Notes under the pieces: model-generated | Told to the model about the DNA's origin: nothing | What the model saw: the letters and a program-made list of their open reading frames with translations, nothing else | Databases searched by the model: none | Made by a program: the position numbers and the translations under genes | Source of the DNA: a virus | IMG/VR virus record: IMGVR_UViG_3300017763_000033 | Coordinates: 1 to 46,199 of that record | Length of the DNA stretch: 46,199 nt | Reading direction: 5' to 3' (one strand) | Shown here: in pieces, positions 1-46,199 of the stretch | Layout of the letters: the number at the start of each line of letters is the position of its first letter | Position numbering within the stretch: position 1 is the stretch's first letter

Positions 1-180
1 GACATCAACGCTGCTCTAGGTCTGCCTAATGAAGCACGCACGGGTCTATCAATGCTGCTTAAGGTGATGGCAGAGCAGGGTCTGATTAAGCGTCATGAAC
101 TAGGAGCACGGTGGGTAGAGTACACCCGCCTGATGCCCCTACGCAACAGAGAGCGCATCGCCCGTTGGTTGTGGCAGTGA
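1..180 (+). CDS. C-terminal part of a winged-helix-like protein (partial)
   Basis: The reading frame is open from the first base and stops at TGA 178-180, giving the last 59 residues; the start lies upstream of the window. The visible part reads like the end of a winged helix-turn-helix: a short LGLP turn, a helix with GLSMLLKVMAEQGLI, then a basic wing (RHELGARWVEYTRL) and an Arg/Trp-rich tail. That pattern is typical of small DNA-binding regulators, but no family can be named from a fragment. Base composition differs from the rest of the window: bases 121-180 have 37 G+C of 60, against 17 of 60 in a sample of the large structural gene at 12061-12120. The gene may come from another source or be under different codon pressure. 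Being real is likely; a DNA-binding role is inference. Confidence 0.55.
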   Translation, partial: DINAALGLPNEARTGLSMLLKVMAEQGLIKRHELGARWVEYTRLMPLRNRERIARWLWQ

Positions 181-304
181 GTTAAGTGGCACAGGGCTGG
201 TTGACAGTCCTATTAGTTCGGGATTCGCAGTGCCCCGTTGCGGGGCGTTGCCGCCCGCCGCCGCGTATGCCCCCCCGTTTCTAAAACGCTAAGGTACCAT
301 TAAG
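181..304. other. GC-rich structured intergenic region
   Basis: This non-coding stretch has a composition unlike its surroundings (40 G+C in the 60 bases at 241-300). It contains a perfect hairpin GCCCCG-TTG-CGGGGC at 232-246 and a weaker one, AGGGCT (193-198) with AGTCCT (206-211), paired with one G-T wobble. GGCAC at 188-192 can also pair with GTGCC at 230-234 and enclose the second hairpin. No T-run follows the strong hairpin, so it is not a standard terminator. It may be a structured leader, a small RNA or a transcription pause site; the sequence does not decide. Confidence 0.4.
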
Positions 305-337
305 CTATAAAGTCTTGCTTTCGCGAGCTCTTTATAG
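305..337. other. Long stem-loop upstream of the AbrB-like gene
   Basis: CTATAAAG at 305-312 and CTTTATAG at 330-337 are perfect inverted repeats. Inside them, CTTGC (314-318) pairs with GCGAG (323-327) with one G-T wobble around a TTTC loop. The whole is a 33-base hairpin of about 13 pairs with a small internal bulge. No T-run follows it. It could be an operator for a dimeric regulator, or an RNA hairpin in the leader of the gene starting at 367. Confidence 0.5.
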
Positions 338-366
338 AACTCTACACTTTTCTATATAAAACAAAA

Positions 367-561
367 ATGGAAACAGAAATACCTCTTATGCAAAAAAATC
401 CGGGTGAAAATTTTTCGACCGTAGGGGTCGATCCTGTAACAGGTGAATATGTCATTCAAGTACCAGAGTGGATTATCTCTGAATTTGGATGGTATGAAGG
501 TACACAGTTAAATATGGAGGTTGATAAAGATGCTATCGTGATTACCGAACTCAAAGATTGA
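367..561 (+). CDS. Small AbrB/SpoVT-like (swapped-hairpin) protein
   Basis: This 64-residue protein has the pattern of the AbrB/MazE/SpoVT swapped-hairpin DNA-binding fold: a strand ending in VIQVPEWI, a short helix (ISEFGW), Y-E-G-T-Q-L, then a strand pair (NMEVDKDAIVITEL), at about residues 20-62. Such proteins act as dimers, as transition-state regulators or antitoxins. No toxin-like partner gene is adjacent, so an antitoxin role is not supported. The 33-base inverted repeat about 30 bases upstream could be an autoregulatory operator, which is inference. The gene stands alone in front of a sigma70-like promoter that overlaps its stop codon. The fold assignment rests on pattern recognition over a short sequence. 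Confidence 0.6.
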   Translation: METEIPLMQKNPGENFSTVGVDPVTGEYVIQVPEWIISEFGWYEGTQLNMEVDKDAIVITELKD

Positions 562-586
562 CGTGCTCTTTATAATGGAGTATAAT
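558..586 (+). promoter_or_regulatory. Sigma70-like promoter for the glycosyltransferase gene
   Basis: TTGACG at 558-563 and TATAAT at 581-586 are separated by exactly 17 bases, a near-consensus host (sigma70/SigA) promoter. A second TATAAT lies at 571-576. The -35 element overlaps the TGA stop of the gene at 367-561. The expected start of transcription is near 593, about 30 bases before the ATG at 625. This contrasts with the TATAAATA late promoters elsewhere and suggests early or continuous expression by unmodified host polymerase. Confidence 0.6.
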
Positions 587-624
587 TACATTTGAATGCA
601 TTCACATTTTAATTTGACCTAATT

Positions 625-1383
625 ATGGCAAAAGGATTTACGGTAAAAGCAAAAACGCCCGTTGCGGCAAAGAAAGAACCTGAATGGGATTACGTTAAAG
701 CAAGAGAGATGGTTAAAGGAAAAACCATTGTATTCTGTTTACCAGGTCGCGGTGTATCATATACGTATCTGAAGAACTTTGTACAATTGTGTTTTGATCT
801 TGTACAGTCTGGAGCAAGTATTCAGATTTCACAAGACTATAGTTCCATGGTGAACTTTGCTCGTTGTAAGTGTCTTGGAGCAAATGTTCTTCGTGGTCCT
901 GATCAGAAACCATGGGATGGTAAGTTGAATTATGATTATCAGTTATGGATTGATAGTGATATTGTGTTTAACACTGAGAAGTTCTATCAGTTAGTATTGA
1001 TGGACCAGAACATTGCAAGTGGTTGGTATTGTACCGAAGACGGTCAAACCACCTCAGTTGCACATTGGATGGAAGAAGATGACTTCCGTAATAATGGTGG
1101 TGTCATGAACCATGAAACACTTGAGAGTATTGCTAAGCGTAAGAAACCATTCACTGTAGACTATGCAGGATTTGGATGGTTGCTGATCAAGAATGGAGTC
1201 TTTGAGCACGAAGAGATTAAGTATCCTTGGTTTGCACCGAAGATGCAAGTCTTTGAATCTGGAGAAGTACAGGACATGTGTGGAGAGGATGTAAGTTTCT
1301 GTCTGGATGCAATTGCAGCAGGATTTGAGATTTGGTGTGATCCTCGCATTCGCGTTGGTCACGAAAAAACTCGCGTTATCTGA
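625..1383 (+). CDS. GT-A-type glycosyltransferase-like protein
   Basis: The 252-residue product has hallmarks of GT-A fold, metal-dependent glycosyltransferases. An N-terminal beta strand (KTIVFCLPGRG, 33-43) precedes the nucleotide-sugar region. A DxD-type metal motif sits in LWIDSDIVF (Asp110, Asp112). An acidic pair in GEDVSFC (Glu221-Asp222) is placed where the catalytic base usually lies, and a late His246 in VGHEK matches a usual metal ligand. It would transfer a sugar from an activated nucleotide to an unknown acceptor, which could be a virion protein, phage DNA or a host surface glycan. It lies just ahead of the baseplate genes but has its own host-type promoter. No signal peptide or membrane segment is visible, so it should act in the cytoplasm. 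The fold is fairly sure; the substrate is not. Confidence 0.7.
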   Translation: MAKGFTVKAKTPVAAKKEPEWDYVKAREMVKGKTIVFCLPGRGVSYTYLKNFVQLCFDLVQSGASIQISQDYSSMVNFARCKCLGANVLRGPDQKPWDGKLNYDYQLWIDSDIVFNTEKFYQLVLMDQNIASGWYCTEDGQTTSVAHWMEEDDFRNNGGVMNHETLESIAKRKKPFTVDYAGFGWLLIKNGVFEHEEIKYPWFAPKMQVFESGEVQDMCGEDVSFCLDAIAAGFEIWCDPRIRVGHEKTRVI

Positions 1384-1384
1384 T

Positions 1385-1546
1385 ATGTCTCAGGAGATTT
1401 ATACAATTCTCCATAACGGTCAAGTGCTTGCTAAGGGCTTGACCCAAGAGGAATATCTTGATAAAATGATGGACCTGGCAGAAGACTTCTATACGTCAGG
1501 TACTCCGAATCCTTCGGAGATTGATACTAAAATTACTACAGGTTAA
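1385..1546 (+). CDS. Small conserved-looking protein, unknown function
   Basis: This 53-residue protein begins MSQEIYTILHNG and ends SEIDTKITTG. The ATG at 1385 lies one base after the stop of the glycosyltransferase gene. An in-frame start at 1307 exists but would overlap that gene by 77 bases, so 1385 is preferred. The chain is acidic, with a predicted helix (QEEYLDKMMDLAEDFY) and no cysteines or membrane segment. I recognise it as a type of short ORF seen in cyanomyoviruses next to baseplate genes, but know of no function. Tight spacing suggests co-transcription with its neighbours. Confidence 0.65.
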   Translation: MSQEIYTILHNGQVLAKGLTQEEYLDKMMDLAEDFYTSGTPNPSEIDTKITTG

Positions 1547-1548
1547 TT

Positions 1549-1695
1549 ATGGCACGCTCTAGAACTGGTCTTAATGGGCAAACATTCGTAGAATCCCAAC
1601 CGAAAAAAACTCGTCAAGGACAAGGAAAGAATACAAAATACGCCGCGACTTCTCGCAATAATGCTAAAAAATGCTATAAAGGGCAAGGTCGATAG
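1549..1695 (+). CDS. Small basic protein, unknown function
   Basis: The gene encodes 48 residues (MARSRTGLNGQTFVESQP... to ...KCYKGQGR) and starts two bases after the preceding stop. It is strongly basic, rich in Lys, Arg, Gln and Asn, and has little hydrophobic content. It is probably disordered alone and may bind nucleic acid. Short length and biased composition make it easy to miss, but the clean start, exact abutment with the gene before and resemblance to short cyanophage ORFs I recall support it. No function is known to me. Confidence 0.6.
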   Translation: MARSRTGLNGQTFVESQPKKTRQGQGKNTKYAATSRNNAKKCYKGQGR

Positions 1696-1720
1696 ATATA
1701 ATAGTTGTGTTACGTAATGT

Positions 1721-2401
1721 ATGGCGTGCTTGATTGCTAATCTTCCTTCAGTGGAAGTATGGGTTCGTAAGGAATATCTTACAGATCATCAGTTCGGTCA
1801 TGGAGAATTTGTTAAAGGCGTTTGGGTATCGGTTAAGTCGATACCTGGACGTGCTTTTTATTTTGAGACATACTTACCAGAGTATGCTGCCATGTACGAT
1901 AAACTTCCTATCAGTGCATTTGTAACAGATCCTGAGACACCAACACCTGATATGAGTTTACCTAACCTACAGTTCTGGAATTGTATGGACTATGGTGTCG
2001 TATCTGTTGATAAGAAGTTTATTGGTTCAATGGACTTTGAATGTTATACAAGAGATCATGGTATCGTGAAGGGTACTTATGTCTGTACGATTGATAACTA
2101 TCACCATGATCCAGACTATGTTGATTGGGCTACAAGTGAAAATCCTGCTGAACATAAGTCTCATAATCTAATCGAACTAGAAAATGGACAGTTTGCTCTG
2201 TATCCTAATAATAGAATGCGTATTTTTGATAATAGTTTGACACCTATTGATCCAAAAATGCCCGACTTTAAGGTATCAACACAGTATTATTCAGTAGAAA
2301 ATGGTTATGATCGCCTTGGAATGGGTCGTGAAGATGAATATCATTGGAAAACTGCTAAAGAACGAGCAGAAGAGGACAAAATAAATACTGATGAGGGATA
2401 A
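1721..2401 (+). CDS. Conserved cyanophage protein, unknown function
   Basis: This 226-residue protein opens MACLIANLPSVEVWVRKEYL, with mixed alpha/beta character and many aromatic residues (VWVSVKSIPGRAFYFETYLP). A His/Asp-rich segment TIDNYHHDPDYVDW lies near residues 123-136, and the C-terminus is charged (RAEEDKINTDEG). I recognise the N-terminal half as typical of T4-like cyanophage genomes just upstream of the baseplate block, but the family has no function I can name. No membrane segment or known catalytic motif is visible. A TATAAT-like hexamer lies at 1697-1702 without a convincing -35, so its promoter is uncertain. A minor structural or host-interaction role is possible but unsupported. 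Confidence 0.7.
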   Translation: MACLIANLPSVEVWVRKEYLTDHQFGHGEFVKGVWVSVKSIPGRAFYFETYLPEYAAMYDKLPISAFVTDPETPTPDMSLPNLQFWNCMDYGVVSVDKKFIGSMDFECYTRDHGIVKGTYVCTIDNYHHDPDYVDWATSENPAEHKSHNLIELENGQFALYPNNRMRIFDNSLTPIDPKMPDFKVSTQYYSVENGYDRLGMGREDEYHWKTAKERAEEDKINTDEG

Positions 2402-2447
2402 AACCCTATAAAAAGTTTTAATTAATACTATCGGGAGTAATATTAAT

Positions 2448-2594
2448 ATGGGAAATTCACCTGTAGATAGAGACATAGATTATATGTACCAGACATACGG
2501 AACTAAAAGATTAATTACCGACTATTGGACCAAACCACCTGAAATCGATGATGATGTAGAAAAACTGGATGAGAATAAGCAAAATCCTGAGTAA
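2448..2594 (+). CDS. Small acidic protein, unknown function
   Basis: The gene encodes 48 residues beginning MGNSPVDRDIDYMYQTYGTK and ending in an acidic tail (EIDDDVEKLDENKQNPE). A GGGAG Shine-Dalgarno-like sequence lies about eleven bases before the ATG. The frame is short, but the ribosome site, the Asp/Glu-rich coding pattern and the stop just before a late promoter support it. Tyrosine-rich N-terminus plus acidic tail suggests a small adaptor or inhibitor-like peptide. That is only a description, and no homolog is recognised. Confidence 0.5.
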   Translation: MGNSPVDRDIDYMYQTYGTKRLITDYWTKPPEIDDDVEKLDENKQNPE

Positions 2595-2598
2595 GGGA

Positions 2599-2606
2599 TA
2601 TAAATA
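2599..2606 (+). promoter_or_regulatory. T4-type late promoter before gene 25
   Basis: TATAAATA, the T4 late consensus read by gp55 sigma with gp33/gp45 help, lies about 25 bases before the ATG of gene 25, directly after the preceding stop codon. It probably drives the baseplate block from gene 25 onward. Confidence 0.7.
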
Positions 2607-2630
2607 AATTCAGGAAAATCTATCACATCA

Positions 2631-3032
2631 ATGCCTTCTTTAAGGATTTCAAAAGGATTTAAAGATATAAGTTTCTCATTTGACCCACATCCTGTGACGA
2701 AGGATCTCCCTATACTCGTTAATGAGCGTGCAATCATCAGATCTGTACGTAATTTGGTAGAAACAATCCCAACAGAGAGATTTTTTAACTCTGATTTGGG
2801 ATCTGATGTTAGAGCAAGTCTGTTTGAACTTGTTGATATTGCTACAACAAAAGTTATTGAAGACCAAATCCTCGAAACAATTCGATTTTATGAACCTCGT
2901 GTCGAAAATACCTTCGTAGAAGTTGACATTAGACCCGATAATAACAGTTTTGATGTAAATGTCTACTTTGATGTTGTTGGATTAGATTTACCACCTCAAG
3001 AGTTCTCTTTCATTTTAGAGACAACCCGATAA
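2631..3032 (+). CDS. 25: Baseplate wedge protein gp25
   Basis: The 133 residues match the T4 gp25 family (132 residues in T4; GPW/gp25 fold), a sheath-nucleating wedge component found in all contractile tails. Typical features are an N-terminal strand (SFSFDPHPVTKDLPILVNE), the helix RAIIRSVRNLVETIPTER, the conserved FFNSDLGSDVRASLFEL segment and the C-terminal strands VEVDIRPDNN and YFDVVGL. In the virion it joins gp6 and gp53 in the wedge and offers the handshake for the first gp18 ring. Gene 6 follows three bases later, the usual T4-like cyanophage order. A late promoter lies just upstream. Confidence 0.93.
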   Translation: MPSLRISKGFKDISFSFDPHPVTKDLPILVNERAIIRSVRNLVETIPTERFFNSDLGSDVRASLFELVDIATTKVIEDQILETIRFYEPRVENTFVEVDIRPDNNSFDVNVYFDVVGLDLPPQEFSFILETTR

Positions 3033-3035
3033 AAT

Positions 3036-4940
3036 ATGCCTTTTACTCAATTTACAAATCTCGATTTTGATCAAATCAAGGCTCAAATCAAAGATTATCT
3101 CCGTGCAAATTCAAATTTCACGGATTTTGACTTTGAAGGGTCTAATTTTTCAGTACTAATTGACACCTTAGCATACAATACCTACATTAATGCATTCAAT
3201 GCGAACCTTGTAGTCAATGAATCCTTCTTGGATGGTGCTTCAGTTCGTGAAAACGTAGTTTCTTTAGCAAGAAACATTGGTTATGTACCACGCTCTAGGA
3301 CCGCTTCTAAGGCAAGTGTGTACTTTGACGTGCCAGTTGATCCATCTCTTAGGACTTTAACTCTTCAGGCAGGTCTGACGTGTATTGGAGTGAGTAATAA
3401 CTCATCATATCGCTTCTCACTTCCAGAAGACGTGACTGCGATTGTACAAAATGGGATTGCATCATTTGGAACTGTAGATTTTCCAAGAGAAATCTTCCAA
3501 GGTTCGTTACTATCAAGACAATTTTTAGTAAATACTGCACAAGATCAGAGATTTATACTCGATAATCCAAGTATTGATACGTCTACCATTAGATGTTATG
3601 TAAAACCTAATGGTGGTACTGGTTTAGGGCGCGAATTTAAGTTAATTGATAACATTTTGAATCTCAACGAGAATTCTGAGGTGTTCTTAGTCCAAGAAGT
3701 TCAAGATGAAAAGTATGAATTATTGTTTGGTGATGGATATTTTGGTAAAAAGTTGGAAAATGGCGAATTTATTACCGTAAGATACCTTGTAACTGATGGT
3801 GAAAATGGAAATGGACCATCAAGATTTGATTTTCAAGGTACTTTTGTTGATGAAAAGGCAAATTCAGTCATTCCAAGTGGGTCTATTACCGTAAATACAG
3901 TTCAAAAGGCACAAAATGGTGGAGAAATTGAAGATGTTTCTTCAATTAAGTACTTTGCACCTCGTTTGTACTCTGCACAGTATAGAGCAGTCACTGCAAG
4001 GGACTACGAAGCGATTATTTCGGAGATATATCCCAATACAGAGTCTGTAGCAGTTGTTGGTGGAGAAGAATTGTCCCCACCTAAGTTCGGTAGTGTTCAA
4101 ATTAGTATCAAACCAAAAAATGGAACATTTGTTTCAGATTTTGATAAGCAAAATATTCTCAATAGACTAAAGCAATATTCTATTGCCGGTATTAATCAAA
4201 AAATTATTGATCTAAAAATTCTTTATGTTGAACTTGATTCGACAATTTACTACGACATAACTAAAGCATCAAATGCTGATGATCTTAAAACTAATATTTT
4301 AGATGTATTAACGTCATATTCTAATAATATTGATATGAATCGTTTTGGTGGACGTTTCAAATATAGTAAAGTTCTTCAATTAATTGATAGAGTTGACAAT
4401 GCAATTACGTCCAACATAACTAAGATTATCATTAGAAGAGATTTGCAAGCATTAACAGGTCAATTTGCTCAATATGAACTATGTTTTGGTAATAAATTTA
4501 ATGTAAAACCAGGTGGATTTAATATTAAATCCACTAAGTTCAAAATAGCAGGTGAAACTGAAGATGTATCAATCATTGATACCCCAAATAGTGATCTATC
4601 TACAGGTACACTTTCAGTAGTTAAAGTTGATACTGAAGGGAATATAGTTGTTGTTGCTAAAGTTGCAGGAACGGTTGATTATGTGAAGGGAGAAATTATT
4701 TTGAATACTTTAAATATTGCTTCAACATCTAGACCAAACGATATAATTGAAATTCAAGCATATCCAGACTCTAATGATGTTATTGGACTTAAAGATCTTT
4801 ATCTCAGTTTAGGCATTTCTAATAGTCAGATAAATATGGTTAAAGATGTTATTGCATCTGGTGAAGACATTTCAGGCGTCACATTCACAAGAGATTTTTA
4901 TACATCAAGTTATTCAAACGGATCATTAGAGAGGAAATAA
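3036..4940 (+). CDS. 6: Baseplate wedge protein gp6
   Basis: At 634 residues the product is close to T4 gp6 (660). The N-terminal signature FEGSNFSVLIDTLAYNTY at about 33-50, followed by NESFLDGASVRENVVSLARNIGYVP (split across 61-85), is characteristic of the gp6/gpJ family. Two gp6 copies per wedge clamp gp7 and gp53 and form the ring that transmits contraction. The middle holds a beta-rich domain (YELLFGDGYFGKKL) also typical of gpJ-like proteins. The C-terminal third is divergent. It sits between genes 25 and 7, as expected for wedge assembly partners. Assignment is confident from sequence and order. Confidence 0.92.
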   Translation: MPFTQFTNLDFDQIKAQIKDYLRANSNFTDFDFEGSNFSVLIDTLAYNTYINAFNANLVVNESFLDGASVRENVVSLARNIGYVPRSRTASKASVYFDVPVDPSLRTLTLQAGLTCIGVSNNSSYRFSLPEDVTAIVQNGIASFGTVDFPREIFQGSLLSRQFLVNTAQDQRFILDNPSIDTSTIRCYVKPNGGTGLGREFKLIDNILNLNENSEVFLVQEVQDEKYELLFGDGYFGKKLENGEFITVRYLVTDGENGNGPSRFDFQGTFVDEKANSVIPSGSITVNTVQKAQNGGEIEDVSSIKYFAPRLYSAQYRAVTARDYEAIISEIYPNTESVAVVGGEELSPPKFGSVQISIKPKNGTFVSDFDKQNILNRLKQYSIAGINQKIIDLKILYVELDSTIYYDITKASNADDLKTNILDVLTSYSNNIDMNRFGGRFKYSKVLQLIDRVDNAITSNITKIIIRRDLQALTGQFAQYELCFGNKFNVKPGGFNIKSTKFKIAGETEDVSIIDTPNSDLSTGTLSVVKVDTEGNIVVVAKVAGTVDYVKGEIILNTLNIASTSRPNDIIEIQAYPDSNDVIGLKDLYLSLGISNSQINMVKDVIASGEDISGVTFTRDFYTSSYSNGSLERK

Positions 4941-4943
4941 AAT

Positions 4944-7900
4944 ATGTCCAATTTTGAGAAGAGAGTGCAACTCAATAAAATTATTGAGAGCCAACTTCCA
5001 GAATTTTTAGTTGCCGATTTTCCAAAAGCGGTAGACTTTTTCAAGCAATATTATATCTCTCAAGAATACCAGGGAGGTAATATTGACTTGGTGGACAACC
5101 TTGACCGTTATATTAAGGTTGATAATCTTGTTCCAGAGGTTGTTGTTGGATCTACAATTCTTTCTTCAGATATTGACACTTCTGCAACCACAATTACCGT
5201 CGAATCAACAAAGGGATTTCCGGATGATTACGGTCTTTTGAAGATCAATGCTGAAATTATTACATATACTGGAAAAACCGATACATCTTTTACTGGGTGT
5301 ATACGTGGTTTTAGTGGCGTTACTGGATATAATAAAAATATTTCCGATAATATTAACTTCAGCAATAAAGAAACTCTTTTATTTTCCGAGACAGAAGCAT
5401 CTGCACATAAGACTAATGATACTGTAACAAACTTAAGTGTTATATTCCTTCAAGAATTTTATAAAAAGTTAAAAGCAACTTTTACTCCTGGATTCGAAGA
5501 TCTTAAATTTGTAGATGATCTAAACGTTGGAAACTTCATTAAGAACGCTAGAAACTTCTATCAGGCAAAAGGTATTGAAGAGTCGGTTAAAATACTCTTC
5601 AAGATCCTCTACGGTGCCAATGCGGAGGTTATAGATCTTGAACAGAGACTTATAAAACCTTCTTCTGCAGAGTATATTCGAAGAGAAATTTTTGTTGTTA
5701 AAAATTTACCTTTTTTAAATGAAAAAACTGGTTTTTATGAATATGGAGATCCTTTTAAACTAAAAGGTCAGACTATTTTTAAAAATGATGATACAGATGT
5801 AAGTGCATCAATATCTGAAGTTGAAATATTTACAAGAAATTCTGAAACATTTTATAAACTAGGTGTCTTTGTAGGTAATAATGATAGACAGCATATTCGG
5901 GGATTATTTTCTGTTCCTGGTGCTTCTAGAGTTATTGAAGATGTAAATCCAAATGATTCTATTATTACAGTAGATTCTACAATTGGTTTTGGTCATACTG
6001 GAACCCTTATTACAAATACTGAGTCTATTAATTTTATTACTTCAACATCTAATCCGGTAACAATAGTAGATTCAAATACTGTTATCACGTATACTTCTAA
6101 GAGTATTAATCAATTTTATGGTTGTGTTGGTGAAGGTGGCGATATTGGAATTGGTTCTACCATAAAACTTGGACAATTAATTAGATCTAATGAAAGTGTT
6201 TTGGGATATGAAGATGGTGATATTACTAAAGAAGTGCATTTGCGTGTAACTGGTGTACTTTCCGAATTTGAACCTCTTGAAGATATTCCTCTTATGGAAG
6301 ATGAAGAGGAAATTGGTGTAAGAAATTTAGGAGAGATAATTCCAAATCCTGAAGGTGATCAGACTTTTAAGGAAGTATTTGCAAATTCATGGATTTACAA
6401 TACTAGTACTCGTTACATTGCAGAATCAGTAAATGGATCTACATTTTCTTTAGGATTTAATTCTGTTGTTAATGAGGCATCATTAAAAGTTGGAGATTTT
6501 GTAGAAATTGTTGCCGGTACAATTGGTATCGGGACCGTTGCCTATCCATCTACATCTAGTGGATCATTTGCAACAGTATCATCTATTGATTTTGCAAACA
6601 AAACTGTTACTTTAACAAATACTTCAGGATTTGTACCAGATCCAACAAGATCATATAGTATTAGAAGGAAGATAATAAAAGCGTCTAGTTCTGGTGCAGA
6701 TCTTTTGCATGGAAATAATACTCAAGTTTCAAATATTTTAAACGTATATACTGATAATGATGGAACACATGGATATGTTGCATCCAACTCATTGCCTGGA
6801 TATGAAATTGTAGAAAATATTGTTGAAGAAGTTAATATAGAAACTTCGCCTGGTAGCTCACTTTCAGATTTTGATTCATTCTACAAGGCATATAATTTAA
6901 TTGAATTTTCAAATCCAGTTCTTTTTGAGGATGGTGATAAGATAGTCTACACATCAGATTATCCATATTCTGGATTAGAGTCTGGAGAAACATATTATAT
7001 TACGGTAGTATCTGAAAGAAAGATTAAAGTTTATATTTCTAGAGAAGTTCTTGCAAGTGGAGAACATGTAAGAGTTGGACCAAATGCAGTTGCTGGCACA
7101 CATACATTTACTCTTGATCGTCATAGTAATAGAAAAATTGCCGATAATAAAATTTTAAGAAAATTTCCATTAGCACCATCTGATAATGATATTAATTCAG
7201 ATAAGAGAATTGATGGTTCTATTGGTATTTTAATTGATGGTGTTGAAATAGTAAGTCCAAATTCTCAAAATAAAGTTTACTATGGTCCACTAACATCTTT
7301 TGAGGTATTAAATGGTGGTAAAGATTATGATGTAATTAGTTTACCCGAAATTTCAATTAGTGCGGGGGTAGGAGGATTTGATGCAAAAGTACAACCTTAT
7401 GTTAAAGGTTCTGTTAAAGATGTTTACGTAGATCCACAAGACTTTGATGTTAAGAGTGTTAGTTCTGTTAGTTTAACTGGTGGTAATGGTTCTGGATGTA
7501 CATTAGAACCAGTTGTTGGATCCAGATTCCGCGAAATAAAGTTTGATAGTAGAAGACTTGATCTCGGTGGTGGAATTGATATTAATGCAGAAACTATTAC
7601 ATTTACTCAAAACCATAACCTAACCACTGGTGATGTAATCATTTACAATCAAAATGGAAATGATCAACTTGGAATTGGTGTTGCTGGAGATTTGACTAAT
7701 ACTCAAAATGGTACACTACAAAGTGGAGATGAGTATGTTGTAGGATTTATTAACACAACAACAATTCAACTTTACAAAACAAAAGCAGATGCTCCAGAAA
7801 TAGATCAAAATTTTAACGTAACTAGACTGGGAATTAATACTGTTGGTCTTACAGAGGCAACTACTGCTTCCGGTATTCATAAATTCAGAACACAATTTAG

Positions 7901-10900
7901 AAACAATTTAAGATATGTTAAAGTTTTAGATCCTGGTTCTGGATACTCTAACAGAAAACTTAGGGTAAAAGCATCTGGTATCTCGACTTCTTATGATACA
8001 GTTAGCTTTAAAAATCATGGATTTGAAACGGGTGAGATTGTAAACTATGAAACTACTGGTACAGTAATTGCAGGTTTATCTACAGCAAATCAATATTCTA
8101 TTGTAAAAGTATCTGATGATACTTTTAGTCTTATCAATGTTGGTATCGGCAGATCAATTACAACAGATCTGACAAAATTTAAAATAACAAAATTAAATTC
8201 CCAAGGAACTGGATATCAAATATTCAAAGATCCAGAAATTAAAGTTGAAGCATCTTATGTTGGATCAGGCACCTTTACGTTTACTCCTATTGTAACTGGA
8301 CCAATACATGATGCCTATTTGTATGAAAGTGGTGCAGGGTATGGATCAACTATATTTAATGTTCATAGAAAACCTATTATTTCTCTCTCTAGGGGCAAAA
8401 ATGCTCAGGTAAATCCAATTATTGTTAATGGTAGAATTGAAGATATCCAAATACTTAATAAAGGAAGTGGATATACTTCTGTACCAAATATCAGTATTGA
8501 TGATCCATCAGGTGGAGTTGGAGCATTATTACGCCCTGTAGTGGAAAATGGTAGAATTGAAGATATCGTCATACTCAATCCGGGTATTGGATATACTCCA
8601 AATTCAACATCTATTTTTGTAGATCCAAGAGGTTTTGGTGCAATATTTGACACTAGAGTTAGAGGTCTTACAATTGACGATGCATTTAGATTTGGCAAAA
8701 TTTCACTAGACAATCCCAACAATCAAATTTTTGCAAATTTGAGCAATAATAATGAAAATGAGTATCTTAATTATGGAATTTATGGATATTCTGAAGATCT
8801 TGCAGATAGTTTAGAATCTTTAAATGGCAGCCACTCACCAATTATTGGTTGGGCATATGATGGAAATCCAATCTACGGACCTTTTGCATATACTGATGGA
8901 GACACTGCAGGATCTGCCATTAAGAGGGTTCAATCTGGTTATGAGATTGACACTAATAGTGTTGTAGATAGACCACAATTTGAAGCAGGTTTCTTTATTG
9001 AAGATTATGTTTATAATGGTTCTGGGGATCTTGATGAACATAATGGAAGATTTTGCAAAACTCCAGAATTTCCAAATGGAACTTATGCATACTTTGCTAG
9101 TGTAAAAAATGTTCAATCAACTAATGATTTTATTCCAGAATATCCATATTTTGTAGGAAATACATTTAAATCAAACTTTATTAATGAAAATAAAATTTTA
9201 GATCAGACATTTGATTTTAACTCAAGTGGATTGGTCAGAAATACTTTCCCATATAATGTAAATGAACCATCAATAGAATATGATTTCTTTAATGAATCTT
9301 ATGAAACTCTCGAACAACCTGGTGTTGTTGAGGCAGTAACTAGTGGATCTGTTTCTGATATTAAAGTTATTTCTGGAGGAATCGGATATAAGATTGGCGA
9401 TCGTGTAAACTTTGATTCTGATGGACTTGATGTTTCTGAAGTAAGAGGAGAAGTATCAGAATTGACAGGAGTAGATATTACTTCTTTGAACACTACATTG
9501 GAAAATTATCCAAATTCAGTTTTTGTCTGGGATAATCAAGAACAAGTATCCGCATACTATCGTAACGGTGGATATGATATACTTAATGAAAATACTGTTC
9601 TTGTTAGTGGACTTTCAACATCCATTGCAAGATTAGAGGGATCTAAGAAAGTAAAAATTAATTCAGAATCTATATCTCTTGCATCTACTATGACCTCATA
9701 CAATGCAGGTCAAGGTCCATTAACTGAAACAATTTACATTTCTAAAAAATTTAAAAATGTATCTATAGGAAACTCAATTAGTATTGTATCTTCGGATGGT
9801 GAAGAAATTGTAAGGGTTCTTAATGACTATGGTAATGGTATTTTAAAAATTAAGAGATTTAGTACAGGTCCTGGAGCGGCACACTCTATGGGTAGTACTT
9901 TAAATCTTCCTGGTGATAGAATTACTTTACCTGTATTTACAGATAAGTTTAAATCTGAAAGGAATGATATTGTATATTTCAATGCATTAAAACAAGTTGC
10001 AATTGGAACCGCTCAAGGTGCTTCTATATCTCTTGATGCAATTGAACGTCCAGACGGAACTTTTATATCTGCAGATGTTCCAACTCGTACAATCTATCTT
10101 CCAAATCATCCATTTAAAGGTGGGCAAAAAGTTCGTTTTCATGCTCCATCTTTTGCAACTCCAATAACTGTATCGGCAGAAGCAGGATCTACAAACTTCT
10201 TTTTACCAGATCCAACAGCAGGAGAATCTGAAGTTTATATTATTAACAAAGGACCAGATCACATTGGTCTTGCAACTCAACTTTCAGATATTACAGCATC
10301 TGATGGAGTATTTTTCAAACTTGCTGGTAGTGATCATCACGAATTTTTACTTGAATCTCAGAAAAAGCAAGTTATCGGAAATGTTTCTAGAATTGTAACC
10401 CGTGTTGGCACTTCTGCTACGCATGGATTGCAAAACGGTGATAGTATTAAACTTACAGTTAATCCAAATACTGTAGTTGGATTAGGAACTACTGCTGCAC
10501 TTAATATTAAAATTAATCATCATGATCATAAAATTATTGTAAATCCTTTAGGTATTGCTACTGCAGGAATTAATACAATTACCAATACATTATCATATGC
10601 CAACCATGGATTTAAAAATGGAGATAAAGTATTTCTTGAGGCAAATAATGTTTCTCCAGGTCTTGCAGTAAGCTCTTATTACACTATTAAAGTCTCTGAT
10701 AATGAATTTAAGTTAGCAGAAACTTTATATGATACAAATCCAAATACTAGGAATGAAGTTAACATCATTGATACTGGTGTTGGTACTCATACTGTTGGAT
10801 TAATAAATCCACAAATTAATGTAATTAAAAATGGAGATCTCAAATTCATTCTGAATGATGAATCTCTTAGGGGATATGAATTAAAAATCTATAGAGATAG

Positions 10901-13900
10901 AGAATTTATTAATGAATATGTAACTTCTAGTGACAGTAGAGAATTTAATGTTTCTAATATTGGTGGAGAGGTTGGTCTTGGAACTACTGGAAATGCATCT
11001 TTGACTATTAAATATTCTGAAAATATACCATCAGAACTTTTTTATACTTTTAAGAAGGGTAGTTATATTAGTACCTCTGATACTGATATAGTAAATTATT
11101 CCAAAATTAATTATATTGCTAGTGAATATAATGGAAATCATAAAGTTTATGGAATTGCAGGTGTAACAAGTACTGCCTTTGAAATTTCTCCCTTCAGATA
11201 TCCAAGTGTATTAAATTATGATTTATCACAGTGTGATGTTTTATCATATAACACTCAATCAAAAACTGCATTGAATGGATCTATTGCAAAGATAAAAATT
11301 ATTTCTGAAGGATTTAATTTTGATACACTACCTAAACTTGAAAGTATAACTTCTGATGATGGTACTAATGCAAACATTCAAGGTGTATCAACTTCTATTG
11401 GAAGAATAAGAACTCTTAGATTAAGAGATGTTGGATATGATTATCCTTCAGATAAAACTCTTAGACCAGAGGCTAGTGTTCCACCAATTGTTTCTATTGA
11501 TAATTTGGATGTTTTTAAGGAAGCAAATATTAAAACTGCCGGATCAAAATATCTCAATAGTCCAAATGTTTTACTTTGGAATGAAACTAGAAAAGCAATT
11601 GTTGATTCTAACTCATTAATTGCAAAAGCACCTTTTGGGGCAATTGCTGAAATTGAACAAATTGCTCCAATATTTGGTTTAGAATCAGAACCACATAAAA
11701 TTATTTGTGTTGATAATTCTAATGGTGTTGGTATTGTCTCAATGCTATCCGGACCAAGTGGAATTGCAACTTGTATATTAGAAACACCAACTCTTGGATT
11801 TAATATATCACCATTTGCTATTGGAGATAAAGTTTTCGTTGAAGGTATTGAACAAGCAGTACCTGGAATTGGAACTGGATTTAATTCGGCAGATTATGAT
11901 TATAGATTTTTTGAAGTTATTGATTATGCTAATACAAGTCCAGCAGTACTTACATTTGAGATATTAGATGATAATGGTGTTGGTTTAACCACTAATGCAG
12001 GTATTGCCAAAACATATCAAAATGGATATGCAACTATTATTAATTCAAACAATTATCCCCAAATTGATGCAATTCAAGAACGTGGAGTTTTTGAAAAAAA
12101 TGAAAGACTTTATGTAAGTGAACCAACTGCATTTGGAAAAATTCCAAAATGGGAAAAAAGAGATCTTTCTATTGCTTTAGTGAGAGATGATTATGTAAAA
12201 GTTGGTGGTAGATATAAACTTAAAAAGAATGATCTTGTTAAAGGTTTTATTAGTGGTGTAATTGCAAAAGTTATATCTGTTGATACTAAGCGAGCAAGAT
12301 TTAAAGTTGATTATTCGTCAAAATTGAATATTGGTTGGAATGATGATATTGGAAAACTTAGTGAAGATTATCAAGCAACTCCAGATAATGACTACTACCA
12401 AAATCTTTCCTATTCTGTTAAAAGTCCAATTACTTGGGAACAACAAAATAGTCCTGTAAATAGCCTCATTCATCCAGCAGGTCTTAAGAACTTTGCCGAT
12501 GTTGGTATTCAATCAACTGGTTCTGGTACAGCAACTTTGATTGGTTCAACATCTGCGGTTGTTATTTTGGATGTTGTTGGTGAAAGAAGGGTAGATATTA
12601 TTAATAACTTTGATAATGCAATTGATGATAATCCAAGATCTAATCCTATAAATTCAAATTTACAACAATCAAATACTCTAAAAATTCAAAATAGAAAACT
12701 CAATGATTATATTGAATGTAGAACAAATCAAGTTTTAATTCATGATGATATTTCTAATAAATTCTCCAGTAGAGGATTTAAAGATAGATTTGTAGAAATA
12801 GATGTAATAGATTTTCTTGATAATCATGTAAGATATTTGGTTCAAATTCAAGATCCAGACACTGGTGATATTCAACTCAGTGAATTATTATACCAATCTA
12901 CACCTCTTGATTTATTCTTATTTGAAAAGCATACTGCTTTTAGTAATATTAAACTAGGAAACTTTGAAGTAGATACTGATGGTAGTGGAAGAAGATCTTT
13001 AAGATTTGTACCAACAGATCCATTTGATAGGGATCATGATATTAAAATTCTTAAAAAGACATACTTATATCAAAGTCTTGCACTTGGTAAGTCTGATATT
13101 GAAACCAAAAGTTTTGGATCTATTAATCTTACAGGATCTTTTATTGCAGGAATTACTAGTGTAGGAACTGCTTCAAGCATTAAGACCTTTAAAGAATTTA
13201 ATACATCTGATTTCAATGGTGCTTTTGCAAATATTGAAATTTCGGATTTATTTGGTAATACGAATGTTGTTGAAGCAATATTAGATTTTGATGGAACTGA
13301 TACTCATCTCAGTGAATATTATTTTGACACAAATGATATTTCATATAGTGCATCTCAAACTGGAATTATAACTGCCACATATGATTCTACTACTGGAATT
13401 GTATCCTTTAGAGCAGTCAATTCTGGAATAAATTCAGAAAATTCATTGACTGTTCGTGCTAATATTATTGGATTTGGTTCCACTTCCGCAGGTATTGGAA
13501 CGTATAGATTTCTACTCAACAATCAACCGGCAGGAACTGAAAGAAGTGGTATTTTTGAAAGTACTGTCGGTTATGGTACAGATGTTATCAGAGTTGGAAC
13601 TTTTGACTTTGATTTAAATTCTTCTGCAACATCTGTTGTTCGTGTTTCTGTAGGAGAAACATCAGCAATACACCAAGTTTATACTTTAGCAAACTTTTCA
13701 GATAAGGAAGTTACTGTAATTCCTGGACCATTCTCTCAAGTAAATGAGACTGTTGGTCTTGGCACATTTGGTTCAGAGATAAGTGGTAATGATTTCTTCT
13801 TAAACTTCTATCCAGATATACAGTATTATGATGGTCAAGATTTAACCGCTCAGGCATTTAATGAAGTCTTCTATCGAGAAATGGACTTTGATAACCAAGC

Positions 13901-16900
13901 ATTACCATTGGAGTATGGTCCAACAAATCATGAACTTTATCTCAGTGCCTTTGATGGTATCAATGGGTTGAGAGCAAATAGGGTCAATTTCCCACTCACT
14001 TATCAAGGTAATCCAATTTACAATAAGTCATTTGATCCATCAGATACTACAAAAATTGATTACGTAACTGGAATATTTACATACCCAAATCACTTCTTTA
14101 ATACTGGTGAAGAACTTAATTATATTCCAAGATCAACTTTTACTGGTATTGGACAGACTGGAATGGGTATTGGTGCAACAGCAAACTATGCAGGTATTGT
14201 TACGACAGTGCTTCCAGAAAAAGTTTATGCTATTGCAATTACTCCAGATACATTCCAACTTTCATCTAAGAAAGAATATACAAGTTTGGGAATTGCTGTA
14301 ACCTTTACTAGTGCGGGATCAGGTAATGCACATGAACTAGAATTTACTAAAAAACTTTCCAAGACAGTTATTGGTATTGATGGAATTGTACAACAACCTA
14401 TCACATTTTCACCAATTAATTATACTCTTGAAAATAATGATCATTATTTCTCTGGAGGTATTCCTGTAGGAATTAATACATTCAATATAAGTGGAATTTC
14501 ATCACTTCAACCAAGAGATATTCTTCGTATTGATGATGAATATATGAAGATTGAAACTGTTGGTTTCTCAAGTAACATCAATGGGGAAATTGTTGGTCCC
14601 ATTACTGGTGTAATTCAATCTGGTATCGGTGCAACTTTTAATACAGTTTCTGTCGTAAGAGGTTTTGTTGGTAGTGCTGCTACAAGTCATCTTAATCAGG
14701 CAAATGTTCAACTCTATAAAGGTTCATTCAATATTGTTAAAAATGATATTTTCTTTACAGATCCTCCAAAAGGAAATACTCGTGCAAGAAGAGATGAGCA
14801 AAATCTTCCATATGTAAAAGCAGAATTTTCTGGTAGAACATTCTTGAGACAAAATTATGACGAAAATATGATATTTGATGACAATTCAAATGAATTTACT
14901 GGTATTGGTAGAACATATACTTTAAAAGTTGGTGGTGCAGATACTACAGGAATTTCTCCTGGAAATGGAATTCTGTTTATCAATGGAGTATTCCAAACAC
15001 CATCAACAGAAAACAATACTGGTAATAATTATGATGTTATTAGAGATATTAGTGCAGGTATTTCTAGTGTTGTTTATACTGGTATCACTTCAGTTGATGG
15101 AACTAAAATTCAATCAGAATTTGATATTAATCAAAATCAAATTCCTAGAGGTGGTTTGGTAGTATCATATGGTTCTACTCCTGGTCTTGGATATGCGCCA
15201 TTATATGGTCCTTCTGTATTAGTAGATAAAAATGGAAGTGGTGAAATTACAAATATTGTTGGTGTCAATACACATAGAAATGCTGTTTCAATCTCCACAG
15301 CATCTTATGACAAGATAAGTGGTCTTCTTAGGATTGAAACTTCAAGTGATCACAATTTAAATTATGATCACAGAGTCAAACTTGATGGTCTTGAATTTAG
15401 TTGTGATTCAGCACACGCTGGGGTTACCACAACTATATTCCCAGATTATGATTATGCATTAGATGTTTATAATATTATTTCTGATACAGAATTGACTGTT
15501 AATGTTGGTCCTTCAACAATCACACATTTATATGAAAATAGTGGAACAATTGCAAGATATTATGATCTTTCTATTGGTTCTGGATATAGAAGTCCCGTTT
15601 CAATTGCTGTAACAGATCTCAGTGGTGCTGGAAGTGGAGCAACTGTTGAAGCAATTGTTGGTGCTGGTGGAACACTTGCATTTAATATTACTGATCCTGG
15701 TACAGGATATATCGAACCAGTTCTTAATATTCCCGAACCAAATTATGAAAATATGGAAGTCATTGGTGTATCAAGACTTGGTGTTGGTTCAACTACTGAA
15801 ACTGGAAAAAATCTTCTATTAAATCTTACTGTTGGTGCTGCAGGAGGAGTTGGAATTGGATCTACATTATTTGATATTGAATCTTTCAAAGTTATTAGAT
15901 CTGGTTATGGATTTAAATCTGGCGATGTTATGGAAGTTGTTGGTCTTGTAACCGCAAAAGGTCTTGCCCAACCGATTTCAAATTTCCAACTTGAGGTTCG
16001 TGAAACATTTACGGACACATTCTCTTCTTGGTCATTTGGTGAAATGGATTTCATCGATAACATTGGTGGATATCAAAATGGAACCAGAAAGAGATTCCCA
16101 TTATTTTATAAAGGAGAACTTCTAAGTTTTGAATTAGATCCTACAGCTCCACTTTCCCAAAATATTGATTTAGATTCCGTACTTCTTATCTTTGTTAATG
16201 GTGTATTACAAACTCCAGGATATTCATATCAATTTACTGGAGGGACTTCATTTATATTTACTGAACCACCACAATCAAAAGATAAAATTGATATTTTCTT
16301 TTATATTGGTGAAGAAAATGTTGATTCCGTTTCTATTGAAGTTACATCAACTATTAAAGTTGGTGACGATGTATTCGTAAGAAAACATCCAAATTATTCT
16401 ACACTTGCACAAGAAACTAGTAGAACAATTTCTGATATACCTGGTGCTGATATTCTGCAAACTGAAATTTACACTGGTAATGGCATTGATGAGAATAATT
16501 TCAGACCTATTGATTGGATTAAACAAAAGAGTGATATTTTTGTTAGAGGAAATATTGTCACTAAAGCAAGGGATGTTTATGAACCTAAAATTTTCCCAAC
16601 CGCAAAAATAATTGGTGATGTATTGCCAACAGATACTGAAATATTCGTAGATAATGCACAATTCTTTACATATGATAATAGAATTTTAGATGTTAATAAG
16701 ACATCAGCATTTGATTTTGATGCATTCTTTACTGATAATAAGGAATTAACATCTGCAGAATTTACAAATACTGTTTCTGCTGCAGGAACTGTTAGTTCAA
16801 TTACTATTACAACTGTTGGTGCTGGTTACACAGGTTCCACTATAGATGTTAAGTTTTCTGCACCTAAATCTATTGGAGTTGGAGTTGGCACCACTGCCAC

Positions 16901-17666
16901 TGCCACTGCTACAATTACAAATGGTCAAGTTTCTGCAGTTACAATAACCAATCCTGGATTTGGATATACAACTACAAATCCACCTTTTACTATTATCGAG
17001 TCTCCAAAAGTACTTACTGAAGAAATTACAACTGTACTAAATGTTCAAGGATTTAGTGGCATTATTACGGGAATTAGCACATGTCCAGGAATAAATGGTC
17101 ATCCACTAGCTTTAAAGTTTAATTTTACTGCACTGCAAGATTATGCAATTCTAGGTGGCAATTTTAATGTTGCCGCAGATACAAATGATCTTCAGGTTGG
17201 ATATCCAGTCATGATTTATGACACTGTTGTTGGACAAGGAGTTACTTCAGTAGATGACAACAACAATTCAGTTGTTGGTATTGGTTCAACTTTCTTAGAC
17301 AACATCTATAAAGTTCATTCTAAGACTGGACTTCTTGAAGATGGTGAAATTATTTGCAATATTCATACAGATAGTCCTGTAACTGGAATTGCTATTACTG
17401 GTGCTTGGGATCCAAGTCAATCCGGAATTTGTACAAATCTAGGTAGAATTTCTTTTGGAAGAATTTACAACTTCGATACTAGGAATAATGGAATTGCAAT
17501 TGGTGTTACTGGACTTACAGTTGATGCTGGATTATCATCTTTCCCATCAATTCAAAGAAGAGGTGACTTTGGAGAGCAAAAGAGTGGTGCTGTTAGATCT
17601 AAAAAACCACCCGAAAGTGGTGTTTCTTTAGAACTGGATAATTATCTACCATTCTACGCCCAATAA
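4944..17666 (+). CDS. Giant gp7-like baseplate wedge/structural protein (4240 residues)
   Basis: A GAGAGG ribosome site precedes the start. Residues 1-60 (FEKRVQLNKIIESQLPEF) and about 183-250 carry the helical signature of the T4 gp7 C-terminal region, with NARNFYQAKG and EESVKILFKILYG. T4 gp7 (1032 residues) starts wedge assembly, and this gene lies between 6 and 8, so I infer a gp7 equivalent. Between those helices lies a small beta insert (TTITVESTKGFPDDYG). The remaining 4000 residues are long arrays of beta modules: Gly-x-Gly-Tyr repeats (near 998, 1122-1245, 1480, 3545, 3960-4025), VVRGFVG-type segments, and a YHYH-like domain at about 1300-1387. They probably form a peripheral arm or host-contact structure. 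No frameshift or stop breaks the frame. The gp7 role is well supported at the N-terminus; the rest is inference. Confidence 0.8.
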   Translation: MSNFEKRVQLNKIIESQLPEFLVADFPKAVDFFKQYYISQEYQGGNIDLVDNLDRYIKVDNLVPEVVVGSTILSSDIDTSATTITVESTKGFPDDYGLLKINAEIITYTGKTDTSFTGCIRGFSGVTGYNKNISDNINFSNKETLLFSETEASAHKTNDTVTNLSVIFLQEFYKKLKATFTPGFEDLKFVDDLNVGNFIKNARNFYQAKGIEESVKILFKILYGANAEVIDLEQRLIKPSSAEYIRREIFVVKNLPFLNEKTGFYEYGDPFKLKGQTIFKNDDTDVSASISEVEIFTRNSETFYKLGVFVGNNDRQHIRGLFSVPGASRVIEDVNPNDSIITVDSTIGFGHTGTLITNTESINFITSTSNPVTIVDSNTVITYTSKSINQFYGCVGEGGDIGIGSTIKLGQLIRSNESVLGYEDGDITKEVHLRVTGVLSEFEPLEDIPLMEDEEEIGVRNLGEIIPNPEGDQTFKEVFANSWIYNTSTRYIAESVNGSTFSLGFNSVVNEASLKVGDFVEIVAGTIGIGTVAYPSTSSGSFATVSSIDFANKTVTLTNTSGFVPDPTRSYSIRRKIIKASSSGADLLHGNNTQVSNILNVYTDNDGTHGYVASNSLPGYEIVENIVEEVNIETSPGSSLSDFDSFYKAYNLIEFSNPVLFEDGDKIVYTSDYPYSGLESGETYYITVVSERKIKVYISREVLASGEHVRVGPNAVAGTHTFTLDRHSNRKIADNKILRKFPLAPSDNDINSDKRIDGSIGILIDGVEIVSPNSQNKVYYGPLTSFEVLNGGKDYDVISLPEISISAGVGGFDAKVQPYVKGSVKDVYVDPQDFDVKSVSSVSLTGGNGSGCTLEPVVGSRFREIKFDSRRLDLGGGIDINAETITFTQNHNLTTGDVIIYNQNGNDQLGIGVAGDLTNTQNGTLQSGDEYVVGFINTTTIQLYKTKADAPEIDQNFNVTRLGINTVGLTEATTASGIHKFRTQFRNNLRYVKVLDPGSGYSNRKLRVKASGISTSYDTVSFKNHGFETGEIVNYETTGTVIAGLSTANQYSIVKVSDDTFSLINVGIGRSITTDLTKFKITKLNSQGTGYQIFKDPEIKVEASYVGSGTFTFTPIVTGPIHDAYLYESGAGYGSTIFNVHRKPIISLSRGKNAQVNPIIVNGRIEDIQILNKGSGYTSVPNISIDDPSGGVGALLRPVVENGRIEDIVILNPGIGYTPNSTSIFVDPRGFGAIFDTRVRGLTIDDAFRFGKISLDNPNNQIFANLSNNNENEYLNYGIYGYSEDLADSLESLNGSHSPIIGWAYDGNPIYGPFAYTDGDTAGSAIKRVQSGYEIDTNSVVDRPQFEAGFFIEDYVYNGSGDLDEHNGRFCKTPEFPNGTYAYFASVKNVQSTNDFIPEYPYFVGNTFKSNFINENKILDQTFDFNSSGLVRNTFPYNVNEPSIEYDFFNESYETLEQPGVVEAVTSGSVSDIKVISGGIGYKIGDRVNFDSDGLDVSEVRGEVSELTGVDITSLNTTLENYPNSVFVWDNQEQVSAYYRNGGYDILNENTVLVSGLSTSIARLEGSKKVKINSESISLASTMTSYNAGQGPLTETIYISKKFKNVSIGNSISIVSSDGEEIVRVLNDYGNGILKIKRFSTGPGAAHSMGSTLNLPGDRITLPVFTDKFKSERNDIVYFNALKQVAIGTAQGASISLDAIERPDGTFISADVPTRTIYLPNHPFKGGQKVRFHAPSFATPITVSAEAGSTNFFLPDPTAGESEVYIINKGPDHIGLATQLSDITASDGVFFKLAGSDHHEFLLESQKKQVIGNVSRIVTRVGTSATHGLQNGDSIKLTVNPNTVVGLGTTAALNIKINHHDHKIIVNPLGIATAGINTITNTLSYANHGFKNGDKVFLEANNVSPGLAVSSYYTIKVSDNEFKLAETLYDTNPNTRNEVNIIDTGVGTHTVGLINPQINVIKNGDLKFILNDESLRGYELKIYRDREFINEYVTSSDSREFNVSNIGGEVGLGTTGNASLTIKYSENIPSELFYTFKKGSYISTSDTDIVNYSKINYIASEYNGNHKVYGIAGVTSTAFEISPFRYPSVLNYDLSQCDVLSYNTQSKTALNGSIAKIKIISEGFNFDTLPKLESITSDDGTNANIQGVSTSIGRIRTLRLRDVGYDYPSDKTLRPEASVPPIVSIDNLDVFKEANIKTAGSKYLNSPNVLLWNETRKAIVDSNSLIAKAPFGAIAEIEQIAPIFGLESEPHKIICVDNSNGVGIVSMLSGPSGIATCILETPTLGFNISPFAIGDKVFVEGIEQAVPGIGTGFNSADYDYRFFEVIDYANTSPAVLTFEILDDNGVGLTTNAGIAKTYQNGYATIINSNNYPQIDAIQERGVFEKNERLYVSEPTAFGKIPKWEKRDLSIALVRDDYVKVGGRYKLKKNDLVKGFISGVIAKVISVDTKRARFKVDYSSKLNIGWNDDIGKLSEDYQATPDNDYYQNLSYSVKSPITWEQQNSPVNSLIHPAGLKNFADVGIQSTGSGTATLIGSTSAVVILDVVGERRVDIINNFDNAIDDNPRSNPINSNLQQSNTLKIQNRKLNDYIECRTNQVLIHDDISNKFSSRGFKDRFVEIDVIDFLDNHVRYLVQIQDPDTGDIQLSELLYQSTPLDLFLFEKHTAFSNIKLGNFEVDTDGSGRRSLRFVPTDPFDRDHDIKILKKTYLYQSLALGKSDIETKSFGSINLTGSFIAGITSVGTASSIKTFKEFNTSDFNGAFANIEISDLFGNTNVVEAILDFDGTDTHLSEYYFDTNDISYSASQTGIITATYDSTTGIVSFRAVNSGINSENSLTVRANIIGFGSTSAGIGTYRFLLNNQPAGTERSGIFESTVGYGTDVIRVGTFDFDLNSSATSVVRVSVGETSAIHQVYTLANFSDKEVTVIPGPFSQVNETVGLGTFGSEISGNDFFLNFYPDIQYYDGQDLTAQAFNEVFYREMDFDNQALPLEYGPTNHELYLSAFDGINGLRANRVNFPLTYQGNPIYNKSFDPSDTTKIDYVTGIFTYPNHFFNTGEELNYIPRSTFTGIGQTGMGIGATANYAGIVTTVLPEKVYAIAITPDTFQLSSKKEYTSLGIAVTFTSAGSGNAHELEFTKKLSKTVIGIDGIVQQPITFSPINYTLENNDHYFSGGIPVGINTFNISGISSLQPRDILRIDDEYMKIETVGFSSNINGEIVGPITGVIQSGIGATFNTVSVVRGFVGSAATSHLNQANVQLYKGSFNIVKNDIFFTDPPKGNTRARRDEQNLPYVKAEFSGRTFLRQNYDENMIFDDNSNEFTGIGRTYTLKVGGADTTGISPGNGILFINGVFQTPSTENNTGNNYDVIRDISAGISSVVYTGITSVDGTKIQSEFDINQNQIPRGGLVVSYGSTPGLGYAPLYGPSVLVDKNGSGEITNIVGVNTHRNAVSISTASYDKISGLLRIETSSDHNLNYDHRVKLDGLEFSCDSAHAGVTTTIFPDYDYALDVYNIISDTELTVNVGPSTITHLYENSGTIARYYDLSIGSGYRSPVSIAVTDLSGAGSGATVEAIVGAGGTLAFNITDPGTGYIEPVLNIPEPNYENMEVIGVSRLGVGSTTETGKNLLLNLTVGAAGGVGIGSTLFDIESFKVIRSGYGFKSGDVMEVVGLVTAKGLAQPISNFQLEVRETFTDTFSSWSFGEMDFIDNIGGYQNGTRKRFPLFYKGELLSFELDPTAPLSQNIDLDSVLLIFVNGVLQTPGYSYQFTGGTSFIFTEPPQSKDKIDIFFYIGEENVDSVSIEVTSTIKVGDDVFVRKHPNYSTLAQETSRTISDIPGADILQTEIYTGNGIDENNFRPIDWIKQKSDIFVRGNIVTKARDVYEPKIFPTAKIIGDVLPTDTEIFVDNAQFFTYDNRILDVNKTSAFDFDAFFTDNKELTSAEFTNTVSAAGTVSSITITTVGAGYTGSTIDVKFSAPKSIGVGVGTTATATATITNGQVSAVTITNPGFGYTTTNPPFTIIESPKVLTEEITTVLNVQGFSGIITGISTCPGINGHPLALKFNFTALQDYAILGGNFNVAADTNDLQVGYPVMIYDTVVGQGVTSVDDNNNSVVGIGSTFLDNIYKVHSKTGLLEDGEIICNIHTDSPVTGIAITGAWDPSQSGICTNLGRISFGRIYNFDTRNNGIAIGVTGLTVDAGLSSFPSIQRRGDFGEQKSGAVRSKKPPESGVSLELDNYLPFYAQ
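8427..8567 (+). repeat. Direct DNA repeat within the gp7-like gene
   Basis: Twenty-one identical bases encoding NGRIEDI occur at 8427-8447 and 8547-8567, exactly 120 bases apart, so 40 residues apart in the protein. They mark two adjacent copies of the Gly-x-Gly-Tyr beta repeat (NKGSGYTS and NPGIGYTP follow each copy). This suggests recent duplication or gene conversion of the module. Confidence 0.75.
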
Positions 17667-17684
17667 TTAAATATTACATTCCTC

Positions 17685-17692
17685 TATAAATA
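17685..17692 (+). promoter_or_regulatory. T4-type late promoter before gene 8
   Basis: A perfect TATAAATA lies in the 42-base gap between the giant gene and gene 8, about 16 bases before the ATG. It gives gene 8 and the downstream fibre block their own late start. Confidence 0.7.
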
Positions 17693-17708
17693 CATAAAAA
17701 AGATAAAG

Positions 17709-19265
17709 ATGCCCGCAATTGTTACTGATCAATTTAGAATTCTGAATGCCAGTAATTTTGTAGATTCTGTTGATTCTGCAAATAACTCATATTATATTAC
17801 TGTTGGTCTTCCAAATCCAGCAAATAATTTATATGGAAGAAGTACTACTTGGAATACTAACCCACCGACACCTACAGACAGCATTTCTTCAAATGCTCAT
17901 TCTGGAGATGTTGTTTTATATGGTAAAAGAATTACTGGAGCCAATATAAGACGCATCGTAAGAAAGATTAATTGGGTTGCTGGTAATAAATACGAAATGT
18001 ATCGACATGATTATGAAATATCCACCCCCGCACCAATAACTAACGCATCTAGATTATATGATGCAAATTATTATGTAATTAATGAAGACTTTAGAGTCTA
18101 TATTTGTATTGAAAATGGATCTACTGGGAATAATTTAAAAGGAAATGTCTCTCTTGACCAACCAACTTTCACAGATTTAGAACCTTCTCGTGCAGGTGAT
18201 AGTGGTGACGGTTACATTTGGAAATATCTTTACACAATCACTCCTAGCGATATTATCAAATTTGATTCTACAGAATATATTACTGTACCAAATGATTGGT
18301 CCACTTCAACAGATACTCAAATTAGATCAATTAGAGAATCTGCAGATTCTAGTCTAAATGGCAATCAAATTAGAACTGTTTATATTGGTGCCGAAGGCGA
18401 AAATTATGCAAACGGTCTTGGACAAGAATTTGATTTAATTGGTGATGGAACGGGAGGTAAAGTTAGAGTTGATGTTGAAGGTGGAAAAATTACAAATACT
18501 ACTGTAGTTTCTGGTGGTAAAGATTATAGTTATGCATTTGTAGATCTTGGAGCAATTAATTCAAATACAACTAGTACAAGTGCCAACTTGGTTCCCATCA
18601 TTCCACCTTCAAAAGGTCATGGATTTGACATATATACAGAACTTGGAACTGATAAAATATTAGTTTATGCAAGATTTGATGATTCCACCAAAGATTTTCC
18701 TGTAGATACTAGTTTTGCTCAAGTTTCGATTGTGAAAAATCCAACTAAAGTTGGAACAAATGATATTTACACTGATACCACTTTTACTGGATTGTATTCT
18801 TTAAAACTCGATAGTTCAGTATCTGGTAAACCAAAAGTTGGTGAACAAATTGAACAATCTTTAAGTGTTGGAAAAGCACGAGGATATGTTGCTTCTTGGG
18901 ATGATGAAACTAAGGTTCTTAAATATTTTGTTGATAGATCTTTATTCATAAATCAAACTACTCAAGATAATCAAGATTACACTGGTATTTCCACTAATGG
19001 AAGATTATATAATTTTGATTCTAACAGTGGAACGATTAATGGTCAAGTTTCTAACTTTACTGGAAGTATTGATTCTGGATTTTCTGGAATTACAACAAAT
19101 CCATCAGGAACCAAACTAATTAATCTTGGTGTTGATTTTACAAACGGGATTGCGATACCTGAAATAAATAAAGGGTCAGGAGAAATAATTTATCTTGACA
19201 ATAGATCTAGTATCGCTAGAAACCCAAGACAAAAAGAAGACTTAAAAATTATACTGGAATTCTAA
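17709..19265 (+). CDS. 8: Baseplate wedge protein gp8
   Basis: Landmarks shared with T4 gp8 are PPTPTDS (52-58), GDGYIWKYLYTI near 166-177 followed by EYITVP (189-194), VSIVKNPTK in the centre, and the C-terminal SGEIIYLDNRSSI with LKIILEF ending the protein. gp8 dimers bind gp7 and gp10 at the wedge periphery. The product has 518 residues against 334 in T4. Much of the excess is a beta insertion at about 222-315 with AEGENY and SGGKDY turns, resembling the Gly-x-Gly-Tyr repeat of the giant neighbour. That suggests the same module was inserted or shared. The next gene follows after three bases. Confidence 0.92.
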   Translation: MPAIVTDQFRILNASNFVDSVDSANNSYYITVGLPNPANNLYGRSTTWNTNPPTPTDSISSNAHSGDVVLYGKRITGANIRRIVRKINWVAGNKYEMYRHDYEISTPAPITNASRLYDANYYVINEDFRVYICIENGSTGNNLKGNVSLDQPTFTDLEPSRAGDSGDGYIWKYLYTITPSDIIKFDSTEYITVPNDWSTSTDTQIRSIRESADSSLNGNQIRTVYIGAEGENYANGLGQEFDLIGDGTGGKVRVDVEGGKITNTTVVSGGKDYSYAFVDLGAINSNTTSTSANLVPIIPPSKGHGFDIYTELGTDKILVYARFDDSTKDFPVDTSFAQVSIVKNPTKVGTNDIYTDTTFTGLYSLKLDSSVSGKPKVGEQIEQSLSVGKARGYVASWDDETKVLKYFVDRSLFINQTTQDNQDYTGISTNGRLYNFDSNSGTINGQVSNFTGSIDSGFSGITTNPSGTKLINLGVDFTNGIAIPEINKGSGEIIYLDNRSSIARNPRQKEDLKIILEF

Positions 19266-19268
19266 AAA

Positions 19269-22200
19269 ATGCCCCAAAAGACTAACTTAAACGTAAATCC
19301 TTATTTCGACGATTTTGATAAGGATGATAATTTTTACAAAGTCCTTTTCAAGCCTGGGTATCCTGTTCAGGCGAGAGAACTTACTAATCTCCAATCGATT
19401 CTTCAAAATCAAATAGAATCTTTTGGAAAACATACGTTCAAAGAAGGTTCTTTGGTAATTCCTGGTGAGCAGACTTGTGATGATACTTTTACGACTATTA
19501 AGGTAAATAGAGATCATCTGGGCATTGATGTATCAGTTTACCTTGACGCTATTGTTTCTGCAAATGGTGGTAAAGGTTCGGAATTACTTTCTAAAAATAC
19601 CAATATAAGTGCAAGAATTAGTGGGTACTTACTTCCACCTCAAGAGGGTGTTGAAGAAATCACTCTTTTTGTAAAATTTATTACAGGTGACGGTGAAGAG
19701 GGCACTTCCTTTGAAGATGGAGAAGAATTACTACTTCAGGATAATATCGCTTATGGAAATACATCGATTTTATCGGGCGATAGTGTATTTACTCTGAGCA
19801 GTATTAATGCAGTTAATACTGGATATGCTTTTGGTATTACAGATGGAATATATTATATCAGAGGAACTTTTGTACACGTTAAACAGCAACGCATTGTTCT
19901 CGATCCATATAATAACACTCCATCATATAGAGTTGGATTTGATATTATTGAAAATATTTTAAATTCTGATCAAGAACCAAAATTAAATGATAATGCAAAA
20001 GGATTTACAAACTATGCTGCACCAGGTGCAGATAGATTAAAAATTGAATTAAAACTTACAAAGAAACAACTTACTGATAACGAAGATACTAGTTTCGTAG
20101 AGCTAGTACGAATTGAAGAAGGTGTTATTAAAAAAATTCAAAATACTTCACAATATAGTGAAATTAAAAAATATTTTGCCAAGAGAACTTTTGAGGAATC
20201 TGGTAATTATGCTGTAGATAATTTTATCGTTGATGTTGTAGATCTTCTTAATGATGAGACTGGCAACGGAGGTCTCTTCACAGAAGAAGAACTAACTGAT
20301 GATGGTAATGTACCTAAAGAAGAAAATATGGGCATCAGGGTGTCTGCAGGCACCGCATACGTGAGGGGATTTGATATTGATCATATTGGAAGTACTATCG
20401 TTGATGTACCTAAACCAAGAAAAACAAAACCTCCAACTAAAGCAAGAATTCCATTTGATATGGGAAGTCTTATCAGAGTTAATAATGTTCATGGAACACC
20501 ATTTATCAATATTGGTGGTTCAACTGCAAATGTTATTGGACTTTATAATAAAAGAAGAGATGGTGTGGATAACGGTGGTCTTCTTGATGGAACCGGTCAA
20601 GGTGATGAAATAGGTAAGGCAAGAGTTTATTGGTTTGGTCTTACTGATGCCAAATATACTGGTGCAGAAACTAGTTTTGATCTTTATTTGTATGATATTC
20701 AAACATATACAGAAGTAAAAGTTACAAACTTTGAAACGTCGGATAAAGCACCTGATGGTTCTAGAATTAGAGGTCTTTCAAGTGGTGCTGTAGGTTACGT
20801 TAGCGCCAGAAGTGGAAGAGACTTATCTCTCGCACAAACTTCAGGAAATTTCCTGAAAGGTGAAGATGTAATTATTAATGAAGTAGATGAAACTATAACT
20901 TCTATTACTAAGGTTACGGTTTATGATATATCCGATATTAAGTCGGTTTATCAAGACTTCAGCAGCTTATCAGGAAATACTAATGCTCCAGACTTTGTTG
21001 CCGACACTGTTCTTTATGAGCAACCATTAGCAAACGTTGGTGCAACGGATTTGTTGGATATTGTTGCAGATGGTTCAGGGCATTACGGGCAAGTTTCTGG
21101 TAGATATTTTGCTGGTATTAATGGTGGACTCAAGAAAGGATCAATTTTAAAATATCAGTCTACAGGTAATGCAGATCCAACATATAACACAGTTGTCAGA
21201 GTTAGACCAGGTGGAAAAAAGATTGAACTAGTTGATGCACCTTTTACAGTATCTAATGTTTGCGATAAAGCAATAGTTACTGGACAGCATATCTTTTCCT
21301 TAATGGCTCCAAAAATTCTTGCTTATGGTGATAATGGTCTTTATGCTCCAATGCCTGTTGAGAATATTGCTTCTGTAGACTTATCATCAGCAAATCTCAC
21401 TATTACTAAGCAGATTTCAGGACAAAATGTTAGTGGCAATCAAAAAACTATTAGTATTTCTGAAGTATTAGATACTAGTGCTGGTATTGTAACAGCATTT
21501 TTTGAGTCTTTCGATCAAGAAAGATATGGCATTACAGATGCAAGTGGATCACCTGTTGCAATCGATTCTGGTATGGTTACCTTAGGTGCCAATGCAGAGT
21601 CAATTACATTTACAAATTTAGTTAATGCTAATAATTACACATTTAATGTAACTCTTAAGAAAGAGGGAGTTACTAATAAATCAAAAGAGTTTGTAAGATC
21701 TTCAACACTTGATATTGTAAGAACTACTGGTATTTCAACAGTAACTGGACTTTCCACTAGTCCATATTATGGAACTAGAGTTGAAGATGAAGAAATTTCA
21801 TTAAATGTTCCTGATGTAGTTAATTTACGTGCAGTTTATGAATCATCAACCAATGATGCACCAGTATTAGATAAACTAACTTTCTCAACAGGATTAGCAC
21901 TTAATCAAAGTGTTATTGTTGGTGAAAAAATATTTGGTAATGAGAGTAGATCTGTAGGACAAGTTGTTTCAAGGACATCAACAACAGTCGATTATATTGC
22001 ATTAAATGATGACACATTTACTGTTGGTGAAAGTGTAATCTTTAAAGATTCTTCTGTTGAAGCAGTTGTTCAACAAGTTAATCCCGGTACTTACTTAGAT
22101 GTAACTTCAAATTATAGTCTCAATAAATCTCATGGACATCAATTCTGCAATTATTCTAAAATTGAAAGAAGAGAAGGAAGCCCAACTCCAGATCGTAAAT

Positions 22201-25200
22201 TAAAAATTATATTTGATTATTATAAAGTTGGTGCAGGAAATGCTGGAGACATCTTCACCGTAAATTCGTATACAGCAGATAGATTTGGAGATATACCACT
22301 TCTTTCAAATGGTCTCCGTGCTAGCGATATGATTGACTTTAGACCAAGAGTTAAACCCTGGACTGATATTAGTGGTTATGAAACTAAATCACCATTTGCT
22401 TTTGAAAGTAGAGAATTTGAATACACCTATAAGTATGTAATTTCTCCAGGAGAATCTTCTTCTGTTGGATATACATATTATCTTCCAAGAGTTGATCTAG
22501 TTACACTTAACAAATCAGGACAGATTGAAGTAACTCAAGGTGTATCTGCAGATGAACCAGAATCACCAACTCTTTCTGACGATTCAATGGAATTGGCTCA
22601 GGTATTCTTACCACCATACCTTTACAACACAACAAAAGATCCTAGGGTTGTACTTCGTGATAATAGAAGATTCACGATGCGTGATATTGGCGCACTTGAA
22701 AATAGAATTGAAAATCTTGAGGATGTTACAAGTCTCACTATGCTCGAATTGACTGCTAACACAACAAAAGTTACAGATGCAAATGGTTTGAATAGATTTA
22801 AGAGTGGATTTGTTGTCAGCGACTTTAAAGATAAGTCGATTATGAATAAAAAATTATCTACTGTAGATGTAAATACGGGAAAAGGGGTTTTAGTAGCACC
22901 TGTGGATATGTGGACTATTGATGCAGAATTAAGATATCATCCAAATATTGATGTAGATACTGCCGATTTAAGTCAAGATTTGGAACTTCCACCCGCAAGT
23001 GGATGTCAAAAAACTGGTGATCTTATTACAATTAAGTATAAGGAAAAGGAGTGGATTACTCAACCACATGCAACAAAAGTTGAGAACGTAAACCCATTCA
23101 ATGTCATAACTTTTACTGGTGGTGTTATACTTGATCCATCTTCTGATAACTGGGTTAGAACAATTTATCTTCCCGATAATCAGAGAACAGAATCTACTGG
23201 TGCTAAATGGAAGCAACAGGCAAAAACCACAACAAGTATTAGTGATCCTATAAAAGACCATGAAATATATAAAAAAGGGGGTGGTAGAGGTGAAAAAGTT
23301 AAGAGAGTATTCACTACTCAACAAATTACAACAAAAACAAAGTTTAAACCAAAACTTACAGGACCTTCTAGAGAATTTGATTATGTCGAAGATGTGAAAG
23401 TATCAGGTGAAGCAGATCCTTGGATGCGTTCAAGAAACGTTTCATTCTTTGCAGACGGTCTGAGACCAAATCAAAGGCACTACTTATATCTTGATAGTCA
23501 ACAAGTTAATTATGTTCCAAGAATATTTGAAATCGAAATGAATTCTGGAACTTTTGATCACAAGGAAAATGTTATTGTACATAACAAAAGTGGAAACAAA
23601 AAAGTCGGTTATTTTCCACTTGCAAAACCAAATCGAAAAATTGGTAATCAAGCAAGTCCAGAAATTTCTGCAGGTTTAGGGAAACCATCTCTTGGTGCTG
23701 AAAAATATACTGTTAATCCTTATGATAAAAATGCTCCTGCACCAGGAGATGGATACTCACCAACTTCAACATTGTTGAATGTTAACATTAAAAGACTTGC
23801 CAAGAATCAAAAATTCTTTGGTTTTGTTAAAAAAGGATTTCATATTGAGGGAGAAAAATCTGGTGCCTGTGCAACAGTTAAGGATGTTAAATTACTATCT
23901 GATAATTGGGGAGACATTCTTGGATCTTTCTATATTAGAGATCCCAATGGGGATCCGCTACCATCAATTAGAGTTAAGTCTGGTACAAAAACTGTAAAGA
24001 TTACTTCAGTGAAACCAGGTGAGGTAGAAGTGCCTGGTTCTACTACGTCATTTGCACTTGGTTCGTACAGTGGTGATGGAACAATTTTAACTCAAGAAAC
24101 TTCTAGAGTTTCTGTGAGAAATCCTGTCAAGCCACAACCATTGGACACTATTAAAGTAATAACACCTGTAGAAACTACTATTCGTGTAATAGATGACTTT
24201 GAAAGGGAAGATGATACGGAGAAGAAAGTCAAGGCAGTACATAGAGATCCTCTTGCACAGTCATTTACTGTTGATGAAAATGGTGCATTCTTAACTTCCT
24301 TTGATTTATACTTTGCTAGTGTAGATCCTAAAAAGAAAGTCTATATTGAACTTAGAACTATGGAGCTTGGAACACCAACAAATCTATTGGTTGAAGATTA
24401 TACTAAGACTTATCTAAAACCAGAAGATATAAACGTTTCAGATGATCCATTAAAACCAAAAGCAACAAATGTTAGGTTTAGTTCACCAGTTTATTTGGAA
24501 CCAGATACTGAATATGCAATCGTTATTTTGTCCCCTTCATCGGATCGATATGAGATGTGGACAGCAGAAATGGGTCAAAAGACTGTAAATTCATCCAAGT
24601 TAATTAGACAAGGTGAAGTTGATGTTAATGATGTTGTTGTAACTAAACAGTATATTGGTGGTTCTCTCTTTAAGTCTCAAAATGGTACAATTTGGACTCC
24701 AAGTCAAATGCAAGATTTGACATTCACTCTTTATAAAGCAAAATTTAAGGAGACTGGTTCTGTTATATTTTATAACAGTGATATTACGCCAAAAGGTGAT
24801 AATGCACAAAAACCTGATAACAACCCAATCGAAGCGTATCCAAGAAAACTGAAAGTACCTATTAGTGGAACTTTCAGTCCTAATGGTGCGAAGCTTGGAA
24901 CTAAAATTATTCAGGGAAGTGGTACTACTGGAATTACTGGTTATGTTGATAGATTAGGTGCCGCAATTCAGTCTAATAATTCTACTGCAGTTTCTATTGC
25001 AAAAAGTGGAACTGATTATACACCAGGAACTTACACTGGAGTTAACTTATTTTCTCTAGGTGGTAGAGGTGAGGGAGCTCCCTGTAATGGTGAGGGAGCT
25101 GTGGCAACTATCGAGGTCAATAGTGCTGGTAATATTTCCTTAGTTACAGTTACTACTGGAGGAAGTGGATATATTTCTGGCGAACATGTTGGAATTACAA

Positions 25201-26780
25201 CCTCAGACCTGGGTGGTAGTAGTGCCGGTGGTTTTGGAGCAAAACTCACAGTTAAAGACCGTGTTGGTACTGTTGATACACTCTATCTGACTGATGTCCA
25301 GGGTGAACACTTTATCAATACTGAAGACATTTATTATTATACTGATCCAATTAATAGTCCAAATACAACTGCAAATTCTGGAGCAACCGTAAATGGAACA
25401 TCTTCTATAAGGGTTAGTAATTGTACTGGAAATGTTTTCAGAATTAAACAAAGAAATCATGCTAATCATGGTGGAAATAGTAGAGTTACAATTGAAGATA
25501 TAGAACCAGATACTAAAACAACTGTTACTACAGCAAAATTTGATATTAACGATACTTTAGTTTCTGTTGAAGATATAAGCGCATTTGCAACTTATGAGAA
25601 TTCTACTTCTAATTCCGGATATGCTCTTATTAATACGGAAGTTGTTGCATATAGCGCAGTAACTGCTGGTTCTGGGAATGCAGGAACTCTTACAATTTCG
25701 GATAGAGGTTTAAACGGAACTACTAAAACTATTCATAGTATTAATTCTACTATCAGATCTTATCAAGTAAATGGTATTTCTCTCATGAGAATTAATACTA
25801 CTCATAGTATTCCATCAACTTATCATTCTATGGATAATTCAAATCTTGATTATTACTATCTAGAATTTGATAGATCCACACAATTCCCAACTGCTAGGGA
25901 TAGTGGTGATGCAATGTTAAATTTTGCATCTCGAAAGGGATTTGGTGGAAAAGATGTTGGTGTTTCTCAAAACTATCAATATAGTACGATCAAACCTAAA
26001 TTTAATGTTATTACTCCAGGAAAAGGTACTTCAGTAGAATGTAATATTAGAACAATTTCTGGAACTAGTGCTGGAGGAAATGAAGTTCCATTCCTCGATC
26101 AAGGATACGAACCTGTAACTTTAAATAAGAACACTAAGTTCGATACACCAAGAATGCTTGCATCTAGAGTTAATGAACTTGAACAATTGGATGGTATTCC
26201 TCGTAATAGATCTTTATCTTTGAGGGTTGATATGGTGTCGGGTAATGAAAATATGTCTCCAGTATTGGACTTACAAAACGCAGGATTTGTTATTGGTAGA
26301 AACAAAATAAATAGCCCAGTTAGTGATTATGTTAATGACTCCAGATCTAATAAAAAGAAGAATGATCCACATGGGGCAGTATTTGTAACGAAAGCAATTT
26401 CACTTGCAAATCCAGCAACTAGTTTAAAAGTTTATATTGCCGCACATAGACAAGAATCTGCAGATTTTAGAGTTTTCTACAGTCTTTTTAAAGCAGATTC
26501 TAGTGGTATTGATCCCGAATTTACTCCATTCCCAGGATATGATAATTTAATTGATGATGATGGGGATGGGTTTGGTGATAGAGTAATTGATCCAGATAAG
26601 AATAGTGGGAGAGCAGATGCTTTTGTTACTGCAAATGATAAGAACGGATTTTCTGAATATCAATTCTCCGTTAATGACTTGGAACAGTTTACTGCTTTTG
26701 CAATTAAAGTTGTTATGTCATCAACGAACGAATGTACTCCTGTTAAATTGAAAGATTTTAGAGCTATCGCACTTGCATAA
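19269..26780 (+). CDS. Large DUF4815-type baseplate/tail-fibre structural protein (2503 residues)
   Basis: The N-terminus (NPYFDDFD, then FYKVLFKPGYPVQARELTNL, about 11-45, and HTFKEGSLVIPGE) is the DUF4815 signature of phage tail structural proteins. Further family-like blocks are DANGLNRFKSGFVVSDF near 1170, PWMRSRNVSFFADGLRPNQR near 1384, and a jelly-roll-like region at about 1660-1830 starting DPLAQSFTVDENGAFLTSF and including SQNGTIWTP. A Gly-x-Gly-Tyr repeat (TGGSGYISGEHVG) lies near 1957. Near 2430 a loop DDDGDGFGDRVIDPD looks like a calcium-binding thrombospondin-3/EF-hand loop. The C-terminus (LEQFTAFAIKVVMSS, then KLKDFRAIALA) is also family-typical. Its place after gene 8 matches the T4 gp9/gp10 fibre-attachment region, so a fibre-connecting baseplate protein is likely. 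Confidence 0.82.
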   Translation: MPQKTNLNVNPYFDDFDKDDNFYKVLFKPGYPVQARELTNLQSILQNQIESFGKHTFKEGSLVIPGEQTCDDTFTTIKVNRDHLGIDVSVYLDAIVSANGGKGSELLSKNTNISARISGYLLPPQEGVEEITLFVKFITGDGEEGTSFEDGEELLLQDNIAYGNTSILSGDSVFTLSSINAVNTGYAFGITDGIYYIRGTFVHVKQQRIVLDPYNNTPSYRVGFDIIENILNSDQEPKLNDNAKGFTNYAAPGADRLKIELKLTKKQLTDNEDTSFVELVRIEEGVIKKIQNTSQYSEIKKYFAKRTFEESGNYAVDNFIVDVVDLLNDETGNGGLFTEEELTDDGNVPKEENMGIRVSAGTAYVRGFDIDHIGSTIVDVPKPRKTKPPTKARIPFDMGSLIRVNNVHGTPFINIGGSTANVIGLYNKRRDGVDNGGLLDGTGQGDEIGKARVYWFGLTDAKYTGAETSFDLYLYDIQTYTEVKVTNFETSDKAPDGSRIRGLSSGAVGYVSARSGRDLSLAQTSGNFLKGEDVIINEVDETITSITKVTVYDISDIKSVYQDFSSLSGNTNAPDFVADTVLYEQPLANVGATDLLDIVADGSGHYGQVSGRYFAGINGGLKKGSILKYQSTGNADPTYNTVVRVRPGGKKIELVDAPFTVSNVCDKAIVTGQHIFSLMAPKILAYGDNGLYAPMPVENIASVDLSSANLTITKQISGQNVSGNQKTISISEVLDTSAGIVTAFFESFDQERYGITDASGSPVAIDSGMVTLGANAESITFTNLVNANNYTFNVTLKKEGVTNKSKEFVRSSTLDIVRTTGISTVTGLSTSPYYGTRVEDEEISLNVPDVVNLRAVYESSTNDAPVLDKLTFSTGLALNQSVIVGEKIFGNESRSVGQVVSRTSTTVDYIALNDDTFTVGESVIFKDSSVEAVVQQVNPGTYLDVTSNYSLNKSHGHQFCNYSKIERREGSPTPDRKLKIIFDYYKVGAGNAGDIFTVNSYTADRFGDIPLLSNGLRASDMIDFRPRVKPWTDISGYETKSPFAFESREFEYTYKYVISPGESSSVGYTYYLPRVDLVTLNKSGQIEVTQGVSADEPESPTLSDDSMELAQVFLPPYLYNTTKDPRVVLRDNRRFTMRDIGALENRIENLEDVTSLTMLELTANTTKVTDANGLNRFKSGFVVSDFKDKSIMNKKLSTVDVNTGKGVLVAPVDMWTIDAELRYHPNIDVDTADLSQDLELPPASGCQKTGDLITIKYKEKEWITQPHATKVENVNPFNVITFTGGVILDPSSDNWVRTIYLPDNQRTESTGAKWKQQAKTTTSISDPIKDHEIYKKGGGRGEKVKRVFTTQQITTKTKFKPKLTGPSREFDYVEDVKVSGEADPWMRSRNVSFFADGLRPNQRHYLYLDSQQVNYVPRIFEIEMNSGTFDHKENVIVHNKSGNKKVGYFPLAKPNRKIGNQASPEISAGLGKPSLGAEKYTVNPYDKNAPAPGDGYSPTSTLLNVNIKRLAKNQKFFGFVKKGFHIEGEKSGACATVKDVKLLSDNWGDILGSFYIRDPNGDPLPSIRVKSGTKTVKITSVKPGEVEVPGSTTSFALGSYSGDGTILTQETSRVSVRNPVKPQPLDTIKVITPVETTIRVIDDFEREDDTEKKVKAVHRDPLAQSFTVDENGAFLTSFDLYFASVDPKKKVYIELRTMELGTPTNLLVEDYTKTYLKPEDINVSDDPLKPKATNVRFSSPVYLEPDTEYAIVILSPSSDRYEMWTAEMGQKTVNSSKLIRQGEVDVNDVVVTKQYIGGSLFKSQNGTIWTPSQMQDLTFTLYKAKFKETGSVIFYNSDITPKGDNAQKPDNNPIEAYPRKLKVPISGTFSPNGAKLGTKIIQGSGTTGITGYVDRLGAAIQSNNSTAVSIAKSGTDYTPGTYTGVNLFSLGGRGEGAPCNGEGAVATIEVNSAGNISLVTVTTGGSGYISGEHVGITTSDLGGSSAGGFGAKLTVKDRVGTVDTLYLTDVQGEHFINTEDIYYYTDPINSPNTTANSGATVNGTSSIRVSNCTGNVFRIKQRNHANHGGNSRVTIEDIEPDTKTTVTTAKFDINDTLVSVEDISAFATYENSTSNSGYALINTEVVAYSAVTAGSGNAGTLTISDRGLNGTTKTIHSINSTIRSYQVNGISLMRINTTHSIPSTYHSMDNSNLDYYYLEFDRSTQFPTARDSGDAMLNFASRKGFGGKDVGVSQNYQYSTIKPKFNVITPGKGTSVECNIRTISGTSAGGNEVPFLDQGYEPVTLNKNTKFDTPRMLASRVNELEQLDGIPRNRSLSLRVDMVSGNENMSPVLDLQNAGFVIGRNKINSPVSDYVNDSRSNKKKNDPHGAVFVTKAISLANPATSLKVYIAAHRQESADFRVFYSLFKADSSGIDPEFTPFPGYDNLIDDDGDGFGDRVIDPDKNSGRADAFVTANDKNGFSEYQFSVNDLEQFTAFAIKVVMSSTNECTPVKLKDFRAIALA

Positions 26781-26781
26781 T

Positions 26782-26997
26782 ATGGAACAAGAAGATCTAA
26801 CTCGTGTTGAAGGTGAACAAAACCTTTATAGAGACAACAAAACCAACGCTATTATTAATACTGATAATGCTAGTTACATTCAATATATGAAAATGAAGAA
26901 AAAGAGTCAGACAGAAAGAGAAGAACTTGACACACTTAAGAAAGATATTGCAGAAATCAAATCTTTACTCAAGGAGATTACTAATGGACCCAGATGA
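26782..26997 (+). CDS. Small coiled-coil protein, probably virion-associated
   Basis: The product has 71 residues starting MEQEDLTRVEGEQNLYRDN. The ATG at 26782 comes one base after the stop of the DUF4815 gene; a TTG start at 26773 would add three residues and is less likely. The second half (REELDTLKKDIAEIKSLLKE) has leucine/isoleucine heptad spacing and should form a coiled coil. I recognise the N-terminal motif, including NAIINTDNASY, from cyanomyovirus structural clusters. No exact role is known. Overlap with the next gene suggests coupled translation. Confidence 0.65.
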   Translation: MEQEDLTRVEGEQNLYRDNKTNAIINTDNASYIQYMKMKKKSQTEREELDTLKKDIAEIKSLLKEITNGPR

Positions 26998-27163
26998 CAT
27001 CAAACTTGAATCACTTTCTAAACAATTTGCATATCAAAAATTAGCAAATGAAATTGATGAATGCGATTCTATTGCTATGTTAAAAGACATTACAAAGTCT
27101 TATGCAAAACTTTATTTAAAGCAACAAGAAGTTGTTTCTGTATTGGGACTTGAAGGAATATAA
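26984..27163 (+). CDS. Small helical protein, unknown function
   Basis: The gene encodes 59 residues, MDPDDIKLESLSKQFAYQKL to VVSVLGLEGI. Its ATG overlaps the end of the previous gene by 14 bases, a common sign of translational coupling, and GGAG lies about ten bases before it. A longer in-frame start at 26927 is possible but overlaps far more. The chain is almost wholly helical and acidic at the N-terminus. A late promoter overlaps its stop codon. Function unknown; it is perhaps a chaperone or minor fibre component by position only. Confidence 0.6.
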   Translation: MDPDDIKLESLSKQFAYQKLANEIDECDSIAMLKDITKSYAKLYLKQQEVVSVLGLEGI

Positions 27164-27166
27164 ATA
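27159..27166 (+). promoter_or_regulatory. T4-type late promoter before the fibre-like genes
   Basis: TATAAATA overlaps the stop codon of the preceding gene and lies about 25 bases before the ATG at 27192. A second TATAAATG (27187-27194) overlaps that ATG itself and is probably too close to act as its promoter. Confidence 0.65.
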
Positions 27167-27191
27167 TTCTTACATCCTGAACTGTATATAA

Positions 27192-27419
27192 ATGGCTGAA
27201 ATCAAAGTCAGAGTAGGTCAACAACCAGCAGTAAAAGTAATATCTTCTCTTGCTGGTGCTCAAGGTCTCTCTTTGGCAGAACTCAGTGATGTTAGTGCTT
27301 CTAACTTGCAGAATGGTATGGTACTGGTTTATAACAGTGCTATTAAAAAGTGGGAAGCAACTTTGGAGCTCACACCAGGTGCAACGCAGAATTTAGACAT
27401 CAACGGAGGAAATTTCTGA
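27192..27419 (+). CDS. Small fibre-associated-like protein
   Basis: The 75-residue product contains the block LSLAELSDVSASNLQNGMVL plus VYNSAIKKWEA. This matches a repeat common in phage fibres (L-x-D-L-x-D-V followed by G-x-V-L-x-Y and K-W). It ends LDINGGNF, a tail similar to the LDGGIF that closes the next gene's product. Together these point to a small fibre or fibre-junction subunit. The next ATG follows two bases after the stop-codon A. Its own late promoter lies just upstream. Assignment to the fibre apparatus is inference from motif and position. Confidence 0.6.
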   Translation: MAEIKVRVGQQPAVKVISSLAGAQGLSLAELSDVSASNLQNGMVLVYNSAIKKWEATLELTPGATQNLDINGGNF

Positions 27420-27420
27420 C

Positions 27421-29133
27421 ATGGCAAGTATTATTAGGATTAAAAGATCCTCAGGTACTAGCAAACCAGCCAGTTTACAATGGGGTGAACTTGGATACGT
27501 AACTGGTATTGGTAGTTACGGAGGAGTAAATCAATACAAGGATAGAATATTTCTTGGCGATGATGGTACTAACTCCAATCCTGTAGGTGGTTTCTATTAC
27601 ACCTCAATGATGGAGCATACTCCTGGAAATATTCCAGTTGCTTCTCATAACGGAAGAAACCAAGATAGAGGTGTTGTTGCCATTATGGCACCAGCAACTA
27701 ACTCTGGATTGAGTGGTGCAGAATCACTTAAGGTTGATCAATGGAATGTAGATAATATTAGAATTGATGGAAATATAATTTCATCAACTGATACTGATGG
27801 AGATATTAAATTAGATCCTCACGGTTCGGGTGAAATTCATATCCCAGATGATACTTTCCTATCATTTGGTGATGATAAAGATGCAAAATTTGAATATGAT
27901 GAAGACGGGGTTAATCAGTTAACTTATACTGGTGCAGATCTCCGAATTAATGTTGATACAAATTCTTCTGATAAAGATACTGGCGCACTGATTGTAGAAG
28001 GTGGCGTTGGTATTGAAAAAAATGTAAATATTGGTGAAAATATTGCGGTTACCGGTACTTCACAACTCGGTTTAATCAAAATTGATGATAATATTATTTC
28101 CAGTGTTACAGGTAGTAATAATACTATTTTCATTGATCCATATCCCGATGGATTAAGTAATGAAGGTTCTGTTATTATTAAGGGAGACTTGCAAGTTGAT
28201 GGTACAACTACTACCATTAATTCTACAAGTTCTACATTAAATGATCCTATTATGCATCTTGGTGATGTAACCAGCACCAGAACGGTGATGGCAACTCATA
28301 CAAGTGGAACTAATGTAATTACTTTAGATTCGATTGTTGGCATTAACACTGGTGATGTTATTGCACATGCTAACATTCCCAATGCAACAACAGTTTCCTC
28401 TTATAATACGGGAACTAAAGTTGTCACAATGTCAGCAAGTAGTACTTCTGGTATTTCAACAACTGAGCAAGTAACAATTACTCATGCTTACGATAGTAAT
28501 ACTGATAGAGGTATTTCTTTCACATTTAATACTAGTTCTGGAGTATCAAATAATAAAAGTGGTTTCTTTGGTATGGAGGATGACTCCATTGCCACCAGTA
28601 CTGCTGGATTAAATAATCACGGAACTCATGCTGATGATAGTAGAAGATGGGTATATGTTCCCGATGCTGCTATTGCAAATAGTGTTGTATCAGGAACTAA
28701 AGGTTTCCTTGATGTTAAGGGTATTTACTATCAGTCTGGTGATTACGCGACTGGTGGTGTTACATACTTTGATAGCACTGGTCTTCAGAGATCTACTAAT
28801 GCAGTTGCATCTCCAGTCACTACTTCTAAACAGATTCTGACTGCTATTACAAAAGAAACTTTAGTGTTATCAGTTGCAATTACAGTATCTGCTGGTGATA
28901 TTATCAGACAAGATACTTCAAATGCATATGGTGTTGTTGAGACTGGTGTTTCTGGTTCAACAACTGTGAGTTTGATTGGTGTAGAAGGTGGTGGTTTCCA
29001 AACAGGACAAAATCTCAGAAGAGAAGGTCAGAATGGAGTAGTATCAAATCTTGCCTCAACTCCTAATACTGTTACCCCCATATATACTAATAAGCCCCAC
29101 TGGACTTCAACACTTGATGGGGGAATTTTCTGA
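27421..29133 (+). CDS. Tail-fibre-like virion structural protein (570 residues)
   Basis: The start IIRIKRSSGTSKPASLQWGE and the following GELGY and RIFLGDDG segments are typical of cyanophage fibre N-termini. A repeated unit RIDGNIISSTDTDGDIKLDP (about 112-131) returns as KIDDNIISSVTGSNNTIFID near 220. GALIVEGGVGIEKNVNIGEN at about 187-206 is a further fibre block, and GDLQVDGTTTTINS precedes a Ser/Thr-rich beta region. These are trimer-type beta repeats, which supports a fibre or fibre-like spike on the baseplate. The protein ends LDGGIF with no recognisable chaperone or collagen-like tip, so receptor binding may lie elsewhere. Role likely; exact T4 counterpart unknown. Confidence 0.75.
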   Translation: MASIIRIKRSSGTSKPASLQWGELGYVTGIGSYGGVNQYKDRIFLGDDGTNSNPVGGFYYTSMMEHTPGNIPVASHNGRNQDRGVVAIMAPATNSGLSGAESLKVDQWNVDNIRIDGNIISSTDTDGDIKLDPHGSGEIHIPDDTFLSFGDDKDAKFEYDEDGVNQLTYTGADLRINVDTNSSDKDTGALIVEGGVGIEKNVNIGENIAVTGTSQLGLIKIDDNIISSVTGSNNTIFIDPYPDGLSNEGSVIIKGDLQVDGTTTTINSTSSTLNDPIMHLGDVTSTRTVMATHTSGTNVITLDSIVGINTGDVIAHANIPNATTVSSYNTGTKVVTMSASSTSGISTTEQVTITHAYDSNTDRGISFTFNTSSGVSNNKSGFFGMEDDSIATSTAGLNNHGTHADDSRRWVYVPDAAIANSVVSGTKGFLDVKGIYYQSGDYATGGVTYFDSTGLQRSTNAVASPVTTSKQILTAITKETLVLSVAITVSAGDIIRQDTSNAYGVVETGVSGSTTVSLIGVEGGGFQTGQNLRREGQNGVVSNLASTPNTVTPIYTNKPHWTSTLDGGIF

Positions 29134-29141
29134 GGTAATTA

Positions 29142-29327
29142 ATGGAAAATCAAAGTGAAGTGGATGTCAACGTTCTTATCAAGATTTATAATTCTAAATT
29201 AGCAGCAGTATCAAATCAAAATATTCTTCTTGAGGCAAAGTTAGCAACTTTAACTCAAGATTTTCAGGAGCAGATGGATACTTTGCTAGAAGAAAACGCT
29301 GACCTCAAAGCAAAATTAGAAAAGTAA
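29142..29327 (+). CDS. Small coiled-coil protein, unknown function
   Basis: This 61-residue protein (MENQSEVDVNVLIKIYNSKL to ENADLKAKLEK) is predicted to be one long helix with heptad leucines across residues 15-60. GAGG lies before the start. It lies between the fibre-like gene and gene 13, and gene 13 begins two bases after its stop. Such short coiled coils may oligomerise or bridge larger virion parts. I know no function, and the coding status rests on position and clean spacing. Confidence 0.62.
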   Translation: MENQSEVDVNVLIKIYNSKLAAVSNQNILLEAKLATLTQDFQEQMDTLLEENADLKAKLEK

Positions 29328-29328
29328 T

Positions 29329-30192
29329 ATGGCAAAACCATCAACTAAGCAAGGACTTATAGATTACTGTTTACGTCAACTTGGTGCTCCAGTGTTGGAA
29401 ATCAACGTGGACGATGATCAAATTGATGATCTAGTTGATGATGCAATTCAATATTTCAATGAACGTCATTTTGACGGTGTTGAAAAGATGTATCTCAAGT
29501 ATAAGATTACTCAAGAAGATATTGATAGAGGAATAGGCGCACAATCTTCTGGTGATAAAACAGTTAATCCTACTGGAGGAGTAGGCATTGTAACTACAAC
29601 TGCAACATCCGTTGGAGTTGCAGCATCAACATTTAATTTTTATGAAAATTCCAATTACATTCAAGTTCCTGATTCAGTAATTGGTATTGAAAAGATTTTT
29701 AAATTTGATACTAGTTCCATTTCTGGTGGAATGTTCAGTATTAAATATCAATTATTTTTAAACGATCTGTATTATTTCAATTCTGTTGAGTTGTTACAAT
29801 ATGCGATGGTAAAATCATATCTTGAAGATATTGACTTTTTACTAACGCCAGATAAACAAGTAAGATTTAATAAGAGACAAAATAGATTATATCTTGATAT
29901 TGATTGGGGTTCACAAAATGTGGATAGTTTTATGGTTATTGAATGTTATAGGGCATTAGATCCAGAATCATTTACAAAGATCTATAACGATAGTTTCTTA
30001 AAAAGATATTTGACTGCTTTGATTAAACGTCAGTGGGGTAGAAATCTCAGCAAGTTTAGAGGAGTTAAACTTCCTGGAGGAATTGAACTTAATGGTGGAG
30101 AAATCCTACAACAAGCAGATCAAGAACTTGCAGAAATCAAATCAAGGATGTCTATGGAATATGAACTTCCACCTCTCGACTTTATTGGATAA
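29329..30192 (+). CDS. 13: Neck protein gp13
   Basis: The 287-residue product (309 in T4) opens with the gp13 pattern: a helix ending YCLRQLGAPVLEINVDDDQI, then DDAIQYFNERHFDGVEKMYL at about 36-55. Later PDSVIGIEKIFKF and FNKRQNRLYLDIDWG are family-like. gp13 with gp14 forms the neck that closes the filled head below the portal and offers a docking site for the tail. Its stop overlaps the gene 14 start as TAATG, which suggests coupled translation and fixed stoichiometry. Identification is firm from sequence and the 13-14-15 order. Confidence 0.92.
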   Translation: MAKPSTKQGLIDYCLRQLGAPVLEINVDDDQIDDLVDDAIQYFNERHFDGVEKMYLKYKITQEDIDRGIGAQSSGDKTVNPTGGVGIVTTTATSVGVAASTFNFYENSNYIQVPDSVIGIEKIFKFDTSSISGGMFSIKYQLFLNDLYYFNSVELLQYAMVKSYLEDIDFLLTPDKQVRFNKRQNRLYLDIDWGSQNVDSFMVIECYRALDPESFTKIYNDSFLKRYLTALIKRQWGRNLSKFRGVKLPGGIELNGGEILQQADQELAEIKSRMSMEYELPPLDFIG

Positions 30193-31655
30193 TGGCACTT
30201 AATCCGTTTTTTCTACAAGGGACTGCATCTGAACAAAGATTAGTCCAAGATATAATTAATGAACACCTGTCGTTTCATGGTGTTGAAGTAACTTATATAC
30301 CAAGAAAATATGTAAATGTAAAAACGATTATTGATGAGGTCCAAACATCAAAATTTGATGATAATTTTGCGATTGAAGCATATGTTAATACGTTTGAGGG
30401 ATATGGTGGAGCAGGAGATATCCTAACAAAGTTTGGTGTAAGTATTAGAGATGAATTAATTCTTACAGTTTCTAAAGAAAGATTTGAAGATTTTATTGCG
30501 CCATTTATGGCAGGTCAGGATGATGGTACAGATACTTCCATTATGCCTACTCCAACTCGTCCTAGAGAAGGAGACTTAATATATTTTCCCTTAGGTCAAA
30601 GATTATTTGAAGTAAAATTTGTTGAACATGAAGATCCCTTTTTTCAGTTAGGAAAAAATTATGTTTATCAACTAAAATGTGAACTCTTTGAATACGAAAA
30701 TGAAGTTATCGATACAAGTATCGAAGGTATTGATACACAAGTTCAAGATGAAGGATATATCACAACGTTGCAATTGATTGGTGTTGGCAAAACTGCTACT
30801 GCCATAGCAAGTATTAATGGATCTGTAACAAGTGGTTACATAAAACAGATATTCCTTAATGATGGTGGAGGTGGATATACTTCTCCCCCTACCATCACAT
30901 TTAGTCCATCACCAACAGGTCAAATTGGTGATGTACCTACTGCAGAAAGTTTTTTAAAAACTAGTGGTGATGTTACTTCTGTTGATAGAATTTCTGTTAC
31001 AAATTCTGGTGCCGGATATACAACTCCACCAACAATCACAATAACTGGTGGCGGTGGTGTTGGAGCAGCTGCAACTGCTTCTATCATAACTAGTGGTCAA
31101 GGTGTAATTAGATTTACTGTTACTGATGGTGGTGTTGGTTATGGGACTGTTCCAATTGTTACTGTTGCAGGTCCACCATCAAGTGGTATTGCTCATACAG
31201 CAGTTGGTATTGCATCTATTGGTAATGTAGGATCTAATATTGTAGTTAAATCCATTTACATCCAAGATCCAGGAAGAGGGTATAGTTCTTCTCCAGAAGT
31301 TACTATTGCGGATCCAGAAATAATATCTGGTGTTGGAACATCATATGTTGGTTTTGGAGGAACATATTTGTTTAATGAAATTATTATTGGTTCTAAATCT
31401 GGATTACAGGCAAGGGTTAAAGAGTGGGATCAAGATAACTTTACTCTGAAGATTGCAAATGTTGGCATAGGTATTACTAGACCTACATTCTATCCTGGAG
31501 AAAACGTGGTTGGTGAGGACTCTGGTGCATCATATCCAGTTAAGATTTATACAGAGGATGATACCTATGATAAATATACCGAGAACGATGAGTTTGAATC
31601 TGCAGCAGACGATATCTTAGACTTCACAGAATCCAATCCATTTGGTACATATTAA
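30192..31655 (+). CDS. 14: Neck protein gp14 with an inserted beta-repeat domain
   Basis: Residues 1-190 match gp14: MALNPFFLQGTASEQRLVQD, VTYIPRKYVNV, GPW-like strands, and FPLGQRLFEVKFVEHEDPFF. T4 gp14 has 256 residues, this one 487. The excess is an insertion at about 195-410 made of four Gly-x-Gly-Tyr beta repeats: GGGGYTSPP (about 226), NSGAGYTTPP (271), GGVGYGTVP (314) and PGRGYSSSP (358). The tail end (about 410-487) returns to an acidic gp14-like sequence. gp14 joins gp13 in the head completion neck, so this version should carry a projecting beta domain on the neck, perhaps acting like whiskers or collar decoration. It is coupled to both neighbours by TAATG overlaps. Confidence 0.9.
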   Translation: MALNPFFLQGTASEQRLVQDIINEHLSFHGVEVTYIPRKYVNVKTIIDEVQTSKFDDNFAIEAYVNTFEGYGGAGDILTKFGVSIRDELILTVSKERFEDFIAPFMAGQDDGTDTSIMPTPTRPREGDLIYFPLGQRLFEVKFVEHEDPFFQLGKNYVYQLKCELFEYENEVIDTSIEGIDTQVQDEGYITTLQLIGVGKTATAIASINGSVTSGYIKQIFLNDGGGGYTSPPTITFSPSPTGQIGDVPTAESFLKTSGDVTSVDRISVTNSGAGYTTPPTITITGGGGVGAAATASIITSGQGVIRFTVTDGGVGYGTVPIVTVAGPPSSGIAHTAVGIASIGNVGSNIVVKSIYIQDPGRGYSSSPEVTIADPEIISGVGTSYVGFGGTYLFNEIIIGSKSGLQARVKEWDQDNFTLKIANVGIGITRPTFYPGENVVGEDSGASYPVKIYTEDDTYDKYTENDEFESAADDILDFTESNPFGTY

Positions 31656-32500
31656 TGTTAGGTTCATATTATTATCATGAAATAATTAGAAAAACGATTA
31701 TATCGTTTGGAACATTATTTAACGATATCCATATCAGGCATACGGATGGTTCTGGTATTGATGCTAGTGATATAAAAGTTCCTCTCGCATATGGACCTAG
31801 CCAAAAGTTTTTGGCAAGAATAACACAACAAGCAGATCTGAATAAAGCAGTTCAGATTACAATGCCAAGAATGTCATTTGAGATGACATCAATACAATAC
31901 GATTCTACTAGAAAATCAAGTTTAGTTCAAACATATAAAACTTGTGATGATGGTGGTAGAGCAAAAAAAGTTTTTATGCCTGTACCATATAATATTGGAT
32001 TTGAACTTAATATTCTTTCAAAATTAAATGATGATGCTCTACAAATTGTAGAACAAATTTTACCATATTTCCAACCACATTTTAATTTAACTGTAGATTT
32101 AATTGATTCAATTGGAGAAAAAAGAGATATTCCAATTATTCTTGAATCTATAGGTTTTCAAGATGATTATGAAGGAAACTTTGATACAAGAAGATCTTTA
32201 ATATACACACTACAATTTACAGCAAAAACTTATCTGTTTGGTCCCATTGCTGATAGTAGTGATGGTCTTATCCGTAAGGTTCAGGTTGATATGTACACAA
32301 GTACAGATATTAAGACCGCTAAGCGTGAGATGAGATATACAGTCACACCAACTGCTAAAGAGGACAAAAATAATGATGGTGTTATTAATGAAGCAGATCA
32401 CAAACTTCTCCAACCTGGAGATAACTTTGGTTTCGATGAAGAATGGGAGTTCTTTGCCGATTCTAAAAATTACTCTCCCTCAAGACAAACTGACATCTAA
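31655..32500 (+). CDS. 15: Tail terminator / proximal sheath stabiliser gp15
   Basis: At 281 residues the product is close to T4 gp15 (272). Characteristic stretches are YYYHEIIRKTIISFGTLFND (5-24), VPLAYGPSQKFLARI, MPRMSFEMTSIQYD and FGPIADSSDGLIRKV. gp15 forms the hexameric ring that caps the tail tube and sheath and binds the gp13/gp14 neck. The ATG overlaps the gene 14 stop as TAATG. Gene 16 starts five bases after its stop, the usual T4 order. No unusual insertion is seen, in contrast to gp14 just upstream. Confidence 0.93.
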   Translation: MLGSYYYHEIIRKTIISFGTLFNDIHIRHTDGSGIDASDIKVPLAYGPSQKFLARITQQADLNKAVQITMPRMSFEMTSIQYDSTRKSSLVQTYKTCDDGGRAKKVFMPVPYNIGFELNILSKLNDDALQIVEQILPYFQPHFNLTVDLIDSIGEKRDIPIILESIGFQDDYEGNFDTRRSLIYTLQFTAKTYLFGPIADSSDGLIRKVQVDMYTSTDIKTAKREMRYTVTPTAKEDKNNDGVINEADHKLLQPGDNFGFDEEWEFFADSKNYSPSRQTDI

Positions 32501-32505
32501 TAATT

Positions 32506-32937
32506 ATGAGTGATAATTATGAATCCATTGACAACGCACTTGATATTGAAAGTAGCATTGTTGAATCTAAACCAATGAAACCTGTTCCTCCTAAGGTGGA
32601 AAAGGATGATATTAAAAAAGACTATGAGTACACAAGAGCAAACTTATATTCATTAATTGAGAAAGGTCAAGAAGCAATAAATGGTATTATGGAACTTGCA
32701 GGTGAAAGTGCAAGTCCTAGAGCATATGAAGTTGCTGGTCAATTAATTAAATCAGTTGCAGATACTACTGATAAGTTAGCAGATCTACAAAAGAAGTTAA
32801 AAGATCTAGAAGAAGATAATATTAAGAAAGGTCCAAATAATGTTACAAATAATGCTTTGTTTGTCGGATCAACAAGTGAGTTATCCAAACTACTGAAGCA
32901 AGGTTTTCTAAATAATACAGAAGATATCTCCAAATAA
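32506..32937 (+). CDS. 16: Terminase small subunit gp16
   Basis: The 143 residues fit T4 gp16 (164). The protein is helical and charged, with a central helical pair YTRANLYSLIEKGQEAINGI and VAGQLIKSVADTTDKLADLQ that gives the coiled-coil oligomerisation core, and a C-terminal segment SSTSELSKLLKQ-like that probably contacts gp17. gp16 forms rings that bind phage DNA and stimulate gp17 ATPase and packaging start. Its stop overlaps the start of an unusual 738-residue gene as TAATG, so the direct 16-17 adjacency of T4 is interrupted here. Identity follows from order and sequence pattern. Confidence 0.9.
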   Translation: MSDNYESIDNALDIESSIVESKPMKPVPPKVEKDDIKKDYEYTRANLYSLIEKGQEAINGIMELAGESASPRAYEVAGQLIKSVADTTDKLADLQKKLKDLEEDNIKKGPNNVTNNALFVGSTSELSKLLKQGFLNNTEDISK

Positions 32938-35153
32938 TGGCAAAGAAATCCTGCAAAAGAGGATATTATTATTGTTATGCTTCTAGTAAGTGTAAAAAAA
33001 TTCCTATGGGATATTTTGTTGGTATGGGTGGTTGGCTTCGTAAGGAAAAAGGTGATGATTCTGATGAAGAAACAAAAAATAATGGTAATGGAGGAAATGG
33101 AAATGGAAATCACTCAAATGGCAATGGAAACGGGGATGGCTCCTCTTCTGATGGAGGTGGTGAAAGCGGCGGAGGTGGCGTCTCTGAAGAATGGAGTGCA
33201 AAGTACAAAAAATCCATCGATTGTGACAATCCAAAAGGATTCTCTCAGAAATCCCATTGTAGGGGTAGGAAGAAAGTGAACGAAGAGAAGAAAGATCACG
33301 AGTATTCCATGGCTCGTTCAGAACTCAAAACTATTAAGAACGCTGCTTCCCGTCTTGAAAAGAAAATGGGTAAAAAGGGCGAAGGTGAACTTAAGGCGTG
33401 GGTTCAATCAAAAATTACCAAGGCAGCAGATTATATTGACACTGCAGCAGATTATGTAACTAATGAGGAAACTATTGCAGAAAAACGTGATGGTAAATCT
33501 GCTAAAGATAAAGGTTATTCTCTTAAAGATTGGTTCAAAGGTGGTGGTTGGGTTCAAGCAGGTGGTAAGTACGATGGAAAACCATGTGCCAAACAACCAG
33601 GACAAAAAACTAAACCATTTTGCCGTGATGCTGATGATCGAGCCAACATGAGCAAGAAAGAGAGAAGCAGAAGAGCAGCAAAGAAACGTAGAGAAGATCC
33701 AAACGCAAATAGGACAGGTAAAGCAAACATGGTATCAGCATCTTACTCAAACTGGAAACAAGACTTAAATCAACTAGATGAGGTCGCTCCATTAGTATAT
33801 GCAGCAGGTGCTGCTGCTCTTGCTGCACCATACCTTATTAAAAAGTTTGTTAAACCAAAAGTAGATAAGATGCTTGATGGTACGACAAAAACTAAACCAT
33901 TATCTAATTCAACATCAAAACCATCATCCCTTCAACAAGCACAACAAAATGCTAGAGATATTGGTAAGATGACAGGAACTTCTGGTTTGATGAATAAGAC
34001 TATTAATACTTCAGATAAAATACAAACCAGATATGATCGTCTCAGAGATGCGATGAGACAATCAGGAATGAAAGGTGCGGATCAAAATATGAATATGCGT
34101 GGAGTTATGATGAAAAATTCATATCAACCAGAAGGTGGATTAGTTGATGAAGGAAATATTGGATACTCCAATCCATCAATCAATGGCAAACCCATTCTAG
34201 ACCGTAAAGGCAAACCCGTGTCTTTCAATAAGGCAGAAACTGAGGATATGAATCGCTATAGGAGAGCAAGTAAAAAAGCGGGTAGAAAAATTTATGCAGA
34301 TGAACCTTTACCTGAAGAAACTGAGATAGTAGATGAGGGTAAGAAAGATGCCTGCTACCATAAAGTCAAGTCCCGTTATTCTGTCTGGCCAAGTGCATAT
34401 GCATCAGGCGCTCTAGTGAAGTGCCGTAAAGTTGGTGCTAAGAATTGGGGTAACAAGACCAAAAACGAAAGTTATGAGTTCTCCAACTGGAGAGATGATT
34501 TCCAGGCAACTGAAGTAGAATCGGTAGATTTGATTTCTAACGAACCACTTCAACCAACTCAAGGTCTTGGTAGTGATATGCTTGATGAGAAAAAAGATAT
34601 ACCATCAGATGTAAAGAATATCGCTAAAGAATTAGACAAAGCAGGTATTTCTGAAGAAAATATTAATGAGAAGTGTTGGAAAGGATATACCAAAAAAGGC
34701 ATGAAGACTATGTTTGGAAAGAGGTATCCAAACTGCGTAAAGAAAGAAGAAGTTGAAATTCAAGAAGCAATTCCTGAATATGGGAAATATGATTCTGCTA
34801 TGGACAAGATTAGAAAAAAATCTTTTACCGGACGAGAATTGATTAATGCATTAAAAACAGCTGCTAAATTGAGACCTACTGAAAAAAAAGTAGTGAGTGA
34901 AGACTGGCAGAAGTCGAACCGCAAAGATGGTGTTGATGGTATGAGTCAAAAATCTGTCAATGCTTATAAAAGTGAAAATCCAGGTTCAAAGTTACAGACT
35001 GCGGTAACTGGCAAAAATCCTAAAGGTAAAGACAAAAAGAGACGTAAGTCTTTCTGTGCCAGATCTAAGGGTCAAAAAGATATGCACAACATTGATTGTT
35101 CTAAGACACCAGATAAGAAAATCTGTAAGGCACGTAAACGTTGGAGATGTTGA
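32937..35153 (+). CDS. Modular cysteine-rich protein between terminase subunits (738 residues)
   Basis: No function is recognised. The protein is a string of short modules: a Cys cluster (C6, C13, C19) then GMGGWLRKEK; a Gly/Asn/Ser linker (about 49-82); a Cys pair C96/C108; a helical module at 121-174 ending WVQSKITKAADYIDTAADYV; a basic module at 194-253 with KDWFKGGGWVQAGGKYDGKP; SASYSNWKQDL; a hydrophobic, possibly membrane-active stretch PLVYAAGAAALAAPYLIKKF (274-293); CYHKVKSRYSVWPSAYASGA with C473/C496; YEFSNWRDDF; C580/C600 in a GMKTMFGKRYPNC unit; and a C-terminal basic unit with four Cys ending at C738. I recall several of these units recurring in other marine phage proteins (the last resembles DUF6321). 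It is very basic overall, which fits DNA or RNA contact, or an internal head protein. TAATG overlap with gene 16. Confidence 0.75.
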   Translation: MAKKSCKRGYYYCYASSKCKKIPMGYFVGMGGWLRKEKGDDSDEETKNNGNGGNGNGNHSNGNGNGDGSSSDGGGESGGGGVSEEWSAKYKKSIDCDNPKGFSQKSHCRGRKKVNEEKKDHEYSMARSELKTIKNAASRLEKKMGKKGEGELKAWVQSKITKAADYIDTAADYVTNEETIAEKRDGKSAKDKGYSLKDWFKGGGWVQAGGKYDGKPCAKQPGQKTKPFCRDADDRANMSKKERSRRAAKKRREDPNANRTGKANMVSASYSNWKQDLNQLDEVAPLVYAAGAAALAAPYLIKKFVKPKVDKMLDGTTKTKPLSNSTSKPSSLQQAQQNARDIGKMTGTSGLMNKTINTSDKIQTRYDRLRDAMRQSGMKGADQNMNMRGVMMKNSYQPEGGLVDEGNIGYSNPSINGKPILDRKGKPVSFNKAETEDMNRYRRASKKAGRKIYADEPLPEETEIVDEGKKDACYHKVKSRYSVWPSAYASGALVKCRKVGAKNWGNKTKNESYEFSNWRDDFQATEVESVDLISNEPLQPTQGLGSDMLDEKKDIPSDVKNIAKELDKAGISEENINEKCWKGYTKKGMKTMFGKRYPNCVKKEEVEIQEAIPEYGKYDSAMDKIRKKSFTGRELINALKTAAKLRPTEKKVVSEDWQKSNRKDGVDGMSQKSVNAYKSENPGSKLQTAVTGKNPKGKDKKRRKSFCARSKGQKDMHNIDCSKTPDKKICKARKRWRC

Positions 35154-35167
35154 ATTAGGTTTTTATT

Positions 35168-36817
35168 ATGAGTGAACAGTATCTTGGTAATCCCAATCTA
35201 AAAAAAGCAAATACGGCGGTCGAATTTAGCGAAGAGCAAATCATTGAATTTGTCAAGTGTAAGGAAGACCCTGTTTATTTTGCAAACAATTATATTAAAA
35301 TTGTTTCTCTTGACGAGGGTCTTACACAATTTCATCCATATCATTTTCAGGAAAAATTAATCAACAACTTCCATGAAAATAGATTCAATATTTGCAAGAT
35401 GCCAAGACAGACTGGTAAGTCTACTACTGTAATATCTTACCTTCTACATTACGCTGTTTTTAACGATAGTGTTAATATTGGCATCCTAGCAAACAAGGCA
35501 GCAACCGCAAGGGAACTTCTCAGTAGATTACAGACTGCATACGAGAACTTGCCTAAATGGATGCAACAGGGTATTATATCCTGGAACAAAGGATCTATGG
35601 AGTTAGAGAATGGCAGTAAGATATTGGCAGCTTCTACGTCTGCAAGTGCTGTCCGAGGCATGTCATTCAATATCCTCTTCCTCGACGAATTTGCATTCGT
35701 TCCAAACCATGTTGCAGACTCGTTCTTTGCATCTGTTTATCCTACTATTACTTCTGGTAAAAACACCAAAGTAATTATTGTATCCACGCCACACGGTATG
35801 AATCATTTCTACCGTATGTGGCACGACGCGGAGAAAGGTAAAAATGAATACATTCCAACTGATGTTCATTGGTCCGAGGTTCCTGGAAGAGATGATGTAT
35901 GGAAAGAACAGACGATTGCTAACACATCTGAACAGCAATTCAAAGTCGAGTTCGAGTGTGAGTTTCTTGGTTCTGTCAATACCCTTATAAATCCATCAAT
36001 CCTAAAAAATCTCATTTACGAAGATCCTATTCAAAGGAATGCAGGTTTAGATGTCTACGAAAAAAAGCAAGAGGAACACAACTACCTTCTTACTGTTGAC
36101 GTTGCTCGTGGGTTGGGCAACGATTATTCTGCATTTATCGTTGTTGATATTACAGAGTTTCCCTACAAGATAGTAGCGAAGTATAGAAATAATGAAATAA
36201 AACCGATGTTGTTTCCCAACATCATTCAACAAACAGCAAAAGCATATAATGATGCTTGGGTACTTGTAGAAGTTAATGATATTGGAGAGCAAGTAGCAAG
36301 TATTCTCCACTATGACCTAGAATATGAAAATATGCTGATGGCAGCAATGAGAGGTCGTGCTGGACAAGTTGTTGGTCACGGGTTCTCAGGTAAAAAATCA
36401 CAGATGGGTGTTAGAACAACGGCACAAGTTAAAAAACTTGGTTGTTCAAACTTAAAACTGTTAATTGAAGATTTTAAATTACTTACACTCGACTATGAAA
36501 TAATTTCAGAGTTAACGACATTTGCTCAGAGACATAATTCTTTTGAAGCAGAAGAAGGTTGTAATGATGACCTTGCAATGTGTCTTGTTATCTTTGCTTG
36601 GTTGGTAGCACAAGACTACTTCAAGGAAATGACTGATAATGATATTCGTAAGAGAATATATGAAGAGCAGAAAAATCAGATAGATCAAGATATGGCACCA
36701 TTTGGATTCTTAGATGATGGTATTAACGATATGACAGGATCATTTACAGATAAAGATGGTGACCGTTGGCATACTGATGAGTATGGTGACGTAGCACAAA
36801 TGTGGGAATATCATTAA
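35168..36817 (+). CDS. 17: Terminase large subunit gp17
   Basis: The 549-residue motor protein has all expected motifs. Walker A is PRQTGKST (79-86). Walker B with catalytic Glu is ILFLDE (169-174). A coupling motif lies at IIVSTPHG (203-210). The RNase H-type nuclease carries Asp311 and Asp319 in TVDVARGLGNDYSAF, Glu368 in VLVEVND, and Asp467/Asp468 in GCNDDLAMCL. The nuclease acids keep the T4 spacing (eight residues between the first two). It cuts concatemeric DNA and pumps it into the prohead through the gp20 portal. Its own start follows a short gap after the cysteine-module gene. It is translationally coupled by TAATG to a small zinc-ribbon gene downstream. Confidence 0.96.
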   Translation: MSEQYLGNPNLKKANTAVEFSEEQIIEFVKCKEDPVYFANNYIKIVSLDEGLTQFHPYHFQEKLINNFHENRFNICKMPRQTGKSTTVISYLLHYAVFNDSVNIGILANKAATARELLSRLQTAYENLPKWMQQGIISWNKGSMELENGSKILAASTSASAVRGMSFNILFLDEFAFVPNHVADSFFASVYPTITSGKNTKVIIVSTPHGMNHFYRMWHDAEKGKNEYIPTDVHWSEVPGRDDVWKEQTIANTSEQQFKVEFECEFLGSVNTLINPSILKNLIYEDPIQRNAGLDVYEKKQEEHNYLLTVDVARGLGNDYSAFIVVDITEFPYKIVAKYRNNEIKPMLFPNIIQQTAKAYNDAWVLVEVNDIGEQVASILHYDLEYENMLMAAMRGRAGQVVGHGFSGKKSQMGVRTTAQVKKLGCSNLKLLIEDFKLLTLDYEIISELTTFAQRHNSFEAEEGCNDDLAMCLVIFAWLVAQDYFKEMTDNDIRKRIYEEQKNQIDQDMAPFGFLDDGINDMTGSFTDKDGDRWHTDEYGDVAQMWEYH

Positions 36818-37029
36818 TGGACTTAGATGATCAATTAAAACTTGGACATCTTCTCCTTTATGAGAGAAAGTGTAGGAAATGTGGTGTGATTAAAAATCTT
36901 ATTGATGGGTTTTACAGGACTAGAAAAGATAGAGGACCTGTTGCATCTTCATATTCTTATGAGTGTAAGGAATGTACTAAAAAACGTGTAAAAACAAGCA
37001 GCGATTTCTGGGAATATCCCGATTGGTAG
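36817..37029 (+). CDS. Small zinc-ribbon protein coupled to gene 17
   Basis: The 70-residue product has two Cys pairs, C19-x-x-C22 (CRKCG) and C50-x-x-C53 (CKECT), with a basic stretch between them, as in zinc ribbons and the metal site of endonuclease VII/HNH-like proteins. The catalytic His-Asn-His triad is not visible, so nuclease activity is doubtful. I chose the ATG inside TAATG at the gene 17 stop rather than the in-frame ATG at 36802. Coupling to the terminase suggests a packaging or late-transcription accessory that binds DNA. That is inference. Confidence 0.65.
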   Translation: MDLDDQLKLGHLLLYERKCRKCGVIKNLIDGFYRTRKDRGPVASSYSYECKECTKKRVKTSSDFWEYPDW

Positions 37030-37067
37030 ATATCACGGCTAGATTCCCCAATGAAAAGCACCTTTTT

Positions 37068-37075
37068 AATAAATA
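37068..37075 (+). promoter_or_regulatory. Late-type promoter before gene 18
   Basis: AATAAATA, one mismatch from TATAAATA, lies 34 bases before the gene 18 ATG. It is followed by a strong AAGGAG ribosome site (37095-37100) at nine bases from the ATG, the clearest Shine-Dalgarno in the window. Confidence 0.55.
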
Positions 37076-37109
37076 ATTCCAGGTAATTTGGACCAAGGAG
37101 AACAAAAAG

Positions 37110-39278
37110 ATGCCTCTAAACTTAGCATCTCCTGGAATTGTAGTAAGAGAAGTAGACTTAACTATTGGAAGAGTCGATTCAGTCTCTGGTTCGATTGGGG
37201 CACTTGTTGCTCCTTTCGCAAAGGGACCTGTTGATCTGCCTCAGTTGATAGAAAATGAGGATGATCTCTTAAACACTTTCGGTAGACCATACTCAACAGA
37301 TAAGCACTATGAGAACTGGATGGTTGCATCATCCTATCTCGCATATGGTGGTGTTCTTAGAGTTTCTAGAGCTGATGATCAGCAACTTAAGAATTCATTT
37401 GTAGGTGCAGCTTCAAGCATTAAGATCAAGAGCACCGAACACTATGAGCAACTCGGTTACGATGAGAATGCAATTACTAATGTAACTGTTGTTGCCAGAA
37501 ACCCAGGCACTTGGGCAAATGATGTCAAAGTTGCTATCATTGATAGTAGAGCAGATCAGATTCTTACTGGTATTTCTACAAGCAACGTTACTGTTGGTTG
37601 TGGATTTACCGCTGAAGTTCCTGCAGGTACAATTCTTCCTGGTAGCGGAACAACTACAGTTTTAGATGGATATTTCCAAGGAGTTATTACAGGAGTTGGA
37701 CAAACTGCTCTCGATCTGAAACTTGTTAAGCATGTCTCAGATGCTGGCGTAGTTGCTGATGTTGATTATCAGCAAAATGGTGTCTATGCACTACCAAATA
37801 CTGGAAATGTTGCAATTCACACAGCAGGTGTCTCAACACCTTTTGTAACTGCTGCATATACAGGAGAGAGTGATTGGTTTGAAAATCAAGAAATCGAACT
37901 GAGTGTCGGTAAACTTGAATGGGATCAGTTATCCAATCGTCCTGGAACTTCAGCATATGCCTCTGCTAGAGGTAGTAGATTTGATGAAGTCCACGTTGTT
38001 CTTATTGATGATAAAGGAACGATTACGGGCAATGCTGGTACTATTCTTGAAAAGCATTTAAATCTTTCCAAAGCAAAAGATGCTGAGTTCTCTGTAGGTT
38101 CTACTGCTTACTGGAGAAAATATCTTTACACCAACTCTCGTTACATTTTCGGTGGTTCTGCACCAACTGGATCAACAGCAACTGCTTTTAGTGATAATGG
38201 TGTTGCAGAACTAGAACTCGATTCAGATACTGGTTGGGATCAAAACGCAGATGGTGTAAACTTTGCTGGATGTGGTTCAAAAACATTAACTCTTGGGGGT
38301 GGTCTTAACTATCAAGGTAAGACTGATCTTACTACTGCAAATGCACTTTATTCTGGTCTTGATGATATCATTTCAGGACTTAACAAATTTGAGAATACTG
38401 AAGAATATGAAGTAGATTTCATTTTGATGGGTTCTGCAAACTATTCTAAATCAGAAGCTCAGGCACTTGCTAATAAGTGCATTGCAGTTGCTGAAGCAAG
38501 AAAGGATGCGGTTGCATTCATCACGCCATATAGAGGTGCATTTATTACAGATAATTCGGTTGGTAGCGTAACTGTCAATGATATTGACAAAACTACCGAA
38601 AATGTACTGGGTTTCTATGCACCAATTACTTCAACTACTTACGGAATTTTCGATAGTGGTTACAAGTACATGTATGATCGTTTTAATGATACCTTCAGAT
38701 ATGTTCCTTTGAATGGAGATATTGCTGGTACTTGTGCCAGAACCGACATTCAACAGTTCCCATGGTTCTCACCTGCAGGAACTTCTAGAGGTACTATTCT
38801 TAATGCTGTAAAACTGGCATACAATCCAGGTAAAAAACAAAGAGATCTTCTGTACTCTAGCAGAATTAACCCAGTTATCTTCTCCCCTGGAGCAGGAATT
38901 ATCCTCTTCGGTGATAAGACTGGATTTGGTAAGTCTTCTGCGTTCGATAGAATCAACGTCCGCCGCTTGTTCATCTTCCTGGAAGATGCAATCTCTGCTG
39001 CTGCAAAAGACTTCCTCTTCGAGTTCAATGACGAAATCACAAGAACTAACTTTGTGAATATTGTTGAACCATTCCTCCGCGATGTTCAGTCAAAGAGAGG
39101 TATCTTTGATTACGTCGTAATCTGTGACGAAACCAACAACACCGCTGCTGTCATTGACAACAACGAGTTTGTTGCTGACATCTTTATCAAACCTGCAAGA
39201 TCGATCAACTTCATCGGTCTTACCTTCATTGCCACCAGAACTGGTGTTGACTTTGAAGAAGTTATCGGATCTGTTTAA
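37110..39278 (+). CDS. 18: Contractile tail sheath protein gp18
   Basis: The 722 residues (659 in T4) begin with the sheath signature SPGIVVREVDLT, followed by GSIGALVAPFAKGPVDLPQL and FGRPYSTDKHYENWMVASSY. The C-terminal core SAAAKDFLFEFNDEITRTNF and SINFIGLTFIATRTGVDFEE is the conserved handshake region that links sheath rings. The central part is a variable surface domain. About 138 copies are expected per tail, matching the strong ribosome site and dedicated late promoter. Gene 19 follows 21 bases later. Codon use shifts towards C-ending codons near the 3' end, as in other highly expressed genes here. Confidence 0.96.
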   Translation: MPLNLASPGIVVREVDLTIGRVDSVSGSIGALVAPFAKGPVDLPQLIENEDDLLNTFGRPYSTDKHYENWMVASSYLAYGGVLRVSRADDQQLKNSFVGAASSIKIKSTEHYEQLGYDENAITNVTVVARNPGTWANDVKVAIIDSRADQILTGISTSNVTVGCGFTAEVPAGTILPGSGTTTVLDGYFQGVITGVGQTALDLKLVKHVSDAGVVADVDYQQNGVYALPNTGNVAIHTAGVSTPFVTAAYTGESDWFENQEIELSVGKLEWDQLSNRPGTSAYASARGSRFDEVHVVLIDDKGTITGNAGTILEKHLNLSKAKDAEFSVGSTAYWRKYLYTNSRYIFGGSAPTGSTATAFSDNGVAELELDSDTGWDQNADGVNFAGCGSKTLTLGGGLNYQGKTDLTTANALYSGLDDIISGLNKFENTEEYEVDFILMGSANYSKSEAQALANKCIAVAEARKDAVAFITPYRGAFITDNSVGSVTVNDIDKTTENVLGFYAPITSTTYGIFDSGYKYMYDRFNDTFRYVPLNGDIAGTCARTDIQQFPWFSPAGTSRGTILNAVKLAYNPGKKQRDLLYSSRINPVIFSPGAGIILFGDKTGFGKSSAFDRINVRRLFIFLEDAISAAAKDFLFEFNDEITRTNFVNIVEPFLRDVQSKRGIFDYVVICDETNNTAAVIDNNEFVADIFIKPARSINFIGLTFIATRTGVDFEEVIGSV

Positions 39279-39299
39279 TTTACTTAAAGGTTAGCTCAA

Positions 39300-39893
39300 A
39301 TGCCATCTAGAAATCAAATTAACCCACCTTCCTTAAGGAAAATTACAGACTTCAAGAGTAAATTAACTGGTGGTGGCGCTCGCGCCAATCTCTTCGAAGT
39401 TATCCTTACATTCCCCGATGCAGCAGCACCCGACTCGGTAGTTCTTGATAAATCAAGATTCCTTGTCAAAGGTGCCAATCTACCAGCATCAAACATTGCT
39501 CAGATTGAAGTTCCTTTTAGAGGAAGAAGTCTGAAGATTGCTGGTGACAGAACGTTCGATTCTTGGACTGTTACTGTTATCAACGATACAGACTTTGCCA
39601 TTCGCTCTGCCTTTGAGCGTTGGATGAACACAATCAACAGAGTATCTGATAATACTGGTCTGGTCAATCCAGCAGATTATCAGTCTGATGCATATGTTTA
39701 TCAGTTAGATCGTGATGGTTCTACCCTTAGATCTTATCGCTTCTATGATGTTTTCCCAACTCAGGTAGCACCTATTGAACTCTCTTATGATAATGGAACT
39801 GGTATTGAAGAGTTCACTGTTGAACTTCAGGTTCAGTGGTGGGAAGCATATAAAGGCACTGGTGCAAATGCTGGTGGTGAGGACATCAACTAA
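39300..39893 (+). CDS. 19: Tail tube protein gp19
   Basis: The product has 197 residues against 163 in T4. Typical tube-fold strands are RANLFEVILTFPD (28-40), RFLVKGANLPASNIAQIEVP, DRTFDSWTVTVINDTDFAIR and the helix AFERWMNTINRVSD. The C-terminal strand ELQVQWWEAY is characteristic of cyanophage tubes. Hexameric rings of gp19 stack from the baseplate to form the rigid inner tube through which DNA passes. It lies directly after the sheath gene and is probably co-transcribed from the gene 18 promoter. Confidence 0.95.
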   Translation: MPSRNQINPPSLRKITDFKSKLTGGGARANLFEVILTFPDAAAPDSVVLDKSRFLVKGANLPASNIAQIEVPFRGRSLKIAGDRTFDSWTVTVINDTDFAIRSAFERWMNTINRVSDNTGLVNPADYQSDAYVYQLDRDGSTLRSYRFYDVFPTQVAPIELSYDNGTGIEEFTVELQVQWWEAYKGTGANAGGEDIN

Positions 39894-39926
39894 ATAGAAG
39901 AAGGAAAAGATACTTAATTACTTATT

Positions 39927-41636
39927 ATGGCCAAACTTTTTGGTTTTTCTATTGACAAAAATCAAGATAAGTCACCTTCAATTGTCTCCCCCGTTCCTGA
40001 AACTAATCAGGACGGGGTTGATAATTATGTCAGCAGCGGATTTTACGGTCAATATGTTGATATCGAAGGTGTTTATAAAACAGAGCATGATTTAATAAGA
40101 AGATATAGAGAAATGGCACTTCATCCTGAAGCGGATGGTGCTATTGAAGATGTTGTTAATGAAGCAATTGTTAGCGACCTTTATGATTCTCCCGTAGAGA
40201 TTGAACTCTCAAACGTTGGTGTTAGCGAACCTCTAAAAAAGAAAATTAGAGATGAGTTCAGATATCTCAAAGAAATTTTAGATTTCGATAGAAAGTCGCA
40301 CGAAATTTTCCGCAATTGGTATGTTGACGGAAGACTTTACTACATGAAAGTCATTGATATGAAAGCCCCTCAAGAGGGAATTAAAGAACTTAGATATATT
40401 GATCCGGTTAAAATTAAATATATCCGTAAAGAGAAGAAAAATCCTAACGCAAGATTTGATAATGGTATTGTAAGAGTTAATAAGCAAGACGACAATCTTG
40501 CAAAGGCACCAGAGTTTGAGGAATATTTTCAATATACACCATCTCCAAGTGCAACTGGTGGACTTGCAATGAGTCGTGGTTCGGCAAAATCTGTTAAGAT
40601 TGCCAAAGATTCTATTACATATTGTACTTCTGGTTTAGTAGATAGAAATAAGAATACAGTTCTTTCATATCTTCACAAATCAATCAAGGCACTCAATCAA
40701 CTGAGAATGATTGAGGATTCATTGGTTATCTATCGTCTCTCTCGCGCACCCGAGCGTCGTATTTTCTATATTGACGTTGGCAATCTTCCAAAAGTAAAGG
40801 CAGAGCAATACCTCAAAGAGGTTATGTCTCGCTACAGAAATAAACTTGCATATAATGCACAGACTGGTGAAGTCCGTGATGATCGTAAATTTATGTCTAT
40901 GATGGAAGATTTTTGGTTACCTCGCCGTGAAGGTGGTAGAGGAACTGAAATCACAACTCTTCCTGGTGGTCAGAATTTGGGAGAACTCTCAGATATTGAA
41001 TATTTCCAGAAGAAACTCTACAGAGCACTTGGAGTTCCAGAATCAAGAATTGCTGCCGATGGTGGATTTAATCTCGGTCGTTCTTCGGAAATTTTAAGAG
41101 ATGAACTCAAGTTTGCTAAATTTGTTGGTCGTCTGAGAAAGCGTTTTGCTCAGATGTTCAATGATATGCTCAGAACTCAATTAATTCTGAAAAACATCAT
41201 TACTCCATCTGATTGGGAAGTAATGAAAGATCATATTCAATATGATTTCATTTATGATAATCAATTTGCAGAATTAAAAGAAAAAGAACTGGTAGAGGGT
41301 AGACTTACTCTTCTTTCGCAAATTGAACCATTCATAGGTAAATACTATTCTACAGAATACGTTCGTAAGAGAATTCTTCGCCAAACTGATGGTGAAATTG
41401 ATGAAATTGATAATCAAATTGAAGATGAAATTGCAAAAGGAATTATTCCAGATCCATCAACTGTAGATCCCATAACTGGTCAACCACTTCCACAACCTGA
41501 AGGTTCTGGTATGGAAGGAATGGGTATGGATCCAACAGGAATGGGTAACATTCCCAATGATGAAGATCCAGATTCTAATGCTGCAGCAATTGTAGATGCA
41601 CAATATCAGCAAGACACCAAAAAGGCTGAATTATAA
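39927..41636 (+). CDS. 20: Portal vertex protein gp20
   Basis: The 569 residues (524 in T4) show the gp20 signature. The N-terminal half has HDLIRRYREMALHPEADGAI and VNEAIVSDL (about 54-90). The core has RNWYVDGRLYYMKVIDMK, RYIDPVKIKYIRKE and the IKALNQLRMIEDSLVIYRLS helix, followed by RAPERRIFYIDVGNLPKVKA. The C-terminal tail is Gly/Met/Pro-rich. A dodecamer forms the unique vertex that starts prohead assembly, docks gp17 and later binds gp13. An imperfect late-like ACTAAATA (39889-39896) precedes it. This is the gene commonly used as a marker of cyanomyoviruses. Confidence 0.96.
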   Translation: MAKLFGFSIDKNQDKSPSIVSPVPETNQDGVDNYVSSGFYGQYVDIEGVYKTEHDLIRRYREMALHPEADGAIEDVVNEAIVSDLYDSPVEIELSNVGVSEPLKKKIRDEFRYLKEILDFDRKSHEIFRNWYVDGRLYYMKVIDMKAPQEGIKELRYIDPVKIKYIRKEKKNPNARFDNGIVRVNKQDDNLAKAPEFEEYFQYTPSPSATGGLAMSRGSAKSVKIAKDSITYCTSGLVDRNKNTVLSYLHKSIKALNQLRMIEDSLVIYRLSRAPERRIFYIDVGNLPKVKAEQYLKEVMSRYRNKLAYNAQTGEVRDDRKFMSMMEDFWLPRREGGRGTEITTLPGGQNLGELSDIEYFQKKLYRALGVPESRIAADGGFNLGRSSEILRDELKFAKFVGRLRKRFAQMFNDMLRTQLILKNIITPSDWEVMKDHIQYDFIYDNQFAELKEKELVEGRLTLLSQIEPFIGKYYSTEYVRKRILRQTDGEIDEIDNQIEDEIAKGIIPDPSTVDPITGQPLPQPEGSGMEGMGMDPTGMGNIPNDEDPDSNAAAIVDAQYQQDTKKAEL

Positions 41637-41639
41637 ATA
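41632..41639 (+). promoter_or_regulatory. T4-type late promoter before the prohead core genes
   Basis: A perfect TATAAATA overlaps the stop codon of gene 20 and lies about 25 bases before the next ATG at 41664. Confidence 0.7.
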
Positions 41640-41663
41640 TATTATATTACATATTGATTTTTC

Positions 41664-41918
41664 ATGGAAGATGTTATTGACCTGATCGCTACCGGCGGAT
41701 CCCAGTCCGATGTTAGCGATAAAATGAAGGAAGTTTTGTTTGCAAAAGCATCAGAACGCATTGATATTGCTAGACCTTATGTTGCTAACGCTATGTTTGG
41801 TCAAGAATTTGAATATCCGGAAGTGGAAGAAACTAAGGATGAGACTGAGGTTGAAGCGGAAGCGGAAACTGAAGTTGGTGATGAAGTAAAAACTGAACCA
41901 GAAGAGGATTCTGAGTAA
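41664..41918 (+). CDS. 67: Prohead core protein, gp67-like
   Basis: The product has 84 residues, near T4 gp67 (80). The first half is helical (MKEVLFAKASERIDIARPYV). The second half is an acidic Glu/Asp tail, which is the gp67 layout. It lies directly after gene 20 and before the gene 21-22-23 group, as in T4. gp67 fills the prohead core, shapes the head and is degraded by gp21 to an internal peptide. Its stop overlaps the next ATG as TAATG. Direct sequence identity with T4 is low, so the call depends on position and composition. Confidence 0.75.
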   Translation: MEDVIDLIATGGSQSDVSDKMKEVLFAKASERIDIARPYVANAMFGQEFEYPEVEETKDETEVEAEAETEVGDEVKTEPEEDSE

Positions 41919-42175
41919 TGGCATACATTCGTCACGACGAAAACTGCAATCCTGTTTCTCCTCAACCAGGAAAAACATCAGTCACACAATTTGGTGGCAA
42001 TGAAGGGTGGTCAAGTGTTACTTATGAAAACTTCAATGCGGACTATCAAGCCCGTAATGCTGATAACACACCTAGAACTCCTGGAACATATCAAGCAAGA
42101 AATGCTGATAATTCTCCCAGGACACCTGGAACATATCAACGTCATGATGAAAACTGCAATCCAGTAACAGGTTAA
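41918..42175 (+). CDS. Tandem-repeat protein in the gene 68 position
   Basis: This 85-residue protein lies where T4 has gene 68 (prohead core), but I see no sequence relation to gp68. Its layout is striking. RHDENCNPV occurs at residues 5-13 and again at 75-83, flanking two 15-residue tandem copies, YQARNADNTPRTPGT (43-57) and YQARNADNSPRTPGT (58-72). The repeats are polar and Pro/Asn-rich, so the protein is probably extended or disordered. One Cys lies in each flanking motif (C10, C80). It may be a core or internal head protein that gp21 processes, or a minor capsid peptide. Coding status is well supported by the TAATG overlap with the gp67-like gene and the four-base gap to gene 21. Confidence 0.7.
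   Translation: MAYIRHDENCNPVSPQPGKTSVTQFGGNEGWSSVTYENFNADYQARNADNTPRTPGTYQARNADNSPRTPGTYQRHDENCNPVTG
42044..42133 (+). repeat. Two tandem 45-base coding repeats
   Basis: Two in-frame 45-base units encode YQARNADN-T/S-PRTPGT twice in the gene at 41918. The units differ at several third codon positions, so the duplication is not brand new and the peptide is conserved by selection. Confidence 0.8.
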
Positions 42176-42179
42176 AAAA

Positions 42180-42830
42180 ATGAAACTTATCACAGAAGAA
42201 GTAACAAACGTACAGATTATTACCGAAGGTAAGGGTTCTAATAAGAGACTTTATATTGAAGGTGTATTCCTTCAAGGTGAACTCAAGAACCGTAATGGAA
42301 GAATGTATCCCATTACTACCCTTTCCAAAGAAGTAGATCGCTACTGCGAAGCTTTCGTTAATAAGGGTCGTGCTCTTGGTGAACTTGGTCATCCTGATGG
42401 ACCTACCGTCAATCTTGATCGTGTTTCTCATAAAATTACTTCTTTAGTAAGAGAAGGTAATAACTTTAAAGGAAAGGCACAAATTCTTTCCACCCCTATG
42501 GGCAAAATTGCGTCTTCCCTTCTCGATGAAGGTGTTATGCTTGGCGTTTCTTCTCGCGGTGTTGGTTCACTCCAAACTACCAGTGAAGGATGTAAGATTG
42601 TTGGTGAAGATTTTCAGTTAGCAACTGCTGCTGATATCGTTGCTGATCCTTCCGCTCCTGATGCATTTGTCAATGGAATTATGGAAGGTAAAGAATGGGT
42701 TTGGGAAGGAGGAATCCTTCGTGAACATCTTGCTGAAATGACCAAGAAGAGAATTAATACTCTCGTAGATCAAAGACAACTTGAAGAGAAAAAATTGGAT
42801 CTATTCAATAATTTCCTCTCAAATCTTTGA
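42180..42830 (+). CDS. 21: Prohead core protease gp21
   Basis: The 216-residue product (212 in T4) has the herpesvirus-assemblin-like serine protease features of gp21: the catalytic His71 in LGELGHPDGP and the nucleophile Ser in LGVSSRGVGS (Ser124 or Ser125). GVFLQGELKNRNGRMYP (28-44) is also typical of the family. It cleaves gp22, gp67 and gp23 after Glu in L/I-x-Glu sites during head maturation. It is flanked by core and scaffold genes, as expected. Only an A-run, no clear Shine-Dalgarno, precedes its ATG. Confidence 0.94.
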   Translation: MKLITEEVTNVQIITEGKGSNKRLYIEGVFLQGELKNRNGRMYPITTLSKEVDRYCEAFVNKGRALGELGHPDGPTVNLDRVSHKITSLVREGNNFKGKAQILSTPMGKIASSLLDEGVMLGVSSRGVGSLQTTSEGCKIVGEDFQLATAADIVADPSAPDAFVNGIMEGKEWVWEGGILREHLAEMTKKRINTLVDQRQLEEKKLDLFNNFLSNL

Positions 42831-42832
42831 AT

Positions 42833-42840
42833 TATAAATA
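42833..42840 (+). promoter_or_regulatory. T4-type late promoter before gene 22
   Basis: A perfect TATAAATA begins three bases after the gene 21 stop and lies about 35 bases before the gene 22 ATG. It gives scaffold and capsid genes their own late start. Confidence 0.7.
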
Positions 42841-42875
42841 AATACATGTAATTAACCAAATATTAATTATATCAA

Positions 42876-43970
42876 ATGTCCGCTGGTAACAATTTACAAG
42901 AAATGGAAAACGTAGTAACCAAAGGGGCTGCACCTGCTGAGATCATGCCTTCGGCTGGAATTCCAGTTGAAGATCTTGGCGGTCCTACTCCCGAGAATTC
43001 AAGACCCGATGATGACTCTAACAAGCTAAAGGATCCTGTAGGTACCCTCAAGCAAGTTAAAGATGTTGTTAACGCTAAAGCTGCTCCTGCTGAAGAAGTA
43101 GAAGTAGACGAAACACAGGAAGTAGTTTCCGAAGCAGAAACAACCGAAGAAAATGTTGTATCTGAAGAGGAAGTAGCAACTGAAGAAGTTGTTGCCGAAG
43201 CGGAAGAAACTGAAGAAGAACTCGTCGAAGAAGAAAGCATCGACATCGAAGCAGATGTGCAGGCACTTCTTGAAGGTGAAGAACTTTCTGAAGAGTTTGA
43301 AGAAAAAGCACGTACAATCTTTGAAGCCGCAGTTAAGACTAAGGTTTCTGAGATGCAAGCATCCCTCCACGAAGCATATGAAAATGCTCTCGTTGAAGAG
43401 GTTGCTTCTATCAGAACTGAACTTTCTGAGCGTACTGATTCTTACCTTGAGTACGTTGCTGATGAGTGGTTCTCCGAGAACGCACTCGCAGTTGAGCAAG
43501 GTCTCAAGTCCGAAATTACCGAATCATTCCTTGATGGAATGAAGAGTCTTTTTGAAGATCATTATGTAACTATCCCTGAAGAAAAATATAATGTGCTTGA
43601 AAGCATGGTAGATAAATTAGATGAAATGGAAGGCAAACTCAATGAGCAGATCGAACGTAATGTCGCTCTGAATCGTAGATTGGCCGAGTCCTCTGCAGAC
43701 GTTATTTTTGCAGAAGTCACTGAGGGTCTTGCAGACACTCAAAAAGACAAGCTCGCTACTCTTGCAGAAAATGTTGAGTTTGAAAGTGAAGCAGACTATC
43801 GTGAGAAGCTTGTAACTCTGAAGAAGTCTTACTTCCCAGAGCAAAAGAGCACTCCAAGCACCTCTGAGAATATTTCAGAAGAGGTTTCTACCGACGAGGT
43901 AATCTCCGAAGAGGTTTCCCCAATGATGCAAGCCTATCTGCAAACTCTTTCTAGAGCTGCTAAACAGTGA
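42876..43970 (+). CDS. 22: Prohead scaffold protein gp22
   Basis: The product has 364 residues (269 in T4). Residues 1-65 are Pro/Asn/Lys-mixed, 70-125 form a long Glu/Val/Thr-rich acidic tract, and 125-340 are charged helices (LHEAYENALVEEVASIRTEL, MVDKLDEMEGKLNEQIERNV) typical of scaffold coiled coils. gp22 builds the inner core that gp23 assembles on, then is digested by gp21. Candidate gp21 sites (L/I-x-Glu) include LQE at 7-9 and the C-terminal ISE motifs. The extra acidic tract relative to T4 may affect core packing. Identity follows from position between 21 and 23 plus composition. Confidence 0.9.
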   Translation: MSAGNNLQEMENVVTKGAAPAEIMPSAGIPVEDLGGPTPENSRPDDDSNKLKDPVGTLKQVKDVVNAKAAPAEEVEVDETQEVVSEAETTEENVVSEEEVATEEVVAEAEETEEELVEEESIDIEADVQALLEGEELSEEFEEKARTIFEAAVKTKVSEMQASLHEAYENALVEEVASIRTELSERTDSYLEYVADEWFSENALAVEQGLKSEITESFLDGMKSLFEDHYVTIPEEKYNVLESMVDKLDEMEGKLNEQIERNVALNRRLAESSADVIFAEVTEGLADTQKDKLATLAENVEFESEADYREKLVTLKKSYFPEQKSTPSTSENISEEVSTDEVISEEVSPMMQAYLQTLSRAAKQ

Positions 43971-44009
43971 TTTTAAATCATAAATTCAAACTATAACTTT
44001 TTTAAAAAA

Positions 44010-45389
44010 ATGCAAATGCCTAACTCAGAGGTTCTGCAGGAAAAGTGGGCACCCATTCTCGACTATGAGGGAATGGATCCAATTAAGGATTCCCACCGCA
44101 GAGCTGTTACCGCTGTTCTCCTAGAGAACCAAGAAGCAACACTTCGTGAGGAGCGTGAGTTCCTTTCCGAAGGTCCTACCAACGCTGTTGGTAATGGTGG
44201 ATACACCTCCGCCGGCGGACAGAATGTTGCTGGTTTCGACCCCGTTCTGATCTCCTTGATCAGACGCGCAATGCCTAACTTGGTCGCATATGACCTCGCA
44301 GGTGTTCAACCAATGTCCGGTCCTACTGGACTCATTTTCGCAATGCGTTCCAAGTATTCCACTCAAGGTGGATCGGAAGCATTGTTCGACGAAGCAGATA
44401 CCGCATTCGCAGGTCAGTCTGCTGCTGCTGGTGCGCTCACTAACGGCATGTCTGGCGCTGCTGTTGGTATGGGTACCGACGCACAAGCAGGCAACAATCC
44501 TGGTCTCCTTAACCCTGAGTCTGGTCAAACTGGAACCACCTACAACGTAGGTCAGGGTATGCGTACCGACGACGCCGAAAATTTAGGCGACGGTTCAGGT
44601 GCATTCAACGAAATGGCATTCTCGATCGAGAAGGTCACCGTTACTGCTAAGAGCCGTGCTCTGAAAGCAGAATACTCCTTAGAACTCGCGCAAGACCTCA
44701 AGGCAATCCACGGTCTGAATGCTGAAGCCGAACTGGCTAACATTCTCTCCACCGAAATCCTTGCAGAGATCAACCGCGAAGTCATCAGAACCATCTATAA
44801 CGTTGCTGAGTCTGGTGCTCAAGCAAACGTTGCTTCTGCTGGTACTTTCGACCTCGACGTTGATTCCAACGGACGTTGGAGTGTTGAGAAGTTCAAAGGA
44901 CTGATTTTCCAAATCGAGCGCGATGCTAACGCAATCGCACAAAGAACTCGTCGTGGAAAGGGCAACATGATCCTCTGCTCCGCAGACGTTGCTTCTGCTC
45001 TGACCATGGCAGGCGTACTCGACTACACCCCCGCACTCAACGCTGGTCTTAACGTTGATGACAGTGGCAACACCTTCGCTGGTGTTCTTGCTGGTAAGTA
45101 TCGTGTCTACATCGATCCTTACGCCGCAAACAGTGCAGCTGCTCAGTACTACGTTGCTGGTTACAAGGGTGCATCCCCATATGACGCAGGTCTATTCTAC
45201 TGCCCATATGTTCCTCTCCAGATGGTTCGTGCCGTTGGACAGGACACCTTCCAACCCAAGATTGGCTTCAAGACCCGCTACGGTATTGTTGCTAACCCAT
45301 TCGCAGAAGGCACCAACGTTGGCGCAGGCGCTCTTACCAAGAACGCTAACCGCTACTACAGACGTGTCCGCGTTAACAACCTCATGTGA
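44010..45389 (+). CDS. 23: Major capsid protein gp23
   Basis: The 459-residue HK97-fold precursor is recognisable by its propeptide (MPNSEVLQEKWAPILDYEG), then a likely gp21 cleavage at FLSE-GPTN (after Glu54). The mature core follows: FDPVLISLIRRAMPNLVAYD, GVQPMSGPTGLIFAMRSKYS, AKSRALKAEYSLELAQDLKA, LAGKYRVYIDPYA and FKTRYGIVANPFAEG. T4 gp23 has 521 residues, the difference being mainly in the insertion domain. The gene is richer in G+C and C-ending codons than its neighbours (32 of 60 at 44941-45000), fitting very high expression. There is no clear Shine-Dalgarno, only T6 then A7 up to the ATG; a second in-frame ATG lies at 44016. A terminator follows. Confidence 0.97.
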   Translation: MQMPNSEVLQEKWAPILDYEGMDPIKDSHRRAVTAVLLENQEATLREEREFLSEGPTNAVGNGGYTSAGGQNVAGFDPVLISLIRRAMPNLVAYDLAGVQPMSGPTGLIFAMRSKYSTQGGSEALFDEADTAFAGQSAAAGALTNGMSGAAVGMGTDAQAGNNPGLLNPESGQTGTTYNVGQGMRTDDAENLGDGSGAFNEMAFSIEKVTVTAKSRALKAEYSLELAQDLKAIHGLNAEAELANILSTEILAEINREVIRTIYNVAESGAQANVASAGTFDLDVDSNGRWSVEKFKGLIFQIERDANAIAQRTRRGKGNMILCSADVASALTMAGVLDYTPALNAGLNVDDSGNTFAGVLAGKYRVYIDPYAANSAAAQYYVAGYKGASPYDAGLFYCPYVPLQMVRAVGQDTFQPKIGFKTRYGIVANPFAEGTNVGAGALTKNANRYYRRVRVNNLM

Positions 45390-45410
45390 TCCATCGGATA
45401 CACATTTTAC

Positions 45411-45438
45411 AGAGGGTCCTTCGGGACCCTCTTTTTTT
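45411..45438 (+). terminator. Rho-independent terminator after gene 23
   Basis: AGAGGGTCC (45411-45419) pairs perfectly with GGACCCTCT (45424-45432) around a TTCG tetraloop and runs into a T-tract ending at 45438. The nine-pair stem with a stable tetraloop is the strongest terminator in the window. It should stop the abundant capsid transcript. Confidence 0.95.
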
Positions 45439-45439
45439 A

Positions 45440-45447
45440 TCTAAATA
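45440..45447 (+). promoter_or_regulatory. Candidate late promoter before the gp3-like gene
   Basis: TCTAAATA, one mismatch from TATAAATA, lies two bases after the terminator T-tract and 15 bases before the ATG at 45463. A new start is expected here because the terminator would otherwise cut off the gp3-like and uvsY genes. Confidence 0.5.
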
Positions 45448-45462
45448 CAAATAAAATTACTG

Positions 45463-46008
45463 ATGTCCAATTGTAGTTGGCCAAACCAAATTAGCAATAG
45501 AAACTTTCTTTCTGGGATAGGTTTCAAGTTCAATCTTGGAAAATATCCTAAAGTAGATTTTTTCTGTAATAGTGCTAGAATACCAGAAATTACATTATCA
45601 ACTCAAATACAACCAACTTACTTAAAAGATATTGATGTACCTGGAGAAAAGATTACATATGGTGATCTGACACTTCAGTTTTTGGTTGATGAGAATATGG
45701 AAAATTATAAAATAATCTATGATTGGATTGTTGGTCTTGGTTTTCCAGAAACCACACAGCAATTTAAAGATTTAATTTCAAATAAAGACGATGTAACCCA
45801 AGGTCCAGATTTAATGGAACAGTTTGCTGATGGGACACTTCGTATTCTTAATAGCAACTTTAATGAGGTCGCTAGAGTAAAATTCTTGGATATGTTTCCA
45901 GTATCACTCAGTTCTCTTGATTTTGATGCAACATCAACTGATGTGAACTACTTTACAGCACAGGCAACTTTCAAGTATACTGTATATCAACTGACTTCTT
46001 CTGTTTAA
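45463..46008 (+). CDS. 3: Tail completion / sheath stabiliser, gp3-like
   Basis: The 181-residue protein has a tail-tube-like fold pattern: strands PEITLSTQIQPTYLKDIDVP, GDLTLQFLVDENMENY and the helix IIYDWIVGLGFPETTQQF. Gene order 23-3-uvsY is usual in T4-like cyanophages, and the size is near T4 gp3 (176). gp3 ends the tail tube during assembly and stabilises the sheath, so a tube-like fold is sensible. A baseplate tube-initiator (gp54/gp48-like) reading is less likely because of size and position. The stop overlaps the uvsY start as TAATG. Confidence 0.7.
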   Translation: MSNCSWPNQISNRNFLSGIGFKFNLGKYPKVDFFCNSARIPEITLSTQIQPTYLKDIDVPGEKITYGDLTLQFLVDENMENYKIIYDWIVGLGFPETTQQFKDLISNKDDVTQGPDLMEQFADGTLRILNSNFNEVARVKFLDMFPVSLSSLDFDATSTDVNYFTAQATFKYTVYQLTSSV

Positions 46009-46199
46009 TGGATCTTGAAAAAATTCAGGAAATGTGGCAAAAAGATGCTGTCATAGATCCCGATAACCTACATGAGGAATCTTTAAAGATTCCACAACTT
46101 CATTCAAAGTATTATACAGTATACAATACTATAACATTACTGAGAGAGAAAGCAAGAGGGCAATATAACAAAGTAAAACTTGAACGTCATAACTTTTAC
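46008..46199 (+). CDS. uvsY: Recombination mediator UvsY (partial, N-terminal)
   Basis: The first 64 residues are present and the frame runs off the end of the window; T4 UvsY has 137. The start MDLEKIQEMWQKDAVIDPDN and the helix IPQLHSKYYTVYNTITLLRE match the UvsY N-terminal pattern. UvsY loads the UvsX recombinase onto gp32-coated single-stranded DNA for recombination-dependent replication and repair. It is coupled by TAATG to the gp3-like gene and marks the border from structural genes to the recombination module. Confidence 0.88.
   Translation, partial: MDLEKIQEMWQKDAVIDPDNLHEESLKIPQLHSKYYTVYNTITLLREKARGQYNKVKLERHNFY

Follow-up and report, generated by a model that had tools for sequence, protein, structure and literature searches.

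Hydrophobic-x-Glu sites at the module boundaries of a T4-GC 119 homologue suggest a capsid-directed polyprotein in a T4-like cyanophage relative

The gene at 32937–35153 (+) of the DNA analysed here encodes a 738-residue homologue of T4-GC 119 that is built of short, shuffled modules, and hydrophobic-x-Glu triplets mark most of the module starts in its family. The product is probably a capsid-directed polyprotein that the prohead protease gp21 would cut into about 11 peptides, some of which, as basic cysteine-containing mini-proteins, would travel with the DNA. The whole stretch (hereafter the window) comprises the 46,199 nucleotides of IMG/VR virus record IMGVR_UViG_3300017763_000033 and belongs to a T4-like cyanophage relative whose gp23 shares 80% identity with those of P-SSM2 and S-SM2 and which also encodes gp21, gp22 and the portal. 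Four genes of the window are referred to throughout:

32506–32937 (+): gene 16, small terminase (phrog_445)
35168–36817 (+): gene 17, large terminase (phrog_2)
42180–42830 (+): prohead protease (phrog_207), homologue of gene 21, proposed to make the cuts
44010–45389 (+): gene 23, major head protein (phrog_138)

As an earlier note on this DNA had stated, the protein is basic (computed net charge +54, pI 9.6, 15 Cys) and its gene is coupled to gene 16 by TAATG (32935–32939), in which its start overlaps the gene 16 stop codon; terL starts 14 bases 3′ of its end. No tandem repeats were found within the gene. Elsewhere in the window, the gene 14 homologue (30192–31655) has an extra region at about aa 215–375 matching tail-fibre and baseplate PHROGs, and an 85-aa ORF between portal and gene 21 (41918–42175) carries repeated RHDENCNPV and QARNADN-TPRTPGTY peptides.

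The family is not new as a gene. The Pfam scan of the window protein returned only DUF6321 (PF19846), at the C-terminal aa 666–736 with 42 bits against a gathering cut-off of 28.5, and no match to DUF5872 (PF19197). PHROGs assigned the protein to phrog_727 (E = 2e-74) and to other families lacking an assigned function, and neither Pfam nor PHROGs revealed an enzyme or peptidase domain. PDB sequence searches with the whole protein and an M9 profile gave nothing up to E = 1. Relatives were identified by tblastn in 383 phage records, nearly all of cyanophages. Annotated genomes, with genes 15, 16 and 17 as neighbours, call the gene T4-GC 119, and the family had therefore already been catalogued. 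It adjoins terS/terL in most cyanophages looked at. The insertion between the terminase subunits noticed earlier is real here and is not unique to this phage: the gp16–gp17 interval is a hot-spot of variable genes in cyanophages (Sullivan et al., 2010, PMC3037559), and in P-SSM2 T4-GC 119 lies between genes 15 and 16. Similarly, the supposedly undescribed system is catalogued as T4-GC 119, phrog_727 and DUF6321, but has no assigned function in the records and literature consulted, which treat T4-GC 119 as a hypothetical or structural protein and contain no module, cleavage or targeting analysis of it. We found no paper on DUF6321, and the portions of the literature consulted describe no prohead-protease-cut polyprotein of this type. 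What is new are the sites, the controls, the targeting neighbours, the clusters of separate module genes and the link to published virion mass spectrometry.

Profiles were built from eight segments of the window protein, and 80 IMG/VR loci with homologues were fetched; among the ORFs of the loci gathered, matches per segment (E < 1e-3) ranged from 39 (H5) to 84 (M4). The modules occur in more than 30 orders and combinations, counting partial ORFs, for example M4-M8-M6-M9 in P-SSM2, M3-M1-M4-M6-M8-M9 in S-SM2, M4-M2-M6-M3-M8-M9 in DSL-LC02 and M2-M4-M6-M3-M8-M9 in S-SRM01, and conservation is concentrated in them. The profile searches and module-order mapping that the earlier note had recommended thus bear out its mosaic of short modules between the terminase genes, through segment profiles, reordering and module-focused conservation. 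Two further modules were observed in relatives: the S-SRM01 polyprotein (L005:4007–5836) has a DUF5661 (PF18905) domain, and S-SCSM1, S-SM2 and DSL-LC02 have another module of about 65 aa, VTWRGKGYSLKMFFP...KVYPGG. The parts of the window protein are listed below, a slash marking a predicted cut:

32946–33050 (+): module M1, aa 4–38, 3 Cys, KSCKRGYYYCYASSKCKKIP, with profile matches; followed by an acidic/NG-rich linker
33186–33188 (+): predicted gp21 site GVSE/EWSAK, after aa 84; motif before M2 in 33 of 33 homologues
33189–33284 (+): module M2, aa 85–116, 2 Cys; C-terminal end at predicted site KVNE/EKKDH
33285–33482 (+): module M3, aa 117–182, helical hairpin; C-terminal end at predicted site TIAE/KRDGK
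33483–33737 (+): module M4, aa 183–267, 2 Cys, basic
33741–33782 (+): candidate capsid-targeting peptide SYSNWKQDLNQLDE, aa 269–282, ending in a predicted gp21 site
33783–33839 (+): hydrophobic Ala/Gly-rich stretch VAPLVYAAGAAALAAPYLI, aa 283–301, a new N-terminus if LDE is cut
34149–34151 (+): predicted gp21 site LVDE/GNIGY, after aa 405
34335–34337 (+): predicted gp21 site IVDE/GKKDA, after aa 467
34338–34466 (+): module M6, aa 468–510, 2 Cys, nearly invariant
34476–34589 (+): module M7, EFSNWRDDF...MLDE/, aa 514–551, with the second SNWR peptide and predicted site MLDE/KKDIP
34671–34754 (+): module M8, aa 579–606, 2 Cys, beta hairpin; preceded by predicted site NINE/KCWKG
34767–34901 (+): helical segment, aa 611–655, flanked by predicted sites EIQE/AIPEY and VVSE/DWQKS
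34902–35150 (+): module M9, aa 656–738, DUF6321, 4 Cys, net charge +17

Ten predicted cuts would give fragments of 84, 32, 66, 100, 123, 62, 84, 27, 32, 45 and 83 aa, those containing M2, M4, M8 and M9 having a pI of 9.5–10.2; three extra hydrophobic-x-Glu triplets, after aa 460, 573 and 614, are possible additional cut sites. AlphaFold modelled the whole protein at a mean pLDDT of 54, mostly with low confidence between modules, and its confident parts include the M3 helical hairpin and helices at 615–645. M9 was modelled as a three-helix domain (pLDDT 80) resembling no PDB fold, its sole fold matches being DUF6321-type viral proteins. The modules may bind DNA or metal; zinc or DNA binding is not inferable from the M9 fold because a PDB fold match is absent. 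The SNWK peptide, LDE triplet and hydrophobic stretch pointed out earlier are all present, the first at 269–277 and the other two at 280–282 and 283–301, respectively, rather than at about 269–272 and at 274–293; FSNWRDDF, too, has an LDE after it, at 549–551. If freed, the Ala/Gly-rich N-terminus could, speculatively, be a membrane-active piece. Cleavage of an internal-head protein at the first LDE by a gp21-type protease, as the earlier note had suggested, fits a wider pattern: this triplet is one of about ten predicted sites, and the same motif marks most module starts.

In the family, the residues upstream of modules read MLDE/KCW, LLGE/AKKCW, VIDE/AGKKCW, LVDE/GKKDACY, VITE/KRDGKS, GVSE/AWSAKY and ELQE/DWQK. 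Among 84 distinct homologues, the motif is found at the module start in 33/33 cases for M2, 66/73 for M4, 51/68 for M6, 65/70 for M8 and 55/69 for M9, against a background frequency of 8% across all five-residue windows and 14% in those from linkers. To allow for the common descent of homologues, we grouped upstream contexts at 40% identity, after which 69 of 82 contexts (M3 excluded) carry the motif compared with 8.3% of non-boundary linker windows, and about 16% are without it; the formal p of 4e-61 for 69/82 overstates the independence of homologous sequences. A narrow test at M3 found the motif in only 5 of 52 because the M3 boundary lies a few residues upstream, and a wider zone has it in seven of nine contexts. 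The signal is position-specific: position −2 of the boundary Glu is I/L/V/M/F in 71% of cases vs 16% for other Glu residues, and the hydrophobic share at −1, −3 and −4 is 9%, 37% and 15%.

Modules of polyproteins carry the motif in 41/58 (M9), 54/62 (M6), 48/51 (M4) and 24/24 (M2) cases, whereas their stand-alone counterparts in loci without a polyprotein do so in 3/55, 1/24, 4/24 and 0/4, respectively. This near-absence indicates that the motif goes with the polyprotein form and not with the module family. It also bears on the idea that the protein is an uncut structural component of the virion, a modular adaptor decorating head, neck or tail whose Glu-rich linkers are merely flexible. Homologues are indeed listed among virion proteins (below), and the one of S-P4 is annotated 'structural protein'; such a role is nevertheless quite improbable given a hydrophobic preference that peaks at −2 and is missing from stand-alone modules, and given the T4-type targeting sequences on genes alongside it in relatives.

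T4 gp21 cuts after L/I-x-E, and within the 10-residue T4 capsid-targeting sequence (CTS) residues 4 and 7 target and residues 8 and 10 are required for cleavage (PMC9026906); the sites described here have V, M and F at P3 besides L/I. This motif type also occurs at a candidate maturation site in the window gp23, EFLSE/GPTNA (EFLSE/GPTNAVGNGGYTSAGGQ), the placement of which is supported by the nearly identical sequence that follows LKE in the CTS protein of S-SM2. The N-termini of T4 IPII and IPIII read MKTYQEFIAE/A. The window protein is without an N-terminal CTS and starts with MAKKSCKRGYYY; CTS-type peptides instead lie inside polyproteins or on neighbour genes of relatives. When the pattern M[KQR][TS][FYL]xxFx(x)E was sought close to ORF starts, 7,693 ORFs yielded 39 CTS-like starts vs 0.2 expected, namely T4 ipII and ipIII, S-CREM2 ORF136 and others that all lie at most 459 bases from a module ORF; these 39 are not independent because they form, by eye, about nine families. 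One is a 51-aa gene of relatives that fuses a CTS to M2 (MKTFKQFQE/DWSNKYKKS). In many relatives, the polyprotein gene is closely followed on its 3′ side by a gene of about 100 aa (phrog_1742) with a perfect CTS-like start, MKSFQQFLQE/S (e.g., L020:8195–8506 and L067:7429–7734), which was not found in the window. A 142-aa protein of S-SM2 begins MKTLKQFLKE/TPTNSVGNGGYTSAGG... and continues with RKTFEEFRE/SWSNKYKKS, and in some polyproteins a CTS-like peptide precedes M9 (KTFGQFME/DWQK, KTLSQFME/DWQK).

In the window protein, the peptide SYSNWKQDLNQLDE may be likened to the T4 CTS. A looser SNWR pattern, sought as a putative N-terminal signal, occurs in six ORFs vs 0.7 expected; because only two clearly relevant full-length proteins have it, P-SSM2 GC121 and S-CREM2 ORF155, a targeting role for SNWR can be proposed only tentatively. 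Two other observations concern proteins of this kind. In locus L104, a 230-aa basic protein (1237–1929) directly 3′ of a module protein starts with MKTYKEFITE/A, almost the T4 CTS, and is a candidate injected protein. The S-SM2 protein at L003:3674–4102 and S-CREM2 ORF160 (L007:3629–4522) contain a copy of the mature gp23 N-terminal arm, TPTNSVGNGGYTSAGGQTVAGYD, and ORF160 matches the major head protein family phrog_696 (E = 5e-10); from their sequences, such module/CTS proteins are possible mimics of the capsid arm.

Absence from virions had been named in advance as evidence against an internal-head role. Homologues are, however, present in the virion mass spectrometry list of S-CREM2 (Table 3 of PMC10665884): ORF137 (108049–109521; 4 peptides, 4.1% coverage), which is the T4-GC 119 homologue (phrog_10346 and phrog_727); ORF136 (8 peptides), which adjoins it and starts MQTFSMFFSE/D; ORF155 (5 peptides), which contains YSWREELSE/K; and ORF160 (128342–129235; 7 peptides), with the module order M4-M8-M6. 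The S-SCSM1 homologue QFG06285.1 is named 'virion protein' in its record, and 45 virion proteins of that phage were identified by mass spectrometry (PMC9602691). Since the S-CREM2 virion list also includes gp21 (4 peptides) and the scaffold protein gp22 (7 peptides; PMC10665884), detection does not prove retention of the modules, which might be expelled like core fragments. The protein could be a prohead core component that is cut by gp21 and serves head assembly like T4 gp22, gp67 and gp68, most fragments exiting before packaging. T4 core proteins are cut by gp21 into several fragments that mostly leave the head (PMC9026906), and the scaffold and protease remnants of S-CREM2 appear at peptide counts similar to those of the homologues. 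We consider this unlikely, because the modules are strongly conserved, contain cysteines and are shuffled, unlike the acidic window gp22, and because phages without any polyprotein encode the same modules as separate genes, which cannot be such core fragments.

These separate genes came from a scan with the M9 profile, in which 80 loci were fetched, 62 of them polyprotein-free. Small M9, M6 and M4 genes occur separately in 23 of the 62, three of which have M2 too, and stand-alone trio loci number 25 including Roseobacter phage CRP-7 and one M8-M4 fusion. In these 25 loci the trio lies on a single strand within 0.6–3.2 kb, M6 usually abutting M4. Among annotated loci, it comes just after the major head protein in L115, L120 and L162, and in L152 it adjoins a DNA ejection protein and a virion structural protein. 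In CRP-7, gp65, gp64 and gp63 are M9-, M6- and M4-like, respectively, and stand beside terL; the M6 gene encodes 47 aa, and the M4 homologue scores just under the DUF5872 cut-off (27.3 vs 27.5). M9 is a single gene in pelagiphages and Microcystis phage LMM01, and 47 contigs from bacterial and archaeal assemblies carry relatives of it, a large share of them being short MAG or single-cell contigs of possibly viral origin. The modules thus recur elsewhere, as the earlier note had stated, even as stand-alone genes, and separate genes in some phages with a cleavable chain in others are the pattern expected if the polyprotein consists of independent units.

The genomic settings also speak to the DNA-packaging role that had been proposed from position, in which the protein would be an accessory working with gp16/gp17. 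Its place beside terS/terL in most of the cyanophages compared and the CRP-7 trio beside terL are in favour of such a role, but gene order varies, the P-SSM2 copy preceding gene 16, the other stand-alone trios in annotated loci neighbour genes for major head or ejection proteins, and homologues are virion-associated. Position alone points to packaging, and we regard it as very improbable.

The capsid-directed polyprotein that we favour would be made late, along with other head genes, and be brought to the prohead core through short targeting peptides, which in the window protein would be the two SNWR/K peptides and in relatives also KTFxQF peptides similar to the T4 CTS. There gp21 would cut after the hydrophobic-x-Glu sites between modules and release about 11 products, with M1, M2, M4, M6, M8 and M9 as small Cys-containing units and M2, M4, M8 and M9 as the strongly basic ones. 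At least some mini-proteins would remain inside the head beside the packaged DNA and would probably be delivered into the cell along with it. More broadly, and with less confidence than we place in the polyprotein itself, it is possible that each phage injects its own cocktail of shuffled mini-proteins, carried in one self-targeted polyprotein and diced inside the head by the prohead protease, or elsewhere encoded as separate genes.

Similar to the T4 internal proteins IPI, IPII, IPIII and Alt, which have a CTS, are cleaved by gp21 and are ejected, this system has gp21-type sites, small basic predicted products, virion-associated homologues and, in relatives, neighbour genes with T4-type CTSs (MKSFQQFLQE and MKTYKEFITE, compared with MKTYQEFIAE in T4). 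T4 uses separate genes with one N-terminal CTS each, whereas here many mini-proteins form one chain with internal sites. For the window protein, no sequence relative was found among the T4 internal proteins. Like polyvalent proteins (Iyer et al., 2017, PMC5512222), it has many shuffled domains per polypeptide; those proteins are believed to enter the head and to be freed there or later by proteolysis, and they mainly contain enzyme domains with embedded zincin-like peptidases. The sections consulted describe no chain of mini-proteins cut by a prohead protease, and the paper nowhere mentions cyanophages. Prohead-protease substrates of phiKZ and SPN3US are likewise cut after x-x-Glu, some are ejected, and long propeptides are cut several times (PMC10052503, PMC7411985), but 13 of 14 SPN3US sites remove N-terminal propeptides, whereas here the sites separate conserved modules. 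The system takes a route like that of T4 internal proteins and has a layout like that of polyvalent proteins, each minus a defining feature, because its own N-terminal CTS and enzyme or peptidase domains, respectively, are absent.

T4-like cyanophages rank among the sea's most abundant viruses. They are without alt, modA and modB (PMC2984593), and this analysis turned up no counterpart in cyanophages of the proteins that T4 injects. The present results offer a hypothesis of function for a widespread gene that has no assigned function and is present in most T4-like marine cyanophages, and CTS-like starts, SNWR peptides and hydrophobic-x-Glu boundaries provide a search key for cyanophage internal-head cargo. 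They also link the gene to a widespread, unexplained trio of DUF6321, M6 and DUF5872-like M4 genes in other marine phages. If true, the cocktail polyprotein would be a DNA-virus counterpart of the polyproteins of RNA viruses, one that uses the protease of capsid maturation.
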